A stretch of 64,000 nt of DNA from Flavobacteriales bacterium (lineage in GTDB: Bacteria; Bacteroidota; Bacteroidia; Flavobacteriales_E; Vicingaceae), in the NCBI GenBank assembly GCA_905339165.1, contig CAJPFH010000004.1, forward strand, positions 1-64,000. Direction: 5' to 3'. The notes beneath the pieces were generated by a model. The model worked only from the letters and a program-made list of their open reading frames with translations. It was not told the DNA's origin and made no database searches. This document shows, in pieces, positions 1 to 64,000 of this stretch (within the stretch, counting starts at the first letter, position 1; every line of letters starts with the position of its first letter). The position numbers were made by a program, and so were the translations under genes.

Positions 1-1
1 A

Positions 2-487
2 CAAAATCTCGATTCGCTAAACAACAAACAGAACAATAAAATTGACAGTTTAGAAAATGCACTAAACAACCTTGCACAACAGGTACAACAAATGCAAAAT
101 TGCATTAACCAACTTTGCGGAAATAATAATATGAATAACAATAAACAGAACAACGGTAGCAATTCGAATAATCCACAAAACAATGAATTGGGCAACACTA
201 TAAACGTGGAATTAAGCCATGGCGATGCCATTGTGTTGGAACAAAACGTACCTAATCCTTTTGCCGAAAACACAAGCATAAACTATTACATTCCGGAAAA
301 TAATAACTACGCCCAACTTATTTTTACCGATATGCACGGGCGTATCATCAAAACCGTAGATATTAAACAAAGCGGAAAAGGGCAATTAAGAGTATATGCC
401 GCCAACTTATCTCAAGGTATTTACCAATACAGCATTGTGGTAGATGGGAAAATAATAGATACCAAAAAAATGCTGGTGGAGAAATAA
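2..487 (+). CDS. C-terminal part of a secreted protein with T9SS type A sorting domain (5' cut by window edge)
   Basis: The reading frame is open from base 2 with no stop, so the gene began upstream and the ATG at 92 is probably internal. The visible part opens with a short leucine-spaced coiled coil (LDSLNNK, IDSLENALNNLAQQ), then an Asn/Gln-rich low-complexity linker, then a roughly 75-residue C-terminal domain with the PNPF motif, a VVDGK strand and a terminal KKMLVEK. This is the pattern of a T9SS type A (Por secretion) sorting domain, which directs export across the outer membrane and is normally cleaved off. A coiled coil just before such a domain is common in tail-fibre/S74-chaperone-type Bacteroidota proteins, but the part that would identify the protein lies outside the window. 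Confidence 0.8.
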   Translation, partial: QNLDSLNNKQNNKIDSLENALNNLAQQVQQMQNCINQLCGNNNMNNNKQNNGSNSNNPQNNELGNTINVELSHGDAIVLEQNVPNPFAENTSINYYIPENNNYAQLIFTDMHGRIIKTVDIKQSGKGQLRVYAANLSQGIYQYSIVVDGKIIDTKKMLVEK

Positions 488-502
488 AAATCATTTTCTA
501 AT

Positions 503-542
503 AAACGTAGCAGGGATGGCTTTAACCATCCCTGCTACGTTT
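503..542 (+). terminator. Strong intrinsic terminator hairpin
   Basis: Perfect 17-bp inverted repeat (503-519 pairs with 526-542) around a 6-base loop, ending in a T run and followed by AT-rich sequence. It lies 15 bases after the stop of the T9SS protein and separates it from the two-component operon. Confidence 0.9.
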
Positions 543-618
543 TACATAAATTTAAAACTTCAGCGTTTCATTTTAAAACGAAAAACCGAACTTCACCATT
601 TCAAATTATTTGTTTAGT

Positions 619-1896
619 GTGAAAAGAAAAATAATCCGTAACATCATTGTGTTGGCCACTATCTCGCTCGGAGGGGTTATTGCAACCCAAATCTACTGGG
701 TTACAAAGGCTTTTAACTTGCAAGAAAAACAATTTAACGATCAAGTTCAACTGGCTCTAAACGATGTGGTAAAAAATATTCTTTCTATAAACCACGATAC
801 CTATTCTATTTCAAATCCTGTAAAACAGATTTCATCGAACTATTTTATTGCTCAGATTAACGATACACTACACCCTTACTTGTTGGAATCCTTATTGAAT
901 CAGGAATTTGAAAAGAGAAATCTAAAAACAGACTATGAATACGTAATTTACGATTGCTTTACCGATTCTATTGTTTTTGGCAATTACATACCGCTGGGTT
1001 CAGAAGAGAAAAATTCTCTGGCAGCCACTTCCGATACCATGGAATGGAATAATGACGGGCATTATTTCGGAGTTTATTTTCCAAAAAAAACAAGTTATAT
1101 TGTAAGTGGTATGGGCATTTGGGTATTCTCTTCTGCCTTAATTCTGCTTATCATTTCGTTCTTCAGTTATACCATAGCTGTTATTTTAAAACAAAAACGG
1201 CTTTCTGAAATAAAGAACGATTTTATAAATAATATGACCCATGAACTGAAAACCCCTATTTCTACCATATCCCTGTCTAGCGATGTACTTATTTCGGAAA
1301 ATTTGCAGAACCATCCGGAGCGACTGAAAATGTACGCTCAAATTATTAAAGAAGAAAACGAAAGACTAAAAAAACAGGTAGACCGTGTATTGCAAATGGC
1401 TATGTTGGAAAAGGAAGAAATACAACTACAAAACGAAAGACTAAACATACACGAACTCATACAACGTAGTGTAAACAGTATGGAACCACTTATTAAAAAA
1501 GCCAATGGCATAATTTCCCTAAACTTGAATGCAAAAAATTATTTTGTCTTGGGAGACAAGGTGCACATAACCAACATCATTTTTAATTTACTCGACAATG
1601 CTTTTAAATACAGCATGAGCCAACCCGATATTGCCATAACCACAGAAAATAAAAATTCCGATTTGCTCATTCACATCAGCGATAAGGGAATAGGAATACC
1701 ATTGCTTCATCAAAAAAATATTTTTGAAAAATTTTATAGAGTTCCCTCAGGCGACATACACAATGTAAAAGGATTCGGCTTAGGGTTAAATTACGTTAAA
1801 ACAATGATAGAATTACACAACGGAAATATAAAACTAAAAAGTAAAGAAGGAAAAGGAAGTACATTTACCATCACATTACCCAACATCAATGAATAA
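619..1896 (+). CDS. Membrane sensor histidine kinase
   Basis: Sensor kinase of a two-component system. Residues about 8-26 form a first membrane helix, about 30-160 a periplasmic sensor region with no domain I recognise, and about 165-190 a second helix with no clear HAMP. The cytoplasmic part has the H-box NMTHELKTP (phospho-acceptor His about residue 208), N-box NLLDNAFKYS, G1 box DKGIGIP, F-box FEKFYRV and G2 box GFGLGLNYVK, so all catalytic motifs are intact. No ATG start exists: GTG at 619 (MKRKII...) gives a basic N-terminus before the first helix, and TTG at 610 is the alternative. The stop overlaps the response regulator start by 8 bases, so the two are co-translated. The stimulus cannot be read from the sequence. 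Confidence 0.92.
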   Translation: MKRKIIRNIIVLATISLGGVIATQIYWVTKAFNLQEKQFNDQVQLALNDVVKNILSINHDTYSISNPVKQISSNYFIAQINDTLHPYLLESLLNQEFEKRNLKTDYEYVIYDCFTDSIVFGNYIPLGSEEKNSLAATSDTMEWNNDGHYFGVYFPKKTSYIVSGMGIWVFSSALILLIISFFSYTIAVILKQKRLSEIKNDFINNMTHELKTPISTISLSSDVLISENLQNHPERLKMYAQIIKEENERLKKQVDRVLQMAMLEKEEIQLQNERLNIHELIQRSVNSMEPLIKKANGIISLNLNAKNYFVLGDKVHITNIIFNLLDNAFKYSMSQPDIAITTENKNSDLLIHISDKGIGIPLLHQKNIFEKFYRVPSGDIHNVKGFGLGLNYVKTMIELHNGNIKLKSKEGKGSTFTITLPNINE

Positions 1897-2599
1897 AACT
1901 GATAGAATAAAAATTTTACTGGTTGAAGATGATACTAACCTAGGCTTTGTAGTACAAGACAACCTGAAAAAAGCCGGATACGAGGTAAAGCTTTGTATAG
2001 AGGGGCAAATGGGCTTACAAACATTCTTAAACGAAGCGTTTGATCTTTGTTTACTGGATGTAATGATGCCTAAAAAAGATGGTTTTAGCCTGGCCGAAGA
2101 TATTCGTAAACAAAATGCCGAAATACCTATAATTTTTCTTACAGCTAAAAGCATGAATGAAGATAAAATAAAAGGGTTTAAAATTGGAGCAGACGATTAC
2201 ATAACAAAACCATTTAATTTTGATGAACTGGTTTTAAGAATAGAAGCCATCTTAAAACGAACTCGGAACAAAACTAACGCAAATGCAAAAGGCGATAAAG
2301 ACCTCTTTACCATAGGCAAATACGATTTCGATTTTCGTAACCAAATACTAACCATTAACAACAACAAAAAGTTACTTACTAAAAAGGAAGCCGATTTGTT
2401 AAAGCTTTTGTGCATACATAAAAACCAAGTGCTTGCAAGAGATATTATTTTAAACAGTATTTGGGGAAATGACGATTATTTTAGTGGAAGAAGCATGGAT
2501 GTTTTTATTACAAAACTTAGAAAGTATCTTTCTGAAGATTCTCGTATTAAAATAATAAATATACATGGCGTTGGATTTAAACTATTGCTCGAAGAATGA
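1889..2599 (+). CDS. Response regulator, OmpR/PhoB family
   Basis: DNA-binding partner of the upstream kinase. The receiver domain (about 1-120) has the acidic pair EDD near residues 14-16, phospho-acceptor Asp57 in LLDVMMP, the conserved Thr/Lys of FLTAK (T85, K87) and KPF near 107. A winged-helix DNA-binding domain follows (about 140-235; LTKKEADLLKLL, RSMDVFITKLRKYL). It overlaps the kinase by 8 bases and its own TGA overlaps the next gene's ATG (ATGA at 2596-2599). Coupling a two-component pair to a recombination nuclease gene is probably packing rather than shared function. Targets are unknown. Confidence 0.95.
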   Translation: MNKTDRIKILLVEDDTNLGFVVQDNLKKAGYEVKLCIEGQMGLQTFLNEAFDLCLLDVMMPKKDGFSLAEDIRKQNAEIPIIFLTAKSMNEDKIKGFKIGADDYITKPFNFDELVLRIEAILKRTRNKTNANAKGDKDLFTIGKYDFDFRNQILTINNNKKLLTKKEADLLKLLCIHKNQVLARDIILNSIWGNDDYFSGRSMDVFITKLRKYLSEDSRIKIINIHGVGFKLLLEE

Positions 2600-5343
2600 A
2601 ATTTCTTGAACAACTAGCACAACATATACATGCCAATCACCCAAATCCTAAAGGTGTTTGTATCGTTTCGCCCAACAAAAGAGCCGGAGTTTTTTTAAGA
2701 AAACATCTCTCCGATTTATACAAAAAACCGGTATTCTCACCCACTATTCTAGGTATCGAAGATTTTTTTGTTCAATTATCGGAACTACACATTGCCGATA
2801 CATTCGAACAACTATTTATTTTCTACAAAGTACACCTCGATATAGAAAAAAATAATGCCGAAACCATTGATTTATTTGCTTCATGGGCCACTACACTGCT
2901 CAACGATTTCAACGAATTAGACCAATACCTTATTGATTCCCATCATTTTTTTACCTCGCTTAATGCCGATAGAGCTATGGAGGTATGGAGCCCGGAACAA
3001 GAAGAACTAACACCCTTTCAAAAACAATATCTTAAATTTTGGGAAAAATTACCTTTTTATTACGCCCAATTCAAAGAAGAATTAACTCAACAAAAAAAAG
3101 CATACACCGGTATGGCCTTTCGTATGGTGGCCGAAAATATTGAAAACGAAGAATGGAGAAACCAAAAACTAAATGCTTACGAAAAAATTTATTTTGCCGG
3201 ATTTAATGCCCTTACCTCCTCCGAAGAAAAGGTGCTGAACACCTTACTAGAAACAGAAAAGGCTCATGTTTTTTGGGATGCCGACCTCTACTACCTTAAT
3301 GATGTACACCACGAGGCCGGAACCTTTTTGCGGAAACATATTTTAAAATACAAGCCCAATAGAAGCACCGTTTTTTACGGTAACTTAGAATCCGATAAAA
3401 AAGAAATTAATATTTACGGAATTACAGGAAACATTTCGCAAACTAAATTGGCCGCTTCATTAATCAACACCATTAAACCTAACGAATACAATGATACCGC
3501 ATTGGTATTGGCCAATGAATCACTGCTTATTCCACTGCTCGATAGCTTACCGGAAAATATTAATAAGGTAAATATTACTATGGGCTACCCGCTCAAGAAT
3601 ACAAGTACGGCCTCTTTTTTTCAAGCCCTTATTCGCTTACACCTGAATAAACAAAAATTTTCGGCTCATCAAAAAAACAGAGGCTTCTACTATAAAGATT
3701 TGTTGGCCTTACTTAAACACCTTTATTTTACAAAACTCTACCCTAATGAAAAAATAGAAACTGAAAAGTACATTCTGGAAAACAACAAAGTATTCTTTCA
3801 CTCTTCCGACTGGAGCAAAGCCAATCCGCACACCTCACAACCCCACTTTTTAGAACCGGCAGAAACACCCCTCGATTTTATAAAAATGTGCCTACACGTT
3901 ATCGAAAATGTAAAAAAACATTTTTCTGAAAATGCCCTAGAAAATGAACATCTCTTTTATTTTTTAAACCTATTTCATAAACTATCTGCACTAATACAAT
4001 CCTATCATTTTATTGAAACACTAAATGTTTTCCAACAGTTCTATACCCAATTTTTACAAACGGAAACACTTCCTTTTTTTGGAGAACCACTGGAGGGCGT
4101 TCAAATAATGGGAGTTCTTGAAACCAGAACTCTCGACTTTCAAAACATAATTGTGCTCTCTTTAAACGAAGGAAATTTACCTGCTTCAAAACAAATAAAC
4201 AGCATTATTCCATTTGCTATAAAAAGAAATTTTGGGTTGCCTGTTTACAAAGAAAAAGATGCTATTTTTTCATTTCATTTTTACCGTCTGCTGCAAAGAA
4301 CTAAAAACATTCATCTTATATACAATTCCGATCAATTATCTTTTGCCGGTGCAGAAAAAAGCCGCTTTATTACACAATTAGAACAAGAACTTCCGGCAAA
4401 AAACAATTCTGTTAAAATAAAAAAGCACATTGTAAATATTCCCTTTTCTATAGGCCTCTATAACAACCAGCCCATACAAAACAATGAATTTGCACTTAGC
4501 CGAATGAAAGAAATTTTTACATCGGGCATATCGGCAACTCACATTAACACATACATAAATTGCAAACAAGATTTTTACAATAAATACATCTTAGGTTTGA
4601 GCGAAGAAAACGCAGTGGAAGAAAACATTGAATACCACACCATGGGTACCATACTACACAAAACACTAGAAAAACTCTACCTGCCCTATGTTGGAAAAGA
4701 AATAAGCAGTGATGACCTAACTCAAATGCAAAAAAAAATAGAAAAAAACTTGCAGGAAATCATAGAAGAAAACTTTTCAAAAGAATATTTCCTCTCCGGA
4801 AAAAATTTTCTGGCTCTTGAAATCTGTAGAAAATATCTTCAAAAATTAATAGGAATTACCCAAAACGATTTTTCTACCAATAAAAAGAAAATGGCCATTA
4901 TTGCCTTAGAACAAAAGCTTACTTTTGAAATCCATTTGAATACACTCCCTTTTCCCATCTTATTTAAAGGCACCATAGATAAAATTGAATCTGATAAAAC
5001 TACCACGTACATTATAGATTACAAATCAGGAAAAGTAGAAGGCAAAGATTTAACTTTCGAAAATATTGAAGAATTGTTTACAAAACAACAAAAATCAAAA
5101 GCACTTCAACTCTTTTTTTACAGCTGGCTTTATTACAAACAAAATCCATATTCGAACACAAAAGCAGCTATAATAAGTCTACGCAACCCTTCTAATTTGC
5201 TGATGCTAAACAACAACACACCCATTACTCCCGATAAATTTAACGAGTTTGAGTTCTATTTAGCTCAACTTATTCGTGAATTAATTGATATAAATACAAC
5301 CTTTACCCACAACCCCGAATCAAATTATTGTATTATGTGCTAA
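2596..5343 (+). CDS. PD-(D/E)XK nuclease, AddB/RexB-like
   Basis: A 915-residue protein resembling the AddB-type subunit of AddAB helicase-nucleases that process double-strand ends. The N-terminal half has a degenerate UvrD-like fold (SPNKRAGVFLRKHL where a Walker A would sit, so it probably does not hydrolyse ATP). The C-terminal nuclease has the conserved His (GTILHKTLEKLY), Asp (GTIDKIE) and the IIDYKSGK motif, so the catalytic site looks complete. AddB proteins normally bind a 4Fe-4S cluster with four Cys. Here one is seen in YINCKQDFY and two in CIMC at the very C-terminus, where the protein stops before the expected fourth. No addA-like partner lies in the window. A terminator follows directly. 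Confidence 0.82.
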   Translation: MKFLEQLAQHIHANHPNPKGVCIVSPNKRAGVFLRKHLSDLYKKPVFSPTILGIEDFFVQLSELHIADTFEQLFIFYKVHLDIEKNNAETIDLFASWATTLLNDFNELDQYLIDSHHFFTSLNADRAMEVWSPEQEELTPFQKQYLKFWEKLPFYYAQFKEELTQQKKAYTGMAFRMVAENIENEEWRNQKLNAYEKIYFAGFNALTSSEEKVLNTLLETEKAHVFWDADLYYLNDVHHEAGTFLRKHILKYKPNRSTVFYGNLESDKKEINIYGITGNISQTKLAASLINTIKPNEYNDTALVLANESLLIPLLDSLPENINKVNITMGYPLKNTSTASFFQALIRLHLNKQKFSAHQKNRGFYYKDLLALLKHLYFTKLYPNEKIETEKYILENNKVFFHSSDWSKANPHTSQPHFLEPAETPLDFIKMCLHVIENVKKHFSENALENEHLFYFLNLFHKLSALIQSYHFIETLNVFQQFYTQFLQTETLPFFGEPLEGVQIMGVLETRTLDFQNIIVLSLNEGNLPASKQINSIIPFAIKRNFGLPVYKEKDAIFSFHFYRLLQRTKNIHLIYNSDQLSFAGAEKSRFITQLEQELPAKNNSVKIKKHIVNIPFSIGLYNNQPIQNNEFALSRMKEIFTSGISATHINTYINCKQDFYNKYILGLSEENAVEENIEYHTMGTILHKTLEKLYLPYVGKEISSDDLTQMQKKIEKNLQEIIEENFSKEYFLSGKNFLALEICRKYLQKLIGITQNDFSTNKKKMAIIALEQKLTFEIHLNTLPFPILFKGTIDKIESDKTTTYIIDYKSGKVEGKDLTFENIEELFTKQQKSKALQLFFYSWLYYKQNPYSNTKAAIISLRNPSNLLMLNNNTPITPDKFNEFEFYLAQLIRELIDINTTFTHNPESNYCIMC

Positions 5344-5346
5344 AAA

Positions 5347-5380
5347 AAAGTCGCCCTCAGGCAGAATAGAGGGCGACTTT
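5347..5380 (+). terminator. Intrinsic terminator after the nuclease gene
   Basis: 12-bp perfect stem (5347-5358 with 5369-5380) with GC-rich core GTCGCCCTC, a 10-base loop and TTT at the end. It begins within the A run following the stop codon. Confidence 0.88.
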
Positions 5381-5574
5381 GCATAAATCCAAAAGTAGGA
5401 GAAGGAAAAGTTAAAAATTACCTATCTGATTAACTAATATTGAGTCTCCTGCACAATAAGACGCCCTTGTGATTATCAGGGTTGCTTTTACTTTCAAAAA
5501 AACAATAAAACCTAAGTAGGAAACTACAATTCAGCAACTTACAAACAAACCATTAGAGTTAGTAAAATTTAAAA

Positions 5575-5605
5575 TTGCAATTTATTCTAAGAAAAAGTAA
5601 CTTTA
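5575..5605 (+). promoter_or_regulatory. Bacteroidota-type promoter for the M43 protease gene
   Basis: TTG at 5575-5577 and TAACTTTA at 5598-5605 (7 of 8 matches to TAnnTTTG) are 20 bases apart, the usual -33/-7 spacing for the Bacteroidota primary sigma factor. The ATG is 24 bases downstream. The rest of 5381-5574 holds no gene or structure that I recognise. Confidence 0.6.
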
Positions 5606-5628
5606 TCGTTAATTAAAATTCATTTTCT

Positions 5629-6885
5629 ATGAAAAAAATAATACTCACTGTTACGTCTTTCTTTGCTTTGATGCTTGTAAATGCCCAACAAATACAACGC
5701 TGCCATACTACGGAATATATGCAGCAGTTGTTTGAAGCCGACCCCCAATACAAAGCTAATCACGCAGCTTTAGAAGAATCTATCCAAGAATGGATAGAAA
5801 ATAACAGCCAACAACCCGAAGCAGCCGACATTATCATTCCGGTGGTAGTTCATGTAGTGTGGCGAACAGGAGCCGAAAATATTCCTGATGCACAAGTTAT
5901 CTCTCAAATAAACAAACTCAGTAAAGATTTTCAACGTCTCAACTCCGATACCACCAAAACACCTGCACACTTCAAATCGATTGCAACCGACTCAAAAATA
6001 TCATTTTGCTTAGCCACCCGAGACCCCAACGGAAACTGGACAAACGGTATTGTTCGAAAAGAAACTACCAAAACTTCTTTTTCTATGGATAACGGAGTAA
6101 AATTTAATGCCAGTGGAGGAAGCAACGCGTGGGACAGAAACAAATACCTGAATATTTGGGTATGCAACCTAAGCGGAGGAATTTTAGGATACGCACAATT
6201 TCCTGGCGGACAAGCCAATACCGATGGGGTAGTAATAGGATATAAATATTTTGGCGATAAAGCCGATGGCAGTTTTTCTCTTACCTACCCCTACAACGAA
6301 GGGAGAACTACCACCCACGAAGTAGGCCATTGGTTTAATCTGTTTCACATTTGGGGAGATGACAGTGGAGCATGCAATGGCTCAGATAATGTTAACGATA
6401 CCCCCAACCAAGCCGATGAAACTTTTGGTTGCCCCTCCGGCAATCAGGTATCCTGCACCAACGGACCTAATGGCGATAACTACCAAAACTATATGGATTA
6501 CAGTGATGACCGTTGTATGAACATGTTTACCACCGGGCAAAAAACCCGTATGTGGGCTACTATTAACACTTCGAGAGTTAGTTTAAAAACTTCTAATGGA
6601 TGTCAGCCTACCTCGATTGAGCGTTATAAACTTTCTAATCAACTTCAAATTTGGCCTAATCCGGCAAAAGAGAACATAAATATACAAATTCAACTTCCGG
6701 AAAACGCAGAAATCTCTTTTACCCTCTTCAACGTATTGGGTGAGGTGGTTTATCAAAATACTACTAAAAACACAGTATTTGTCAATCATCAAATAAGTAC
6801 CGAAAAAATTAACAGTGGCATTTATTTCTTAGAAGTTTCTGCCAAAGGACAAAAAGCCACTCAAAAAATTGTAATTTCAAAATAA
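5629..6885 (+). CDS. Secreted zinc metalloprotease, M43 (pappalysin-like), T9SS type A
   Basis: Extracellular metzincin protease. Residues 1-20 are a signal peptide ending at NAQ. The catalytic domain carries HEVGHWFNLFH (zinc ligands His230, His234, His240; Glu231 as base) and the downstream Met-turn region NYMDYSDDRCMNMF, with Cys pairs typical of M43B enzymes. From about residue 335 comes a T9SS type A sorting domain (WPNPAKENINI, NVLGEVVYQ, terminal KIVISK). All expected parts are present at normal length (418 residues). It has its own promoter and a terminator downstream, so it is a single-gene unit. The likely role is extracellular protein degradation; the substrate is unknown. Confidence 0.92.
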   Translation: MKKIILTVTSFFALMLVNAQQIQRCHTTEYMQQLFEADPQYKANHAALEESIQEWIENNSQQPEAADIIIPVVVHVVWRTGAENIPDAQVISQINKLSKDFQRLNSDTTKTPAHFKSIATDSKISFCLATRDPNGNWTNGIVRKETTKTSFSMDNGVKFNASGGSNAWDRNKYLNIWVCNLSGGILGYAQFPGGQANTDGVVIGYKYFGDKADGSFSLTYPYNEGRTTTHEVGHWFNLFHIWGDDSGACNGSDNVNDTPNQADETFGCPSGNQVSCTNGPNGDNYQNYMDYSDDRCMNMFTTGQKTRMWATINTSRVSLKTSNGCQPTSIERYKLSNQLQIWPNPAKENINIQIQLPENAEISFTLFNVLGEVVYQNTTKNTVFVNHQISTEKINSGIYFLEVSAKGQKATQKIVISK

Positions 6886-6903
6886 TGAATACCTCCCAAT
6901 AGT

Positions 6904-6938
6904 AAAAACCCTGTAGTTTATAAGCTACAGAGTTTTTT
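6904..6938 (+). terminator. Probable intrinsic terminator after the M43 protease
   Basis: Imperfect stem of about 17 bp (6904-6920 with 6921-6938, core CTGTAG/CTACAG) starting with A's and ending in a run of six T's. Confidence 0.75.
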
Positions 6939-6954
6939 AATAGAACAAATACGC

Positions 6955-6962
6955 TAACTTTG
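6955..6962 (+). promoter_or_regulatory. -7 element of the mqnE promoter
   Basis: TAACTTTG is a perfect TAnnTTTG. It overlaps a possible TTG start at 6960, so transcription must begin after that codon. This supports the ATG at 6993 as the real mqnE start. A T-rich stretch (6933-6938) lies at about the -33 position. Confidence 0.7.
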
Positions 6963-6992
6963 TGTTTCTCTTACTATACAGAAACCCGCACT

Positions 6993-8123
6993 ATGCCAAT
7001 ATTTACAAAAGATGCCACTTTAAACAACATTGCAGAGAAGGTGTACAAAAATCAACGTCTCAGTTTCGATGAAGGCGTGTACCTATTTAAACAATCAGAG
7101 TTGGGATTTGTAGGTTCCTTAGCTAACTACATTCGCGAACAAAAACACGGTAACTACGCCTACTTTAATAAAAACTTTCATATCGAACCCACCAATATTT
7201 GTGTGTTCGATTGTACATTCTGTTCCTATTCAAGAGCTATCAGAGAACGTTCTACCTACGATGCATGGGAAATGAGCGAACAGGATATCTACGATAAAAT
7301 TAAAAGCTACGAAGGGAAAAATGTAACTGAAGTGCACATTGTAGGCGGAGTACATCCCAAAATGGGCTTGCATTATTTTGCCGCTCTTATAAAAAATATT
7401 AAAACCATTCGACCCGATATACACATTAAAGCATTTACAGCCGTAGAATTAGAGTATATGTGTCGAAAGGCTGGTGTAAGCTACGAAGAAGGATTAACTC
7501 TTTTAAAAAAAGCCGGACAAAACTCTTTACCCGGTGGTGGTGCGGAAATTTTTAATGAAGAAATACGTTCTCAAATTTGCAAAGACAAATGCAGTTCCGA
7601 AGAATGGCTTCAAATACACGAAACAGCTCACCGTTTGAATATGCCCAGCAATGCCACCATTTTGTATGGGCATATAGAAAGCTATGAACACCGCGTAGAA
7701 CACATGGAACGACTTAGAAATCTACAAGACAGAACAAAAGGCTTTAATGCTTTTATTCCACTGAAATTTCGAAATGCAGGAAACGATATGGCTCACGTTC
7801 CCGAATGTTCGGTTATTGAAGACTTGAGAAATTACGCCATTTCAAGAATCTTTTTAGACAATTTTTCGCACATAAAAGCCTACTGGCCCATGATTGGCAG
7901 AAATATAGCACAACTATCGCTTGCTTTTGGTGTAGATGATATTGATGGTACCGTTGATGATTCTACTAAGATATACACCATGGCAGGCGCTGAAGAGCAA
8001 ACTCCCGTAATGACAACCGAACAAATTGTAGAATTAATAAAACAAGTAGGCAGAAACCCGGTTGAAAGAGATAGTGTCTATAATATAATAAAGGATTACA
8101 GCATGGAAACTTGCCCTGCTTAG
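6993..8123 (+). CDS. mqnE: Aminofutalosine synthase (radical SAM)
   Basis: Radical SAM enzyme of the futalosine route to menaquinone, joining the MqnA product to the adenosyl radical to give aminofutalosine. The cluster motif is CxxxCxxC at Cys70, Cys74 and Cys77 (CVFDCTFC). Family motifs are HIVGGVHP, IKAFTAVELE, LPGGGAEIF, NATILYGHIE and a C-terminal HIKAYWPMIGR...DDIDGTV. These fit MqnE better than its relative MqnC (cyclic dehypoxanthine futalosine synthase), the main alternative. The start is set by the -7 element overlapping the upstream TTG. Its stop overlaps the convergent trkH stop by 4 bases. No other mqn gene is in the window, so the pathway is dispersed. Confidence 0.87.
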   Translation: MPIFTKDATLNNIAEKVYKNQRLSFDEGVYLFKQSELGFVGSLANYIREQKHGNYAYFNKNFHIEPTNICVFDCTFCSYSRAIRERSTYDAWEMSEQDIYDKIKSYEGKNVTEVHIVGGVHPKMGLHYFAALIKNIKTIRPDIHIKAFTAVELEYMCRKAGVSYEEGLTLLKKAGQNSLPGGGAEIFNEEIRSQICKDKCSSEEWLQIHETAHRLNMPSNATILYGHIESYEHRVEHMERLRNLQDRTKGFNAFIPLKFRNAGNDMAHVPECSVIEDLRNYAISRIFLDNFSHIKAYWPMIGRNIAQLSLAFGVDDIDGTVDDSTKIYTMAGAEEQTPVMTTEQIVELIKQVGRNPVERDSVYNIIKDYSMETCPA

Positions 8124-9949
8124 CCCACCATGGTATAACCCTGAGGATATTTATATTTATTGCTGATTACCCTTTTGCCCACCGCAAAGGCAATCGTTAA
8201 TGCACCTACTCTTCCCACAAACATACTTAGGGTAATAATTATTTTACCCACTACACTTAATTCACTGGTTATACCCATCGAAAGACCTACGGTAGAATAA
8301 GACGAAACAACCTCAAAAAACAAGGCAAAAAAACCGTATCTCGGATTAAGAAGTATATTGGTTTCCGAGATACACAAAAGAAGAGTAGATACCAATATAC
8401 CCGAAATAAAAAACAATAACACCGCAAAAGCCCTTAAAATTAGCTCGTTTGAAATAGTACGCTTAAACAATGATACATTCTTATCATCGCGGATAGAAGA
8501 AATTACCGCAGCAAAAATTAATGCAAAAGTTGAAGTTTTAATCCCCCCCCCTGTTGAACCCGAAGAAGCTCCAATAAACATAAGAAAAACCATAATAAAT
8601 AAAGCCGGAGTACTTACATAAACCAAGTCTATGGTATTAAATCCGGCCGTACGGGTAGTTACCGATTGAAAAAAGGAATGAACCAAGGATTGGAAAAAGG
8701 TCTTATCGTAAAGTGTGTTGTTGGCTTCCAGTAAATAAAACAAAACTGTACCTGCTATAACTAATGCTACCGAAAAGTAAAAAGCGATTTTAGTACCAAA
8801 TTGCCATTGTTTCCAAGGGTTTCTAATTCTATCCAATATATTTCTGAAACTAAATAAATCAATTAAAGTAAGTATTCCCAAAGAACCAAAAAAAATAACC
8901 AAAGCGATTATTATTTGCAAAGCAGAATTATCTCGCACCGTAGTATTATACAAGCCATCGGTGAAAATAGAAAAGCCGGCATTATTAAAGGCCGAAACAG
9001 CATGAAAAACGGAATAAAAAACTTTGTCGCCAAAATTTTTAAACGGAACAGCATCCGACCACGAAAAATAAATAAGAACCGTTGCCATCAGCTCTATTGT
9101 AAATACCCATAGCAATACTCTGCCCAGCATTGATTTTGAACTGAACATAGAAGATTTATTTACAAAATTTTCTACAACCGAATGATGTTTTAATGTTACT
9201 CCCACTTTTGAAGCCAGTGCAATAAAAGACCCAAAAGAAATTATATTTATTCCGCCTACTACAATAAGCATCATAATTACAAATTGCCCCTTTGCGGTAA
9301 AAAAAGTAGCTGTATCAACTACAATTAATCCCGTTACACAGGTGGCGCTGGTTGAAGTAAACAGAGCATCTAAAAAATTCATAGAGCCGTGCATAGTCGT
9401 CATTTCTGGCATCATAAGCAATACGGCTCCTAAGAGGGAAATAAATATAAATGTAAAAATAAAAACAGCAGAAGGGTCAAGCTGAAATTTAGGCAGCACA
9501 TTGCTACGAACCACCACTTCGGTAAGAATTACCAACAAAAAATAAAACTGCACAAACAAGGCATAGTATCCAGAAATGTTTACCACACCAATTCGCTCAA
9601 ACAATGAAATAAGCAAAAGATTTCCTGTTAACGAATGGCTAATACCCTCTGCAATAAGTAAACCCATAATCAACGCTTCGAACCAGGTGCGTTTTATGAA
9701 ATTAAGAGGTTCAAAATCGTAAATAAACTGAATAAAATAATTAATGACATAAACTAAAAATCCGGCTTGTATGATATTAATTAATAGCTTCTTTGTTTCG
9801 GGGGTTTGAGGGTAACCATAATAGATAGCCAAAGTAATTATAGATACTATTGAAACGAAGAGTATAACCGCTTTTCTAATCCAATCTACTTTTTCTTTGC
9901 TATCGTAGATTGCTAGATTTACTTTTTCTCTAAACGACTGGAGTGTCAT
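8120..9949 (-). CDS. trkH: TrkH/KtrB-family potassium uptake channel subunit
   Basis: Integral membrane K+ translocating subunit. An N-terminal extension with extra hydrophobic helices (about 25-165) precedes the four M1-P-M2 repeats. Pore-loop signatures include TSTSATCVTGLIVVDT (first), FHAVSAFNNAGFSIF (second), TTRTAGFNTIDL and SSGSTGGGIKTSTF (third), and a last one near SSYSTVGLSMG. These systems need a cytoplasmic NAD-binding TrkA/KtrA subunit, which is not in the window. The ATG overlaps the end of rfaE1 by 20 bases. Gly467-469 of GSTGGGIK are encoded by an uninterrupted run of nine G's, unusual in this AT-rich genome. Confidence 0.93.
   Translation of the reverse strand: MTLQSFREKVNLAIYDSKEKVDWIRKAVILFVSIVSIITLAIYYGYPQTPETKKLLINIIQAGFLVYVINYFIQFIYDFEPLNFIKRTWFEALIMGLLIAEGISHSLTGNLLLISLFERIGVVNISGYYALFVQFYFLLVILTEVVVRSNVLPKFQLDPSAVFIFTFIFISLLGAVLLMMPEMTTMHGSMNFLDALFTSTSATCVTGLIVVDTATFFTAKGQFVIMMLIVVGGINIISFGSFIALASKVGVTLKHHSVVENFVNKSSMFSSKSMLGRVLLWVFTIELMATVLIYFSWSDAVPFKNFGDKVFYSVFHAVSAFNNAGFSIFTDGLYNTTVRDNSALQIIIALVIFFGSLGILTLIDLFSFRNILDRIRNPWKQWQFGTKIAFYFSVALVIAGTVLFYLLEANNTLYDKTFFQSLVHSFFQSVTTRTAGFNTIDLVYVSTPALFIMVFLMFIGASSGSTGGGIKTSTFALIFAAVISSIRDDKNVSLFKRTISNELILRAFAVLLFFISGILVSTLLLCISETNILLNPRYGFFALFFEVVSSYSTVGLSMGITSELSVVGKIIITLSMFVGRVGALTIAFAVGKRVISNKYKYPQGYTMVG
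8543..8551 (-). repeat. Poly-G9 tract inside trkH
   Basis: Nine consecutive C's on the plus strand (three GGG codons on the coding strand) encode Gly467-469 of TrkH. Homopolymeric G/C tracts of this length are prone to replication slippage, and a one-base change would remove the last quarter of the channel. Confidence 0.85.
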
Positions 9950-10949
9950 CGGTATTGTATATTAACCTTGAAGTTTCTTTAAATAATTCATCTTTATTTA
10001 CGGGCACAACTCCTGCTTTTTCACAAACCAAGCCTCCTGCAATGTTCGATAGTTCAGCCATAAAATCGGCCTTTACATTCATTGCCACACAAAGTGCCGC
10101 AACACTTATTACAGTATCTCCTGCACCCGATACATCGGCAATTTGCCTTGAATGTGCTTTGATATGCTTAAACGAGTTAGAAGTGTAAAGCAATACCCCG
10201 TTTTCCGAAAGAGTAAGCATAATGGTTTCTGCATTTAGCTTCTGATTTAATTCTTTTACGGCATGTTGAATAGCAGGTAGATCGTTTTTGGGAATATTTA
10301 CATTCATTCCTTCATTCAACTCTTTAAGGTTAGGCTTAAAAAGTGTTACCTTTTTATAGCTAAAAAAATTATTTTTCTTGGGGTCTACTACCACCGGAAT
10401 TTTATGATTGTTTGCTATTTCTACTACTTTCTGAATAAAGGATTCGCATAATAATCCTTTGTCGTAATCTTCGAAAATAATTACATCACATTGTTTTTTT
10501 TCTATTTTCACTTGAATATACTTCACTAAATCGTTTAATATATTTTGATTTACCGGCTCGCAACTTTCACTATCTACCCTAAGCATTTGATGGTTGCTGG
10601 CCACAATGCGTGTTTTAGTAGTGGTATTGCGTGTTTCGTCTTTGATTATTCCATCGGTATAAATGCCGGCTTTTTTTAAAGAAGCAAGTAAGAGGTTTCC
10701 CTCTTCATCATTCCCCAACACGGCACACATCGAAACTTGTGCACCGAGCGATTTTAAGTTGACGGCTACATTGGCTGCCCCACCCGGCCTGTTTTCTTTT
10801 TTTTGCACATTTACAACCGGCACAGGGGCTTCGGGCGAAATGCGGTAGGCGGTGCCTATAATGTACGAATCTAGCATTATATCGCCAATTACCATGGCTT
10901 TTACATTGGCAAATTGGGTAAACAATTGTGGTAATTCTTCTTTGTTCAA
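9930..10949 (-). CDS. rfaE1: D-glycero-beta-D-manno-heptose-7-phosphate kinase (RfaE1/HldA type)
   Basis: PfkB-family sugar kinase making heptose 1,7-bisphosphate for ADP-heptose and lipopolysaccharide core. The N-terminal PfkB signature is GGAANVAVNLKSLGA (56-70). The C-terminal signature DVSGAGDTV carries catalytic base Asp278. The N-terminal DIMLDSYIIGTAYRISPEAPVPV is typical of the RfaE first domain. At 339 residues it matches the kinase domain alone. The nucleotidyltransferase half of bifunctional HldE is absent, so adenylyltransfer must be encoded elsewhere. It sits 2 bases after the aminotransferase gene and overlaps trkH, suggesting one three-gene transcript. Other PfkB sugar kinases are the alternative. 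Confidence 0.85.
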   Translation of the reverse strand: MNKEELPQLFTQFANVKAMVIGDIMLDSYIIGTAYRISPEAPVPVVNVQKKENRPGGAANVAVNLKSLGAQVSMCAVLGNDEEGNLLLASLKKAGIYTDGIIKDETRNTTTKTRIVASNHQMLRVDSESCEPVNQNILNDLVKYIQVKIEKKQCDVIIFEDYDKGLLCESFIQKVVEIANNHKIPVVVDPKKNNFFSYKKVTLFKPNLKELNEGMNVNIPKNDLPAIQHAVKELNQKLNAETIMLTLSENGVLLYTSNSFKHIKAHSRQIADVSGAGDTVISVAALCVAMNVKADFMAELSNIAGGLVCEKAGVVPVNKDELFKETSRLIYNTDDTPVV

Positions 10950-10951
10950 GT

Positions 10952-12145
10952 TTATTCTAATTTTTCTAAAGCCACCTTCATTCGTGTCATAGCTGTTTTA
11001 AGCAGTTCGTTCGAAGTTGCATACGAAATTCGTATGCAATGGGTATCGCCAAAAGCTTCGCCTGTAACAATAGCTACATTGGCATCATTGAGCAAGTACA
11101 TAGCTAAGTCGAATGAATTATTAATTACGTAATTTTTATACTTTTTTCCGAAAAAATATTGTACATCGGGAAATACGTAAAACGCCCCCTGCGGTTTATT
11201 GAGCTTTAACCCTTTTATTTGCGAAAGCATATCTAGCACCAAATCTCTTCTTTCTAAAAAAGCATTTTTCATTGGTTCCGTAATAAGCGGATCGGCTAAA
11301 ATAGCAGCTTTTGCTGCTTTTTGAGAAATGCTGCATGTACCCGAAGTAAACTGTCCCTGAATTTTTGTGCAGGCATCAGCAAGCCACTTGGGTGCTCCTA
11401 TGTACCCAATTCTCCAGCCCGTCATAGCAAAACCTTTCGACACTCCGTTTACGGTAACCGTTCTGTTAAACATTCCTTTTATGGAAGCAAAACTGGTATG
11501 TTTTCCTGTAAAATTAATGTGTTCGTATATTTCATCAGAAACCACAATGATATTCGGAAATTCGGCAAACACATGAGCTAGGGCTTCCAGTTCATGTGCG
11601 TTATAGTATGATCCGCTAGGATTACAGGGAGAACTAAAGATAAAAAGTTTTGTATTCGGTGTAATAGCCGCCCTGAGTTGCTCCGGAGTAATTTTAAAAT
11701 CGTTATCTATAGAAGAGGGTATAGCGATGGGAGTACCTTCCGATAGCTTTATCATTTCGTAATAGCTAACCCAATAGGGGGCGGGCAACAACACCTCATC
11801 GCCTTTTCCAATCAGAGCAAGAATTACATTAATAATAGATTGTTTGGCTCCGGTAGATACCACTATTTCATCGGGTTTATATTCCAAATGGTTATCTCGT
11901 TTAAACTTGGTGCAAATAGCCTGCCTTAAGTCTAAAAAACCGGGTACGGGAGTATAATGTGTAAAATTATTACGAATGGCTTCAAAAGCGGCTTCTTTAA
12001 TAAACTCGGGAGTATCAAAATCAGGTTCCCCTATGCTTAAGCTTATTACATCTATTCCCTGTTCCTGCAGTTCTCTGCTTTTGCGAGCCATAGCGAGTGT
12101 TTGCGACTCTACTAGGTTCTCCATGCGTTTGGCTAAGCTGTGCAT
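10952..12145 (-). CDS. Class I PLP-dependent aminotransferase (aspartate aminotransferase-like)
   Basis: Fold-type I aminotransferase of subgroup I-beta/gamma, probably transferring the amino group of aspartate to 2-oxoglutarate. Motifs are SLSIGEPDFDTP near the N-terminus, SSPCNPSG and SDEIYEHI for cofactor binding, PLP-Lys237 in NGVSKGFAMTGWRIGY, and the C-terminal substrate Arg in CIRISYA. Length (397) is normal. It is the first gene of the minus-strand set with rfaE1 and trkH. Aspartate specificity is inferred from overall similarity; prephenate or other amino-acid aminotransferases of the same subgroup are possible. Confidence 0.88.
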   Translation of the reverse strand: MHSLAKRMENLVESQTLAMARKSRELQEQGIDVISLSIGEPDFDTPEFIKEAAFEAIRNNFTHYTPVPGFLDLRQAICTKFKRDNHLEYKPDEIVVSTGAKQSIINVILALIGKGDEVLLPAPYWVSYYEMIKLSEGTPIAIPSSIDNDFKITPEQLRAAITPNTKLFIFSSPCNPSGSYYNAHELEALAHVFAEFPNIIVVSDEIYEHINFTGKHTSFASIKGMFNRTVTVNGVSKGFAMTGWRIGYIGAPKWLADACTKIQGQFTSGTCSISQKAAKAAILADPLITEPMKNAFLERRDLVLDMLSQIKGLKLNKPQGAFYVFPDVQYFFGKKYKNYVINNSFDLAMYLLNDANVAIVTGEAFGDTHCIRISYATSNELLKTAMTRMKVALEKLE

Positions 12146-12159
12146 TTTATACTGGTAGT

Positions 12160-12193
12160 TTTGTATAGTTTAAGGCAAATCTAAATAATTTTG
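12160..12193 (+). promoter_or_regulatory. Promoter of the 12.2-kb membrane protein gene
   Basis: TTTG at 12160-12163 and a perfect -7 TAATTTTG at 12186-12193, 22 bases apart. The ATG follows 37 bases later. Confidence 0.65.
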
Positions 12194-12216
12194 TACATTG
12201 CCCGTTAAATAGATTA

Positions 12217-12224
12217 CAAACTTA
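12217..12224 (-). promoter_or_regulatory. Possible -7 element for the aminotransferase operon
   Basis: The minus strand reads TAAGTTTG, a perfect TAnnTTTG, about 70 bases before the aminotransferase ATG. It would leave a leader of about 65 bases. No clear -33 element was found. Confidence 0.4.
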
Positions 12225-12229
12225 CAACC

Positions 12230-12751
12230 ATGAATGAGTTTTTAGAGATTTTAAAATACGTTTTACCTTCTACAGTAGTATTTGCCGCAACTTTTCTTGT
12301 ATTAAAAAAATTTTTAGATAATGAATACCGGAAATTAATGGTAGAAATTAAAAAAAATAGTCAGCAAACTATTTTACCTATCCGTTTGCAGGCATACGAA
12401 CGTGTAGTACTATTGCTAGAACGCACTACATTGCAAAGTTTAGTAATGCGTACTTACCAACCCGGCATGAGTGCCCGCCTTTTACAAAGTGAAATGGTAA
12501 AAGCTATTCGGCAGGAGTACGACCATAATGTTACCCAGCAATTATATATTTCGATAAATGCTTGGAATACCGTAAAAGCTGTGAAAGAAGAATTAATTAA
12601 ACTCATAAATAATGTGGCCATTAAAATAGGCTCCGAAGCCGATGGAATGGAGTTAAGTAAACAACTATTAAATATTATCTCTCAATCGGAAAATAATCCA
12701 TCGGAAATGGCCATTACCCTGCTTAAAAAAGAGATTAAGCATCTTTTTTAA
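12230..12751 (+). CDS. Membrane-anchored protein of unknown function (DUF7935-like)
   Basis: A 173-residue protein with one N-terminal membrane helix (about 9-27, VLPSTVVFAATFLVLKKF) followed by a soluble, mostly alpha-helical domain beginning IKKNSQQTILPIRLQAYERVVLLLERT. I recognise the pattern as a conserved Bacteroidota family and tentatively match it to DUF7935; no biochemical role is known to me. It has its own promoter and no operon partner, as the next gene has another promoter. Function is not assigned. Confidence 0.8.
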   Translation: MNEFLEILKYVLPSTVVFAATFLVLKKFLDNEYRKLMVEIKKNSQQTILPIRLQAYERVVLLLERTTLQSLVMRTYQPGMSARLLQSEMVKAIRQEYDHNVTQQLYISINAWNTVKAVKEELIKLINNVAIKIGSEADGMELSKQLLNIISQSENNPSEMAITLLKKEIKHLF

Positions 12752-12824
12752 AACTACAGTATTTCTATTCATCACAAAACACAATCTATCTCATAAGTTC
12801 TATGCCTTTGGCATGGTATTTACG

Positions 12825-12832
12825 TATATTTG
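12825..12832 (+). promoter_or_regulatory. -7 element of the ArsS-type operon promoter
   Basis: TATATTTG is a perfect TAnnTTTG, 17 bases before the ATG at 12850. It lies inside the longer frame that starts at 12802 and therefore argues for the shorter protein. Confidence 0.65.
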
Positions 12833-12849
12833 TAACTTACAAAGCCCTT

Positions 12850-13551
12850 ATGGTAAACAAGCTACTCTATCTTGTCTTTTTTTGTATCCCTTTTATTTCG
12901 GAGGCAAAAGTTTCTCATGAAATATGGAACCAACTTTTAAAGAAACATGTATCAGAGAAAGGCAATGTAAACTATCAGGGATTTAAAACGGATAGAGAGC
13001 TGCTTGATAAGTACCTTTTTCAACTTGCGAAAAAAGCCCCCGATCAAACGTATTCATTAAACGAAGAGTTAGCCTATTGGATTAACGCTTATAATGCCTT
13101 TACCATACAGCTGGTGTTAAAATATTACCCTATGGCAAGCATTACCAATATTGATAAACCTTGGGATATTCCTTTCATAAAAATAGAAAACAAAACCTAC
13201 ACACTAAACGAAATAGAACATCAGATAATTCGAAAAAAATTTAACGAGCCACGTATTCATTTTGCATTGGTATGTGCTGCTACCTCTTGCCCTAAACTAC
13301 GAAACGAAGCCTACGAAGCCGAAAAAATAGAAATACAACTCCTCTCCCAAACAACAGATTTTATAAACGATACCACAAAAAATACTCTTAACAAAAACAA
13401 AACTATTCTTTCTGAACTATTCAGTTGGTATAAGGAAGACTTTACTAAAAAAGGCACACTGGCAGATTTCATTAATCAATATTCAAAAATAAAAATAGAG
13501 CCTAAAACAAAAATTTCTTTTTCACAGTATAACTGGAAACTAAACGAGTAA
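12850..13551 (+). CDS. DUF547 domain protein, exported
   Basis: A 233-residue protein starting at ATG 12850, which gives a clean signal peptide (MVNKLLYLVFFCIPFISEA). The 12802 start would put 16 odd residues ahead of it and span the promoter. The mature part matches DUF547: ELAYWINAYNAFTIQLVLKYYP, the FALVCAATSCPKLRNEAY segment and a C-terminal LSELFSWYKEDF. The family has no established reaction. It is the first gene of the operon that continues with the AhpD-like and ArsS-like genes, 3 bases before the next. DUF547 genes are often beside this type of radical SAM cluster, so a role in the same pathway is inferred. Confidence 0.86.
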   Translation: MVNKLLYLVFFCIPFISEAKVSHEIWNQLLKKHVSEKGNVNYQGFKTDRELLDKYLFQLAKKAPDQTYSLNEELAYWINAYNAFTIQLVLKYYPMASITNIDKPWDIPFIKIENKTYTLNEIEHQIIRKKFNEPRIHFALVCAATSCPKLRNEAYEAEKIEIQLLSQTTDFINDTTKNTLNKNKTILSELFSWYKEDFTKKGTLADFINQYSKIKIEPKTKISFSQYNWKLNE

Positions 13552-13554
13552 AAC

Positions 13555-13890
13555 ATGGAAAAAACATACTACCATCCAGATGACTTAAAAAAATTCGGAA
13601 ATATCAGCGAATTTGAACCCAAACTTGCCGAAAAATTTTTTGATTACTACCGCCATGTGTTTAAGGATGGGGCCTTGAGCGAAAAAGAAAAAGCCCTTAT
13701 TGCATTAGCCGTTGCCCATGCCGTTCAATGCCCCTACTGTATTGATGCATATACACAAGAAAGTGTAACCAAAGGATTTAGCGAGGCACAATTAATGGAA
13801 GCTGTGCATGTAGCCGCTGCTATAAGAGGCGGAGCCAGTTTGGTACACGGAGTACAAATGATGAATAAAGCGAAAAAAATAATGATGTAA
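13555..13890 (+). CDS. Carboxymuconolactone decarboxylase/AhpD-like protein (arsenosugar-cluster type)
   Basis: Small (111 aa) all-helical AhpD-fold protein with redox pair Cys59-x-x-Cys62 (HAVQCPYCIDAYTQ) and nearby His55, the signature of AhpD-type thiol peroxidase relatives. The N-terminus (YYHPDDLKKFGNISEFEPKL) and location directly before an ArsS-type gene fit the subfamily annotated as arsenosugar biosynthesis-associated peroxidase-like. Its stop overlaps the ArsS start by one base. The likely role is thiol redox support for the pathway; peroxidase activity is not shown by sequence. Confidence 0.88.
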   Translation: MEKTYYHPDDLKKFGNISEFEPKLAEKFFDYYRHVFKDGALSEKEKALIALAVAHAVQCPYCIDAYTQESVTKGFSEAQLMEAVHVAAAIRGGASLVHGVQMMNKAKKIMM

Positions 13891-14936
13891 TGAACGCATC
13901 AGAAAAGGCATTACAGCAAACTGAAGCTATTTCTAGCCTTTCAGATTATGTTTTACTAGAAATTCAAAATAAAAAGATTCCCTCTTTTTTTGAGGTACTG
14001 AAAAAAAATGGCAACCCTCCTCCTATATCAACCCATATTGATGTTTTTCAGGTAAATTTAGGTTATCTGTGCAATCAAACCTGCAAACATTGCCATGTAG
14101 AGGCAGGTCCTTCTCGTAAAGAAATTATGAGTAAAGAAACCATGCAGGTTTGCTTGGACATTATAAAAGAAAACGCCTTTCGCTGTGTTGATATTACAGG
14201 TGGAGCACCTGAAATGAATCCCCACTTTAGATGGTTTGTAGAAGAAATAAGAAAAACCAAAATAAAAGAACTAATAGTACGCTGCAATCTTACCATCATA
14301 CTAGCGAATGCTAATTACCATGATTTACCAGAATTCTTTAAAAACAATTCTGTTCACATTGTGAGCTCACTGCCTTTTTATAACGCACTGCGCACCGACC
14401 GACAAAGAGGAAACGGAGTTTTTGAAAAATCCATTCAGGCACTGCAAATGCTTAACAAAATAGGGTATGGAATAGAAAAGCATTTAATATTGGATTTGGT
14501 GTATAACCCAAACGGAGCCTTTCTGTCGGCCAATCAAAAAAAACTTGAGGAAGAATACAAAACAGAATTGTTTAAAACCTACAATATCTCTTTCCATCAT
14601 CTCATTGCCATTCACAATATGCCCATCAACCGATTTCTTGAATATCTTATAAACTCCGGAAATTACGAAGATTACATGAGTATGCTTGTTTCATCTTATA
14701 ATCCGGAAACATTAAACGGACTTATGTGCAAAAACACAATTTCTGTAGCATGGAATGGTAATTTGTACGACTGCGATTTTAATCAAATGTTGCAATTACC
14801 ACTAACCGTAGCAGGCCAAACCCTCTTCAATTTCAACATTAACCATTTGAAACATCGCCAAATTGCCACCGGAAAACATTGCTTCGGATGTACTGCCGGT
14901 TCTGGTTCAAGTTGCCAAGGTAGCCTAACCGAATGA
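13890..14936 (+). CDS. arsS: ArsS-type radical SAM/Cys-rich protein
   Basis: Radical SAM enzyme with cluster Cys61-x3-Cys65-x2-Cys68 (CNQTCKHC), the GGAPEMN segment and a Cys-rich C-terminus (LMCKNTISVAWNGNLYDCDFN; CFGCTAGSGSSCQG). This is the hallmark of the rSAM/selenodomain family, whose member ArsS makes the 5-deoxyadenosyl-arsenic bond in arsenosugars. In many relatives one C-terminal cysteine is selenocysteine; here all positions are ordinary Cys codons. It overlaps the AhpD-like gene by 1 base and the rhodanese gene by 4. No arsM, which should provide dimethylarsenite, is in the operon, so the arsenic link is inherited from family naming. Confidence 0.85.
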   Translation: MNASEKALQQTEAISSLSDYVLLEIQNKKIPSFFEVLKKNGNPPPISTHIDVFQVNLGYLCNQTCKHCHVEAGPSRKEIMSKETMQVCLDIIKENAFRCVDITGGAPEMNPHFRWFVEEIRKTKIKELIVRCNLTIILANANYHDLPEFFKNNSVHIVSSLPFYNALRTDRQRGNGVFEKSIQALQMLNKIGYGIEKHLILDLVYNPNGAFLSANQKKLEEEYKTELFKTYNISFHHLIAIHNMPINRFLEYLINSGNYEDYMSMLVSSYNPETLNGLMCKNTISVAWNGNLYDCDFNQMLQLPLTVAGQTLFNFNINHLKHRQIATGKHCFGCTAGSGSSCQGSLTE

Positions 14937-15433
14937 ACTATTTTTTATACATATTTTTTGCAATAACGGTACTGCCCACAACAACCTTTTCACAAGAGTA
15001 TAAGAACTTTACCGATATGGCCAACCGGGTAGTAAGCCATACTATTCCACTAATAAAGCCGGAAAAAGTAAAAGACAAAACAAGCCAAATTTATTTTTTA
15101 GATGCCCGTGAAAAAAAGGAATTTTTTATTTCTCACATAGAAAATGCACAATGTATTGGATATGATTTCCCCGATTTTTCGGCCCTCAATAAAATACCTA
15201 CCAATGCCATTATTGTAGTGTACTGCTCGGTTGGATACCGCAGCGAAAAAATGGCCGAAAAAATAAAAGCCATGGGTTATAAAAATGTATTTAATCTTTA
15301 TGGAGGAATATTTCATTGGGCTAATTTGAATTTCCCCCTTGTAGATGCCAAAAATAAACCCACCGTTAAGGTGCATGGTTATTCACAAAACTGGGGAAAA
15401 TGGCTGCTTACCAAAAATGCAGTATATGAATAA
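14933..15433 (+). CDS. Exported rhodanese-like protein
   Basis: 166-residue single-domain rhodanese with a signal peptide (1-20, ending TTTFSQ). The domain runs about 45-150 with the LDAREKKEF and HIENAQCIGYDF motifs and active-site Cys98 in VVYCSVGYRSEKM. The CH2A/CH2B-type YLYGGIFHW equivalent is LYGGIFHW. It probably handles sulfur, or arsenic or selenium, as a Cys-bound persulfide-type group in the periplasm. It lies within the overlapping operon after ArsS; its stop overlaps the next start (ATGAATAA). The substrate is unknown. Confidence 0.87.
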   Translation: MNYFLYIFFAITVLPTTTFSQEYKNFTDMANRVVSHTIPLIKPEKVKDKTSQIYFLDAREKKEFFISHIENAQCIGYDFPDFSALNKIPTNAIIVVYCSVGYRSEKMAEKIKAMGYKNVFNLYGGIFHWANLNFPLVDAKNKPTVKVHGYSQNWGKWLLTKNAVYE

Positions 15434-16022
15434 TCAAAACCTACTCATTGTTTTTGCAAAAAACCTTGAGATTAGTAGCGTTAAAACACGAATAGCAAAA
15501 ACCACCGGAAATGAGGTTGCTCTTAAAATATATAATTCGCTGCTTCGGCACACCCTTGAACAATGCAAACCTCTTAGAAATTGTACATTACATATATACT
15601 ACACAAATCATACAACCCATACTAGTGAAAGTGATTTTATGAAGAAGAAAATGGTACAACAAGGTAATTCGCTGGGCGAACGCATGAAAAATGCATTTGA
15701 AAAATCGTTTCAGCATGGATTTAAAAAAATTGTACTTATAGGAAGCGATTGCCCTGAAATAAAAACACAACATATAGAAAAAGCATTTCATTTTTTAGCA
15801 ACATACCCAACCGTTATAGGCCCGGCTACCGATGGAGGATATTATCTTTTAGGCTTAAACACATTTTACCCGGAACTCTTTACCAATATGCCCTGGAGCA
15901 CTCATTCTCTTACACAAAAAACAAAACAACTTCTTGAAGAAAAAAAAATACCTTTTTTTCTGTTGGAAGAATTAAGCGATGTGGACACCGAAGAAGATGC
16001 AAAACGTTTTAATCTATTGTAA
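15426..16022 (+). CDS. DUF2064/TIGR04282-type glycosyltransferase of ArsS clusters
   Basis: 198-residue nucleotide-diphospho-sugar transferase-like protein. The start is ATG 15426, overlapping the rhodanese stop by 8 bases; the longer frame from 15345 would run 89 bases into the rhodanese gene. Motifs are LLIVFAKNLEISSVKTRIAK (nucleotide-binding, as in IVFAKxPxxGxVKTRL), QQGNSLGERM, VLIGSDCPEI and GPATDGGYYLLGL, ending with LSDVDTEEDA. This matches the glycosyltransferase paired with rSAM/selenodomain proteins. The expected role is adding or activating a sugar in the same pathway. Confidence 0.88.
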   Translation: MNNQNLLIVFAKNLEISSVKTRIAKTTGNEVALKIYNSLLRHTLEQCKPLRNCTLHIYYTNHTTHTSESDFMKKKMVQQGNSLGERMKNAFEKSFQHGFKKIVLIGSDCPEIKTQHIEKAFHFLATYPTVIGPATDGGYYLLGLNTFYPELFTNMPWSTHSLTQKTKQLLEEKKIPFFLLEELSDVDTEEDAKRFNLL

Positions 16023-16034
16023 ATTTGTTTCCAG

Positions 16035-17327
16035 ATGAGAAATAACCAACACATCGTTATAATCGGCAACGGCATCAGCGGAACTACAGCAGCTAGAGAA
16101 ATAAGGAAAAAAAGTGATTACCGCATTACGATTGTTTCTAATGAAACGCCCTATTTTTTTTCTCGTCCGGCCCTTATGTATGTTTACATGGGTCAAATGA
16201 AACTTGAGCATACCCAACCTTACGAAAATGATTTTTGGAAAAAAAATAAGATTGAGCTGTTATTTGACGAGGTGCTAAAAGTAAATACCTCAGAAAAAAA
16301 ACTGACTCTTAAAAACTCTACTTTACATTTTGATATTCTCATTTTAGCTTGTGGTTCTAAACCTGTCTTTTACCAATGGAAAGGCCAAAATTTAAAAGGA
16401 ATACAAGGTTTCTACTCAGTACACGATTTAAAAAAACTGGAAGAAAACACCCAAAAATGTAAAAAAGCCATTCTTATTGGTGGCGGGTTAATAGCTGTAG
16501 AAATGGCCGAAATGTTGTGCAGCCGAAATATACAAACCACCCTTTTGGTACGCGAAAAATATTACTGGCAAGAAAATCTTCCGCCACAAGAAGCAAAAAT
16601 GGTAGAAAACGAAATAGGCCAACATGGAATAGCCATTCGCAGTGAAACACAGGCAGAAGAATTTCTTGGAGAAAATGGAAAAATCATTGCCATTAAAACA
16701 AATCAAAATGAGATAATACCTTGTGATTTTGTAGGAGTATGCACCGGAGTTATTCCGAATATTGATTTTTTAAGAACTTCAGCCATTGAGATAGATAAAG
16801 GAATTTTGGTTAATGAATTCTTAGAAACTAACTGCTCAAATATATACGCTATAGGAGATTGTGCACAGCAAAAATCACCTTCCCCACCACGCAAAGATAT
16901 TGAGCAAGTTTGGTATACCGGAAAAATAATGGGCGAAACTGTAGCAAAAACAATTTGCAAAGAAAAAACTATTTATCGTCCGGGCATTTGGTTTAATTCG
17001 GCAAAATTCTTCGGTTTAGAGTTTCAGGTTTATGGACAGGTAAGTGGCATTCAAAAAAATGAATACGATAGTTTTTATTGGGAAAATACAACCCAACATA
17101 AAGCCTTACGCATTGCATACCATAAACAAAGCAAAACCATTATAGGAATCCATTCGCTGGGCATACGCTTAAAACAAGATGTTTGCGAAGAATGGATTAA
17201 AAACAAGATGTCAATAAATCAGGTTATAGAACAGTTGCACAAGGCTAATTTTAATCCCGAATTTTATACAAAATACGAAAAAGAAATATCCCATTTGTTT
17301 GCTACTTCTATTCATTATTCTGCATGA
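16035..17327 (+). CDS. FAD/NAD(P)-dependent oxidoreductase (Pyr_redox_2)
   Basis: 430-residue two-dinucleotide-fold oxidoreductase. The FAD-binding GxGxxG is IGNGISGTTAAREI near residues 9-22, the NAD(P) site is LIGGGLIAVEMAE around 148-160, and the FAD-binding IYAIGDCA motif lies around 271-278. There is no CxxxxC redox pair as in thioredoxin or lipoamide reductases, so it resembles ferredoxin/nitrite-reductase-type or NADH:acceptor reductases. It overlaps the next gene, a membrane 4Fe-4S protein, by 4 bases, which suggests the two form an electron-transfer pair feeding the radical SAM or other steps (inference). Confidence 0.86.
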   Translation: MRNNQHIVIIGNGISGTTAAREIRKKSDYRITIVSNETPYFFSRPALMYVYMGQMKLEHTQPYENDFWKKNKIELLFDEVLKVNTSEKKLTLKNSTLHFDILILACGSKPVFYQWKGQNLKGIQGFYSVHDLKKLEENTQKCKKAILIGGGLIAVEMAEMLCSRNIQTTLLVREKYYWQENLPPQEAKMVENEIGQHGIAIRSETQAEEFLGENGKIIAIKTNQNEIIPCDFVGVCTGVIPNIDFLRTSAIEIDKGILVNEFLETNCSNIYAIGDCAQQKSPSPPRKDIEQVWYTGKIMGETVAKTICKEKTIYRPGIWFNSAKFFGLEFQVYGQVSGIQKNEYDSFYWENTTQHKALRIAYHKQSKTIIGIHSLGIRLKQDVCEEWIKNKMSINQVIEQLHKANFNPEFYTKYEKEISHLFATSIHYSA

Positions 17328-18880
17328 AACTACTTCGAATAATAGGATTAATACTATTTTTTTCAGGCTTATTACTGTTTTCGATATTGCCTCTTTTTAA
17401 AAGAACCTTTTACCTTACACCTTGTGCACTCGAACATGTTTTGAGCGAACAAGAAAAAGAAAACCTGTTAGCCGAACTCATTCCTTTAACTCATATCAAA
17501 CATCAACAATTATTCTCTTTTGCAAATAAAATAATCCGAACACACCAACAAAAAAATGCATGGCTAAAAAAACAAAAACAGTGGAATAAAGTAATGTGGG
17601 GCAGTTCTCAGGAATTTGCTTACAAATTACTGAGAGTTTCGGCAAAACATGATTCTTTTAAAACCCGATGGAGTATCTTTTTTATTATACTCGTTGCCTG
17701 TCCTCTTGGAGGGTTACTATACATTTTAAGTTCCGATAAAAAAAACCAAAGTAATTATTACACATTCTTTCTTCCTATTACTTCGGTAAAATGGATAGCC
17801 TATATACTAACGGCTTGGCTACTGGCATTCTATATTTTATTATACTGGTTTCCTGCCTACATAATAAACTGGGTAGTATTAGTTGACCCTATTAGCAAAT
17901 TTCTAAGCGGCAATGAGGCCGGCCCATGGTTCTTGTATGGTTTTTTGTATAGTGTAGTAATGTGTGTAATGGGAATAAAAATGTTTCTGAAATATAAAAA
18001 TAATGCTTACCAAATTATAAGAACAATTTCTGTTTTATTTTTTCAATTGGCATTTGCTTTTTTAATTCCTGAAATCTTGGTGCGCTTAAACAAGCCCTAT
18101 ATGGATTTAAAAAACATCTGGCCGCTCGATTATGATTTCTTTTTTGAGTGGAACATCTTGGCACTAATAGAAAACGGAAAATTGGGCATTTTTATGCTCC
18201 TATGGGGAATTTTGCTTGTTATAATTGCCGTGCCGGTGTTTACCTATTTCTTCGGAAAAAGATGGTACTGCTCTTGGGTGTGTGGATGCGGAGGGTTAGC
18301 AGAAACCTTAGGAGACCCTTTTCGACACCTCTCAAACAAAAGCATTAAAGCATGGAAGATGGAGAGATGGATTATTTATCCGACATTTCTATTTTCTATT
18401 ATAATGACAGTTCTTACCCTTTACACTTTTTTTAGTAAACAAAGCGAATTGTTAGGACTGAACACATACGAAATTCAAAGAGTATACGGTTTTCTAATAG
18501 GCTCTGTATTTGCCGGAGTAATAGGAACCGGTTTATACCCTGTTTTTGGAAACCGCGTATGGTGTCGTTTTGGTTGCCCACTAGCAGCTTATATGGGAAT
18601 TATTCAACGATTTAAATCGCGTTTTAGAATTACCGCCAACGGAAGTCAATGTATTTCTTGTGGAAACTGCTCTACCTACTGCGAAATGGGAATTGATGTA
18701 CGATGGTATGCACAAAGAGGGCAGTCTATTGTTCGGGCATCTTGTGTAGGTTGTGGAATTTGTGCCAATGTTTGTCCTCGCGGTGTTCTAAAACTGGAGA
18801 ATTCTGATGAGCATACTCGTTACAACAAAAATCCATTCATCATTCAAAAACAAGAAGCACATTTTGTAAAACACACATGA
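17324..18880 (+). CDS. Polytopic membrane protein with 4Fe-4S ferredoxin domain (NapH/CcoG-like)
   Basis: 518-residue protein with about eight membrane helices, then a cytoplasmic ferredoxin-like tail. Cys motifs inside the membrane part are WYCSWVCGCGG and WCRFGCPLAAY, the NapH/NosR-type signature. The tail has two 4Fe-4S sets, CISCGNCSTYCEMG and CVGCGICANVCPRG. Such proteins move electrons between quinol and periplasmic or cytoplasmic acceptors. The long N-terminal insertion (about 35-110, with helical soluble sequence) is unlike standard NapH. It is co-translated with the FAD oxidoreductase (4-base overlap) and the following GT2 gene (4-base overlap). Confidence 0.87.
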   Translation: MKLLRIIGLILFFSGLLLFSILPLFKRTFYLTPCALEHVLSEQEKENLLAELIPLTHIKHQQLFSFANKIIRTHQQKNAWLKKQKQWNKVMWGSSQEFAYKLLRVSAKHDSFKTRWSIFFIILVACPLGGLLYILSSDKKNQSNYYTFFLPITSVKWIAYILTAWLLAFYILLYWFPAYIINWVVLVDPISKFLSGNEAGPWFLYGFLYSVVMCVMGIKMFLKYKNNAYQIIRTISVLFFQLAFAFLIPEILVRLNKPYMDLKNIWPLDYDFFFEWNILALIENGKLGIFMLLWGILLVIIAVPVFTYFFGKRWYCSWVCGCGGLAETLGDPFRHLSNKSIKAWKMERWIIYPTFLFSIIMTVLTLYTFFSKQSELLGLNTYEIQRVYGFLIGSVFAGVIGTGLYPVFGNRVWCRFGCPLAAYMGIIQRFKSRFRITANGSQCISCGNCSTYCEMGIDVRWYAQRGQSIVRASCVGCGICANVCPRGVLKLENSDEHTRYNKNPFIIQKQEAHFVKHT

Positions 18881-19587
18881 AAATGCACCCTAGAAGAATA
18901 AATATATTAGTTATCATTCCCGCTTACAACGAAGAAAAAGCTATTGTAAACGTAATTAACGAAATTCCAAAAGAGTGGGTACAACAAGTGGTAGTAGTAA
19001 ATAATGCATCCACCGATAACACCGAGTTAAATGCAAAACAAGCCGGTGCCATTGTGCTGAACGAAGAGAAAAAAGGCTACGGCTATGCCTGTTTGAAAGG
19101 AATTGAATACGCCCGACAACTTATACCCAACCCCGATATTATTGTGTTTATTGATGGAGATTACTCAGATTATCCTCAACAAATACCCGACTTAATTCTG
19201 CCTATAACTGAAAAAAACTTTGATTTGGTAATAGGTTCCAGGGTGCTCGGAAAAAAAGAAAAAGGTTCTCTTACCCCACAGCAAATTTTTGGTAATGCAC
19301 TTGCTACTTTGCTAATTCGCTTTTTTTATCAAGTACATTTTACCGATTTAGGGCCATTTAGGGCCATTTCATTTAACAAGCTCATTGCACTTAATATGCA
19401 GGATAAAACATACGGTTGGACCATTGAAATGCAAATAAAAGCGGCCAAAATGAAACTAAAATGTTGCGAAATACCTGTAAATTATCGCAAACGTATTGGA
19501 ATTTCAAAAGTTTCCGGAACACTGAAAGGCAGCATATTGGCCGGATACAAAATTATTTTTACTATCATCAAATATCTTTTTATCTGA
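18877..19587 (+). CDS. GT2 glycosyltransferase, dolichyl/polyprenyl-phosphate sugar synthase-like
   Basis: 236-residue GT2 enzyme with IIPAYNEEKAI at the N-terminus, VVVNNASTDNT, the DGDYSD metal site near residue 90 and FTDLGPFRAIS downstream. The architecture is that of short polyprenyl-phosphate mannose/glucose synthases, also matching the TIGR04283-like partner transferases of rSAM clusters only weakly. The C-terminal hydrophobic stretch may touch the membrane. It would make a lipid-linked hexose usable by the GT-C-like protein two genes downstream (inference). Confidence 0.84.
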   Translation: MKMHPRRINILVIIPAYNEEKAIVNVINEIPKEWVQQVVVVNNASTDNTELNAKQAGAIVLNEEKKGYGYACLKGIEYARQLIPNPDIIVFIDGDYSDYPQQIPDLILPITEKNFDLVIGSRVLGKKEKGSLTPQQIFGNALATLLIRFFYQVHFTDLGPFRAISFNKLIALNMQDKTYGWTIEMQIKAAKMKLKCCEIPVNYRKRIGISKVSGTLKGSILAGYKIIFTIIKYLFI

Positions 19588-21065
19588 TGCATTATCTGTT
19601 CTTAATCGTATTTGTTTTGTACGGAATAAGTATATTTTTCATACTATTATTTTCATTAACACAGTTAAAACTTATTCTCATTTATCTCTTAAAAAAAAGC
19701 CCCAAAGAAATAAAACACACAAAGCACTCTTTTCCAATGGTTACTATTCAATTACCCGTTTATAATGAAAAATATGTAGTAGAAAGATTACTGAATTGCA
19801 TAGAAGAAATAAATTATCCTTTGGATAAATTACAAGTTCAATTACTCGATGACTCCAACGATGATTCTTTAGAGATTGCCTCAAAAAAAGTTCCGAAAAT
19901 GCAAAGCAAAGGCTACCCGATAGAGCACATTAAACGAACCGAAAGAAACGGATATAAAGCCGGAGCATTAAAAGAGGGACTAATTACTGCCAAAGGCGAA
20001 TTTATTGCCATTTTCGATGCCGATTTTTTACCACACAAAAATTTCCTGCTAGATACCCTCCCATATTTTATTAACGAAAAGGTAGGACTGGTACAAACAG
20101 CGTGGAAATACACAAACGAAAAATATTCTCTATTAACTTTTTTGCAATCCTTTGGGCTAAATGCACATTTTACAATAGAACAAACTGCTAGAAATATAGC
20201 CAATCACTTTATTAATTTTAACGGCACAGCCGGAATATGGAGAAAACAATGTATACTCGATGCTGGAAATTGGCAATCCGACACACTCACCGAAGATTTA
20301 GACTTAAGCTATCGAGCTCAACTAAAAAAATGGAAATTCGTATATGCAGGTAATATTGAATGTTTATCAGAACTACCCGTTACCATTACAGCATTAAAGA
20401 ATCAACAATTTCGCTGGAGCAAAGGAGCCGCCCAATGTGCCAAAAAAAATTTAATGTCGGTTTGGAAATCTAATTCATGTTCATTGACCACAAAATTTAT
20501 GGCCACCTTTCATTTGCTGAATAGTTGTATTTTTCCGGCAATCTTATGCATTGCCCTTTTAACTTTCCCCCTTTTTTACATAAAACAAACTACTCATTCG
20601 TTCGATTTATTTTTTCGCATTTCTCCTTTTTTCTCCTTCAGCATTGGTGCTGTATTGTTTTTTTATGCAGTAACTTTTTTTAACAACCAAAAAATAAACT
20701 TCCAACATCTGATACTTTTTCCTTTTTATTTCTTATCGTTTTTAAGTATTTCTATGGCTTTATCTATTCATAACTCCTTAGCTGTTTTTGAAGGACTGGC
20801 AGGAATAAAAAGTGAATTTATACGCACGCCAAAATTTAATTTACAAAACCATACACACAAGTTTTCAGAGAATAAGTATACAACAGAAAAATGGTCGGTG
20901 CTTACATGGGTGGAATTAGTCTGTGCATTTTATTTTCTCTTTAGCGCTTATTACTGTTACCATGTGAACGGATATGGAGCTATCCCGTTTATGAGTATGA
21001 TTAGCCTTGGGTTGATTTATCTTTTTTTGGCCGCTATGTTTCCTGCTTTTAAACACAGAAATTAA
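19587..21065 (+). CDS. Membrane GT2 glycosyltransferase, cellulose synthase/ceramide glucosyltransferase-like
   Basis: 492-residue processive-type GT2. One N-terminal helix (about 3-30), then the catalytic domain with QLPVYNEKYVVERL, LLDDSNDDS, FDADFLPH, TEDLDLSYR and the QxxRW motif in NQQFRWSKG, then four or five C-terminal helices. All D, D, D/E, QxxRW residues are present. The ATG at 19587 overlaps the upstream TGA by one base; a longer frame from 19461 would overlap the previous gene by 127 bases and adds no domain. Likely product: a membrane-embedded hexosyl lipid or short glycan. Confidence 0.86.
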   Translation: MHYLFLIVFVLYGISIFFILLFSLTQLKLILIYLLKKSPKEIKHTKHSFPMVTIQLPVYNEKYVVERLLNCIEEINYPLDKLQVQLLDDSNDDSLEIASKKVPKMQSKGYPIEHIKRTERNGYKAGALKEGLITAKGEFIAIFDADFLPHKNFLLDTLPYFINEKVGLVQTAWKYTNEKYSLLTFLQSFGLNAHFTIEQTARNIANHFINFNGTAGIWRKQCILDAGNWQSDTLTEDLDLSYRAQLKKWKFVYAGNIECLSELPVTITALKNQQFRWSKGAAQCAKKNLMSVWKSNSCSLTTKFMATFHLLNSCIFPAILCIALLTFPLFYIKQTTHSFDLFFRISPFFSFSIGAVLFFYAVTFFNNQKINFQHLILFPFYFLSFLSISMALSIHNSLAVFEGLAGIKSEFIRTPKFNLQNHTHKFSENKYTTEKWSVLTWVELVCAFYFLFSAYYCYHVNGYGAIPFMSMISLGLIYLFLAAMFPAFKHRN

Positions 21066-22381
21066 TGAAATCAAACATTTTGATATTCGCTCTCATGGCT
21101 TTATCGGCAATGGTTTACATAAACATTGCTTATGGGGTAGAACGAAACCAATTTGTTTTTTTTATTGGCCATATCGTATCGCTTTTTGCTGCTTACTGGC
21201 TATTGTATAAAAAATTGTATTCTCTCTCTTTAACAGAAATAATAACCGCTGGAGTATTTTTTCGTTTGCTTTTTTTAATTTCTATTCCTTCTCTCAGCGA
21301 TGACTATTTTCGTTTTATTTGGGATGGACAATTAATATCTTATGGATTAAACCCTTACTTAGAAAAGCCCCTACAAGCCATTCAACACTTTAGCGAAAAT
21401 CCATTTTTTAACGAATTACTGGAAAACATGAATTCGCCAAACTATTTTACAGTTTATCCTCCTCTCCACCAGTTTTTGTTTTTTATCGCTGCAACGTGTG
21501 GTGCAGAAAATATTCTATACAACCTCATAACTATGCGATTACTTATTTTACTAGCCGAAATAGGCAGTGCCATTATGCTCATTAAACTTAAAATTTCTAA
21601 AAACCTTTTTTATCTTTTTTTCTTAAACCCTCTACTTATTATTGAATTGTGCGGAAACCTGCATTTCGAAGCTGTTATGATTTTTTTTCTGCTCACTTCA
21701 TTCTACTTTTTGAAAAAAGAAAATCATTTTTTTTCGGCTTTTTTTCTAGGATTAGCCATAAGCATTAAATTAATTCCCTTTATCTTTCTCCCGTTTATTG
21801 CCATGCACCTTAGATTAAAAAAAGGAATTATTTATATACTCACTTCTGTAAGTATTGTAGTAATACTGTTCCTGCCATTTTTATCTAAGCAACTACTACT
21901 GCATGTTGGAAGTTCCCTACAACTTTATTTTTTAGCCTTTGAATTTAATGCCAGTATTTACTACATCATAAGAGAGCTGGGATACCTTGTATATGGTTAT
22001 AACATTATATCGATAGCCGGAAAAATACTACCCCTGATAACCATCTGTGCTATGCTTATTTTACTTTTTAAGCAGTATAAGGTTCGTACAGAACAAAAGC
22101 TTTTTGCATCATTTCTCTTCGCCTTATTCACATATTACCTATTATCATCGGTAGTGCACCCCTGGTATGTTTCTACTTTGGTTTTACTGGGAGTGTTATC
22201 GAACTATGTATTTCCTGTGGTTTGGAGCGGACTTGCTTTTCTATCATACCATGCCTACGGAAATATTTTTTATTATGAAAACAAATGGCTGATAAGTGCA
22301 GAATATCTGCTTTTGACTATTTTTTTTATCTATGAATGGAGAAAAAAAGGAAAAGAGCACTTGCTTAACGCAATACCGTAA
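21065..22381 (+). CDS. Polytopic GT-C-like glycosyltransferase
   Basis: 438 residues with about ten membrane helices and a first large loop containing SDDYFRFIWDGQLISYGLNPY. An acidic pair in the first loop is the catalytic signature of GT-C mannosyl/glucosyl-transferases that use polyprenyl-phosphate sugars (PIG-M/DUF2029-like). It starts one base inside the upstream stop codon and ends the operon, overlapping a convergent gene by 17 bases. Donor and acceptor are not readable; the upstream polyprenyl-P-sugar synthase-like gene is the natural donor source. Confidence 0.78.
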   Translation: MKSNILIFALMALSAMVYINIAYGVERNQFVFFIGHIVSLFAAYWLLYKKLYSLSLTEIITAGVFFRLLFLISIPSLSDDYFRFIWDGQLISYGLNPYLEKPLQAIQHFSENPFFNELLENMNSPNYFTVYPPLHQFLFFIAATCGAENILYNLITMRLLILLAEIGSAIMLIKLKISKNLFYLFFLNPLLIIELCGNLHFEAVMIFFLLTSFYFLKKENHFFSAFFLGLAISIKLIPFIFLPFIAMHLRLKKGIIYILTSVSIVVILFLPFLSKQLLLHVGSSLQLYFLAFEFNASIYYIIRELGYLVYGYNIISIAGKILPLITICAMLILLFKQYKVRTEQKLFASFLFALFTYYLLSSVVHPWYVSTLVLLGVLSNYVFPVVWSGLAFLSYHAYGNIFYYENKWLISAEYLLLTIFFIYEWRKKGKEHLLNAIP

Positions 22382-24449
22382 CCGACCCTTTACGATGATG
22401 ATAAATTCCGTTTTTAGTTCCTAAATAAAGTGTGTAAACATATACTCCGCCTTCTACTACCACCCCATTCAATGTTCCGTCCCATCCTTGTTCTATATCA
22501 TTAGTTTCAAAAACTTTTTGTCCCCAGCGGTTGTATATCATCATGTTGTATTTAGAATAATCGCTGAAAATAATACTGGGTTTAAAAACCGGATTATAAT
22601 CACCACCTGGCACAAAAGCATTAGGTATATAAAAAATAGGTGATAACAGCACACACACCATATTGGAACGACTAAATGCCGAGGGAAAATTTCCAACATA
22701 CACTGTATCGTTTTCCACAGCTTCTACCACATAGCATATTCTTCCCTGCCCTTTCAAATATTCAGAAATGTCATCGGTAAAATGATGCACATTGGCACTA
22801 ATCGTTGCTATGGGATTGGTTTCTACATAGCTATCTACTCCCCTGTAAATATTATATGCTTTTACCGAAGCATTCCACTTTTCGTATTCACTCCATGTAA
22901 TAGAAATTTTTTCATCGGAAATATCGCCATACACTTCCAGCAAAATTGTTTTTCCAATGTTTAAAACCATTTGCTCTACCCCACAAACATCTACAGCCGA
23001 TATTTTATAGAAGTATGATTGATATTTTGTGTTTACATCGGTGTCGGAAAATGAAACAGACAAAGAAGTGTTTGAGCCGGCCTGAATGGTTTGAATCATA
23101 TTATAAGGGCCATTCTCGTTCAATGCTTTCCATAATTTGTATTCCTTAATATCTGCTGAAGTATCTACCAAGGCCGTAATTTTTGTTTCAAAAGAATCTG
23201 CCACCGTAGCATAATATAAATAGAGATACTGAGGCATATTGGGAAACTGCGGAACGATTTGCTGAACATTCGACATAGAAGTGTATGCTCCCAAACCGTT
23301 ATTATCTACCGCTTTTACAAAATACTGATATGTACTCCCATCATTCGCTCCCAAGCGTGTATAAAAAGTATCGGAAAGAGTGGTTAGCAATGTATAGGGG
23401 GCTGCATTCTCGCTTTCAAAAATTTGATAGTAAGTAAGGCCTAATTTAAAACCGCTGTATTTATTCCAGTTGAGCTTAATACTTTTTTCGCAGTCATCGT
23501 CTTTTAATTGAAGATAAACGGTTTGGTGAATATCAAATTGGTTGTTTACATAGTTGCGACAAGAATCAAATGCGGCAATACAATACTTTTCGCTTTGCGA
23601 GCTAGCATTGGAAAGAGCATATTGATAATAAGTGTTATTTATTCCAAAAACTGTATCTACAATCTGAAACATCCCTCCTCCTAGTGGCCTGATGATATAA
23701 TACCCTTCGGTATCGGGTGAAGGACTAGGTTTCCAACCCATGTGAGCCAAGCCGGTGGCCGGATTTACTGCAATACTATCGAACAGCTGATAATTAGGTG
23801 GAAGTACATCTTTAAACAAAACGGTATCAAGGGTAGATCGGGAAACACAACCTAACGCATCCGATAACTCGATGTAATAAGCTACTTGTTCACCACATAA
23901 ATACCTAACATGTGTGTAGGTTTCTGTTCCGTAGGGAGTATTGGCCAATAGGGTGTACGGGCTTCCAAGCGGAAGTGAATTTTGAACATCATATAACGGA
24001 GAAGTGCTTGGTAAATTAGGGATGTGTAAAGGATTCCATGTTAGTTGAGCCTGAGTGCCAAAAAAAAGGTTGGTATTTAAACGAATAGCAGCCAGTGTAT
24101 CAGAGGGGTCGGAATAATCGGTACCGCTTAAACCGGAGCGGCTTTTCAGATAATAATAAGCAGGTTGATTATACACATTCACGGTAGTGTGGCTATATGT
24201 ACTGGTAGCATAAATAAAAATACTATCTATTACGGCAAAAGGACCCAAAGGATTGTTGGAGTAATACACATGGTAACTATTGAAAGTGCCAAAAGGGTCT
24301 ACCGGAATTTGCCATGTTAAATCAACCGTTCCGTTATTATTTACAGAAACACAGCGTAATTCAGGGGCATCTATGATAATATTTGCGGTGCTAATACCCG
24401 AAAAAACGAAATAAAAAACAAGTGAAAATATGAGGGTTATTTTTTGCAT
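22365..24449 (-). CDS. Secreted fibronectin-like repeat protein with T9SS type B (gliding-type) sorting domain
   Basis: 694-residue extracellular protein. The start at 24449 gives a signal peptide (MQKITLIFSLVFYFVFSG); the upstream ATG at 24470 is overlapped by the promoter element. The body contains about five fibronectin type III-like segments (repeated pattern of WNxY, YYxIFES, Y.V.AVD.). The C-terminus (FIPNAFVPGGDYNPVF, MMIYNRWGQKVFET, GWDGTLNG, GVYVYTL) is the T9SS type B/gliding-motility C-terminal domain, which is usually retained and needs a PorP/SprF-like anchor. It is probably an adhesin or surface scaffold. Its end overlaps the convergent GT-C gene by 17 bases. Confidence 0.9.
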   Translation of the reverse strand: MQKITLIFSLVFYFVFSGISTANIIIDAPELRCVSVNNNGTVDLTWQIPVDPFGTFNSYHVYYSNNPLGPFAVIDSIFIYATSTYSHTTVNVYNQPAYYYLKSRSGLSGTDYSDPSDTLAAIRLNTNLFFGTQAQLTWNPLHIPNLPSTSPLYDVQNSLPLGSPYTLLANTPYGTETYTHVRYLCGEQVAYYIELSDALGCVSRSTLDTVLFKDVLPPNYQLFDSIAVNPATGLAHMGWKPSPSPDTEGYYIIRPLGGGMFQIVDTVFGINNTYYQYALSNASSQSEKYCIAAFDSCRNYVNNQFDIHQTVYLQLKDDDCEKSIKLNWNKYSGFKLGLTYYQIFESENAAPYTLLTTLSDTFYTRLGANDGSTYQYFVKAVDNNGLGAYTSMSNVQQIVPQFPNMPQYLYLYYATVADSFETKITALVDTSADIKEYKLWKALNENGPYNMIQTIQAGSNTSLSVSFSDTDVNTKYQSYFYKISAVDVCGVEQMVLNIGKTILLEVYGDISDEKISITWSEYEKWNASVKAYNIYRGVDSYVETNPIATISANVHHFTDDISEYLKGQGRICYVVEAVENDTVYVGNFPSAFSRSNMVCVLLSPIFYIPNAFVPGGDYNPVFKPSIIFSDYSKYNMMIYNRWGQKVFETNDIEQGWDGTLNGVVVEGGVYVYTLYLGTKNGIYHHRKGSVTVLR

Positions 24450-24467
24450 GTATTTCTGTAGAAACCA

Positions 24468-24475
24468 CAAAGTTA
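24468..24475 (-). promoter_or_regulatory. -7 element of the type B T9SS protein promoter
   Basis: The minus strand reads TAACTTTG, a perfect TAnnTTTG, 18 bases before the ATG at 24449 and overlapping the alternative ATG at 24470. Confidence 0.65.
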
Positions 24476-24530
24476 TGATATTTTTAGGGTTTCGGTATAA
24501 ACAAGACGCAAATTAACGTACACCGTTGCT

Positions 24531-25814
24531 TTACCTCTTTCCTGCCACTAACTCGGAAAGGTTTTCTACAGAGAGATAACGCTGCGATACTCGAAGTATT
24601 TCATCGGGATTTACATTTTTTATTGCTTCGGCAAAATTCGGATAATAGGTATCGGGCAAATTGTTTATATACATGTTTTTAAAACGGTCGGCTAAAGCAA
24701 AGGGGCCGTCCATATCACGAAGTAAATCGCCCAACATATAACTTTTTACAACATTCAGTTCTTTTTCAGGCACTTTCCGGTTGCATAATTTTTCAATCTC
24801 AATGTAAATTTCTTTAAGTGCATCAGCACAAACATCAGATCCCACTTCGGTTGAAATAATAAAATAGCCATGGTGTTTATAGGTGGCTAAAGCCGAGCCT
24901 ATTCCGTAGGTATAGCCTTTATCTTCACGAATGTTACTCATTAAACGAGAACCAAAATAACCTCCCAATAAAGTATTGGCTACCATCAAAGGGAAATAAT
25001 CGGGGTGTTTGCGATTAAATAATGGAGTACCTATTAAAATGGCATTTTGAAGAGCCTCTTTTTTAGGAAGGTAGCTTTTTTGAGGTTTGTAATTCGGCAC
25101 ATTAAAAACATCGGATGATATTTCTTTTAGCAAGGCAGAAATTTTTATTTTTCCGAGTGTATTGTCTATCACCTCTACTAAATGGTTATTTACAGCACCG
25201 GAAACCAACACAGTAAATGGTTTTTCTTTTATGGCATCATTGTAAAATTGTTTTATGTCGTTTAATTGAATGGCATCGTAATCGGCATAATTTGTTTCAC
25301 CTCCGTAAGGGTGATCTTTTCCAAAAAGCAGGGAAGGAAATTGATTGCGAGCCATTCCCGATACTTTTTCCATATTTACCAAAAAACGCTGTTTTTGCTT
25401 TTTCCGGTACACCTCAAAATCTGTTTCGTAAAATCCGGGCGATTCTATTAATTCTGCCACCATTTGCAAAATCTCTTTCGCATACTTATTGAGGTTATAA
25501 ATGGTAAAGCAGCAAAAATCTTTCATTACTTCCATTTCAGTGTAAGAACCGTAAAAATCAAGCCATTCGGCTACCTGCTGCGAAGATTTTTGGATACTTC
25601 CTTGTTTTAACAGTTGGTAAGCAAAAAAAGCTTGTAACTTGTTGGTTTCATATATAGTGCCGGCATGGAATATTACCGAGATACGACTTATATCGGAAAC
25701 AGGGGCATTATAATACCATACATTGGCTCCGTTGGAAAGGATGTATTTTTCAGGCATTAAAAAGTCGGGAATAGAAACTGAATTAACGGGAGGGGCAATC
25801 TTTCTATTTATCAT
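24531..25814 (-). CDS. M16 peptidase family protein, non-catalytic subunit
   Basis: 427-residue M16-fold protein in which the zinc motif HxxEH is missing: the aligned segment reads FFAYQLLKQGS. It keeps the substrate-contact Arg...Tyr segment (SRLMSNIREDKGYTYGIG) typical of the partner subunit. It starts 3 bases after the catalytic M16 gene, so the two are co-translated and probably form a heterodimer as in mitochondrial processing peptidase and bacterial M16 pairs. No signal peptide is obvious, so it is probably cytoplasmic or membrane-peripheral. Confidence 0.9.
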   Translation of the reverse strand: MINRKIAPPVNSVSIPDFLMPEKYILSNGANVWYYNAPVSDISRISVIFHAGTIYETNKLQAFFAYQLLKQGSIQKSSQQVAEWLDFYGSYTEMEVMKDFCCFTIYNLNKYAKEILQMVAELIESPGFYETDFEVYRKKQKQRFLVNMEKVSGMARNQFPSLLFGKDHPYGGETNYADYDAIQLNDIKQFYNDAIKEKPFTVLVSGAVNNHLVEVIDNTLGKIKISALLKEISSDVFNVPNYKPQKSYLPKKEALQNAILIGTPLFNRKHPDYFPLMVANTLLGGYFGSRLMSNIREDKGYTYGIGSALATYKHHGYFIISTEVGSDVCADALKEIYIEIEKLCNRKVPEKELNVVKSYMLGDLLRDMDGPFALADRFKNMYINNLPDTYYPNFAEAIKNVNPDEILRVSQRYLSVENLSELVAGKR

Positions 25815-25817
25815 TTA

Positions 25818-27059
25818 TTATGCTTTTTTAGAGTGGTACACAAGAGTAGAAGCCTTTGTTGGAATAAAAATTTCTGCTGCTCTTTGTTGAATATCTTGAG
25901 TTGTAACAGTTAAGTACAGGTCTGTTTCGGTATTTATTAAATTGGCATTCCCCAACAATTCGCTGTAAGCAAGTGTCATAGCCTTGTTAAGCACATTAAC
26001 ATGCGAAAATAGAATACCTGAAACCACTTTATTTTTTACCTTAGTTAACTCGTTGGCATCTATTCCGTTTTCAGCAATTTTTTGAAGTTCATTCCAAATT
26101 TCTTTTTCGCCTTCCTCGGGTTTTACGCCTGCCGAAAACCTGCCATTGATAATAAACAATCCATTATCTATATCGCCCGAAACGTAGGCTGATATTTCGG
26201 AAAAAAGTTGTTTTTCTTTTACCAAATTTTCAAAAAATCGGGAAGATTCGCCTCTCGAAAGCACATCGGAAAGTAAATCGAAGGCTTGGTAGTTTGGGTG
26301 TGTGCGATTACACATATGAAAAGTAATGTAAATGGCATCAGCAGGTATATCTCGTTCTACTTCCAGCCTGCGAGCTTCAGTTTGTGTTGGTTCGGGCAAA
26401 AGGTGTCTTGTTTTTATTTCGCCTTTAGGAATGGAGCCGAACCATTTTTCGGCTAATGCAAACACTTTCTTTGGTTGAATATTTCCGGCAACGCATAATA
26501 TGGCATTATTGGGGCGGTAATGTGTAAAGAAGAAATCTTTTACATCTTGCATAGCGGCATTTTCTATATGCGAAATTTCTTTACCGATAGTAGCCCACCG
26601 GTAGGGGTGTACCTTGTACGCCAAGGGCCGAAGCAATAGCCACGCATCGCCATAAGGTTGATTTAGGTAGCGTTGCTTAAACTCTTCTACAACCACATTT
26701 CTTTGTACTTCGAGGCTTTTGGGTGTAAAAGCCAAACTAAGCATACGGTCGGATTCCAGCCAAAGAGCCGTTTCAATATTTTCAAGCGGAAGTGTTTCGT
26801 AATAGTTGGTAATATCGTTACTGGTAAAGGCATTATTCTCACCTCCGGCTTGCTGAAGTTCTTCATCGAAATGGGGTACATTTACGCTTCCACCAAACAT
26901 CAGGTGTTCAAAAAGGTGTGCGAAACCTGTTTTTTCCGGACTTTCATCGCGTGCTCCCACATCGTAAAGCAAGTTTACCGCTACTATGGGCGAGGTATTA
27001 TCGAAATGAGAGATTACTTTGAGCCCGTTGCTTAAAGTATGTTTATTAAATGCTATCAT
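25818..27059 (-). CDS. M16 zinc peptidase, catalytic subunit
   Basis: 413-residue insulinase-type peptidase with inverted zinc motif His48-Leu-Phe-Glu51-His52 (FAHLFEHLMFGG) and the third ligand Glu in VVVEEF (about residue 125). Structure motifs GGENNAFTSNDITNYYE and PYRWATIGK fit M16B. It partners with the zinc-less subunit downstream. The stop of the upstream nitronate-monooxygenase-like gene abuts its ATG, so three genes form one minus-strand operon. The substrate is unknown; family members degrade or process peptides. Confidence 0.92.
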   Translation of the reverse strand: MIAFNKHTLSNGLKVISHFDNTSPIVAVNLLYDVGARDESPEKTGFAHLFEHLMFGGSVNVPHFDEELQQAGGENNAFTSNDITNYYETLPLENIETALWLESDRMLSLAFTPKSLEVQRNVVVEEFKQRYLNQPYGDAWLLLRPLAYKVHPYRWATIGKEISHIENAAMQDVKDFFFTHYRPNNAILCVAGNIQPKKVFALAEKWFGSIPKGEIKTRHLLPEPTQTEARRLEVERDIPADAIYITFHMCNRTHPNYQAFDLLSDVLSRGESSRFFENLVKEKQLFSEISAYVSGDIDNGLFIINGRFSAGVKPEEGEKEIWNELQKIAENGIDANELTKVKNKVVSGILFSHVNVLNKAMTLAYSELLGNANLINTETDLYLTVTTQDIQQRAAEIFIPTKASTLVYHSKKA

Positions 27060-28010
27060 TTAAAAATTAAATTTTTCGGTTTGAATGTTTTCTTTGACTC
27101 TTTGAAATTCGGCAATAATTTCTTCCATAATTTGTGCTACAGGTTTTATATCGTTTATCATAGCCGAAACTTGCCCTATTTCGAGTTCTCCTTCTTCCAA
27201 ATCGCCTTCGAACATGCCTTTTTTGGCTCTACCTCTACCTAATAGGTTTTTTAATTCTTCTAGAGAGGCTCTATTTTCATACAGTTGCTGCACCCTGTTA
27301 TAAAAGGCGTTCTTAATTAAGCGAACCGGGGTAATTTCTTTCAACGTAAGGTGGGTTTCGCCTTCTTTGGTTTGTAACACAGTATTTTTAAAATGCTCGT
27401 GTGCCGAAGATTCTTCAGAGGCTACAAACCTGCTACCCATCTGCACTCCGTCTGCCCCTAAAACCATAGCAGCCAGCATGGCATTTCCAGAGGCTATTCC
27501 ACCCGCAGCAATAAGAGGTACCGAAATTTCTTTTTTAACTGCCGGAATAAGACACATCGTAGTCGTTTCATCTCTCCCATTATGCCCACCTGCTTCGAAC
27601 CCTTCGGCTACAATGGCGTCTACACCTGCTTCCTGAGCTTTTAGTGCAAATTTTGTACTTGAAACAACATGTACCACTTTTATTCCGTTAGCATGCAAAA
27701 ACTGTGTGTATGTTTTGGGGTTGCCGGCTGAAGTAAATACGATTTTAACCCCTTCTTCGATAATAATTTCGAGCAAATCGTTTATTTGTGGATAAAGCAT
27801 GGGGAGGTTTACGCCAAAAGGCTTGTTTGTTGCGACCTTACATTTTTTTACCTGCTCTCTAAAGATATCGGGATACATAGACCCGGACCCAATTAAACCC
27901 AAGCCACCCGCATTGGAAACAGCCGAAGCCAGCCTCCAGCCACTACACCATATCATTCCTCCTTGTATTACAGGGTATTTTATAGAAAAAAGATGATTTA
28001 TTTTATTCAT
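27060..28010 (-). CDS. Nitronate monooxygenase/FabK-like flavoprotein
   Basis: 316-residue TIM-barrel FMN enzyme of the 2-nitropropane dioxygenase superfamily: YPVIQGGMIW near the N-terminus, VIAEGFEAGGHNGRDETT type motif (here EGFEAGGHNGRDE, catalytic-region His), IAAGGIASGNAMLAAMVLGADGVQMGSRF for phosphate binding. It may oxidise nitronates, or act as an enoyl-ACP reductase (FabK) as some relatives do; the sequence does not settle it. It sits head of the operon with the M16 pair, with its stop touching the next ATG. A weak promoter-like TAATTTTA lies about 25 bases upstream. Confidence 0.85.
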   Translation of the reverse strand: MNKINHLFSIKYPVIQGGMIWCSGWRLASAVSNAGGLGLIGSGSMYPDIFREQVKKCKVATNKPFGVNLPMLYPQINDLLEIIIEEGVKIVFTSAGNPKTYTQFLHANGIKVVHVVSSTKFALKAQEAGVDAIVAEGFEAGGHNGRDETTTMCLIPAVKKEISVPLIAAGGIASGNAMLAAMVLGADGVQMGSRFVASEESSAHEHFKNTVLQTKEGETHLTLKEITPVRLIKNAFYNRVQQLYENRASLEELKNLLGRGRAKKGMFEGDLEEGELEIGQVSAMINDIKPVAQIMEEIIAEFQRVKENIQTEKFNF

Positions 28011-28161
28011 ATTGTTATTGATTTAAATCGGCTAAAATTAACAATATATCCCTTAGTAAATAGAGCGTATGCAGTTCGTACTAATAGTATTTTTCTTTTT
28101 CCTCTATTTAAAAAAATTGGGACATAGGTGTTTACGCTTAAAGAATAAGCCACTTTTTTTA

Positions 28162-28169
28162 TATATTTG
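28162..28169 (+). promoter_or_regulatory. -7 element of the DUF6089 gene promoter
   Basis: TATATTTG is a perfect TAnnTTTG, 18 bases before the ATG at 28188. Confidence 0.65.
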
Positions 28170-28187
28170 CGTTTTGCAAAATAGAAC

Positions 28188-29129
28188 ATGTTAAAAAAAA
28201 TACTTTTTCTTTTCACCATTATTCTCTTTAGTGTGGCTTCTTACAGCCAGTATTACTGGGATTTTGGTTTAATGTTGGGAGGGGCAAATTATTTAGGAGA
28301 AATAGGAGGGAAAGAAAAAACACGCAGAGATTTTATTTTAGACATGAAAATTCCTTCTACACGGCTAGATTTTGGAGCCTTTGTACGATATAAATTTTCA
28401 CCCTCACTTTCGGCAAAATTAACGTTACAAAGAGTGAGTATTCATGGAGCTGACAGAATGTCTACGAATCCGCACCGAAGAGGAAGAAACATTGAATTTA
28501 AAAACAATATTATAGAGCTTGGTGTAATTGGAGAATATTACCTTTACACGGTAAACGATGTGGGTAGAACTGGCCGGTACAGAAACGATTTCAGAAGTTA
28601 TATTTGGGGCGGTGTAGCTATGTATTACCACAATCCAAAAGGATTATACAATGGACAATGGTATGATTTGCGCCCTTTAATGACAGAGGGTCAGGCAAAG
28701 CCCTACCCTAAATTTGGAGTAGCCATTCCTTTGGGAGTTGGTTTTTATTATACGGTAGACCGTAAACACAAAATTGGTTGGGAACTGGGTTGGAGAACCA
28801 CTTTTACCGATTACTTAGACGATGCAAGTACTACCTTTCCTACCACACCTCCTTCTGACCCCATTGCGGCTGCACTTTCTAATCCAAGCAACCAAGCTAT
28901 TATTAACCAAATACGGCAGGAAAACGACATTCCTGCCGATAAAGGCCCTACTTTATACACCTACAGGCCCGGAGCAAAACGAGGAGACCCCGAGCATAAA
29001 GATGCTTACTTGGTTACGTCCATTAACTACAGTTACGCCATTCGCAGTAAAAGTAAATTCTACAGAGCCAAGTATAGCTTTATTCACGGGCGTAAAAAGA
29101 AAAGAAGAAAAGCCAGAGCTAAGTTCTAA
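28188..29129 (+). CDS. Outer-membrane beta-barrel protein, DUF6089 family
   Basis: 313 residues with a signal peptide (about 1-20, ending SYSQ) and then the DUF6089 start (YYWDFGLMLGGANYLGEIGG). Alternating aromatic/hydrophobic strands continue to the end (LDFGAFVRYKFSPSLSAKLTL, AIPLGVGFYYTVDRKHKIGWELGWR). The region about 220-270 is a Pro/Asn-rich loop, and the C-terminus is strongly basic (KKKRRKARAKF), unlike a normal barrel end. This family is restricted to Bacteroidota and has no defined role. It stands alone with its own promoter and ends 44 bases from the convergent polysaccharide operon. Confidence 0.85.
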   Translation: MLKKILFLFTIILFSVASYSQYYWDFGLMLGGANYLGEIGGKEKTRRDFILDMKIPSTRLDFGAFVRYKFSPSLSAKLTLQRVSIHGADRMSTNPHRRGRNIEFKNNIIELGVIGEYYLYTVNDVGRTGRYRNDFRSYIWGGVAMYYHNPKGLYNGQWYDLRPLMTEGQAKPYPKFGVAIPLGVGFYYTVDRKHKIGWELGWRTTFTDYLDDASTTFPTTPPSDPIAAALSNPSNQAIINQIRQENDIPADKGPTLYTYRPGAKRGDPEHKDAYLVTSINYSYAIRSKSKFYRAKYSFIHGRKKKRRKARAKF

Positions 29130-29173
29130 TGCATTTATTCTCTCTACTTGTTGTTTGAGTACCTACTTTGCCT

Positions 29174-29923
29174 CTAAAAAAATTGCGTTATTTTTCTAAG
29201 TGGCTTTAAGTATAAGGTAAAGAAATAAGGTTTTAGTCCGTTAACAACCCATGCCTTGCGGTCTTCGGTATTGGCTTTTATTCTGTTGAAAACACTTTTA
29301 TTACTCTTTCCTCCCATTCTCATTTTTACAATTACCTTGTTGAGATATGATACACCAATTTTACATTTATGTATAAACCGCAGCATAAGTTCATAGTCGG
29401 CTGCACTTGTAAAACGAGTATCAAAAAACCCATACTTATTGTAAATTTCCCTTCGAACGAAAAAGGTAGGATGTGGGGGCATCCATCCATATAAAAAAGA
29501 ATTTTCTTTGTATGGCCCCGAAACCCAATGACGCACAATTTTATTTATGTTTTCTTTGGCTACGTACTGCAAATTAGCATAAATGGCATCTGCTTTCGAT
29601 TTCGCAAAAGTTTCTACTACTTCCGAAATTACGTACTCACTGGTGTATAAGTCATCGGCATGAAGTATTCCAATTATATCGCCTGTTGCTAATTCTATTC
29701 CTTTGTTGAGGGCAAAATAAATTCCGGCATCTTTTTCCGATACAAAGTGTGTAATTTTCGATTGGTATTTTTCAATAATGCTTTTAGTAGCATCGGTTGA
29801 ATAACCATCTATAATAATGTATTCAATGTTATTGTATTGCTGTGAAAGCACAGATTTTACAGCTACTTCAATTGTTTCCGCAGAGTTATAGCAAACGGTA
29901 ATTATGGAAACTTTCGGGTTCAA
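29174..29923 (-). CDS. GT2 glycosyltransferase (WcaA-like)
   Basis: 249-residue GT2 enzyme, last gene of the minus-strand polysaccharide arm. Motifs are SIITVCYNSAETI, YIIIDGYSTDAT, HADDLY as the DxD metal site and PHPTFFVRREIY in the acceptor region, typical of WcaA/PGL-type transferases using a UDP- or GDP-sugar. It begins right after the carbamoyltransferase stop, with no gap, so translation is coupled. Donor and acceptor cannot be read. Confidence 0.9.
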   Translation of the reverse strand: MNPKVSIITVCYNSAETIEVAVKSVLSQQYNNIEYIIIDGYSTDATKSIIEKYQSKITHFVSEKDAGIYFALNKGIELATGDIIGILHADDLYTSEYVISEVVETFAKSKADAIYANLQYVAKENINKIVRHWVSGPYKENSFLYGWMPPHPTFFVRREIYNKYGFFDTRFTSAADYELMLRFIHKCKIGVSYLNKVIVKMRMGGKSNKSVFNRIKANTEDRKAWVVNGLKPYFFTLYLKPLRKITQFF

Positions 29924-31645
29924 TTATTTTCTGGAGATAACACAATTTTCTAAAACCAACATATCCATTTCGGTTCGGAGATAACAATCTAAGGCTTCTT
30001 TCGGAGTGTTTACAATGGGTTCATTTTCGTTGAAAGAAGTATTCAGCAAAATAGGTGTTTTGGTTTTTTGACGAAATTTTTCAATTAAATCGTAATATCT
30101 ATCGCCTTTCTCAACCGTTTGCAGGCGGCCTGTTCCATCTACATGGGTAACGGCCGGAATTTCTGATTGCTTTTCTTTTTTTATGGGAAACACTTTTTCC
30201 ATAAAGGGCACCTTATCTGTTTTTTCGAAATACTCCGAAACATATTCTTCTAAGATAGAAGGAGCAAAAGGTCTGAAACTTTCTCTGCGTTTAATTTTTG
30301 AGTTCAGCAGCTCCTTTGCATCTTTTCTTCTTGGGTCAACAATGATAGAACGATGTCCTAAGGCTCTTGGGCCAAATTCGGCTCTTCCCTGAAACCACCC
30401 GATTACTTTTCCATTTACTAAAGCATCGGAAACCACATTCAACAATTCTTCATCGTTGTATTTAGTGTACTCTATTTGTTGCGATTTTAAACAATCTTCT
30501 ACTTCTTCATTACTCGATTTTGCTCCTGTATAGGCATTATAAATAGCCGGTAAACGTTCGTTTTCCAGAACGTGATTGTACAACCACAGAGCCGAACCTA
30601 AAGCGGTTCCGGCATCATGCCCGGCAGAAGGGATATACACATTTTTGAAAGTTGTTTTTTCTAAGATTTTTCCATTTGCAACCGAGTTTTGTGCTACGCC
30701 TCCGGCAATGCATATATTTTCTAATCCGGTATTTTTTTGGAGATGATTTAAAATATGAAAAATTAATTCTTCGGTAATCCGCTGAACGGAAGCGGCAATA
30801 TTTTTATGTTTTTGTGTTAGTTCTTCTCCGCTTTTTCTGGCAGGTCCCAGCAATTTTTCCAATTCTTCAGAAAAAATAGGTCCGATGTGTGGGTCGCCAT
30901 TTTCCCAGGTCATGGCCACCCCTTCTTTTACGTGTTTAAAGTACTTGGTATTCAACTCAAATAAACCGTTTTCTTTAAACAGCACTATTTTCTTTAACTC
31001 ATTAAGGAATTCTGGCCTTCCGTATGGAGCCAAGCCCATTACTTTGTATTCATCGCCATAGTGTGGAAAACCTAAGTATTGAGTGAGCGTAGTATAAAAT
31101 ATGCCGGCCGAATGTGGATAGATAACCGAATCTAATACTTCTATCTTTTTTCCTTTTCCGGTGGCTATCATTGTAGAGGTAAAATCCCCGAATCCATCAA
31201 TTGATAAAATAGCGGCTTCGTTAAAGGGTGAAGCAAAAAACGCACTGGCTAAATGGCTTCTATGGTGTTCAATGTTTTTTACTTCTGCATTTATTTTTTC
31301 TTCTGCAACATTGAAAATCTTAGCTAGTTCCGCTTTCACACTTACTGTTTTTTTAGAGTTTGCCAAACGGTCTTTCAATGCTTTGAATGAAATTAAATTT
31401 TTAGCTGCATGAATAATTTTTTTATGCAAATTGGCTGATGGGTTACGAGATATTGTAATGTAATGAACCTGTGTAATGTCAATTCCGGCTTCACGTAAAC
31501 AAAATTTAATCGCTTCCGATGGGAATCCTGCCCAATGTTTTATTCGCCTAAAACGTTCTTCTTCGGAAGCTGCTATCAGCATTCCATCTTTTAAGATGCA
31601 TGCCGAAGAATCGCCATGATATGCATTGATTCCTAAAATGTACAT
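29924..31645 (-). CDS. Carbamoyltransferase (NodU/CmcH family)
   Basis: 573-residue O-carbamoyltransferase that adds a carbamoyl group from carbamoyl phosphate, via carbamoyladenylate, to a hydroxyl. The N-terminal Kae1-like domain has GINAYHGDSSACIL, the metal-binding HHRSHLASAF, LSIDGFGDF and DEYKVMGLAPYG. The C-terminal domain has GRAEFGPRALGHRSI and TPILLNTSFNENEPIV. The length is typical. It overlaps the upstream GT4 gene by 13 bases. In this locus it most likely carbamoylates a sugar of the surface polysaccharide. Confidence 0.93.
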   Translation of the reverse strand: MYILGINAYHGDSSACILKDGMLIAASEEERFRRIKHWAGFPSEAIKFCLREAGIDITQVHYITISRNPSANLHKKIIHAAKNLISFKALKDRLANSKKTVSVKAELAKIFNVAEEKINAEVKNIEHHRSHLASAFFASPFNEAAILSIDGFGDFTSTMIATGKGKKIEVLDSVIYPHSAGIFYTTLTQYLGFPHYGDEYKVMGLAPYGRPEFLNELKKIVLFKENGLFELNTKYFKHVKEGVAMTWENGDPHIGPIFSEELEKLLGPARKSGEELTQKHKNIAASVQRITEELIFHILNHLQKNTGLENICIAGGVAQNSVANGKILEKTTFKNVYIPSAGHDAGTALGSALWLYNHVLENERLPAIYNAYTGAKSSNEEVEDCLKSQQIEYTKYNDEELLNVVSDALVNGKVIGWFQGRAEFGPRALGHRSIIVDPRRKDAKELLNSKIKRRESFRPFAPSILEEYVSEYFEKTDKVPFMEKVFPIKKEKQSEIPAVTHVDGTGRLQTVEKGDRYYDLIEKFRQKTKTPILLNTSFNENEPIVNTPKEALDCYLRTEMDMLVLENCVISRK

Positions 31646-32775
31646 GATCCAAATAATTGATTATACTTTTTCTTGCTTTCCGATTTTTCCAAATATGCTT
31701 GGGCGAAATTAAGGGAATTCTCACAAAGAGTATCAAATTCCTCTTGATTGAGTGCTGCCAAGTGATGTATTGTATTTATAAAATCTATTGATTGATTAAG
31801 AGAAGAAGAATACACTCCATTTTTCTCTTGATGTGCTTGCCATGGCGTTTTATCTGAGACTACTACCGGGCGGCCATTGGCCAGCGAATTAAAAATAGCA
31901 TGACCAAAATTTTCTCCGGTGCTAGGTAAAAAAAACACATGGTTAGTTTGATAGTGTTTCTCTATTTCTGATGGTGGAAGTGCATTTAAAAATTGAATCT
32001 GGATGTTCTTAGGCATATTTTTTATTTTCATTTCACATTCTTTCCAGTATGTGGCATTGTACACGGGGCCAATTAATGTATAGTGTATTTTGCATTGAAC
32101 TTTAGAGAGGACTTCTAGTGCATACAAAATATTTTTTTCCGGAGCAATTCGTGCCACAGTGAGCAAATTAAGTTTCCCGCTTTCCTTCTTTAGGCTGTTT
32201 ACTTTTTCAAGCAGAACTGAAGGAATATTCGGAGCAAAGTAAACAGAGTTTGTTTTAAATTTTTTACGAATGTCTGTTTCTTCTTGTTCTGAAGTGGCAT
32301 GAAATGTAGTGTTTTTAAACACTTTCAGTATATGAATAATAAAGAAAAATATATTTTTCTTAAGAGGCTTTACGCTCAGAGAGCCTTCCGATAACATTCC
32401 TCTGGGAGCTAATACAGTTTTTATTTTCGTTTTATTTTTTAATAGAAGTGCAGGAATAATGGTAAAATAAAGCGAATACATACTATTTAAATAGACCACA
32501 TCGGGCTTAACTTCCTTTACCCTCTTTTTAATGGAAGCGAAGTTTCTATTTTTTTGAGAAAGATAAATAATCCTTACGTTTTGTTCGGATTGTAACCAGG
32601 TATCTGCCTCTATGCCCACATAGGGTGTATCTGATAAATACTCTTTGTTTCCTGTAACAATATTAATCGAATATTCATTTTTTAAAGTGGCAACCAATGT
32701 AAGCAAAGACTGAACAGGCCCTCCTGCTTTGTACCCGGGAGCATACCATTCGGTAAACAGAAGAATCTTTTTCAT
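31633..32775 (-). CDS. GT4-type glycosyltransferase
   Basis: 380-residue GT-B fold transferase. N-terminal domain: LLFTEWYAPGYKAGGPVQSL. C-terminal domain: LLTVARIAPEKNILYALEVL, ALPPSEIEKHY and LPSTGENFGHAIFNSLANGRPVVVSD, where the E-x7-E donor motif appears as ENFGHAIFN. This is a normal GT4/Glycos_transf_1 layout. It overlaps the deacetylase gene by 4 bases and the carbamoyltransferase by 13. The donor sugar is unknown. Confidence 0.9.
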   Translation of the reverse strand: MKKILLFTEWYAPGYKAGGPVQSLLTLVATLKNEYSINIVTGNKEYLSDTPYVGIEADTWLQSEQNVRIIYLSQKNRNFASIKKRVKEVKPDVVYLNSMYSLYFTIIPALLLKNKTKIKTVLAPRGMLSEGSLSVKPLKKNIFFFIIHILKVFKNTTFHATSEQEETDIRKKFKTNSVYFAPNIPSVLLEKVNSLKKESGKLNLLTVARIAPEKNILYALEVLSKVQCKIHYTLIGPVYNATYWKECEMKIKNMPKNIQIQFLNALPPSEIEKHYQTNHVFFLPSTGENFGHAIFNSLANGRPVVVSDKTPWQAHQEKNGVYSSSLNQSIDFINTIHHLAALNQEEFDTLCENSLNFAQAYLEKSESKKKYNQLFGSCTF

Positions 32776-33539
32776 TGATAAGTTTTTGGCTTAGATAAAA
32801 AATAAACTACATGGGAAAGAGGCCAATTACCTTCAATATGCCTTCGGTTTAATACTTTATTATTGTATGAAAAATAGCGAGTATAATTATCACTGCTAAA
32901 AACATATTGGTGCGATTGTAAAGCAAGGGTGAGGGCGGCATTATCTATATCTTTTAACCCACCATAAGTCCATGCAAAATATTGGCAAGGGGCATTTAAT
33001 TTTTGCTCAATATATTGTTTTGATAAAATGATTTGGCGGTTTAATTCATCGCCATCGAGGCTTACCAACTTAAAATGATTATAGGTATGATTGCCGATAA
33101 TAAAACCTTGCACATGCAGGCTTTTAATCATTTCCCATGTCATTGGATTTTTATGAGGTGTATGTACCATTTCATTCAAAAAATAATTTTTGTATTCTTC
33201 GTCTGCATCAATAAACGCTGGATTTATAAAAAATGCCGCATTGGTTTTAAATTCTTTTAAAACCGGGGCTATTTTAGTATAACATTCTTCGAATCCGTCA
33301 TCGAAGGTAAAAGCAATCAGTTTTTGGTTTTTATGCGTTTTTTCTTTTATAGCCTTTACAGCCTCTTCAATTTTAATAAAATCGGCTTGTTTAGAGAGAG
33401 AGTTCAATAATTCGAAGAAAACTTCTTTCGGTATATTTTCTTTACTTATGTAATGGCTGTTTAAAATATGAATACCATTGGTTATTTTTTTAAAATAACC
33501 CAGTAGCGAAAGTGCTCTATTTCTAAGAAAATGCCTCAT
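32772..33539 (-). CDS. Polysaccharide deacetylase (NodB homology)
   Basis: 255-residue CE4-like enzyme. Catalytic motif TFDD is at Thr78-Phe79-Asp80-Asp81, with metal ligands His151 and His155 (GNHTYNH), and FAWTYGG matches the third motif. The N-terminal 40 residues have no clear signal peptide, suggesting cytoplasmic or inner-face action on a lipid-linked sugar. It lies within the operon, 1 base after the GNAT gene. The expected reaction is removal of an N- or O-acetyl group; the motif alone does not prove activity. Confidence 0.88.
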   Translation of the reverse strand: MRHFLRNRALSLLGYFKKITNGIHILNSHYISKENIPKEVFFELLNSLSKQADFIKIEEAVKAIKEKTHKNQKLIAFTFDDGFEECYTKIAPVLKEFKTNAAFFINPAFIDADEEYKNYFLNEMVHTPHKNPMTWEMIKSLHVQGFIIGNHTYNHFKLVSLDGDELNRQIILSKQYIEQKLNAPCQYFAWTYGGLKDIDNAALTLALQSHQYVFSSDNYTRYFSYNNKVLNRRHIEGNWPLSHVVYFLSKPKTYQ

Positions 33540-33540
33540 A

Positions 33541-34533
33541 CTAATACCTATGAAATTCGGTTGCGGTAATAATCCAGTTTTCTTTTTGTAACAAATGTGT
33601 ATATTTTTTATTTAGGGCGTACACAAAAAAGTTGATTTGGTGTGGTAAGGAGTAGAATCCTAGTTTACTAATAATCGTATTTGCAGGATGATTATACGAG
33701 AAATTGTACAGTATAATATTGGGTTTGAATTGCAAAATAATTTCATTTCGCAATTCAGAGAAGAACTCTTTTGTAATACTCTCGGAAAATATTTCCATTA
33801 TTTGTACTTCTTTTAGTTTTGCCCTATTTCCCAAACGAACAATACACCAACCCATTGCTGTCTTTACAATTCTGTAATCGTACAACGGAAATGTAAAATA
33901 TCGCCATTGAATAAAATTTGCACTGCGATTTGGCACTAATACATCTTTTACGGAAAGTGGAGAAATTGTATTTTTCAGTTCATTAAAAAGTTGTACTTGT
34001 TCTTTATTGATGACACTAATCGGACGAGGTAAAAATGTTTTTTTTAATGAAAATATATTCCATAAAGTAGAAAACTTTTTTGTAAAATAGACTTTGTTTT
34101 CAATGTGATTAATCGGAACAAATCGTAATTTCTGAAAAGGGGCATAACTCGCCTTGTTTGGAAAGTTGAGTACCAAATCGATTCCATCAGATTCTGCTTT
34201 TGCAAGAATCTTTTTTGTGAGCAAACCAAACAAACCTCTTTTCTGATAATTCGGGTGTACCATGGTTTGATATGATATAAGACAGTTTAAACTTTTGTTG
34301 TTTAATATAAATTGATAACATCCAAAAGTAATTTCAGCAACGATTTTATCATCATTCGTTTTCGCCACCAAACAAAATGCATTACCAAATGGACTACCAA
34401 AATATTTCCATTTTATCCACTCCAAACTATCTTGCTTTCTATTATGAATAATAGAGGCTGTTTTAAGCAAAGTAACTAATACATCATCATTGCTATTTTG
34501 GTTTATAAATTCAAATTGAAATTCTTCTTTCAT
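33541..34533 (-). CDS. GNAT-family acyltransferase
   Basis: 330-residue protein with a GNAT core: [33 protein letters not shown] contains the acetyl-CoA loop (Q-K-R-G-L-F-G), followed by [18 protein letters not shown] second half (about 175-330) has weaker GNAT-like features, so it may be a tandem-fold protein. In the polysaccharide operon it probably N-acylates an amino sugar, perhaps with an amino acid or short acyl group (inference). It overlaps the GT4 gene upstream by 4 bases. Confidence 0.78.
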
Positions 34534-35516
34534 CTTTCAATACCACTGCTAATGTCTAAATATACTTTTTTATACTGTGAAGCGATTTTACTTGGAGTGT
34601 ATCTTTCTGCATTTTTATATCCCTTCTGCTCAAGGTGTTTTCTTAAATTTTCATCTTCAAGTAGCTTTACCACTGCGACTCTAATTTCCTCTATCTTAGT
34701 TGGATTTACCAATAAGGCAGCATTACCTGCCACTTTGGGCATAGAAGAAACATTAGAAGTAATAACCGGCCTACCTACCGCATTGGCTTCTATAATGGGA
34801 AGTCCAAACCCTTCGTAAAGCGAAACAAATTCTACAATATCGCATAGCTCATACTCCTTGTATATTTCTTGGGGAGTAATATTTACCTTGTTAAGATAAT
34901 TTATTTTACTTTCTTTTAGAATACTCTGAATCTTTTCTGAAATCTTCCCTATAATTACCAATTCCACATTCAACCCTTTTAAAGCTTCGATTACCCTCGG
35001 CAAATTTTTATTTGATTTTGTTCCAATATGTAAAATTCTTGGCTTTTCGGACAAAGACTCTTTAGGCGAAAAGTTGAAATAAGGTGGATAGCAATTAGGT
35101 ATTACTTTAATTTTAGAATCACTCATTCCAAAAAAGCGAATAAGATTATTTTTTGTGTGCTCCGATACGGTAGTTACACAACGTACATTCAGCGAAGGTA
35201 ATTTGTAAATTATTAAACCATAGAGCCACTTTTTTATACCTTTCAAATCAAACTCGTAATGATTCGTATCGTGAAAGGTTAAAATAGTTTTTCGGGTTGG
35301 TAAAAAGAAAGCGTAATAACCAACTCCTCCTGTAATATGTATTACATCGCATTTTATTTTTCGAATAGCTAGAATATTTTGTAAAAAAGTAGAATGCGTT
35401 TTATCGTAAAAGATTTCTGTTTCACAATCAACCAGACTCTTTCTTATTGATGAAAAAAGCATTTCAAAACTTTGTCGACCAAACTTTTTCGATCGGTGTA
35501 TGTATAAAATTTTCAT
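34530..35516 (-). CDS. GT4-type glycosyltransferase
   Basis: 328-residue GT-B transferase: [18 protein letters not shown] at the N-terminus, [19 protein letters not shown] in the donor domain, [27 protein letters not shown] with the E-x7-E motif (EGFGLPIIE). It resembles mannosyltransferases of the Glycos_transf_1 group. Overlaps with both neighbours are 4 bases (ATGA type), so it sits in the middle of a co-translated series. Confidence 0.9.
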
Positions 35517-36838
35517 ACCCCTTGCAAATTTCTATGTTGATAAATATTAGCAATAGCAATAACCATGGCAAATGCAAACCAATAAGAGTACCCATCGAAA
35601 TAATTAAATGTATTATTTCCTAAAAACAATACAGATGGAATAAGATAAATTACAAACGGGATAATCAAGAGAGCAAATTGTATATCTTTTATTTTCAGTA
35701 ACACATTGAGTGAATAAATAAGAACAAAAAAACGCAGTAGTAGCAAAACAACCCCTCCTATCACTCCTATCTCTAATACTACACGTTCGCCTTCCTCTTC
35801 AAAAGGCACATCTGTTCGATGATTCACTAAAACCGAACCTGTTCCCTGGTAAGTAGTACCTATTCCAAAACCCAACAATCCGGCTTGTTCGGAATATTTG
35901 AAAATGGTAACACGGTCTAATAATCGGCTTTTGGCACTATAATTTTTTATTCCTTTTTCAGCAACCGCTTCTACAAACTCAACTCGTTTAAAGAAAGCAT
36001 CTACTGCTGTTTTCATGGTGTTTGAGTAATTATATAATAGAAAGGATAAACATAATCCAACAATTGCAGTAACTAAAATACTTTTTCTCATAGCTCTTAT
36101 TTGAAAAAATATAAAAATGCAAATGATTACAATAAATGCCAGCGAAACAAAGAGAGGAAGTCGCGAGCCTGTCATAAACATATTTAATATAGCAAACACT
36201 AGTAAGGTTACATAAAACCAACTGTTTCGGCCGGCATTGATTAAATAGAATATATAAGAAGTAAAGGTTGATATAATGAAAAGAAGGTAAACATTATAAA
36301 TTTTTACAAAACTAAAAATAGATAAGGATCTTGTAAATTCGGCTACCTTATTAATTTTTTGATCTTCGTTAGGTAAATAGTTTAGAATATGGTCGGTGGG
36401 TAAAAAGTATTGTACTATTCCAATAATAAAGATGGGAATGGATATATATGCTAAGAATTTAATAAGTGATTCTATTCTGCCTATAGAGTTGAAATAATAC
36501 GGCACTACCAGAGTAAGAGGTATAAAAAATAAATAATTAATAATGCCAAATACTTTAACCAACATAGAAGTTGGAAAAGCCGAATAGAAAAAATGAAGTG
36601 TGCACCATACAAAAAGAATGGCTATAATTACCTGATAGAAATACTTGATACGAGGAACAAAAAAATGGGTATAAAGAAAAAATACTCCGTATACCAGTAG
36701 GAATAAAATATATTTTATGGTAAAGATGGGAGTACTCCATTGAGGAAAAACCCATTTTCGAAATACACCATCAATTACTATCCAAATAAGAGCAAACGGA
36801 AGTAACCAATTAAAAATATACTGAAGATTTATTTTCAT
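35513..36838 (-). CDS. O-antigen polymerase/ligase-like membrane protein (Wzy/WaaL type)
   Basis: 441 residues with about 11 membrane helices and a long periplasmic loop between about 265 and 360. FMTGSRLPLFVSLAF is the usual conserved Arg helix before the last third, and GIGTTYQGTGSVLVNHRTDVPFEEEGER with GVIGGVVLLLLRFFV matches polymerase loops with nearby catalytic Arg/Glu. It is the only polymerase candidate in this locus and would join repeat units at the periplasmic face. Ligase and polymerase cannot be told apart by sequence. Confidence 0.82.
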   Translation of the reverse strand: MKINLQYIFNWLLPFALIWIVIDGVFRKWVFPQWSTPIFTIKYILFLLVYGVFFLYTHFFVPRIKYFYQVIIAILFVWCTLHFFYSAFPTSMLVKVFGIINYLFFIPLTLVVPYYFNSIGRIESLIKFLAYISIPIFIIGIVQYFLPTDHILNYLPNEDQKINKVAEFTRSLSIFSFVKIYNVYLLFIISTFTSYIFYLINAGRNSWFYVTLLVFAILNMFMTGSRLPLFVSLAFIVIICIFIFFQIRAMRKSILVTAIVGLCLSFLLYNYSNTMKTAVDAFFKRVEFVEAVAEKGIKNYSAKSRLLDRVTIFKYSEQAGLLGFGIGTTYQGTGSVLVNHRTDVPFEEEGERVVLEIGVIGGVVLLLLRFFVLIYSLNVLLKIKDIQFALLIIPFVIYLIPSVLFLGNNTFNYFDGYSYWFAFAMVIAIANIYQHRNLQGV

Positions 36839-36886
36839 TTTATATGAAACTCAAAAATACTATAAAACATGTAAAATACAGGTAAA

Positions 36887-37798
36887 TTATTGCTTATGAG
36901 TACCTCCTGAAATATAAAGTGGTTTACCAACACTTTTATACATCGCTTTTAAAAAGTTGAACCCAAACCAATACATTGCTTTAGGAAGGAGATAAAAATT
37001 TTTCAGCAACTTTTTATGCAAAATAAACCTTCTTATGGTTAGCCAAGCGTACTCCGGCCATACAAACCAAGGCAAATTTTTAAACATAAAATACCAGGCT
37101 CCAAACATATGATGCGGGGCATGTATAATACCTTGTCCGGTTTTCCAAGAGCGGATACCCCCTTTAGGATTGCCAATGTGTAAAAGCACCGCTTCGGGGT
37201 CGTAAATTAATTTTCCATACTTATGGGTTAATCGCATGCAAAAATCAGATTCTTCTCGGTAGGCTCCTTTTTCGTAATTTTCATCCATGCCCCCTACCTC
37301 TATAGCCCATTCTTTTCGTACCGAAAGGTTTCCGGCTCCTCCATCAGAAATACGCGTGGGTTTGTTGTAGTTTCTGGGAGTGTATATCCAACCCAAATAA
37401 GGGTGCGAAGCTCTTGGGGGCAACTTTTTGTTCCACTTTCTATCGGTATTTAGAATGGCTCCGGAAACTCCGGAAATGCTTTTATCTTCGTAGTGGCGTA
37501 CGTGATTTTTTAAAAAATCGGGGTTTTCTATCATTACATCATCATCTAAAAAAAGTACAATGGGAGCCTTTGCTTCCAACAAACCAACATTTCTAGCTTT
37601 AGAAGCTGATTTAAAAGCTTTGTGCAGGTGTTTTGTTTGGGGAAAATGAATGGAACAGAAATCGTTTACATCGGTTTGGTCTATAATTAACACTTCGTAT
37701 TCGCGAACCGATTGTTGTTGCAAATCGTTCAGGGTATTTTGTAAATCACTGTACCTATTTATTGTAGGAATGACTATGCTTATAAGCGGGGGATTCAT
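36887..37798 (-). CDS. GT2 glycosyltransferase
   Basis: 303-residue GT2 enzyme: SIVIPTINRYSDLQNTLNDL, VLIIDQTD, LFLDDDVMIENPDFL (DxD site DDD), GGAGNLSVRKEWAIEVGGMDENYEKGAYREESDFCMR. The EEXDFC segment is the catalytic-base region of rhamnosyl/galactofuranosyl-like GT2 enzymes. It sits 48 bases upstream of the polymerase gene and 3 bases after the sulfotransferase gene. Confidence 0.9.
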   Translation of the reverse strand: MNPPLISIVIPTINRYSDLQNTLNDLQQQSVREYEVLIIDQTDVNDFCSIHFPQTKHLHKAFKSASKARNVGLLEAKAPIVLFLDDDVMIENPDFLKNHVRHYEDKSISGVSGAILNTDRKWNKKLPPRASHPYLGWIYTPRNYNKPTRISDGGAGNLSVRKEWAIEVGGMDENYEKGAYREESDFCMRLTHKYGKLIYDPEAVLLHIGNPKGGIRSWKTGQGIIHAPHHMFGAWYFMFKNLPWFVWPEYAWLTIRRFILHKKLLKNFYLLPKAMYWFGFNFLKAMYKSVGKPLYISGGTHKQ

Positions 37799-37801
37799 TC
37801 T

Positions 37802-38746
37802 TTAGAATTCAACGGTAGGATAAATTTCGGCATTGTAAAGAGTAATTCCGAATTGTTGCACCACATTTAAAATGGCATTTATTTGTGGTTCGGTTAGCGT
37901 TTGCTTCCAATAAGCCAATTGTTTTACTGCACTCTCTTTGGTGCTAACGGGAGAACCATTTTTAGTAGTGGTGCTGGGTTTGTAAAATTTTTGTTGAATG
38001 GCCTCGGTAAAGGGAAGTTCTATGCGTTCAAAAATTTTTTCGGGATACAATAATAAATTTTCGTAAGTGATAGAAACCCATCGGGCATGGTGGTTTTGTG
38101 TAAGCGGAATAATATTATCTAGGCACCAAATAGCGGCTAATTTTTCTTCTTTAGTATGTATGGGTTTTAAGATGGAGTAATAGTTTTCTATAAAACCATC
38201 GGGTTTTAATTCTTCCTCGGTAAAATAGGCATCCACATCGTTCCATGCTCCGAATCGCATTTGCGAAGCTACTACGGCACAAGGATGGCGTAGCAGATGA
38301 ATGGTTTTCTTAAATGCAAATTGTTTAGTAAGCCAGGGGAGTAAACGGTTCGCTCTGCAAAATTTAATAATTAAATAATCGGCATTTTGCAGTTGTTGTA
38401 TTGTGGTTCGTTGTAAAATACCACGGGTAAGAGAATGGCCTGTTACTATCTTTTTAAACTCTTCTAAAATTTTTTCATCGGTATTATTTTCAGGAATATA
38501 CTGCCTCCATTTAAAATTTAGTTTTTTAATGGGCGGATAAAAATCGAGATGCAAAGGTTCCCATATAATGGCCGATTTTTTATCGGTATTCAGCAGTTCG
38601 GCAAACCAGGTAGAGCCTCCGCGGGGCATTCCGCTAATTACAATAGTATTCTGTGTATCGTAAAAGAAAGTTCCATTGTACTTTTTTATCAATCGGTTTT
38701 TATTGATAAACTGTATCTTGTTTTTTACTTTATCGAGGAATGACAT
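37802..38746 (-). CDS. Sulfotransferase family protein
   Basis: 314-residue PAPS-dependent sulfotransferase-like protein. The 5'-phosphosulfate loop PRGGSTW is at 41-47, and the 3'-phosphate motif is in KTIHLLRHPCAVVASQMRFG. Later segments (RWVSITYENLLLYPEKIFERI, YWKQTL) fit Sulfotransfer_1/3. It is placed between a methyltransferase and a GT2, so it likely sulfates the surface polysaccharide, giving acidic character (inference). No PAPS synthesis genes are in the window. Confidence 0.87.
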   Translation of the reverse strand: MSFLDKVKNKIQFINKNRLIKKYNGTFFYDTQNTIVISGMPRGGSTWFAELLNTDKKSAIIWEPLHLDFYPPIKKLNFKWRQYIPENNTDEKILEEFKKIVTGHSLTRGILQRTTIQQLQNADYLIIKFCRANRLLPWLTKQFAFKKTIHLLRHPCAVVASQMRFGAWNDVDAYFTEEELKPDGFIENYYSILKPIHTKEEKLAAIWCLDNIIPLTQNHHARWVSITYENLLLYPEKIFERIELPFTEAIQQKFYKPSTTTKNGSPVSTKESAVKQLAYWKQTLTEPQINAILNVVQQFGITLYNAEIYPTVEF

Positions 38747-38759
38747 AGGTAAAACTTAA

Positions 38760-39659
38760 TTAGTGGGTTATCCATTTTTTTGTTTCCGTTTTATTGGTTG
38801 GAAGAAACAGAACGTCAATTAAATTTTCTTTCACCTCTGTTTTTATAAATTTTCCTTTTTTTATGCGGTCTTCTACGTAGGCTTCGTAGCCCATAGGGGC
38901 AAGAATTTTCCAAATGTCTAAAAGTGTGTATCCGAATTTTCTTAGAAAGAATGCATTAAACTCTCCGTAAATTACGGGTTTATATTTTTCTATAAATGTG
39001 GCTCCTCCTTTTATTAGAAAATATTCGGCTCCTTCAATATCTACTTTTATAAAATCGCAGCGATTTAATTTGTTTATGTAATCGTCAAGCATTTTTATTT
39101 CAATGGTTTCTTTGGTGTGTTCTTTATCATAATTCGTATCATTGAAAGAAAGTACGGCATTACTCGACTTTCCTTTTTCTGTTTTCACAATTTCAATATT
39201 TCCGTTGTAATCGCCTAATGCAAATTTATTCAACACCACATATTTTTCCACTTCATTTTTTTCAACGGCTTTCTGCAAACTGTAATAATTTTCTTTTACC
39301 GGTTCAAAGGCATGAATACAACCGTTTAAATCGGCCATTCTTTTTGCAATGGGTATGGTGTAGTAGCCTATATTGGCTCCTATATCGAGTACCACACTGT
39401 TTGGAGTAAGATTTTTTATAATTAGATGAATCACTTCATCATCTCGCATTCCTGTCCAAAAGGGTATGCTGTGTGTGTTGGAACGAATATCAATAAATAA
39501 TTTCGACTTATTTTTTAGCTGTATAAAAAAATCAGGTTTTAGCCAATTATTCTTTTTTATAAACAGTTTTTGAATGAATTTTCCTATCCTGTATTTTCCT
39601 CTAAAATGAGGAGATTTTCGAAAAAGCCTGGCTATTATTTTTACTATTTTTTCTTTCAA
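38760..39659 (-). CDS. FkbM-family methyltransferase
   Basis: 299-residue SAM-dependent O-methyltransferase. The SAM-binding motif I is VVLDIGANIGYYT, followed by HAFEPVKENY (motif II acidic residue), LDDYINKLNRCDFIKVDIEGAEYFLIKGG (the conserved DIEGAE). The N-terminal 60 residues are basic and hydrophobic without a clear signal. It overlaps the GT gene upstream by 4 bases. The likely role is methylating a sugar hydroxyl of the polysaccharide, possibly capping chains (inference). Confidence 0.9.
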   Translation of the reverse strand: MKEKIVKIIARLFRKSPHFRGKYRIGKFIQKLFIKKNNWLKPDFFIQLKNKSKLFIDIRSNTHSIPFWTGMRDDEVIHLIIKNLTPNSVVLDIGANIGYYTIPIAKRMADLNGCIHAFEPVKENYYSLQKAVEKNEVEKYVVLNKFALGDYNGNIEIVKTEKGKSSNAVLSFNDTNYDKEHTKETIEIKMLDDYINKLNRCDFIKVDIEGAEYFLIKGGATFIEKYKPVIYGEFNAFFLRKFGYTLLDIWKILAPMGYEAYVEDRIKKGKFIKTEVKENLIDVLFLPTNKTETKKWITH

Positions 39660-40792
39660 TTTGTTGTTGCTTTTAGGTTGTTCAAAATAAACTCTATTCG
39701 TTTAATTTGTTTTGCGTAGGTATTTTCTTGGGCTAAGTTAATTCTTTGTTCTTGTTTTTCGGCAGCATTGCAGAGAGGCAGTTGTTGTATGGTTGATTTC
39801 AGTAATGCAGGAAGCATTTCGTTGTTCTTTGCCAGCACCATTATATCGTTTGAGGAGTTTTGGTATAATGCAAAATAACTGGAAATTACCGTTTTTCCTG
39901 TGCTTAAATATTCCAATATTTTATGACTGTTAGAAACTTCGATTGGATATTCTTTTTGATTGTAACAAATCCAAAAAGCATCAAAAAAAGGAAATATATT
40001 GACTAGCTCTTCTTTCGATAACTCGCCCGTTAAATAAGTATTTGGAAGATTCTTTAATTCATTTATTTCATTTTCATAATTTGTTCTGCCTAAATTCGAT
40101 TTGGCATAAGGACCTACAAAAACAAACTGCACCTCGGGATTTTCTTTTACTGTTTTTAACAGATGGGGGTAATCGATTAGTTTCATTTGAAGGTTACCCA
40201 CATAACCCACTGTTACACTATTTTGTTTGATAAATGCCGGTTTTAAAACATTTTTCTGCTTTTTAAAAAAGAATTCATCTACACCATGGTTCACAAAATA
40301 TTTGGGCGTTTGGGTTTCTATGCTATTTAATATTTCGTTTGATACCGATAATACGACATGTGCACTATCGGCAATTCTGCTTACAAAAGGTTTTGCTTTA
40401 AGAATATAATCTACCGGATGAAAAATGCGTATGCCGGCATTAAATGCTTTTAAACTTTGGAACTTCGATTGATCGAAACTCCACACTACATCAATTGGTT
40501 TGCCTATTGTTTTTAATATCTTTTGAATAATTTTTTTATTCTGAAAATCTACAAGAAATGCAGGCAGTTTAAAAATTCCGCGTGCTACCTTTTGTGTATG
40601 TAATAAGTATAGATTTTCTGCTATTTCTGATTTTTTGACAAAGGTATTTTGTGCAGGGTGAGGTACGGTATGCAAAAAATAAACGGTATTGTTTTTACTT
40701 AGTTCTTTTGCGTACAAGTGCTTCGATAGTTGATTAGTTCCCCAATCTTCGGGCGAAAGTATAAGAATGTTTTTGTTTTTAAATTGAAACAA
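39656..40792 (-). CDS. GT-B glycosyltransferase
   Basis: 378-residue protein with GT-B layout: ILILSPEDWGTNQLSKHLYAKEL (N-domain), TVGYVGNLQMKLIDYPHLL, VQFVFVGPYAKSN, LTGELSKEELVNIFPFFDAFWICYN and HKILEYLSTGKTVISSYF (donor-side C-domain). It matches Glycos_transf_1/TuaH-like proteins. It lies 8 bases from the amidotransferase gene and overlaps the FkbM gene by 4. Confidence 0.87.
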   Translation of the reverse strand: MFQFKNKNILILSPEDWGTNQLSKHLYAKELSKNNTVYFLHTVPHPAQNTFVKKSEIAENLYLLHTQKVARGIFKLPAFLVDFQNKKIIQKILKTIGKPIDVVWSFDQSKFQSLKAFNAGIRIFHPVDYILKAKPFVSRIADSAHVVLSVSNEILNSIETQTPKYFVNHGVDEFFFKKQKNVLKPAFIKQNSVTVGYVGNLQMKLIDYPHLLKTVKENPEVQFVFVGPYAKSNLGRTNYENEINELKNLPNTYLTGELSKEELVNIFPFFDAFWICYNQKEYPIEVSNSHKILEYLSTGKTVISSYFALYQNSSNDIMVLAKNNEMLPALLKSTIQQLPLCNAAEKQEQRINLAQENTYAKQIKRIEFILNNLKATTN

Positions 40793-40799
40793 ACCGATA

Positions 40800-41942
40800 T
40801 TACGTTTTAGGTTTAATGGTATTGTAAATGCCTCTAAATGGCTTCAAAAAAGGGTATTTATCGAAATATGATTTTTTTTCTGTTTTAAAATCGAAATGCG
40901 ACCTGGGTGGTAAGGCCATGTATTTTTCAAACTCTGCCTCACTCAGGTTTAATTTCCGCAGCACAAAATTTTTATCCTCTTTCAACTGCTGTGTATCGTA
41001 AATAGGCTGCTTTAATTCTTCCAAGGCTTCTTCTCTGCTTATCTGGCCCGAGCAAATCAAGGTAGATAAATGTGCTTTTCGTTTATCTACCTTAAATTTT
41101 TCGGGCAAAATATAGCCTTGGTAAAAACGTGTCCACACCGATTCGTAGTGCTTTCCTCCATAATCTTTCCAGTTTAGTTCTTTTGCCAAAAGGGCCTTTA
41201 CTTCCGTTTTATTATAATGTATATAGTTGAGCAGTTGCACTGATTCTACCTGCATGGCCAAACGGTATAATCGTTTTTTAGCCATGGTAAGCAAGGGAAA
41301 TGTGTTGAGGGGAATGGTTCCGAAATGTTTTTGAATATCGATGATATTTTCTGCATCTTGTTTATTAAACACCCAAGCCTTCGGCAAAATGCCTTCGGTA
41401 ACGATATTGTATCCGCTTAAAAAATAATTGATTTTATTCTCGGCAGCCAAACGATATAAAGTAGCGACTATGGCATGGTCGGTAATTACTTCAATATCTA
41501 TAACCGATGCCTTTAAATAGGCCAATTGCAAATCTTTAAATTCTTCCCAATTGATAACGTAAGTGTATAAATCAAATTCTAATATTTTTACAATATTATC
41601 TATATTTTTAACGGCTAATTCGGAGTTCCATCCGTTATCGAAATGCACTACCAGTGGCCTCAATCCTTCTTTTTTAGCCAGGTACGCTAAATACGAACTA
41701 TCTACTCCTCCGCTTAGTCCTAATACACAATCGTATTTTTTGTTGGCTCCGTCTTTCTTTATTTGAGCTATTTTACTATTAAAAAAATCGATTCCTTCCT
41801 GCCCTTTTTTTACATACTTCTTTTCTTTTTCAAAGTACTCGTAATAATAATGGCAAACCCCCTTTTCATCAAATGTAATATTGGGGTCGGCCAGGTTATC
41901 CATTACCGTTTTGGTGCATTGCTGAAATGTAGAGTGAGTCAT
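40800..41942 (-). CDS. N-acetyl sugar amidotransferase (WbpG/PseA-like)
   Basis: 380-residue PP-loop ATPase-type enzyme that makes acetamidino groups on amino sugars. The PP-loop SGGVDSS is at 77-83, with ITDHAIVATLYRLAAENKI and LSGYNIVTEGILPKAW downstream. The family N-terminus usually has two CxxC pairs; here only Cys9 and Cys30 remain (QQCTKTVMD, GVCHYYYEY). Partner HisH/HisF-like genes are not in the window. Acetamidino sugars include legionaminic-type acids, which fits the NeuB module on the other arm (inference). Confidence 0.85.
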   Translation of the reverse strand: MTHSTFQQCTKTVMDNLADPNITFDEKGVCHYYYEYFEKEKKYVKKGQEGIDFFNSKIAQIKKDGANKKYDCVLGLSGGVDSSYLAYLAKKEGLRPLVVHFDNGWNSELAVKNIDNIVKILEFDLYTYVINWEEFKDLQLAYLKASVIDIEVITDHAIVATLYRLAAENKINYFLSGYNIVTEGILPKAWVFNKQDAENIIDIQKHFGTIPLNTFPLLTMAKKRLYRLAMQVESVQLLNYIHYNKTEVKALLAKELNWKDYGGKHYESVWTRFYQGYILPEKFKVDKRKAHLSTLICSGQISREEALEELKQPIYDTQQLKEDKNFVLRKLNLSEAEFEKYMALPPRSHFDFKTEKKSYFDKYPFLKPFRGIYNTIKPKT

Positions 41943-41978
41943 AACGGTATTATCTAAAAGATATTAAATTAAGGTAAT

Positions 41979-42461
41979 TCATTCTGTATGGACAGATTTG
42001 TTGTTTTCGGTTTTTGATTTAAAATAAATGAATACAAATAATACCAAAGAGGTGAGGGGCGACTGGGCCAACCCCACCACAAAACGACTAAAAGTATAAA
42101 CATCTTCAAAATGCCCGGTAATTAAACCCAGTAAAGTAATGAAACCTGAAACCACAAGGAGTAAAGCGTAAACCCACAACACCAATTTATTGTACTCTTT
42201 GTGTTTAAAATACAAGTGAATAAGCCCCATTGTAAAAGCCATAAACAAAAGAGAGAAAGCTCCTGTTAACACCCATTTTAAAAGAAGCAAATGCGAGGTG
42301 CTTATTTCATATAAAAAATTCGGGGGCTTTGAATATACCGCATTATAAGGGAAAGGGTAATTATGTATTACGGTATTTAACACCAAAAAAACCGCTTCCC
42401 TAAAATAGCCTACCAGGAAAATAAGCAGAAAAAAAAGAGTGGTAAAAATATTTTTTGCCAA
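41979..42461 (-). CDS. Exosortase-associated membrane protein (putative)
   Basis: 160-residue protein with about four membrane helices, including a FREAVFLVLN motif near residue 20 and a long C-terminal helix pair. It lies 7 bases after the exosortase gene and is part of the same transcript. Bacteroidota exosortases often have a small partner membrane protein in this position, and FRE is suggestive of that group. The assignment rests mainly on position. Confidence 0.6.
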   Translation of the reverse strand: MAKNIFTTLFFLLIFLVGYFREAVFLVLNTVIHNYPFPYNAVYSKPPNFLYEISTSHLLLLKWVLTGAFSLLFMAFTMGLIHLYFKHKEYNKLVLWVYALLLVVSGFITLLGLITGHFEDVYTFSRFVVGLAQSPLTSLVLFVFIYFKSKTENNKSVHTE

Positions 42462-42468
42462 TGCAGAT

Positions 42469-42999
42469 TCAGTTTGGTTGATGTTTCAGTGCAAATCGGT
42501 TTACCCAAATCATCCAAAGAATAAAAATAAAGGCATATACCAACACTGTAAATGTGTATTTATGATTAAATTCTAAACTCTCGGGCTTGTATTGTACCAC
42601 CAAGGCCAATGCCACTAATCGAAAAATATTTAATAAGTGTATGGCCAGCAAACCCAAGGGAATAAACAGAAGTTTATCTTTTATCTTTCCGGAAAAAATG
42701 ATGATAAACCCTGCAAACAGAGCAAATAGTTCCATGCCATTGCAGGGAGCCCCTATCAATACCCCATGGGTGCCGTCTATCCCTACGGCATCGGCATAAG
42801 TATACACCGAATACCCGAATGCTTCTAATATAAATGCTGTAGATTTTACCAAATGTTGTATAAGAAATTTATCCATAAAACCGTTTCGCAGCAATAGGTA
42901 ATCATAAATAAAAAACCACAATAGATATGCAGCAACAGCTTTAAGAATAAAATGAATCAACAGGGCATCGGTAATAAGTGTTTTTTTAAAAAACGGCAT
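42469..42999 (-). CDS. Exosortase/archaeosortase-family transpeptidase
   Basis: 176-residue, about five-helix membrane protein with the catalytic triad of the family in order: Cys86 in GAPCNGMELFALF, Arg127 in LNIFRLVALALV, His146 in EFNHKYTFTVLV. Exosortases cut tripartite C-terminal signals on exported proteins near the outer face of the inner membrane. It is the first gene of the minus arm of the polysaccharide locus, next to a perfect -7 element. Subtype (XrtF, XrtX or other) is not certain. The best substrate candidate in the window is the 78-aa PIDGG protein at 57.5 kb. Confidence 0.9.
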   Translation of the reverse strand: MPFFKKTLITDALLIHFILKAVAAYLLWFFIYDYLLLRNGFMDKFLIQHLVKSTAFILEAFGYSVYTYADAVGIDGTHGVLIGAPCNGMELFALFAGFIIIFSGKIKDKLLFIPLGLLAIHLLNIFRLVALALVVQYKPESLEFNHKYTFTVLVYAFIFILWMIWVNRFALKHQPN

Positions 43000-43024
43000 A
43001 CTTGGTTATTCTCTTATTTGCTCC

Positions 43025-43032
43025 CAAAGTTA
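43025..43032 (-). promoter_or_regulatory. -7 element of the minus polysaccharide arm
   Basis: The minus strand reads TAACTTTG, a perfect TAnnTTTG, 25 bases before the exosortase ATG. It is the only promoter candidate I see for the 14-gene arm. Confidence 0.65.
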
Positions 43033-43085
43033 CCAAAATATTAGGCGTTTAATATGCCAAATCAAAGATTATGCGAATAAAAAAC

Positions 43086-43093
43086 TATTTTTG
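43086..43093 (+). promoter_or_regulatory. -7 element of the plus polysaccharide arm
   Basis: TATTTTTG is a perfect TAnnTTTG. It overlaps the upstream TTG at 43091, so the kinase start must be the ATG at 43127, 33 bases downstream. Confidence 0.65.
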
Positions 43094-43126
43094 TGTGCAA
43101 TTGAAGAACGAGCACGAACGATTAAA

Positions 43127-45526
43127 ATGAATCAGCCCAATCATCAGAAAAACATAATAGAAGGTTTTGACTTTATTGCTTTAGGTGCCCGAATGTTAAA
43201 GTTTTGGTACCTCTTTGTTATTTCCTTGGGCATTGGTTGGCTTTTTTCTTACTACACGCTTAGGTACAGTGTACCTGTTTACAAAACCTATTGCAAAGTG
43301 TTGCTGAAAGACGAATATTCTTCTTGGGGGCAAGAATATTTCATTAAGGGTATGGAACTGGTGAGTGCCCGCAACCGCATTTCGAACGAAGTGGGAATTA
43401 TCAGTTCCTACAATTTAATGAGGGCGGTTTTAAACCATGTAGATTTTAAGGTTTTTTACTACGACATTGGCCGGATTAAAGCTACCGAACTTTACAAAAA
43501 TTCTCCTTTTACAGTAGAAATAGACACCTCCTTTAAAGAGTACAGAGCCGCCTACTATTACCTGAAATTTTTGAACGAAAAGGAATTTGTTTTATCGAAT
43601 AAAGAAAATGAATTTAATAACAAAGACAAGCATCGCTTCGGTGAATCTTTTACCCTAAACGGCATTACCGTAACCGTACAAATAACACCCTATTACAAGA
43701 AAGGCGAAAGCGAAGAAAAATTATTCTCATTTAGTATAAACGACCTCAATTCGATGGCGAAGGTTTACCAAAATAGGGTAATGATTGAAACCGACCCACC
43801 TGAATCGTCTATTCTAAAATTTACCTTAAACGGTACTGAAATAGCGAAAGAATCTGATTTTTTAAATGCCCTGATGCAGGAGTTTATTCGGGTGGGCCTG
43901 AAAGAAAATAACGAAATAGCCTCCAATACCATCACCTTTGTAGATATGCAACTGAGCGAAGTGGCCGACACCCTTTTTGATACCGAAGGGAAAATGGAAA
44001 ACTTTAAAGAAAAAATAAATGCACAAAAATTGGAACTCAATAGCAAAGGCCTTATCCCTACTTCTACCGATTTAGAACAAGAATTTTTAAAAGTACAATT
44101 CGATTATAACTACTATTCTCAAACCCTAAACAACCTTAAAAATAACCGTATCGACCAAATTATAATTCCTTCGGTCATTGATATAAACGTGCAAGACCCT
44201 ATCTACACCTCTATACTTCAACTTTCCAGACTGTACACCCAAAAAACCAGCCTCGAAAAACAAATCAGCGATAGCAGCATGGCCTACAAAATACTGATAG
44301 AAGAACTGCAAATTACCAAAGATATCCTTTACGCCAACATTTCCTCTCGCCTCGAAAAAAAGAAATTTGAACTGGAACAACTTACCGAGCAGCTTGTAAA
44401 CATTGATGGAAAACTTTCACAACTGCCCTCGGCCGAAGCCAAATTTATTCGCATAGAAAGACTCTTTAAATTAAACAGCGATTTTTATAATTACCTGCTG
44501 CAAAAAAGAAGCGAAGCTGCACTAGCTCAGGCATCGAATGTGCCTAAGGCTAAAATTTTAGAACCTTCCAGCGATTATACCGTTTCGTATGTGGGGCCCT
44601 TTCCTAAAAATATTTACACCTTTAATTTGGCGGTTGCCTTTTTAATTCCTTTTCTACTTGTTTTTTTTATTTTTCTGTTCAATAATAAGATTTTTGAAAA
44701 AGCCGATATCTCTTCTGTTACTAAAATACCTATTATCGGAACCATTGGACATACCCCCGATGCCGACAACTTAGTATTGGCAAACAAACCCAAGTCGGTG
44801 GTAGCCGAATCGTTCCGAAACATTCGCACCAACATCAATTACATTACCAAACAAAAAGAATCGTTTTGCATACTCATTACTTCTTCCATTAGTGGCGAAG
44901 GAAAAACATTCTGCTCTATGAATTTGGCTTTAGCCTATTCCCTTTCCGGAAAAAAAACCTTGTTGGTAGGAGCCGATCTTCGCAAACCTAAAATTTATAA
45001 CGACTTTAAACTTAAAAATACAGTAGGGCTTTCTACTTTCCTAATTGGAAAAGCAAGTTTCGAAAACATCCTTCAGCAAACTGCACACAGCCATTTGCAA
45101 ATTGTATCTTCCGGACCGGTTCCTCCCAATCCTTCGGAATTAATTGAGACTGAAAAAATGGCCGAATTTATTTCTCTTGCAAAAAAAGAATTTGAGGTGT
45201 TAATTATAGATACCCCGCCCGTAGGTTTGGTTACCGATGGAGTAATTTTATCGCAATACTCAGATGTAAACCTGTATATTGTAAGGCAACGATACACCCG
45301 CAAAAGCAATTTAGAACTGATTAACGAATTTTACGAAAACAAAAAAATTGAACACATTGGCATTGTGGTAAACGATTTAAAAGAACAACGCATAGGCTAT
45401 GGCTACGGATATGGGTACGGGTACGGATATGGTTACGGATATGGATACGGAGGAGGCTATTACACCGATGAAGAAAAAAAGAAAAAACCCATTGAATTGC
45501 TGATAAAAAAAATTAGAAAAAGCTAA
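43127..45526 (+). CDS. wzc: Polysaccharide co-polymerase/tyrosine autokinase (Wzc-like)
   Basis: 799-residue BY-kinase controlling chain length and export. Membrane helix 1 is at about 26-46, followed by a Wzz domain, a coiled coil (about 280-430), a GNVR segment and helix 2 near 498-522. The kinase domain has Walker A ISGEGKT (588-594, Lys593), Walker A' LLVGADLRKPK and Walker B LIIDTPPVGLV. The tail is nine Gly-Tyr pairs plus GGGYY (757-770), the tyrosine cluster that is autophosphorylated in trans. No Wza-like outer-membrane exporter is in the window. The start is set by the promoter element upstream. Confidence 0.94.
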   Translation: MNQPNHQKNIIEGFDFIALGARMLKFWYLFVISLGIGWLFSYYTLRYSVPVYKTYCKVLLKDEYSSWGQEYFIKGMELVSARNRISNEVGIISSYNLMRAVLNHVDFKVFYYDIGRIKATELYKNSPFTVEIDTSFKEYRAAYYYLKFLNEKEFVLSNKENEFNNKDKHRFGESFTLNGITVTVQITPYYKKGESEEKLFSFSINDLNSMAKVYQNRVMIETDPPESSILKFTLNGTEIAKESDFLNALMQEFIRVGLKENNEIASNTITFVDMQLSEVADTLFDTEGKMENFKEKINAQKLELNSKGLIPTSTDLEQEFLKVQFDYNYYSQTLNNLKNNRIDQIIIPSVIDINVQDPIYTSILQLSRLYTQKTSLEKQISDSSMAYKILIEELQITKDILYANISSRLEKKKFELEQLTEQLVNIDGKLSQLPSAEAKFIRIERLFKLNSDFYNYLLQKRSEAALAQASNVPKAKILEPSSDYTVSYVGPFPKNIYTFNLAVAFLIPFLLVFFIFLFNNKIFEKADISSVTKIPIIGTIGHTPDADNLVLANKPKSVVAESFRNIRTNINYITKQKESFCILITSSISGEGKTFCSMNLALAYSLSGKKTLLVGADLRKPKIYNDFKLKNTVGLSTFLIGKASFENILQQTAHSHLQIVSSGPVPPNPSELIETEKMAEFISLAKKEFEVLIIDTPPVGLVTDGVILSQYSDVNLYIVRQRYTRKSNLELINEFYENKKIEHIGIVVNDLKEQRIGYGYGYGYGYGYGYGYGYGGGYYTDEEKKKKPIELLIKKIRKS
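45395..45448 (+). repeat. Hexanucleotide-like tandem repeat coding for (Gly-Tyr)9 in Wzc
   Basis: Nine copies of a GGN-TAY hexamer with varied third bases (ggc, gga, ggg, ggt; tat, tac), followed by GGA GGA GGC TAT TAC. Copy-number change would alter tyrosine number without shifting the frame. Confidence 0.9.
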
Positions 45527-45582
45527 ACTCTTTAGTTATTCTATTACTATACTTTGCAAGGTAAAAAATTGATGTTTCCAAG

Positions 45583-46035
45583 ATGATTTTAGACCATATC
45601 CATAACAGTAACAAATATTACAGCCTGCACCCCTTATTTAAGAAAGGGTTTGATTTTATAAACTCTTTTGATGTGAATAACTATAAAGAAGGCCGAAACG
45701 AGATTTTGGGCGATGATGTATTTGCTCTGGTCTTTAACCTGAATACTTTTGAACCCAACAAAAAACTAGAAATACATAATACCTACATTGATATTCAGTT
45801 TTTGGTAAAAGGCACCGACCAAATGGGCTGGAAGGAACGCTCCCTATGCTCGAAACCCGAAGGAGACTTTAGTGTAGAAAAAGATGTACAGTTTTTTACC
45901 GATACACCAAAAAATACTTTTGATGTGGAAGAAAATCACTTTGTTATTTTTTATCCCACCGATGCACATGCCCCGCTTATGCAAAATATACCCTGCCTTA
46001 AAATTGTAATTAAAGTAAAAATAACTGAATTATAA
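45583..46035 (+). CDS. YhcH/YjgK/YiaL-family sugar-handling protein
   Basis: 150-residue cupin-like protein of the DUF386 family (EbgC/YhcH). Motifs are IHNTYIDIQFLVKGTDQMGW, FFTDTPKNTFDV and VIFYPTDAHAP (metal-binding His/Glu cluster). The family is linked to sialic-acid and related sugar metabolism, perhaps as an anomerase or isomerase. It begins the nonulosonic-acid module, 56 bases after wzc and 3 bases before the NeuB fusion. Confidence 0.88.
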   Translation: MILDHIHNSNKYYSLHPLFKKGFDFINSFDVNNYKEGRNEILGDDVFALVFNLNTFEPNKKLEIHNTYIDIQFLVKGTDQMGWKERSLCSKPEGDFSVEKDVQFFTDTPKNTFDVEENHFVIFYPTDAHAPLMQNIPCLKIVIKVKITEL

Positions 46036-46038
46036 AAA

Positions 46039-47712
46039 ATGTATTCTCCATTAAAAATAATAGCCGAAAGTGCCTTTAATCATAACGGAAATTTCGAATA
46101 TTTAAAAGAATTAGCCCTCTCTTCAAAAAATTCAGGTGCCGATTATTTTACCGTTCAGGTAATGAATGTAGACGCATTTTGTGTAAAAGAATACGAAAAA
46201 TACACCCTGTACAAAAACACGGAGTTTTCTTCTGCTCAGTGGATAGAATTATTCGGTTTTTGCAAACAAAACAACATTAATGTTATACCCTGTACTCTAG
46301 AGGAAGCTTCTTTTAAATTATGTTACGATTACGGATTTCGATTCATTAAAATACATGCCACAGACATTACAAACGAGCCTTTTTTAAAACTGATTGCTAA
46401 ATACGATGATGTAAAAGTGATTTTGGAAACACAATGTGCCACGCTTTTTGAAATTCATTTTGCCATAGAAATACTAGGAGCTAACAAAATAGAAGCTCTG
46501 TTCTCCGGCTTTAGTAACTACCCTACCGAAGTAGAAGATTTAAACCTAAACGTTTTAGATTTTTTTAAATCAAAATTCGATTTTAAACTAGGTTATGCCG
46601 ACCACTCGCTTGATACGGCTAATATTCCCCTCATGCTATTGGCAAAAGGCTGTACTTATCTCGAAAAACATATTACACTTAGCCGAAATAATAGAAATTT
46701 CGACTATCAAGTTTCATTGTACCCACAAGAGTTTAGTTCAATGGTATCTACTATTCGGCATTACGAATTAGCGTTGGGTAACGGAATAAAACACCCTACC
46801 CAAAACGAGCATAAATTCAGAAACATTATGTACAAAAAAGTAGTTTCGGGCAACACTTTAAAAAGAGCCGATAAAGGAAGCTTCTTTATAGAAAATGAAA
46901 TTCTAAAATTTGATAAAAACAAGGTGGTAGTAGCCTTAATTGCACGGCTAAAATCTAAAAGATTAAAAGAAAAAGTGCTAAAACCTTTTCATACAAACGA
47001 GCTCATTGTTGACTTATACAGCAAGCTCTCTCTATCCAACAAATTTAAAACCATTTTAGCCACCTCTGATTTGGTTGAAGATAAAGCACTGCTTGACTTA
47101 TTCCAAAAAAAAGGATTTTATACTTATGCGGGAGATGCCATTTCTGTAATAGACCGAATGCTGCACTTAGCCTATAAAGAAAAAGCCTCAGCCATTTTCA
47201 GAGTAACGGGTGATAACCCCTTTACCGATGTTGCATTAATGAACGAAATGGTAGATTTGCTCAACCAAAATAACCTCGATTATGTAAAAGTAAACAATGT
47301 ACACTTTGGCGTTGGAGCCGAACTCTTTTCTACAAAATACCTTTGGCAATTGTATCTTAAACTTGAAACCACCGAATTTTCAGAATACCTAACTTGGTAC
47401 GTATTAAACGACCAAGAAGTTAAAATGGGTTCTATTGATTTAGTGGTTGAAAACAACACAGGTTTGGTAAATCTAAGTGTAGATTTGCAAGAAGATTACG
47501 ACCGATGTGTACGCCTTCTGAAAAAAATCAATAAAACTGATTTTTCTCAAATTTCACTTTCCGATATTTATGCCAACACAAAAGAATTAGAAAAAGTAGA
47601 TGAAACGAAAGAAATTAAATTACCACTAGGCCACACCATTAAACTAAAAGATTATTTGCAGCAGTTTAATGACAAAAAATATATTATCAGAAAACCATAT
47701 ATTATAAAATGA
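46039..47712 (+). CDS. NeuB-like synthase fused to cytidylyltransferase-like domain
   Basis: 557 residues joining two enzyme folds. Residues about 1-285 resemble the NeuB TIM barrel (IIAESAFNHNG, LGYADHSLD, YLEKHITLSRNN); here DHKAS is replaced by FDYQVS. Residues about 295-515 resemble SpsF/NeuA-type cytidylyltransferases (VVVALIARLKSKRLKEKVL, FRVTGDNPFTD, LSVDLQEDYDR). Together this would condense PEP with a sugar and activate the product with CTP. No SAF domain follows the barrel. It overlaps the second NeuB gene by 4 bases. Fusion of these activities is unusual; altered residues leave activity of each half open. Confidence 0.83.
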   Translation: MYSPLKIIAESAFNHNGNFEYLKELALSSKNSGADYFTVQVMNVDAFCVKEYEKYTLYKNTEFSSAQWIELFGFCKQNNINVIPCTLEEASFKLCYDYGFRFIKIHATDITNEPFLKLIAKYDDVKVILETQCATLFEIHFAIEILGANKIEALFSGFSNYPTEVEDLNLNVLDFFKSKFDFKLGYADHSLDTANIPLMLLAKGCTYLEKHITLSRNNRNFDYQVSLYPQEFSSMVSTIRHYELALGNGIKHPTQNEHKFRNIMYKKVVSGNTLKRADKGSFFIENEILKFDKNKVVVALIARLKSKRLKEKVLKPFHTNELIVDLYSKLSLSNKFKTILATSDLVEDKALLDLFQKKGFYTYAGDAISVIDRMLHLAYKEKASAIFRVTGDNPFTDVALMNEMVDLLNQNNLDYVKVNNVHFGVGAELFSTKYLWQLYLKLETTEFSEYLTWYVLNDQEVKMGSIDLVVENNTGLVNLSVDLQEDYDRCVRLLKKINKTDFSQISLSDIYANTKELEKVDETKEIKLPLGHTIKLKDYLQQFNDKKYIIRKPYIIK

Positions 47713-48739
47713 CCTACATTATAGGAGAAATAGGCCAAAACCACAACGGTTCGGTAGATTTAGCAAAACTACTGGTAGAAGTGGCTTCACGCCCTGTTCG
47801 TGAAGAATTGTTTGGAATAGACCTAAAACCCATGGATGCCGTAAAACTTACTAAACGAGATTTAAACGAAGAACTCTCGGCATCGCAAATGGCTGCACCA
47901 TACAACAGTCCGCACTCTTTTGGAAAAACCTACGGAGAACACCGTGCCTTTTTAGAACTGAATGAGGAACAACACTTTGAAATATATCTACACGCCAAAG
48001 CACAAGGGTTAGACTTTGTAGAAACCCTATGTGCCAAAGGCTGCCTTAGCATTTTTAAATACTTTATCCCCGATAAACTAAAAGTAGCCAGCCGAGATTT
48101 AACAAATTTACCCCTGCTTACAGCTCTTGCCGAAACCAAGGTTCCCATTATTTTATCTACCGGAATGGCTGGAAAAAAAGAACTAGACGAAGCGTTAGAA
48201 ATCATCTCAAAATACCACTCTCACATTTCTATTTTGCACTGTGTTTCGCAATACCCTACTCACCCTCTCAACACCAACCTGCTTACCATAACCTATTTGC
48301 AAAAAAATTATCCGCAGTACACCATAGGCTATTCCGACCATACCATAGGCATTGCTGCTCCGGTAGCTGCGGTTGCCATGGGAGCCAAAATCATTGAAAA
48401 ACATATTACCCTCGACCGTAAAATGAAAGGTACCGACCAGGCCGGTTCTCTTGGAATAGACGGCATACACCGAATGGTACGCGATATACGCGTAATGGAA
48501 ATGTCATTGGGAAAAGAAGAATTATTTATTGACGAAGCCGTAAAAAATGCCAAAGTAAAATTGGAACGCTCCATTGCTACTCTCCGTAAAATGAGTGCAG
48601 GAGAAACCATTACCGAAAAAGACATACACCTGCTCTCTCCGGGAGATGGCTATAAATGGAACGAAAAAGAATCCCTCATTGGGAAAAAACTACGTTGCGA
48701 TTTGCCCGCCAATGAAATTATTTACAAAAAAGATATTCA

Positions 48740-48743
<4 letters not shown>
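47709..48743 (+). CDS. neuB: NeuB-family sialic/nonulosonic acid synthase
   Basis: 344 residues with a NeuB barrel (IIGEIGQNHNGSVDLAKLL, ILHCVSQYPTHPLN, IGYSDHTIGI, IIEKHITLDRKMKGTDQAGSL) and C-terminal SAF/antifreeze-like domain (about 280-344, RSIATLRKMSAGETITEKDI). It condenses PEP with an N-acetylated or neutral hexose (-6-phosphate) to a nine-carbon acid. It is full length and the better candidate for the active synthase. It overlaps both neighbours by 4 bases. Which sugar is made (Neu5Ac, legionaminic, pseudaminic or KDN) is not decided; no epimerase gene is in the window. Confidence 0.92.
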
Positions 48744-49800
<1,057 letters not shown>

Positions 49801-49802
49801 AG

Positions 49803-51587
49803 TTGAATCATCGTCTTTTCATACTGTTTCCGGAACTACACCTAAGTGAAATAAATGCATTGGCAGAAAAATACAAGTGTTCTGAAATTATCAATTTTAC
49901 CAACAACACTAGGGAGCAACAATATTCTATCCCCACCTTACAAGTTCATCAAATAGAAAATGTTGAACAAATTATACAACAAACCATAAACGAATACACC
50001 CAATTTGTAGCCACCTTTTCTCAAACCACTTTATCTAAAAATAAAACCATACGCCATTTAAAAATAAACAAACTCCCTGTTTACTGGCTCACACCTTTCT
50101 CTGTCAAGCATCCTTATAATCATTGGGCTTACAATGTTTTTCTGCTCAAAAATTATCTTTCTTTTCATACCCAACCAAATGAAAAGTATTTTGTTGCACT
50201 CCCCAACCAACTTAAGTACATTGCCCCGTTTATAAACGAATTACTTAAAATCTACTCTTTCGAAATTATTTTTTCTATTAATGGAAAACAAAAAAATTAC
50301 GAGCAAACTATTTTTCACTTCTTCAAAAATCACCTTAAAAATATTTGGCGTATTGGGCAAATAAAACCAAATAAGGAAATTGAAAATAAAAATCAAACCA
50401 TTCTATTTCTCAATACGCCACAAGAATTTTCTTACTTAAAAAAGGTGGAGTCGGTTGCCCAACCTTATTTTAATAATGTAGGATTAAATACCGTACACTT
50501 TTGCTATTTAGATTGGATAAAAAGCAAAACCATACATTCTGGTTTTTACAAGGCCAAACCAAGTTTTTTGCTACTACTAAAAATAGCCTATTCCTCTCTT
50601 TGCATTAAATATAAGCTAAAAAAATTTCGATGTACTATTGAAGTAAATAAAGTACAATTTAATACAGAAATTATATTGAAAGAAATTGAATCTATACTAA
50701 TAGAAAAATCGCATTACCTCTACTCTTACCAGTGGCTAATCAATTATTTTAAACAAAGCCCCCAATTAAAAGCCGTATTTTACGAAGACGAGTTTTATAT
50801 TTTCGGACGCATTATTTCGGCTGCCAAAAAACAAAGTGCAGCAACACACTTTACTTGTTATGGCATTCAGCATGGTATGTTCTCCGATTTTCACACCGTT
50901 TACAACATTTCCGATAAAGAAATAAAACCCGATGCCCAAAATAATGAGAATGGCTTACCTCTTCCCGATTTTTTTATTACTTGGGGAAATTACTTTACTT
51001 CTCATTTTTTAAAACATAACTCCCTACCCCATGGTTTTGTAAAAGAACTGGGAAACCCCATTTACCTTTTCAAGCACTCAAAAAACAAATACGCAGAAAA
51101 CGGCCACACAAAAAAATCTTTTACCTTTTTGTATTGCCTTACCTCCGAAATTCTTTTCGAAAAAGAATTACCTATCGTAAATAATATACTGCAAAAATAC
51201 CAAGGGGCAACCCTCATTATTCGCTGCCACCCCCAATTTGTTTTTAATGTTTCTGCACACCATTTTCATTCTTCAGTAAGTATTAAAAATTCAGAAAACG
51301 TATCTTTAACAGATGATTTTAATCTATCGGATATAATACTTTGCAGTGCCCACTCTACCGTATTTTTAGATGCTTTGGCATACAACAAAAAGGTAATTCG
51401 GCTTAAAACCAATATTACCGATAGCTCTATGAATTACCAAAGCACCGATTGTTTAACCTTACACGCCAACAACGAAGTGCCTTTTTTAGAAAAAAAACAA
51501 GAAGAAACCATCGCAAAAAACCCATTTCTACAAAATGAAACTACACAGTGGACTCGGTTTATAAATGAAATGAAAAACCATGCTTAA
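49803..51587 (+). CDS. Capsule-type GT-B protein, candidate nonulosonic acid transferase
   Basis: 594 residues with no ATG before the middle of the frame, so TTG at 49803, two bases after the KdsC stop, is the likely start. The C-terminal half has GT-B capsule features: YGIQHGMFSDF, FFITWGNYFTSHFL, ELGNPIYLF, LIIRCHPQF and DIILCSAHSTVFLDALAYNKKVI, resembling poly-/sialyl- and glycerophospho-transferase folds (HxP and S/T-x-x-D/E motifs). The N-terminal half is divergent. Position at the end of the NeuB module makes transfer of the CMP-sugar a fair guess. I do not recognise a named family with certainty. Confidence 0.72.
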   Translation: MNHRLFILFPELHLSEINALAEKYKCSEIINFTNNTREQQYSIPTLQVHQIENVEQIIQQTINEYTQFVATFSQTTLSKNKTIRHLKINKLPVYWLTPFSVKHPYNHWAYNVFLLKNYLSFHTQPNEKYFVALPNQLKYIAPFINELLKIYSFEIIFSINGKQKNYEQTIFHFFKNHLKNIWRIGQIKPNKEIENKNQTILFLNTPQEFSYLKKVESVAQPYFNNVGLNTVHFCYLDWIKSKTIHSGFYKAKPSFLLLLKIAYSSLCIKYKLKKFRCTIEVNKVQFNTEIILKEIESILIEKSHYLYSYQWLINYFKQSPQLKAVFYEDEFYIFGRIISAAKKQSAATHFTCYGIQHGMFSDFHTVYNISDKEIKPDAQNNENGLPLPDFFITWGNYFTSHFLKHNSLPHGFVKELGNPIYLFKHSKNKYAENGHTKKSFTFLYCLTSEILFEKELPIVNNILQKYQGATLIIRCHPQFVFNVSAHHFHSSVSIKNSENVSLTDDFNLSDIILCSAHSTVFLDALAYNKKVIRLKTNITDSSMNYQSTDCLTLHANNEVPFLEKKQEETIAKNPFLQNETTQWTRFINEMKNHA

Positions 51588-51663
51588 GAAATTATTTTCG
51601 CACTCTTTACTTTATTTTGTTGGGCATCAAATTCCTAAGCTAGTAAATTAATTACTCTTACCT
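51580..51663 (+). pseudogene. 5' remnant of a Wzx-type flippase gene
   Basis: ATG at 51580 overlaps the upstream stop by 8 bases, the same coupling seen elsewhere in this operon. The 23 codons that follow read MLKKLFSHSLLYFVG...IPKLVN, then TAA at 51649 and LLLP. This aligns codon for codon with the start of the intact flippase (MLKKIVSQSFLYAVG...IPKFVN-LLVLP); the stop replaces a Leu codon (TTA to TAA). After Pro (51661-51663) the similarity ends. Nucleotides differ at many third positions, so this is the start of a different flippase, not a recent copy. Confidence 0.8.
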
Positions 51664-51982
51664 TCATATTAAAAGATTCTTCAGATTTTAGGTAATATTT
51701 TTAATCCTTTCAAGATAATTTAAAAATGATATTATTGCCCTCTATGTTTATCCCATTAGGATTATCCACTCTGAAGTTATTCCCATACATACAAGCGTCA
51801 CCTCCAAAGTGTTTAAATAACCATTCAAACATATAAAATAACTATTTTTGCTAGAACAAAATGGGAAAGTATTTATAACTACATTCTGCTTTAATAAAAA
51901 TAAATTTGATTACGAATATCAATAGTATGAGTAGAAAAAGATTGGAAAAAATGATTTGTTCAAAATACTTTTTTAAGAAAAT
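51664..51982 (+). other. AT-rich non-coding spacer next to flippase remnant
   Basis: 319 bases with stops in all frames, no hairpin terminator, RNA gene or further flippase codons recognised. It lies between the broken flippase start and the SGNH hydrolase gene and is likely part of the incoming DNA. Confidence 0.6.
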
Positions 51983-52678
51983 ATGAATAATCAAAGAATT
52001 AGAGTTGTGTTTCTAACAGACTCATTAAGCCTTCCTAGAGATATACCTGAAAAAGTTTCTTATGAAGAAACATTTGTTTATCTGCTTAAAAAAGAATATC
52101 CTAATATAGAATTTATTCAATTTGCCTATGGAGGTGCAACCATATCTGATTTAAGGAATCAAGCTGATTATTTAAAAAGCTTCTCCCCTAATGTACTAAT
52201 TCTTCAAGCAGGAATAGTAGATTGTGCTCCAAGAACCACCACAAGATTTGAATCTGATTTTATTTCTAGAATTCCTTTATTGTCAAAATTAATTTTTCGA
52301 ATGTTAAGAAATAATGCCTCCTCTATTAGGAAAATAAGGAGAATTACATACACAAATCCACGTTCTTTTGAAGAAAATCTTAAAAAAATAAATTCTATGT
52401 TTAATGGTTCAAGAGTGTATGCAATAGGCATTTTACCTGCAAGTTTAAACTATGAAAGGAAGGTTCCTGGAATTACAAGTAATATTCTACTTTTTAACGA
52501 AAAATTAAAATCCGTATTTAGAAATAATTTCATTGACACTTCTGATTTTGACGAAAGTTACGTGATGTCTGATTTTTTTCATCTTAATAAAAAAGGCCAC
52601 CTGTCAATCTACAAAAAATTGAACTCTATTATAAATGTTAACTCACAAATTTATAGTGGCAAAATATCTACTGAATAA
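51983..52678 (+). CDS. SGNH/GDSL-type hydrolase-like protein
   Basis: 231 residues with SGNH blocks: nucleophile Ser14 in FLTDSLS, block II Gly in FAYGGATISDL, block III GIVD (the usual Asn replaced by Val79), block V Asp197-x-x-His200 (SDFFHLNKKGH). Such enzymes add or remove acyl groups on glycans. There is no signal peptide. The gene and its flanks are clearly more AT-rich than neighbours (14 G/C in the 60 bases at 52261-52320 by hand count), pointing to recent transfer. It may be an O-acyl-modifying enzyme of the polysaccharide; activity is uncertain because of the Asn loss. Confidence 0.78.
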   Translation: MNNQRIRVVFLTDSLSLPRDIPEKVSYEETFVYLLKKEYPNIEFIQFAYGGATISDLRNQADYLKSFSPNVLILQAGIVDCAPRTTTRFESDFISRIPLLSKLIFRMLRNNASSIRKIRRITYTNPRSFEENLKKINSMFNGSRVYAIGILPASLNYERKVPGITSNILLFNEKLKSVFRNNFIDTSDFDESYVMSDFFHLNKKGHLSIYKKLNSIINVNSQIYSGKISTE

Positions 52679-52787
52679 ATACAATGAACTTATATAATTA
52701 ACTAAACCTTTTACCAAGTGAAATATTATGCATCGTTGATTTTTGAAATATTTCAGAACGATTAAGTATAAATGCAACTACTGGTTC

Positions 52788-54209
52788 ATGCTAAAAAAAA
52801 TTGTTTCTCAAAGTTTCTTATATGCAGTTGGCCCTCAAATACCAAAGTTTGTCAACTTATTAGTATTACCTATAATTACTCAATACTTAACTCCGTTAGA
52901 TTATGGAGTGTATGGTACTCTATTGGCTTATATGGGTCTTATGCAAGGTTTAAAATCATTGGGGTTTGATGTATTATTAGTAAATACTTTCTTTAAACGA
53001 AAAAACTGGAAAAGTTATTGGAGTAGGTATATAGGAGGCTTATATACTTATAACCTTTTTTTTGCTATTCCTTATACCCTGTTACTCTATTTTTTTATTC
53101 CAAAGGAAGCTAGAGAAAATTTATGGTTACTCATAGCCATTATTGTTATTCCTATCTTATTATTCGATGTTACAAGGATGGTAGGAGGCAGATATTTTCA
53201 ACTAAATCAAAAACCAAGATACATTGCTTTAGTATCTGCAACAGTGGGCGTTGTAACCATTTTTATCAACCTATACACCATTGCATACCTGAAAATAGGC
53301 TATTGGGGGTGGTTTATTTCTTTAGCAGCAGGTTCCTTTCTCTCCTTTTGTTTTTACGCTGTTCCTCTATACCTAAAAGAAAAATTAATTCCCATTTTAA
53401 GCACCAATAAAAATTTTTGGAAAAAGAGCTTAAAAGTAGGTTTACCTACAATACCTCATAATTACTCTACCTATCTACTGAATAGTTCAGACCGACTAAT
53501 GATGGACCAACTGAAAACTCCCATACAACAAATAGGAATATATAATATGGCATACGTTTTTGGAGGTTATTTAGAAATGTTTGGAACAGCAGTTGGAATG
53601 GCCGTTGGGCCTTATTATACCAAGCTACATTCGCAAAAAAATGAAGTAGCCGATAATGCAGTTAAATCGTTGACATTCTTTTTGCAAATTAGTTTTATAG
53701 TTCTTTGTGTGCTTATTTCACTATGGGTAAAAGAAATATTTTACCTATTGATTAAAAATAGTGAATTACAACAGGCAAGCAGCATCGCCATTATAATTAT
53801 TATGGGTTATGCTTACCGCCCTATGTATTGGGCTGCTGGCACTAAAATTTTATTTTACGAACACACCAATAAATTATGGAGAATCTCCTTTATTGCAGGA
53901 GTATTAAATGTAGTTCTCAATTTTATTTTTATACCCATTTATGGCATTTACGCAGCAGCTATCACTACACTAATTAGCTTAATGTACCTTGGAGTTTCTC
54001 CTTATTTTATTAAAGAATTTAAAGAAAAAAACACCGAAAAGTTTTACCCTGTTTTGTGGATGGGAGCCATTGCTGTTTTAACACTACTCCTTTATGCTGC
54101 TAAAGATATTCATATTGGCGTAAAAGCCATTTTTACCTTAATCATTTTAGCCGCTTATCTTGTGTATCTGATAAAAAACAAAAAAACTCTTAATGCCATT
54201 AATGTTTAA
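52788..54209 (+). CDS. wzx: Oligosaccharide flippase (Wzx-like)
   Basis: 473 residues with 12-14 membrane helices, MVF/MATE-type polysaccharide transporter: FVNLLVLPIITQYLTPLDYGVYGTL, VGLPTIPHNYSTYLLNSSDRLMM, GIYNMAYVFGGYLEMF. It moves lipid-linked repeat units across the inner membrane for the Wzy-like polymerase on the other arm. ATG 52788 is chosen because its N-terminus aligns with the flippase remnant and with flippases generally; the TTG at 52743 adds 15 atypical residues. It is the last gene of the plus arm, with no terminator seen. Confidence 0.92.
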   Translation: MLKKIVSQSFLYAVGPQIPKFVNLLVLPIITQYLTPLDYGVYGTLLAYMGLMQGLKSLGFDVLLVNTFFKRKNWKSYWSRYIGGLYTYNLFFAIPYTLLLYFFIPKEARENLWLLIAIIVIPILLFDVTRMVGGRYFQLNQKPRYIALVSATVGVVTIFINLYTIAYLKIGYWGWFISLAAGSFLSFCFYAVPLYLKEKLIPILSTNKNFWKKSLKVGLPTIPHNYSTYLLNSSDRLMMDQLKTPIQQIGIYNMAYVFGGYLEMFGTAVGMAVGPYYTKLHSQKNEVADNAVKSLTFFLQISFIVLCVLISLWVKEIFYLLIKNSELQQASSIAIIIIMGYAYRPMYWAAGTKILFYEHTNKLWRISFIAGVLNVVLNFIFIPIYGIYAAAITTLISLMYLGVSPYFIKEFKEKNTEKFYPVLWMGAIAVLTLLLYAAKDIHIGVKAIFTLIILAAYLVYLIKNKKTLNAINV

Positions 54210-54352
54210 CAACCCTCTGAAAAATTTAACATTAGCAATAAACACTCTTTATTTTTTCAACTTCCAATCTCTTCTTTCTATTTTGTAGCAACTTAGGTTA
54301 AGTTATTTGGTTTTTAAGTAAAAAAACCGATTAGAACATATTTACACTTACC

Positions 54353-54386
54353 TTGTTATGTTATGCAACTAAATTATCTATATTTG
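54353..54386 (+). promoter_or_regulatory. Promoter of the large T9SS protein gene
   Basis: TTG at 54353-54355 and a perfect -7 TATATTTG at 54379-54386, 23 bases apart. The ATG at 54416 follows 29 bases downstream. Confidence 0.65.
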
Positions 54387-54415
54387 CGTAGATATATATC
54401 ACAAAATACGTGCTT

Positions 54416-57400
54416 ATGAAAAAGCTTTACATTGCCATCCTGCTTTCCTCATCGTTTACCGCATTTGCTCAAACAGGGCCGGGTGGTGTAGGAAATTCGA
54501 GCAACAACATTATTTGGTTAGATGCCAATAAGCTTACAGGCTTAAACCATGGCGACCTTGTAACCACATGGACCGATGTTTCCGGAAACGGCAACGATTT
54601 TATCCAGGCTACAGCCGGTTACAAACCTACGTATAGAACCAGCAGTACCTTTTTGTCTAATGTGCCTCATCTTCAGTTTCAATCTAAATACATGGAATTA
54701 GGCCCCACAGCAGCCTTAAATTCAAGCCAAATCAGTAGTATTGTAGTTTGTGCCCCGCGTACCTCAAACCCTACTTGTGCCATCATGCGTTCTTCCTATT
54801 CTTCCGGAGCAGGTGCAGGTTCTAACCAATATTGGGGGCATTATTTCAATGGCTCAGGTACCCCTTCTCATGTTTCACACACTAGAAATTCGGCAGGAAT
54901 AGGTATTGCTTCTACGGGAACTCCTTATTCTACAGCAAAAAAAATAATGGGTTTTAATTGGAATGGAGTTACCGGTAATTTCAGAGGGTATGAAAACAAC
55001 AATTTGTTAACCAATGTAAACACCGCCACATCAACACCTAGCGGACACTTGCTTACTCGTTTAGGCTCTAACACCACCGGAGGCCCGGGCTTATTGTTAG
55101 ATGGCTTTATTGCAGAGGTTATTGTATTTAACACTCAACTTAACTCTGCTCAAAACAATATTATTCAAAACTACCTTTCCAGAAAATATAACATAGCCAT
55201 TGCTAACGATTACTTTGCTTACGATGCTACACACGGATACCTGATAGGTGTGGGGCAAGAAGCCGATGGAGCGAGTACTTCTGCCAAAGGAGATGGTATA
55301 CTTACCTTAGATGCCGGCACCTTAAACAATGGCGATTATGTGATAGTAGGTCATAACAACACCAGTTTAACCAACCTTTCGGGAAACGTACCCACCCAAA
55401 ACCCTGTAATTACACGTATCACCCGTACCTGGCGGGCTGATATAACCGGCAGCCCTGGTGCCGTAGATTTAACCTTTGAACTAAATACCACAGGACTGGA
55501 TCCCAACACCAATTACTATCTGCTACTCGATGCCGATGGAGATTTTTCTTCTGGTGCCACCTCAATTGCACACAGCAGCTACAATGGCATTACCAATATC
55601 GTTAGCTTTAGTGGAGTAACTATTCCCGATGGCTCGTACATAAGCATTGCAGCCGAAAATAAATACATAATTACAAAAGCCAGCGGTAATTGGACTAATC
55701 CCGCTACTTGGAATTGTAATTGTGTTCCTGGCTATGGGCAAAGTGCCCGAATTTTAAGCGGACATACCGTTAATCTCAACTCTATTAACTGCTACGTTGA
55801 CTCTTTAATTATTGATGCCGGTGGCACATTAAACTCAGTGGTTAATTCTTACTTTTTGAACATGCAAGGTAATTTATACGTAAATGGCAGCGTAAACGGA
55901 ACCATTAGTTTAAACTGTATAGGCGTAAACGACCCACAGGTACTAAACAATAATTCTGGAACACCTATCGATTTGTATTACTTCTATGGCTCTAATACCA
56001 GCTTAGTTACTTTTAACAACGGAGACTTTAACATACATAGCAGAGCTAGAAATAACAATGGTTTTATAGAAGCTTCGCCTTCTGCCAATGTTACCTTTGT
56101 TTCAAATGCTTCTTATACTTGTATTATACAACCCATTACCACAGGATTTGGCTTTTTAGGCGATTTTGTAATGCAACGCTACATTGCGGCCTCTATAGAC
56201 GATTGGTCTGATATGGCTTCTCCGGTTCAGTTTACTACCATAGCTGACTGGGATGATGAATTATACATGAGCGGTGTTTTTGGAAATGACGGAAACGCAG
56301 GGCCTTTCAAATCAGTTTGGCAATTCGATAATCCTTCTCAGCAATTTGTAGCCGTTACCTCTACGGCAACCCCCATAAACCCGGGGTATGGAATAGAAAT
56401 GTGGCTGGCCGATACCATGGGAGCTTGGTATGGTGGCACATTCGACTCGAGAGGAACCCCCAATTCTGGCAACTTATCTATCCCCTCGGGTAATTTAGGC
56501 TCTACTCCCGGAGATTGGAATTTACTCGGAAACCCTTACCAATCATGGATTAAGTGGAATACAGTTACCAAAAGCAATTTAAAAAATGAGGTTTGGTTTT
56601 ATGACCATAACATAAGCAACTACACCTTAGTTTCCGGCAGTAATGTGCTCATTCCTGCCTCGCAAGGTTTTTGGGCAGAAAATACTGGAAGCACAGCTAG
56701 CGCTACTTTTACCGAAAATTCTAAAAATACGGTAAGTTCTTCCAGTTTCTTTTACCGAACAGGTGGATTACTCTCCGATTCAGGTGAATTTGTTTTGAAA
56801 CTGAAAGGCTTAAATGCTCCCTATGCTCACCATGCCTACTTTAGATTAAACGAAAACGCCACAGAATCCTATAATCCGGAATTAGATGCCCGGTTTTTGA
56901 AAAGTAAAAATAAACAGGCACACAACATCACCATCAAAACAAAGGATCATAAAGTAGTTTCTTTGAAAACGGTAAATCCTAATCAAGAAATTACCGTGGC
57001 TCCTTTAGAAATAAAGGTTTCTGAGAACGGTATTTACCAAGTAGATGCATTACATCTAGACTATGTGCAAGACCATTTTAACTGCATATTGCTTAAAAAC
57101 AAAACTACCGGTGAAACTATTGATATTAAAGCTACTCCTTATTTTACTTTTGAAGTAACCGATATAAATAAAACTTATCCTTTCGAACTGATTTTTAGTA
57201 ATTCTTTGAATGCTTGTAGAACTACTTCGGTAACAGATAACAGCTCGGTAACTTTTACTCCGATAGAAAACAACATTGTAGTTAAAACAGACTTTGCAGA
57301 TGATGAAAATGTATATATCTCTGTTTCCAATATATTAGGACAAGAAATAGTACCCGCTAAGGCAGTAAATACTTCGGCAAAATACCACACTATTACAACT

Positions 57401-57478
57401 GAAGGATTAAGCGGAATATATATCATCACCGTAAAATCGTCTTTAGGGTTGCATAGCCAAAAGATTATCCTATACTAA
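54416..57478 (+). CDS. Large secreted T9SS type A protein with LamG-like domain
   Basis: 1020-residue surface or secreted protein. A signal peptide is at 1-20 (MKKLYIAILL...FAQ); GTG at 54410 is an alternative start two codons earlier. Residues about 28-230 are a concanavalin/LamG-like module (WLDANKLTGL, TTWTDVSGNGNDFIQ, GFIAEVIVFN). Next comes a segment like those following LamG in Bacteroidota adhesins (YLIGVGQEADGAS, IVGHNNTSLTNL), then Ser/Asn-rich beta-strand regions. The C-terminus (about 940-1020) is a T9SS type A sorting domain (VYISVSNILGQEIV, LSGIYIITV, terminal QKIILY), although the usual PNP motif is replaced by PIENN. Likely a cell-surface adhesin. Confidence 0.86.
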   Translation: MKKLYIAILLSSSFTAFAQTGPGGVGNSSNNIIWLDANKLTGLNHGDLVTTWTDVSGNGNDFIQATAGYKPTYRTSSTFLSNVPHLQFQSKYMELGPTAALNSSQISSIVVCAPRTSNPTCAIMRSSYSSGAGAGSNQYWGHYFNGSGTPSHVSHTRNSAGIGIASTGTPYSTAKKIMGFNWNGVTGNFRGYENNNLLTNVNTATSTPSGHLLTRLGSNTTGGPGLLLDGFIAEVIVFNTQLNSAQNNIIQNYLSRKYNIAIANDYFAYDATHGYLIGVGQEADGASTSAKGDGILTLDAGTLNNGDYVIVGHNNTSLTNLSGNVPTQNPVITRITRTWRADITGSPGAVDLTFELNTTGLDPNTNYYLLLDADGDFSSGATSIAHSSYNGITNIVSFSGVTIPDGSYISIAAENKYIITKASGNWTNPATWNCNCVPGYGQSARILSGHTVNLNSINCYVDSLIIDAGGTLNSVVNSYFLNMQGNLYVNGSVNGTISLNCIGVNDPQVLNNNSGTPIDLYYFYGSNTSLVTFNNGDFNIHSRARNNNGFIEASPSANVTFVSNASYTCIIQPITTGFGFLGDFVMQRYIAASIDDWSDMASPVQFTTIADWDDELYMSGVFGNDGNAGPFKSVWQFDNPSQQFVAVTSTATPINPGYGIEMWLADTMGAWYGGTFDSRGTPNSGNLSIPSGNLGSTPGDWNLLGNPYQSWIKWNTVTKSNLKNEVWFYDHNISNYTLVSGSNVLIPASQGFWAENTGSTASATFTENSKNTVSSSSFFYRTGGLLSDSGEFVLKLKGLNAPYAHHAYFRLNENATESYNPELDARFLKSKNKQAHNITIKTKDHKVVSLKTVNPNQEITVAPLEIKVSENGIYQVDALHLDYVQDHFNCILLKNKTTGETIDIKATPYFTFEVTDINKTYPFELIFSNSLNACRTTSVTDNSSVTFTPIENNIVVKTDFADDENVYISVSNILGQEIVPAKAVNTSAKYHTITTEGLSGIYIITVKSSLGLHSQKIILY

Positions 57479-57534
57479 TGCTTAAAACTGATAGAACATT
57501 TTTTTAGTAATATTGCAACCTTGTTTAGTGCTTA

Positions 57535-57771
57535 ATGAAAATAAAATCGCTGCTTAAAATAATTATACCGCTGTTTTTTGTCCTTTTATCGGCAAAAGCT
57601 ATAGCTCTAGGACCTCCAGGGCCTCCCGGAGGAGGAGGTGGCGGAGGAGGAACTCCTCCTTGTTGGCCTCCCCCATGTGTTCCCATAGATGGAGGAATAG
57701 GCTTCCTTCTTGCTGCCGGAGCACTATACGGAGCAAAAAAAATATATCAAAAATCTAAAAAAGCCGAATAA
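57535..57771 (+). CDS. Small exported Gly/Pro/Cys protein with PIDGG C-terminal sorting-type signal
   Basis: 78 residues: signal peptide (about 1-24), short linker GPPGPP, eight Gly, CWPPPC (Cys43, Cys48), then PIDGG (50-54), a 12-residue hydrophobic helix (GIGFLLAAGALYG) and a basic end (KKIYQKSKK). Motif, helix, basic cluster is the tripartite build of exosortase-type signals; I recall such proteins being named PID-CTERM. The mature peptide would be about 25 residues. A weak -7-like TAATATTG lies at 57508-57515 and a strong terminator overlaps the stop, so it is its own unit. Function is unknown. Confidence 0.8.
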   Translation: MKIKSLLKIIIPLFFVLLSAKAIALGPPGPPGGGGGGGGTPPCWPPPCVPIDGGIGFLLAAGALYGAKKIYQKSKKAE

Positions 57772-57787
57772 AACCATTCGGCTTTTT
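57758..57787 (+). terminator. Intrinsic terminator overlapping the end of the PIDGG gene
   Basis: 12-bp perfect stem (57758-57769 with 57776-57787), core GCCGAAT/ATTCGGC, 6-base loop, T run after. The last codons of the gene form the left arm. Confidence 0.9.
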
Positions 57788-57809
57788 CTTTTACCTTTTT
57801 TACTTTTTA

Positions 57810-57817
57810 TACATTTG
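57810..57817 (+). promoter_or_regulatory. -7 element of the glyA promoter
   Basis: TACATTTG is a perfect TAnnTTTG, 34 bases before the glyA ATG. Confidence 0.6.
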
Positions 57818-57851
57818 TACCATTACCTGTCACCAATAAAAAACATACAGC

Positions 57852-59132
57852 ATGTCAACCAAAAAATCAACGGTATTCAAGCTAATTAATTCAGAAGCGA
57901 AACGCCAAAAAAATGGAGCAGAATTAATTGCCTCTGAAAACTACGTAAGTAAAAATGTACTAAAGGCAATGGGCTCTGTTTTAACCAATAAATATGCCGA
58001 AGGGCTTCCCGGAAAACGTTACTACGGAGGATGCGAAGTAGTAGACGAAATAGAAAACTTAGCCATAGAGAATGCCAAAAAACTTTTCAATGCTGCCTGG
58101 GTAAATGTACAACCTCACTCAGGGGCACAAGCCAATGCCGCTGTAATGCTGGCTGTTCTTAAACCGGGCGATGCCATTTTAGGTTTCGACCTTTCTCATG
58201 GAGGCCACCTTACACACGGCTCTCCGGTAAATTTTTCGGGCAAATTGTATCAGGCACATTTCTATGGCGTAAATAAAAAAACAGAAACCGTTGATTATGA
58301 CCAGCTGGAATCAACCGCCAAAAAAGTAAAACCCAAACTCATCATCTGCGGAGCCTCTGCCTACAGCCGAGATTGGGACTATAAAAAACTTAGAAAAATT
58401 GCCGATGCCGTAGGGGCTCTTCTGTTGGCTGATATTTCGCACCCGGCAGGATTAATTGCCCGCGGATTATTAAACGACCCTCTACCCCACTGCCATATTG
58501 TAACCTCTACCACCCATAAAACACTAAGAGGTCCAAGAGGAGGCATTATAATGATGGGCAAAGATTTTGAAAACCCATGGGGATTAAAAACACCCAAAGG
58601 CGAAACACGCATGATGTCATCAGTACTCGACTCGGCTGTTTTTCCGGGAACACAAGGAGGCCCCTTAGAACACGTTATAGCCGCCAAGGCTGTAGCCTTT
58701 GAAGAGGCTCTTTCCGACCAATATCTGAAATACTGTGTGCAGGTGGTTAAAAATGCAGCCCACATGGCCCAAGAATTTAAAAAACTGGGGTACCATATTG
58801 TTTCTAACGGAACCGATAACCACTGTTTTTTACTCGATTTACGTTCTAAAAACATTACCGGAAAAGAAGCCGATGCCGCATTAATTAAAGCCGATATTAC
58901 GGTAAACAAAAATATGGTTCCGTACGATGATAAATCGCCTATGGTTACTTCCGGTATTCGAATTGGTACTGCTGCCATTACCACCCGTGGACTGAAAGAA
59001 AAAGAAATTAGCAAACTGGTAAAACTGGTAGATGCCGCCCTAATGAACAGAAACAACGATAAAAAACTTTCCGCTTTAAAAAAAGAGGTAAATAAGTTAA
59101 TGACAGCCTATCCTGTTTATGCCGAAGTGTAA
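57852..59132 (+). CDS. glyA: Serine hydroxymethyltransferase
   Basis: PLP enzyme converting serine plus tetrahydrofolate to glycine plus methylene-THF. Family motifs are [11 protein letters not shown] near the N-terminus, [40 protein letters not shown] and PLP-Lys in [14 protein letters not shown], with [10 protein letters not shown] and [13 protein letters not shown]. Length (426) is normal. It has its own promoter behind a terminator and is not in an operon with fahA, which follows after 55 bases and a weak promoter-like sequence. Confidence 0.97.
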
Positions 59133-59187
59133 AAACAAAGTGCATACTTTCATTGTTTCCTCTCTTAATTCGTTTTAAACTTACCTT

Positions 59188-60429
59188 ATGAACAGCATCA
59201 TTCCGGTTGCAGAAAACAACGATTTTACCATTTACAATATTCCTTTCGGAGTTTATTCACATCAATCTGAAAAACGTATGGCAACCCGCATAGGAGATAA
59301 GGTAATTGATTTGTTTGCATTGGCAGAACTTGGGGTTTTTAACGGAATAATTTCCAACAAAAATTTATTCAAATCCGATTTTTTAAACCCTCTGATTGAA
59401 CTCGGAAAGCCCACCACCAAAAAAATACGAGAAAAAATTCAACATTTTTTTTCCGATGAATCGAACCAAGAAAAAATAAACTCAGCCACACAAAAGATTA
59501 CATACCCAATTGAAGAAGTAATCCTTCACCTACCCATAAAAGTGGGCGATTATACCGATTTCTACTCCAGCATAGAACATGCTACCAATGTAGGTACCAT
59601 GTTTCGCGACCCCAACAATGCTCTCTTACCCAACTGGAAACATCTTCCGATAGGATACCATGGCAGAGCCTCCTCTATTATTGTATCGGGCACACCCATA
59701 CACCGCCCCAAAGGGCAAACCAAACCCAACGCTGATGCACCTCCTGTTTTCGGCCCCTGTAAACTACTCGATTTTGAACTGGAAATGGCTTTCATTACCT
59801 TCAACGGTAAACCGCTTGGGCAGCATATTACCACACAAGAAGCCGATGAATATATTTTTGGAATGGTAATATTTAACGATTGGTCGGCACGAGATATTCA
59901 AACTTGGGAATATGTGCCCCTTGGCCCCTTTTTATCTAAAAATTTTGCCTCCTCTGTTTCGCCATGGGTGGTTACCACAGAAGCCTTAGAACCTTTTAGA
60001 GTAGAAGGACCCGAACAAAATCCAACTCCTCTACCCTACCTTCAATACAGTGGTAAAAAAAATATTGATATTCAATTAGAGGTTTTCATTCAACCAGAAA
60101 ATGCCAACCCTACCAGAGTATCTGTTTCTAACTACAAATACATGTACTGGAACATGAATCAGCAACTGGCTCACCACACCATTAATGGCTGCAACATCAA
60201 TGCAGGAGATATGATGGCCTCCGGTACCATTAGCGGCCCTATTCCCAATTCATACGGCTCTATGCTGGAACTTACCTGGCGAGGCTCTAAACCCATTAAA
60301 ATGGAAGATGGCAGCGAACGTAAATTTATAAACGACTTTGATACCGTAAGCATGAAAGCATACTGCATAAAGGATTCCATTAGAGTAGGATTTGGCGAGG
60401 TATATTCAAAGGTGCTACCTGCTTTATAA
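59188..60429 (+). CDS. fahA: Fumarylacetoacetase
   Basis: 413-residue last enzyme of tyrosine/homogentisate breakdown, splitting fumarylacetoacetate into fumarate and acetoacetate. N-terminal FAH_N domain (1-115), then FAH domain with DYTDFYSSIEHATNVGTMFR, YHGRASSIIVSG, the metal ligands in LDFELEMAFI, FNDWSARDIQTWEYVPLGPF and SGTISGP. All Ca/Mg-binding acidic residues appear present. Upstream enzymes (homogentisate dioxygenase, isomerase) are not in the window. Confidence 0.96.
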   Translation: MNSIIPVAENNDFTIYNIPFGVYSHQSEKRMATRIGDKVIDLFALAELGVFNGIISNKNLFKSDFLNPLIELGKPTTKKIREKIQHFFSDESNQEKINSATQKITYPIEEVILHLPIKVGDYTDFYSSIEHATNVGTMFRDPNNALLPNWKHLPIGYHGRASSIIVSGTPIHRPKGQTKPNADAPPVFGPCKLLDFELEMAFITFNGKPLGQHITTQEADEYIFGMVIFNDWSARDIQTWEYVPLGPFLSKNFASSVSPWVVTTEALEPFRVEGPEQNPTPLPYLQYSGKKNIDIQLEVFIQPENANPTRVSVSNYKYMYWNMNQQLAHHTINGCNINAGDMMASGTISGPIPNSYGSMLELTWRGSKPIKMEDGSERKFINDFDTVSMKAYCIKDSIRVGFGEVYSKVLPAL

Positions 60430-60514
60430 TTTTTGCTTTTCTCTTTAATCCATCGCATTTCTCTATTTCATTCCAACTGTAAAAAACAGTATGATTTCGA
60501 TGTATAAAAAGGTG

Positions 60515-60522
60515 TAATTTTG
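60515..60522 (+). promoter_or_regulatory. -7 element of the RelA/SpoT gene promoter
   Basis: TAATTTTG is a perfect TAnnTTTG, 11 bases before the ATG at 60534, so the transcript would have an almost absent leader. Confidence 0.55.
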
Positions 60523-60533
60523 CTCACACTCTT

Positions 60534-62756
60534 ATGCCCCATACTGCCAAAAATATAAATATAGAAGTAGAAAAACAGGAAATACTTCGCAGATACAAAT
60601 GTTTACTTCGTGCTGCACAAAAATCTAAAACTACAAAGGACAAACAGCTTATACGAAAAGCCTTTGATATTGCTTTAGACGCCCATAAAGATATGAGGCG
60701 AAAAACGGGAGAACCCTACATTTACCACCCTATAGCCGTTGCCCACATTGCCGCAGAAGAAATTGGGTTAGGCACCACCTCTATAGTCTGTGCCTTACTG
60801 CACGATACTGTAGAAGACACCGATATTACACTGCACGATATCGAAAGAATGTTCGGTAAAAAAGTGGCCAAAATTATTGATGGACTCACTAAAATTTCGG
60901 AGATGGTAGACCAAAGTGCTTCTATACAAGCCGAAAATTTTAGAAAAATACTTCTAACACTAGCCGATGATGTTCGCGTTATTCTGATAAAACTGGCCGA
61001 TCGACTGCACAATATGCGCACGCTGGAATCGATGCATCGAAACAAACAATTAAAAATTGCATCGGAAACCATTTACTTATATGCCCCACTGGCACATCGG
61101 CTTGGTTTATACACCATCAAATCAGAATTAGAAGATTTATCGCTTAAATACACTGACCCCGAGGTGTACGAAGAAATTACCCAAAAACTAAAAAAAACAC
61201 AAAGTGTACGCACCCGATTTATTAACTCGTTCATGGCCCCCATTCAACGAGCGTTAGACCAACACCATTTTAAATACGAAATAAAAGGAAGACCTAAATC
61301 TATTTTCTCTATTTACAATAAAATGAAAAGTAAAAATGTACCCTTTGAAGAAGTGTACGATGTATTTGCTATTCGTGTTGTACTAGATTCGCCTTCCGAA
61401 CTGGAAAAATCGGACTGTTGGAGAGCTTACTCCTTAGTTACCGATTTTTACCAGCCTAACCCCGACCGCTTACGCGACTGGATTTCTACCCCAAAAGGAA
61501 ACGGCTACGAATCCTTACACACCACCGTTATGAGCCCCACCGGCAAATGGGTTGAAGTACAAATACGTTCCAAAAGAATGGACGAAATTGCCGAAAAAGG
61601 TTTTGCAGCACACTGGAAATACAAAGAAGGCTCGGAAGAAAGCCGCTTCGATGCATGGCTGAATAAAATCAGAGATATTTTAGAAAATCCCGAATCTGAT
61701 GCCCTCGATTTTATTGATGATTTTAAGCTAAACCTTTTTGCCGATGAAATTTTTATTTTTACCCCAAAAGGCGATTTAAAAAATTTACCCAAAGGCTCCA
61801 CTGCTCTCGATTTTGCATTTGATATTCACACCCAAGTGGGCTATCACTGCATTGGAGCGAAAGTAAATAACAAACTGATTCCTCTTAGCGAACCCCTAAA
61901 AAGTGGCGATCAGGTTGAAATCATTACCACTAAAAAACAAAAACCAAAAGAAGATTGGTTAAACTATGTAATTACCAGTAAGGCTAAAGTGGCAATAAAA
62001 AATGCACTCAACGAAGAAAAAAAGAAAATAGCCCTCGAAGGAAAAGAAATCATTCAACGAAAATTTGAACACCTGAAATGGCCCTTTACAAACGCCAACC
62101 ATACAGTAATTGCCAAATACTATTCATTAAAAGACCCCTTGGAACTATTTTACCGTGTTGCCATTAACAAAATAGAGGCTTCGCATTTCGGGCATCTTTT
62201 TACACTAGAAAAAAATAAACTGATTCCCACCTCGCAAATCGTTTCAAAAACCACTTCACAGACAAATACTGAAACCTACGTTGATTTAAAATCGAGAAAA
62301 GACGAAACGCTTGTAATTGGTGAAACCATGGACACTTTCGAATACAAACTTTCGCCTTGTTGCAATCCTATTCCGGGCGATGAAGTATTTGGTTTTATAA
62401 CCATTTCCGATGGCATCAAAATTCATAAAACCAATTGCCCCAATGCCGTTCAGTTAATGTCAAACTATGCTTACCGTATTGTAAAAGCCCGCTGGACCAA
62501 CCAGGAAAGCATTGCCTTTTTAGCCGGTATAAAAGTTACCGGTATAGATAAAGTGGGCATTGTAAATGAAATAACCCAAATCATATCCAGCGAACTGAAT
62601 GTAAATATGCGATCTATAAGTTTCGACAGTATTGACGGTATTTTTGAAGGAAAAATAATGGTCTTTGTGCACGATACAAACCATCTTACACAACTCTGTA
62701 CCAAACTAAAAATGGTTGATGGAGTAATCCATGTAACAAGGTTTGACTCTAATTAA
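60534..62756 (+). CDS. Bifunctional (p)ppGpp synthetase/hydrolase (RelA/SpoT)
   Basis: 740-residue Rel enzyme of the stringent response. The HD hydrolase domain (about 45-200) keeps YHPIAVAHIA, LLHDTVEDT and DRLHNMRTL. The synthetase domain (about 240-360) has GRPKSIFSIYNKM and GNGYESLHTTV. TGS (about 400-460, FTPKGDLKNLPKGSTALDFAF), a helical region and a C-terminal ACT domain (about 665-740) complete it. Both catalytic halves look intact, as expected for the single Rel of most Bacteroidota. It is followed by fur after 42 bases. Confidence 0.95.
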   Translation: MPHTAKNINIEVEKQEILRRYKCLLRAAQKSKTTKDKQLIRKAFDIALDAHKDMRRKTGEPYIYHPIAVAHIAAEEIGLGTTSIVCALLHDTVEDTDITLHDIERMFGKKVAKIIDGLTKISEMVDQSASIQAENFRKILLTLADDVRVILIKLADRLHNMRTLESMHRNKQLKIASETIYLYAPLAHRLGLYTIKSELEDLSLKYTDPEVYEEITQKLKKTQSVRTRFINSFMAPIQRALDQHHFKYEIKGRPKSIFSIYNKMKSKNVPFEEVYDVFAIRVVLDSPSELEKSDCWRAYSLVTDFYQPNPDRLRDWISTPKGNGYESLHTTVMSPTGKWVEVQIRSKRMDEIAEKGFAAHWKYKEGSEESRFDAWLNKIRDILENPESDALDFIDDFKLNLFADEIFIFTPKGDLKNLPKGSTALDFAFDIHTQVGYHCIGAKVNNKLIPLSEPLKSGDQVEIITTKKQKPKEDWLNYVITSKAKVAIKNALNEEKKKIALEGKEIIQRKFEHLKWPFTNANHTVIAKYYSLKDPLELFYRVAINKIEASHFGHLFTLEKNKLIPTSQIVSKTTSQTNTETYVDLKSRKDETLVIGETMDTFEYKLSPCCNPIPGDEVFGFITISDGIKIHKTNCPNAVQLMSNYAYRIVKARWTNQESIAFLAGIKVTGIDKVGIVNEITQIISSELNVNMRSISFDSIDGIFEGKIMVFVHDTNHLTQLCTKLKMVDGVIHVTRFDSN

Positions 62757-62798
62757 TCCTTATTGATTACCTTTACCCTGAATTTTGAATAGATACCA

Positions 62799-63296
62799 AT
62801 GAATACCTCTTCTGAACTACAAGAGAAAGTAAAAGAAATTTTTTCCGTGTATTTAGAACAACACAAACACCGAAAAACTCCGGAACGATACGCTATACTT
62901 AACGAAATATACGCACATGACGGACATTTCGATATTGAATCTCTCTACATTTCAATGAAAAACAAAAAATACGAAGTAAGCAGAGCTACCATTTACAATA
63001 CCATTGAACTTTTACAAACCTGTAATTTAATAAGAAAACATCAGTTCGGAAACGGCATTGCTCAGTTTGAACGCTCGTACGAATTTAAACAACACGACCA
63101 CTTAGTTTGTAACCACTGCCAAAAAATTATTGAGTTTTGCGATCCCAGGGTGCAACATATTAAAACATCTATTAGCGAAATGCTCGATTTTAAAGTAATA
63201 CATCACTCTCTAATCTTTTATGGAATTTGCAAAGAGTGTAAAAAAGAAATGGCAAAAAACAATTTAAAAAAAACAAAAAGTAGCCTTCGGGTTTAG
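62799..63296 (+). CDS. fur: Fur-family metal-dependent repressor
   Basis: 165 residues: N-terminal winged helix ([27 protein letters not shown]) and C-terminal dimer/metal domain with HDHLVCNHC and CKEC cysteine pairs (structural zinc) and His-rich regulatory sites. The target metal (iron or zinc, or peroxide sensing) is not decided; the [13 protein letters not shown] segment fits Fur itself. It comes just before a STAS gene and purA, likely one transcript. Confidence 0.92.
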
Positions 63297-63299
63297 TGT

Positions 63300-63659
63300 A
63301 TGAATTTTTCTTTTACCCAAAATAAAAGTGCACACGTTACCGTTTTCTTTCTACAAGGGAGATTAATGGAAAAACACCACGCAACCGCATTAATCAATGA
63401 AATAGAAAACGCACTCGCAAACGGCTGTAATAAATTTATTTTAAACTTAGAAAAATTAGAATATTTAAACAGTACCGGACTAGGCGTGTTAATTTCATTG
63501 TACACTAAAATACGAAACCATTCGGGCGAACTTATTCTCAGCAACATTTCAGAACCTGTAAAAAAATTAATCCTTATTTCAAAATTAAACTCGGTGTTTA
63601 CCATAATAGAAAATACCGATGATGCAAAAAAATATTTTCAAACCAAACCAATAAGCTAA
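63300..63659 (+). CDS. STAS-domain protein (anti-sigma factor antagonist-like)
   Basis: 119-residue single STAS domain with VFFLQGRLMEKHHATALINEI, ILNLEKLEYLNSTGLGVLISL (phospho-acceptor Ser in NSTGLG) and a C-terminal SKLNSVFTIIE. This matches SpoIIAA/RsbV-type proteins, which switch partners when phosphorylated by an anti-sigma kinase. No kinase or sigma factor gene is near. It starts 3 bases after fur and ends 3 bases before purA. Confidence 0.88.
   Translation: MNFSFTQNKSAHVTVFFLQGRLMEKHHATALINEIENALANGCNKFILNLEKLEYLNSTGLGVLISLYTKIRNHSGELILSNISEPVKKLILISKLNSVFTIIENTDDAKKYFQTKPIS

Positions 63660-64000
<341 letters not shown>

Follow-up and report, generated by a model that had tools for sequence, protein, structure and literature searches.

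The polysaccharide locus and its flippase stub

The window, a 64,000-nucleotide stretch of DNA from a member of the Flavobacteriales, carries a polysaccharide locus. The features relevant here are listed in Table 1, with reference to G001, a congeneric genome, and to genomes of related genera. The protein encoded before the slot matched no Pfam or NCBIfam family and, from its gene context, we take it to be a glycosyltransferase-like polysaccharide protein. It diverges fast, being 78-79% identical between species whose RelA and SHMT proteins are 98-99% identical. The final codons of this upstream gene double as the start of the lost flippase. According to the initial annotation, an ATG here overlaps the upstream stop codon by 8 bases; we found its coordinates to be exact.

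Table 1. Features between the upstream gene and the intact flippase gene, with positions in the window.
Feature	Positions	Strand	Remarks
Gene for 594-aa protein before the slot	49803-51587	+	Open reading frame; relatives in G001, G021, G044, G045, G055 and G058
8-base overlap, ATGCTTAA, of upstream stop and lost flippase start	51580-51587	+	Stop codon at 51585-51587
Decayed 5' stub of Wzx-type flippase gene	51580-51663	+	28 recognisable codons with in-frame stop at codon 24; profile and score tests; also in G001
Non-coding stretch, not alignable between the two congeneric species	51664-51772		30-nt identity profile drops to 9-19 of 30
Intergenic stretch ahead of SGNH gene	51773-51972		155/200 aligned bases identical in G001
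SGNH/GDSL hydrolase gene, 231 aa (putative insert)	51983-52678	+	PF13472, E=5.8e-8
Spacer between SGNH and flippase genes, 109 bases	52679-52787		Moderately conserved in G001
Intact Wzx-type flippase gene, 473 aa	52788-54209	+	PF01943, E=2.3e-13

Other genes lie further upstream. A WbuX-type N-acetyl sugar amidotransferase is encoded on the opposite strand (40800-41942), and Exosortase X (NF046081; 42469-42999, minus strand) adjoins the polysaccharide locus. Positions 43091-45526 encode what reads as a Wzz/tyrosine-kinase-like protein with a C-terminal GYGYGY repeat, also seen in the homologue from G021. In a 557-aa protein (46039-47712), NeuB (PF03102) and cytidylyltransferase (PF02348) domains are fused; the gene that follows (47709-48743) is also of the NeuB family and includes a SAF domain.

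The stub translates as MLKKLFSHSLLYFVGHQIPKLVN*LLLP, the beginning of a Wzx-type flippase. Its frame is open for 23 codons from the ATG and ends with TAA where the intact flippase has TTA; likeness extends through codon 28, and none was found beyond. The two ATG codons are 1208 bases apart. These observations bear out the initial annotation, which described a 23-codon frame aligning with the N-terminus of the intact flippase 1.2 kb downstream, a TAA in place of TTA, and loss of similarity five codons later. Between stub and intact flippase 16 of 23 residues are identical, giving a BLOSUM62 score of 76. The next-best score, among approximately 127,860 six-frame positions in the window, was 25. 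A seven-flippase profile also matched the stub frame, with E values, from a small search set, of 7.7e-11 in this genome and 1.1e-8 in G001. The remnant reading was originally made to depend on such matches, and flippases do match. Another DNA match in this genome, at C12:11867-11894, falls inside a secretin-like gene and is due to chance.

Could the stub reflect chance resemblance, or a sequencing error in an otherwise intact gene? The first 8 bases are indeed forced by the end of the upstream gene. This explanation is refuted by the gap between scores of 76 and 25, by the stub in another species' genome, and by the loss of everything past codon 28, which is more than one changed base; we give it practically no weight. 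The segment has above-chance, in-frame likeness to flippases, the rest of the gene has been lost, and relatives have an intact gene at the same place. Coding potential has gone from the region, where flippase similarity ceases and stop codons are species-specific. The stub is confirmed as a real and clear, but ordinary, gene-swap remnant. Support is thereby given to the original proposal of a flippase remnant at a recombination junction.

The SGNH/GDSL hydrolase passes the Pfam gathering score for PF13472 (33.9 bits versus 32.9) and is 90% identical in G001 and 50% identical in G055. By reading, the translation of this putative hydrolase contains TDSLS close to its N-terminus and DFFHLN close to its C-terminus, which may supply the catalytic Ser, Asp and His. 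The intact flippase scores 50.6 bits with PF01943 (Polysacc_synt), compared to a gathering score of 28.2, and is 95% identical in G001, 83% in G044 (over 330 aa) and 64% in G055. Its ATG is likely the one at 52788, with the listed open reading frame start at 52743 being a TTG extension. A search of 51664-51982 and 52679-52787 for a hidden remainder of the flippase, or for any neighbouring protein, gave nothing above chance. Between 51500 and 52900 no terminators were found, and sigma-70-like promoter sites occurred only at the level of shuffled sequence; Bacteroidota-type promoters fall outside this model. No terminal repeats or IS elements were recognised flanking the cargo. We also considered a mosaic flippase, with a donor 5' part and a resident 3' part, and rejected it; the identity profile against relatives had no trustworthy breakpoint.

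The stub in a second species

In a named genome collection, the only match to the locus was that of G001 (MAG_49, Flavobacteriales). Gene order is the same in this genome: upstream gene, stub, non-coding stretch, SGNH gene and flippase gene. The G001 stub, at the same place, reads MLKKLFSHSLLYSIKPQIPC*. Its frame stops at codon 21, leaving 20 codons, and codon 24 aligns as ATT. Since the stops differ, the TAA in the window represents later decay and not the ancestral lesion. Hence, the initial view that this TAA broke the gene is not supported. The lesion common to both species is truncation, with loss of the rest of the flippase gene. Because stub and layout are found in both species, the event is most simply placed before the species split.

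The non-coding stretch immediately after the stub probably holds independent deletions or the original junction. For the intergenic stretch that follows, a search for an origin elsewhere returned, beyond G001, only short chance-level DNA matches among 46 genomes of the order.

A functional short leader peptide, or a translational coupling frame ahead of the SGNH gene, was also considered. The first 12 codons differ between species at only two synonymous sites, as such a frame might predict. Conversely, the two frames have 23 and 20 codons and different C-termini; past the shared stop codon, the stubs are identical at 42 of 52 positions, compared with 155 of 200 in the intergenic stretch that precedes the SGNH gene (Fisher p 0.71). 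Drift at the neighbouring intergenic rate argues against a leader peptide, as judged from two species. Thus, neither the conserved length nor the purifying selection expected of a leader peptide was seen in this two-species comparison. Furthermore, the frame matches the N-termini of flippases, and no comparable frame precedes the SGNH gene of G055. We regard a functional peptide, which the initial annotation had itself named as the competing possibility, as very improbable.

Occupants of the slot in related genera

Seven genomes of the order have both the upstream gene and this flippase family. In G045 and G058, which belong to the same family as the window genome, a full flippase gene directly follows the upstream gene, with the same 8-base overlap, ATGCTTAG. 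This is the arrangement that the initial annotation had proposed looking for in relatives. In G021 the slot is occupied by a hexapeptide acetyltransferase gene with no scar, and the flippase gene overlaps the acetyltransferase gene by ATGCTTAA. The ATGCTTAG/ATGCTTAA overlap thus recurs at the intact flippases of G045, G058 and G021, and it is also found at a stub in G044. In G055 an SGNH gene sits in the slot, tightly packed and with no stub. An SGNH gene also immediately precedes a flippase of the same kind in G406, from another family; the remaining SGNH relatives found have other neighbours.

The locus of G044 contains, in order, the upstream gene, a 185-nt copy of the flippase 5' end, a hairpin with a T-run, an MBOAT gene (PF03062), a gene encoding 311 aa and the flippase gene. 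The 185-nt copy is 97.3% identical to the intact flippase of the same genome. G044 is a young version of the same type of scar with different inserted genes, and this fresh example from a related genus makes the scar in the window more informative. The G044 locus sits on a 7.6-kb MAG contig with a suspicious in-frame fusion further on. There (L034, G044:C255, 4511-7273) the flippase frame continues past approximately residue 330 into U32-type peptidase-like sequence, giving a frame of 920 aa. This is probably a misassembly in a fragmented MAG, and may be a real fusion. A short frame, YIPTKLIKAKKIHNA*, at 4471-4518 of L034 ends in the flippase start and, by eye, resembles the C-terminus of the G021 acetyltransferase, GGVPAKLIRMKSSNA*. 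This likeness suggests that an earlier cargo gene may once have occupied the G044 slot.

After the flippase gene in the window, positions 54416-57478 encode a large, secreted-looking protein. Its counterpart, 36% identical, lies directly after the flippase gene of G055, so the order SGNH, flippase, secreted protein is common to both genera. HisH/HisF-like partners follow the flippase gene in G021, G045 and G058; tblastn searches of the window with the G021 proteins did not find them.

Since the junction took different cargo in related genera (acetyltransferase, SGNH, or MBOAT and its partner), it is a slot for sugar-modifying genes. Stubs of this kind reveal where, and in what order, genes entered the polysaccharide locus. 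We tentatively suggest, at somewhat less than even odds, that the first ~60 codons of the flippase gene, or the junction before them, are a recurrent landing site for polysaccharide-modifying genes, entered by recombination with the flippase start. If so, surface sugar decorations would be exchanged as 'cargo plus flippase' modules, and the flippase 5' stubs left behind would be scars that can be dated. With two scars that differ in age and cargo at a single junction, the conserved flippase start becomes testable as an anchor for swapping genes that decorate surface sugars.

Replacement, duplication and comparison with known systems

The genes that flank the slot differ in their history. The flippases of this genus and G044 are 83% identical over 330 aa, but RelA is only 61%, SHMT 76% and the upstream protein 28% identical. 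In the flippase tree this genus groups with G044 (99/98); in the tree of the upstream gene it groups with G021 (97/97). The swapped groupings were rejected by AU tests: with flippase data, grouping with G021 gave p 1.5e-13 and, with upstream-gene data, grouping with G044 gave p 0.002. The conflict could also reflect an independent flippase exchange that had nothing to do with the scar.

The stub itself sits poorly with its own flippase. In tblastn comparisons the window stub is 75, 71 and 71% identical to flippases of other genomes and 68% identical to that of its own genome, the worst of seven. For the G001 stub, the lowest matches are the flippases of both genomes of this genus. Because only 84 nt survive, the origin of the stub is weakly resolved.

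These data bear on a partial duplication, whereby the present flippase is still the resident one; its 5' end would have been duplicated as the SGNH gene inserted, and the left copy decayed. Precisely this geometry, with copies 97.3% identical, is found in G044, and an AU test on the 84 nt alone does not reject the stubs as sisters of their own flippases (p 0.116). Conversely, p falls to 0.033 when full-length flippase rows are included. Both stubs have MLKKLFSHSLLY and a TCT serine codon, whereas the flippase of this genus has MLKKIVS with AGT or AGC, and the flippase history differs from that of the upstream gene. We therefore consider duplication unlikely, though well ahead of the leader peptide. 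Tree conflict and stub placement together favour replacement over 5' duplication of the resident flippase by about two to one. Hence, the initial claim that a different flippase was replaced by a cassette of SGNH and flippase genes is moderately supported, by the tree conflict, by the adjacency of SGNH and flippase genes in G055 and G406, and by the failure of the stub to group with its own flippase; the 28 codons do not settle the matter against a 5' duplication.

Our preferred explanation, to which we assign a probability of roughly two in three, is that the start of an older flippase gene was left behind when a segment with SGNH and flippase genes was inserted, and that the incoming flippase took over. 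The older gene would once have directly followed the upstream gene, with 8 bases in common, as in G045 and G058 today. Before the species split, DNA with an SGNH hydrolase gene and a flippase gene would have inserted at its start, reducing it to its first codons, and the incoming or a hybrid flippase would have assumed its role. The stub would then have decayed with no detectable constraint, acquiring different stops and deletions in each species. A plausible route is homology-facilitated illegitimate recombination, anchored in the strongly conserved 5' sequence of the flippase gene and with a non-homologous join on the other side. Alternatively, integration may have occurred by a single crossover. 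Either route would place the cargo between a truncated 5' copy, upstream, and a full copy, downstream. In G044 the geometry fits the first route, in which one join is homologous and the other has little or no homology. In the window the junction has decayed; positions 51664-51772 are unalignable and hold no recognisable protein remnant. As a consequence, no direct junction or anchor can be read there, and we infer the mechanism.

Comparable remnants are known. In Salmonella O-antigen clusters, wzy remnants have been degraded by different serial deletions in related groups (PMC3715488). There, as proposed here, the function of a processing gene in a polysaccharide cluster was taken over, and a remnant of the old gene survives. 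In Salmonella the new wzy is found at another genomic site or was exchanged with neighbours, with IS elements involved (PMC3715488). Conversely, in our case the remnant is the 5' end of a flippase gene, immediately followed by the cargo and a new flippase copy, and no IS element was identified. For Vibrio cholerae, a process resembling homology-facilitated illegitimate recombination was proposed to displace T6SS effector-immunity modules sequentially (PMC5361080). In both systems the proposed anchor is a conserved stretch, new cargo enters, and part of the displaced gene set stays alongside. The V. cholerae anchor lies upstream and the displaced immunity genes are retained, whereas in our case the start of the flippase gene would be the anchor and the stub is a dead gene fragment. 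Reports of homology-facilitated illegitimate recombination concern three competent species and E. coli conjugation, the latter with low efficiency (PMC3240628). Its homologous and illegitimate joins would similarly yield a truncated 5' copy, then the cargo, then a complete copy. That process is experimental, whereas here it is inferred from anatomy alone, with the original junction decayed. Gene remnants of this kind were thus already known; what is added here is one junction with several types of cargo and two scars of different age.
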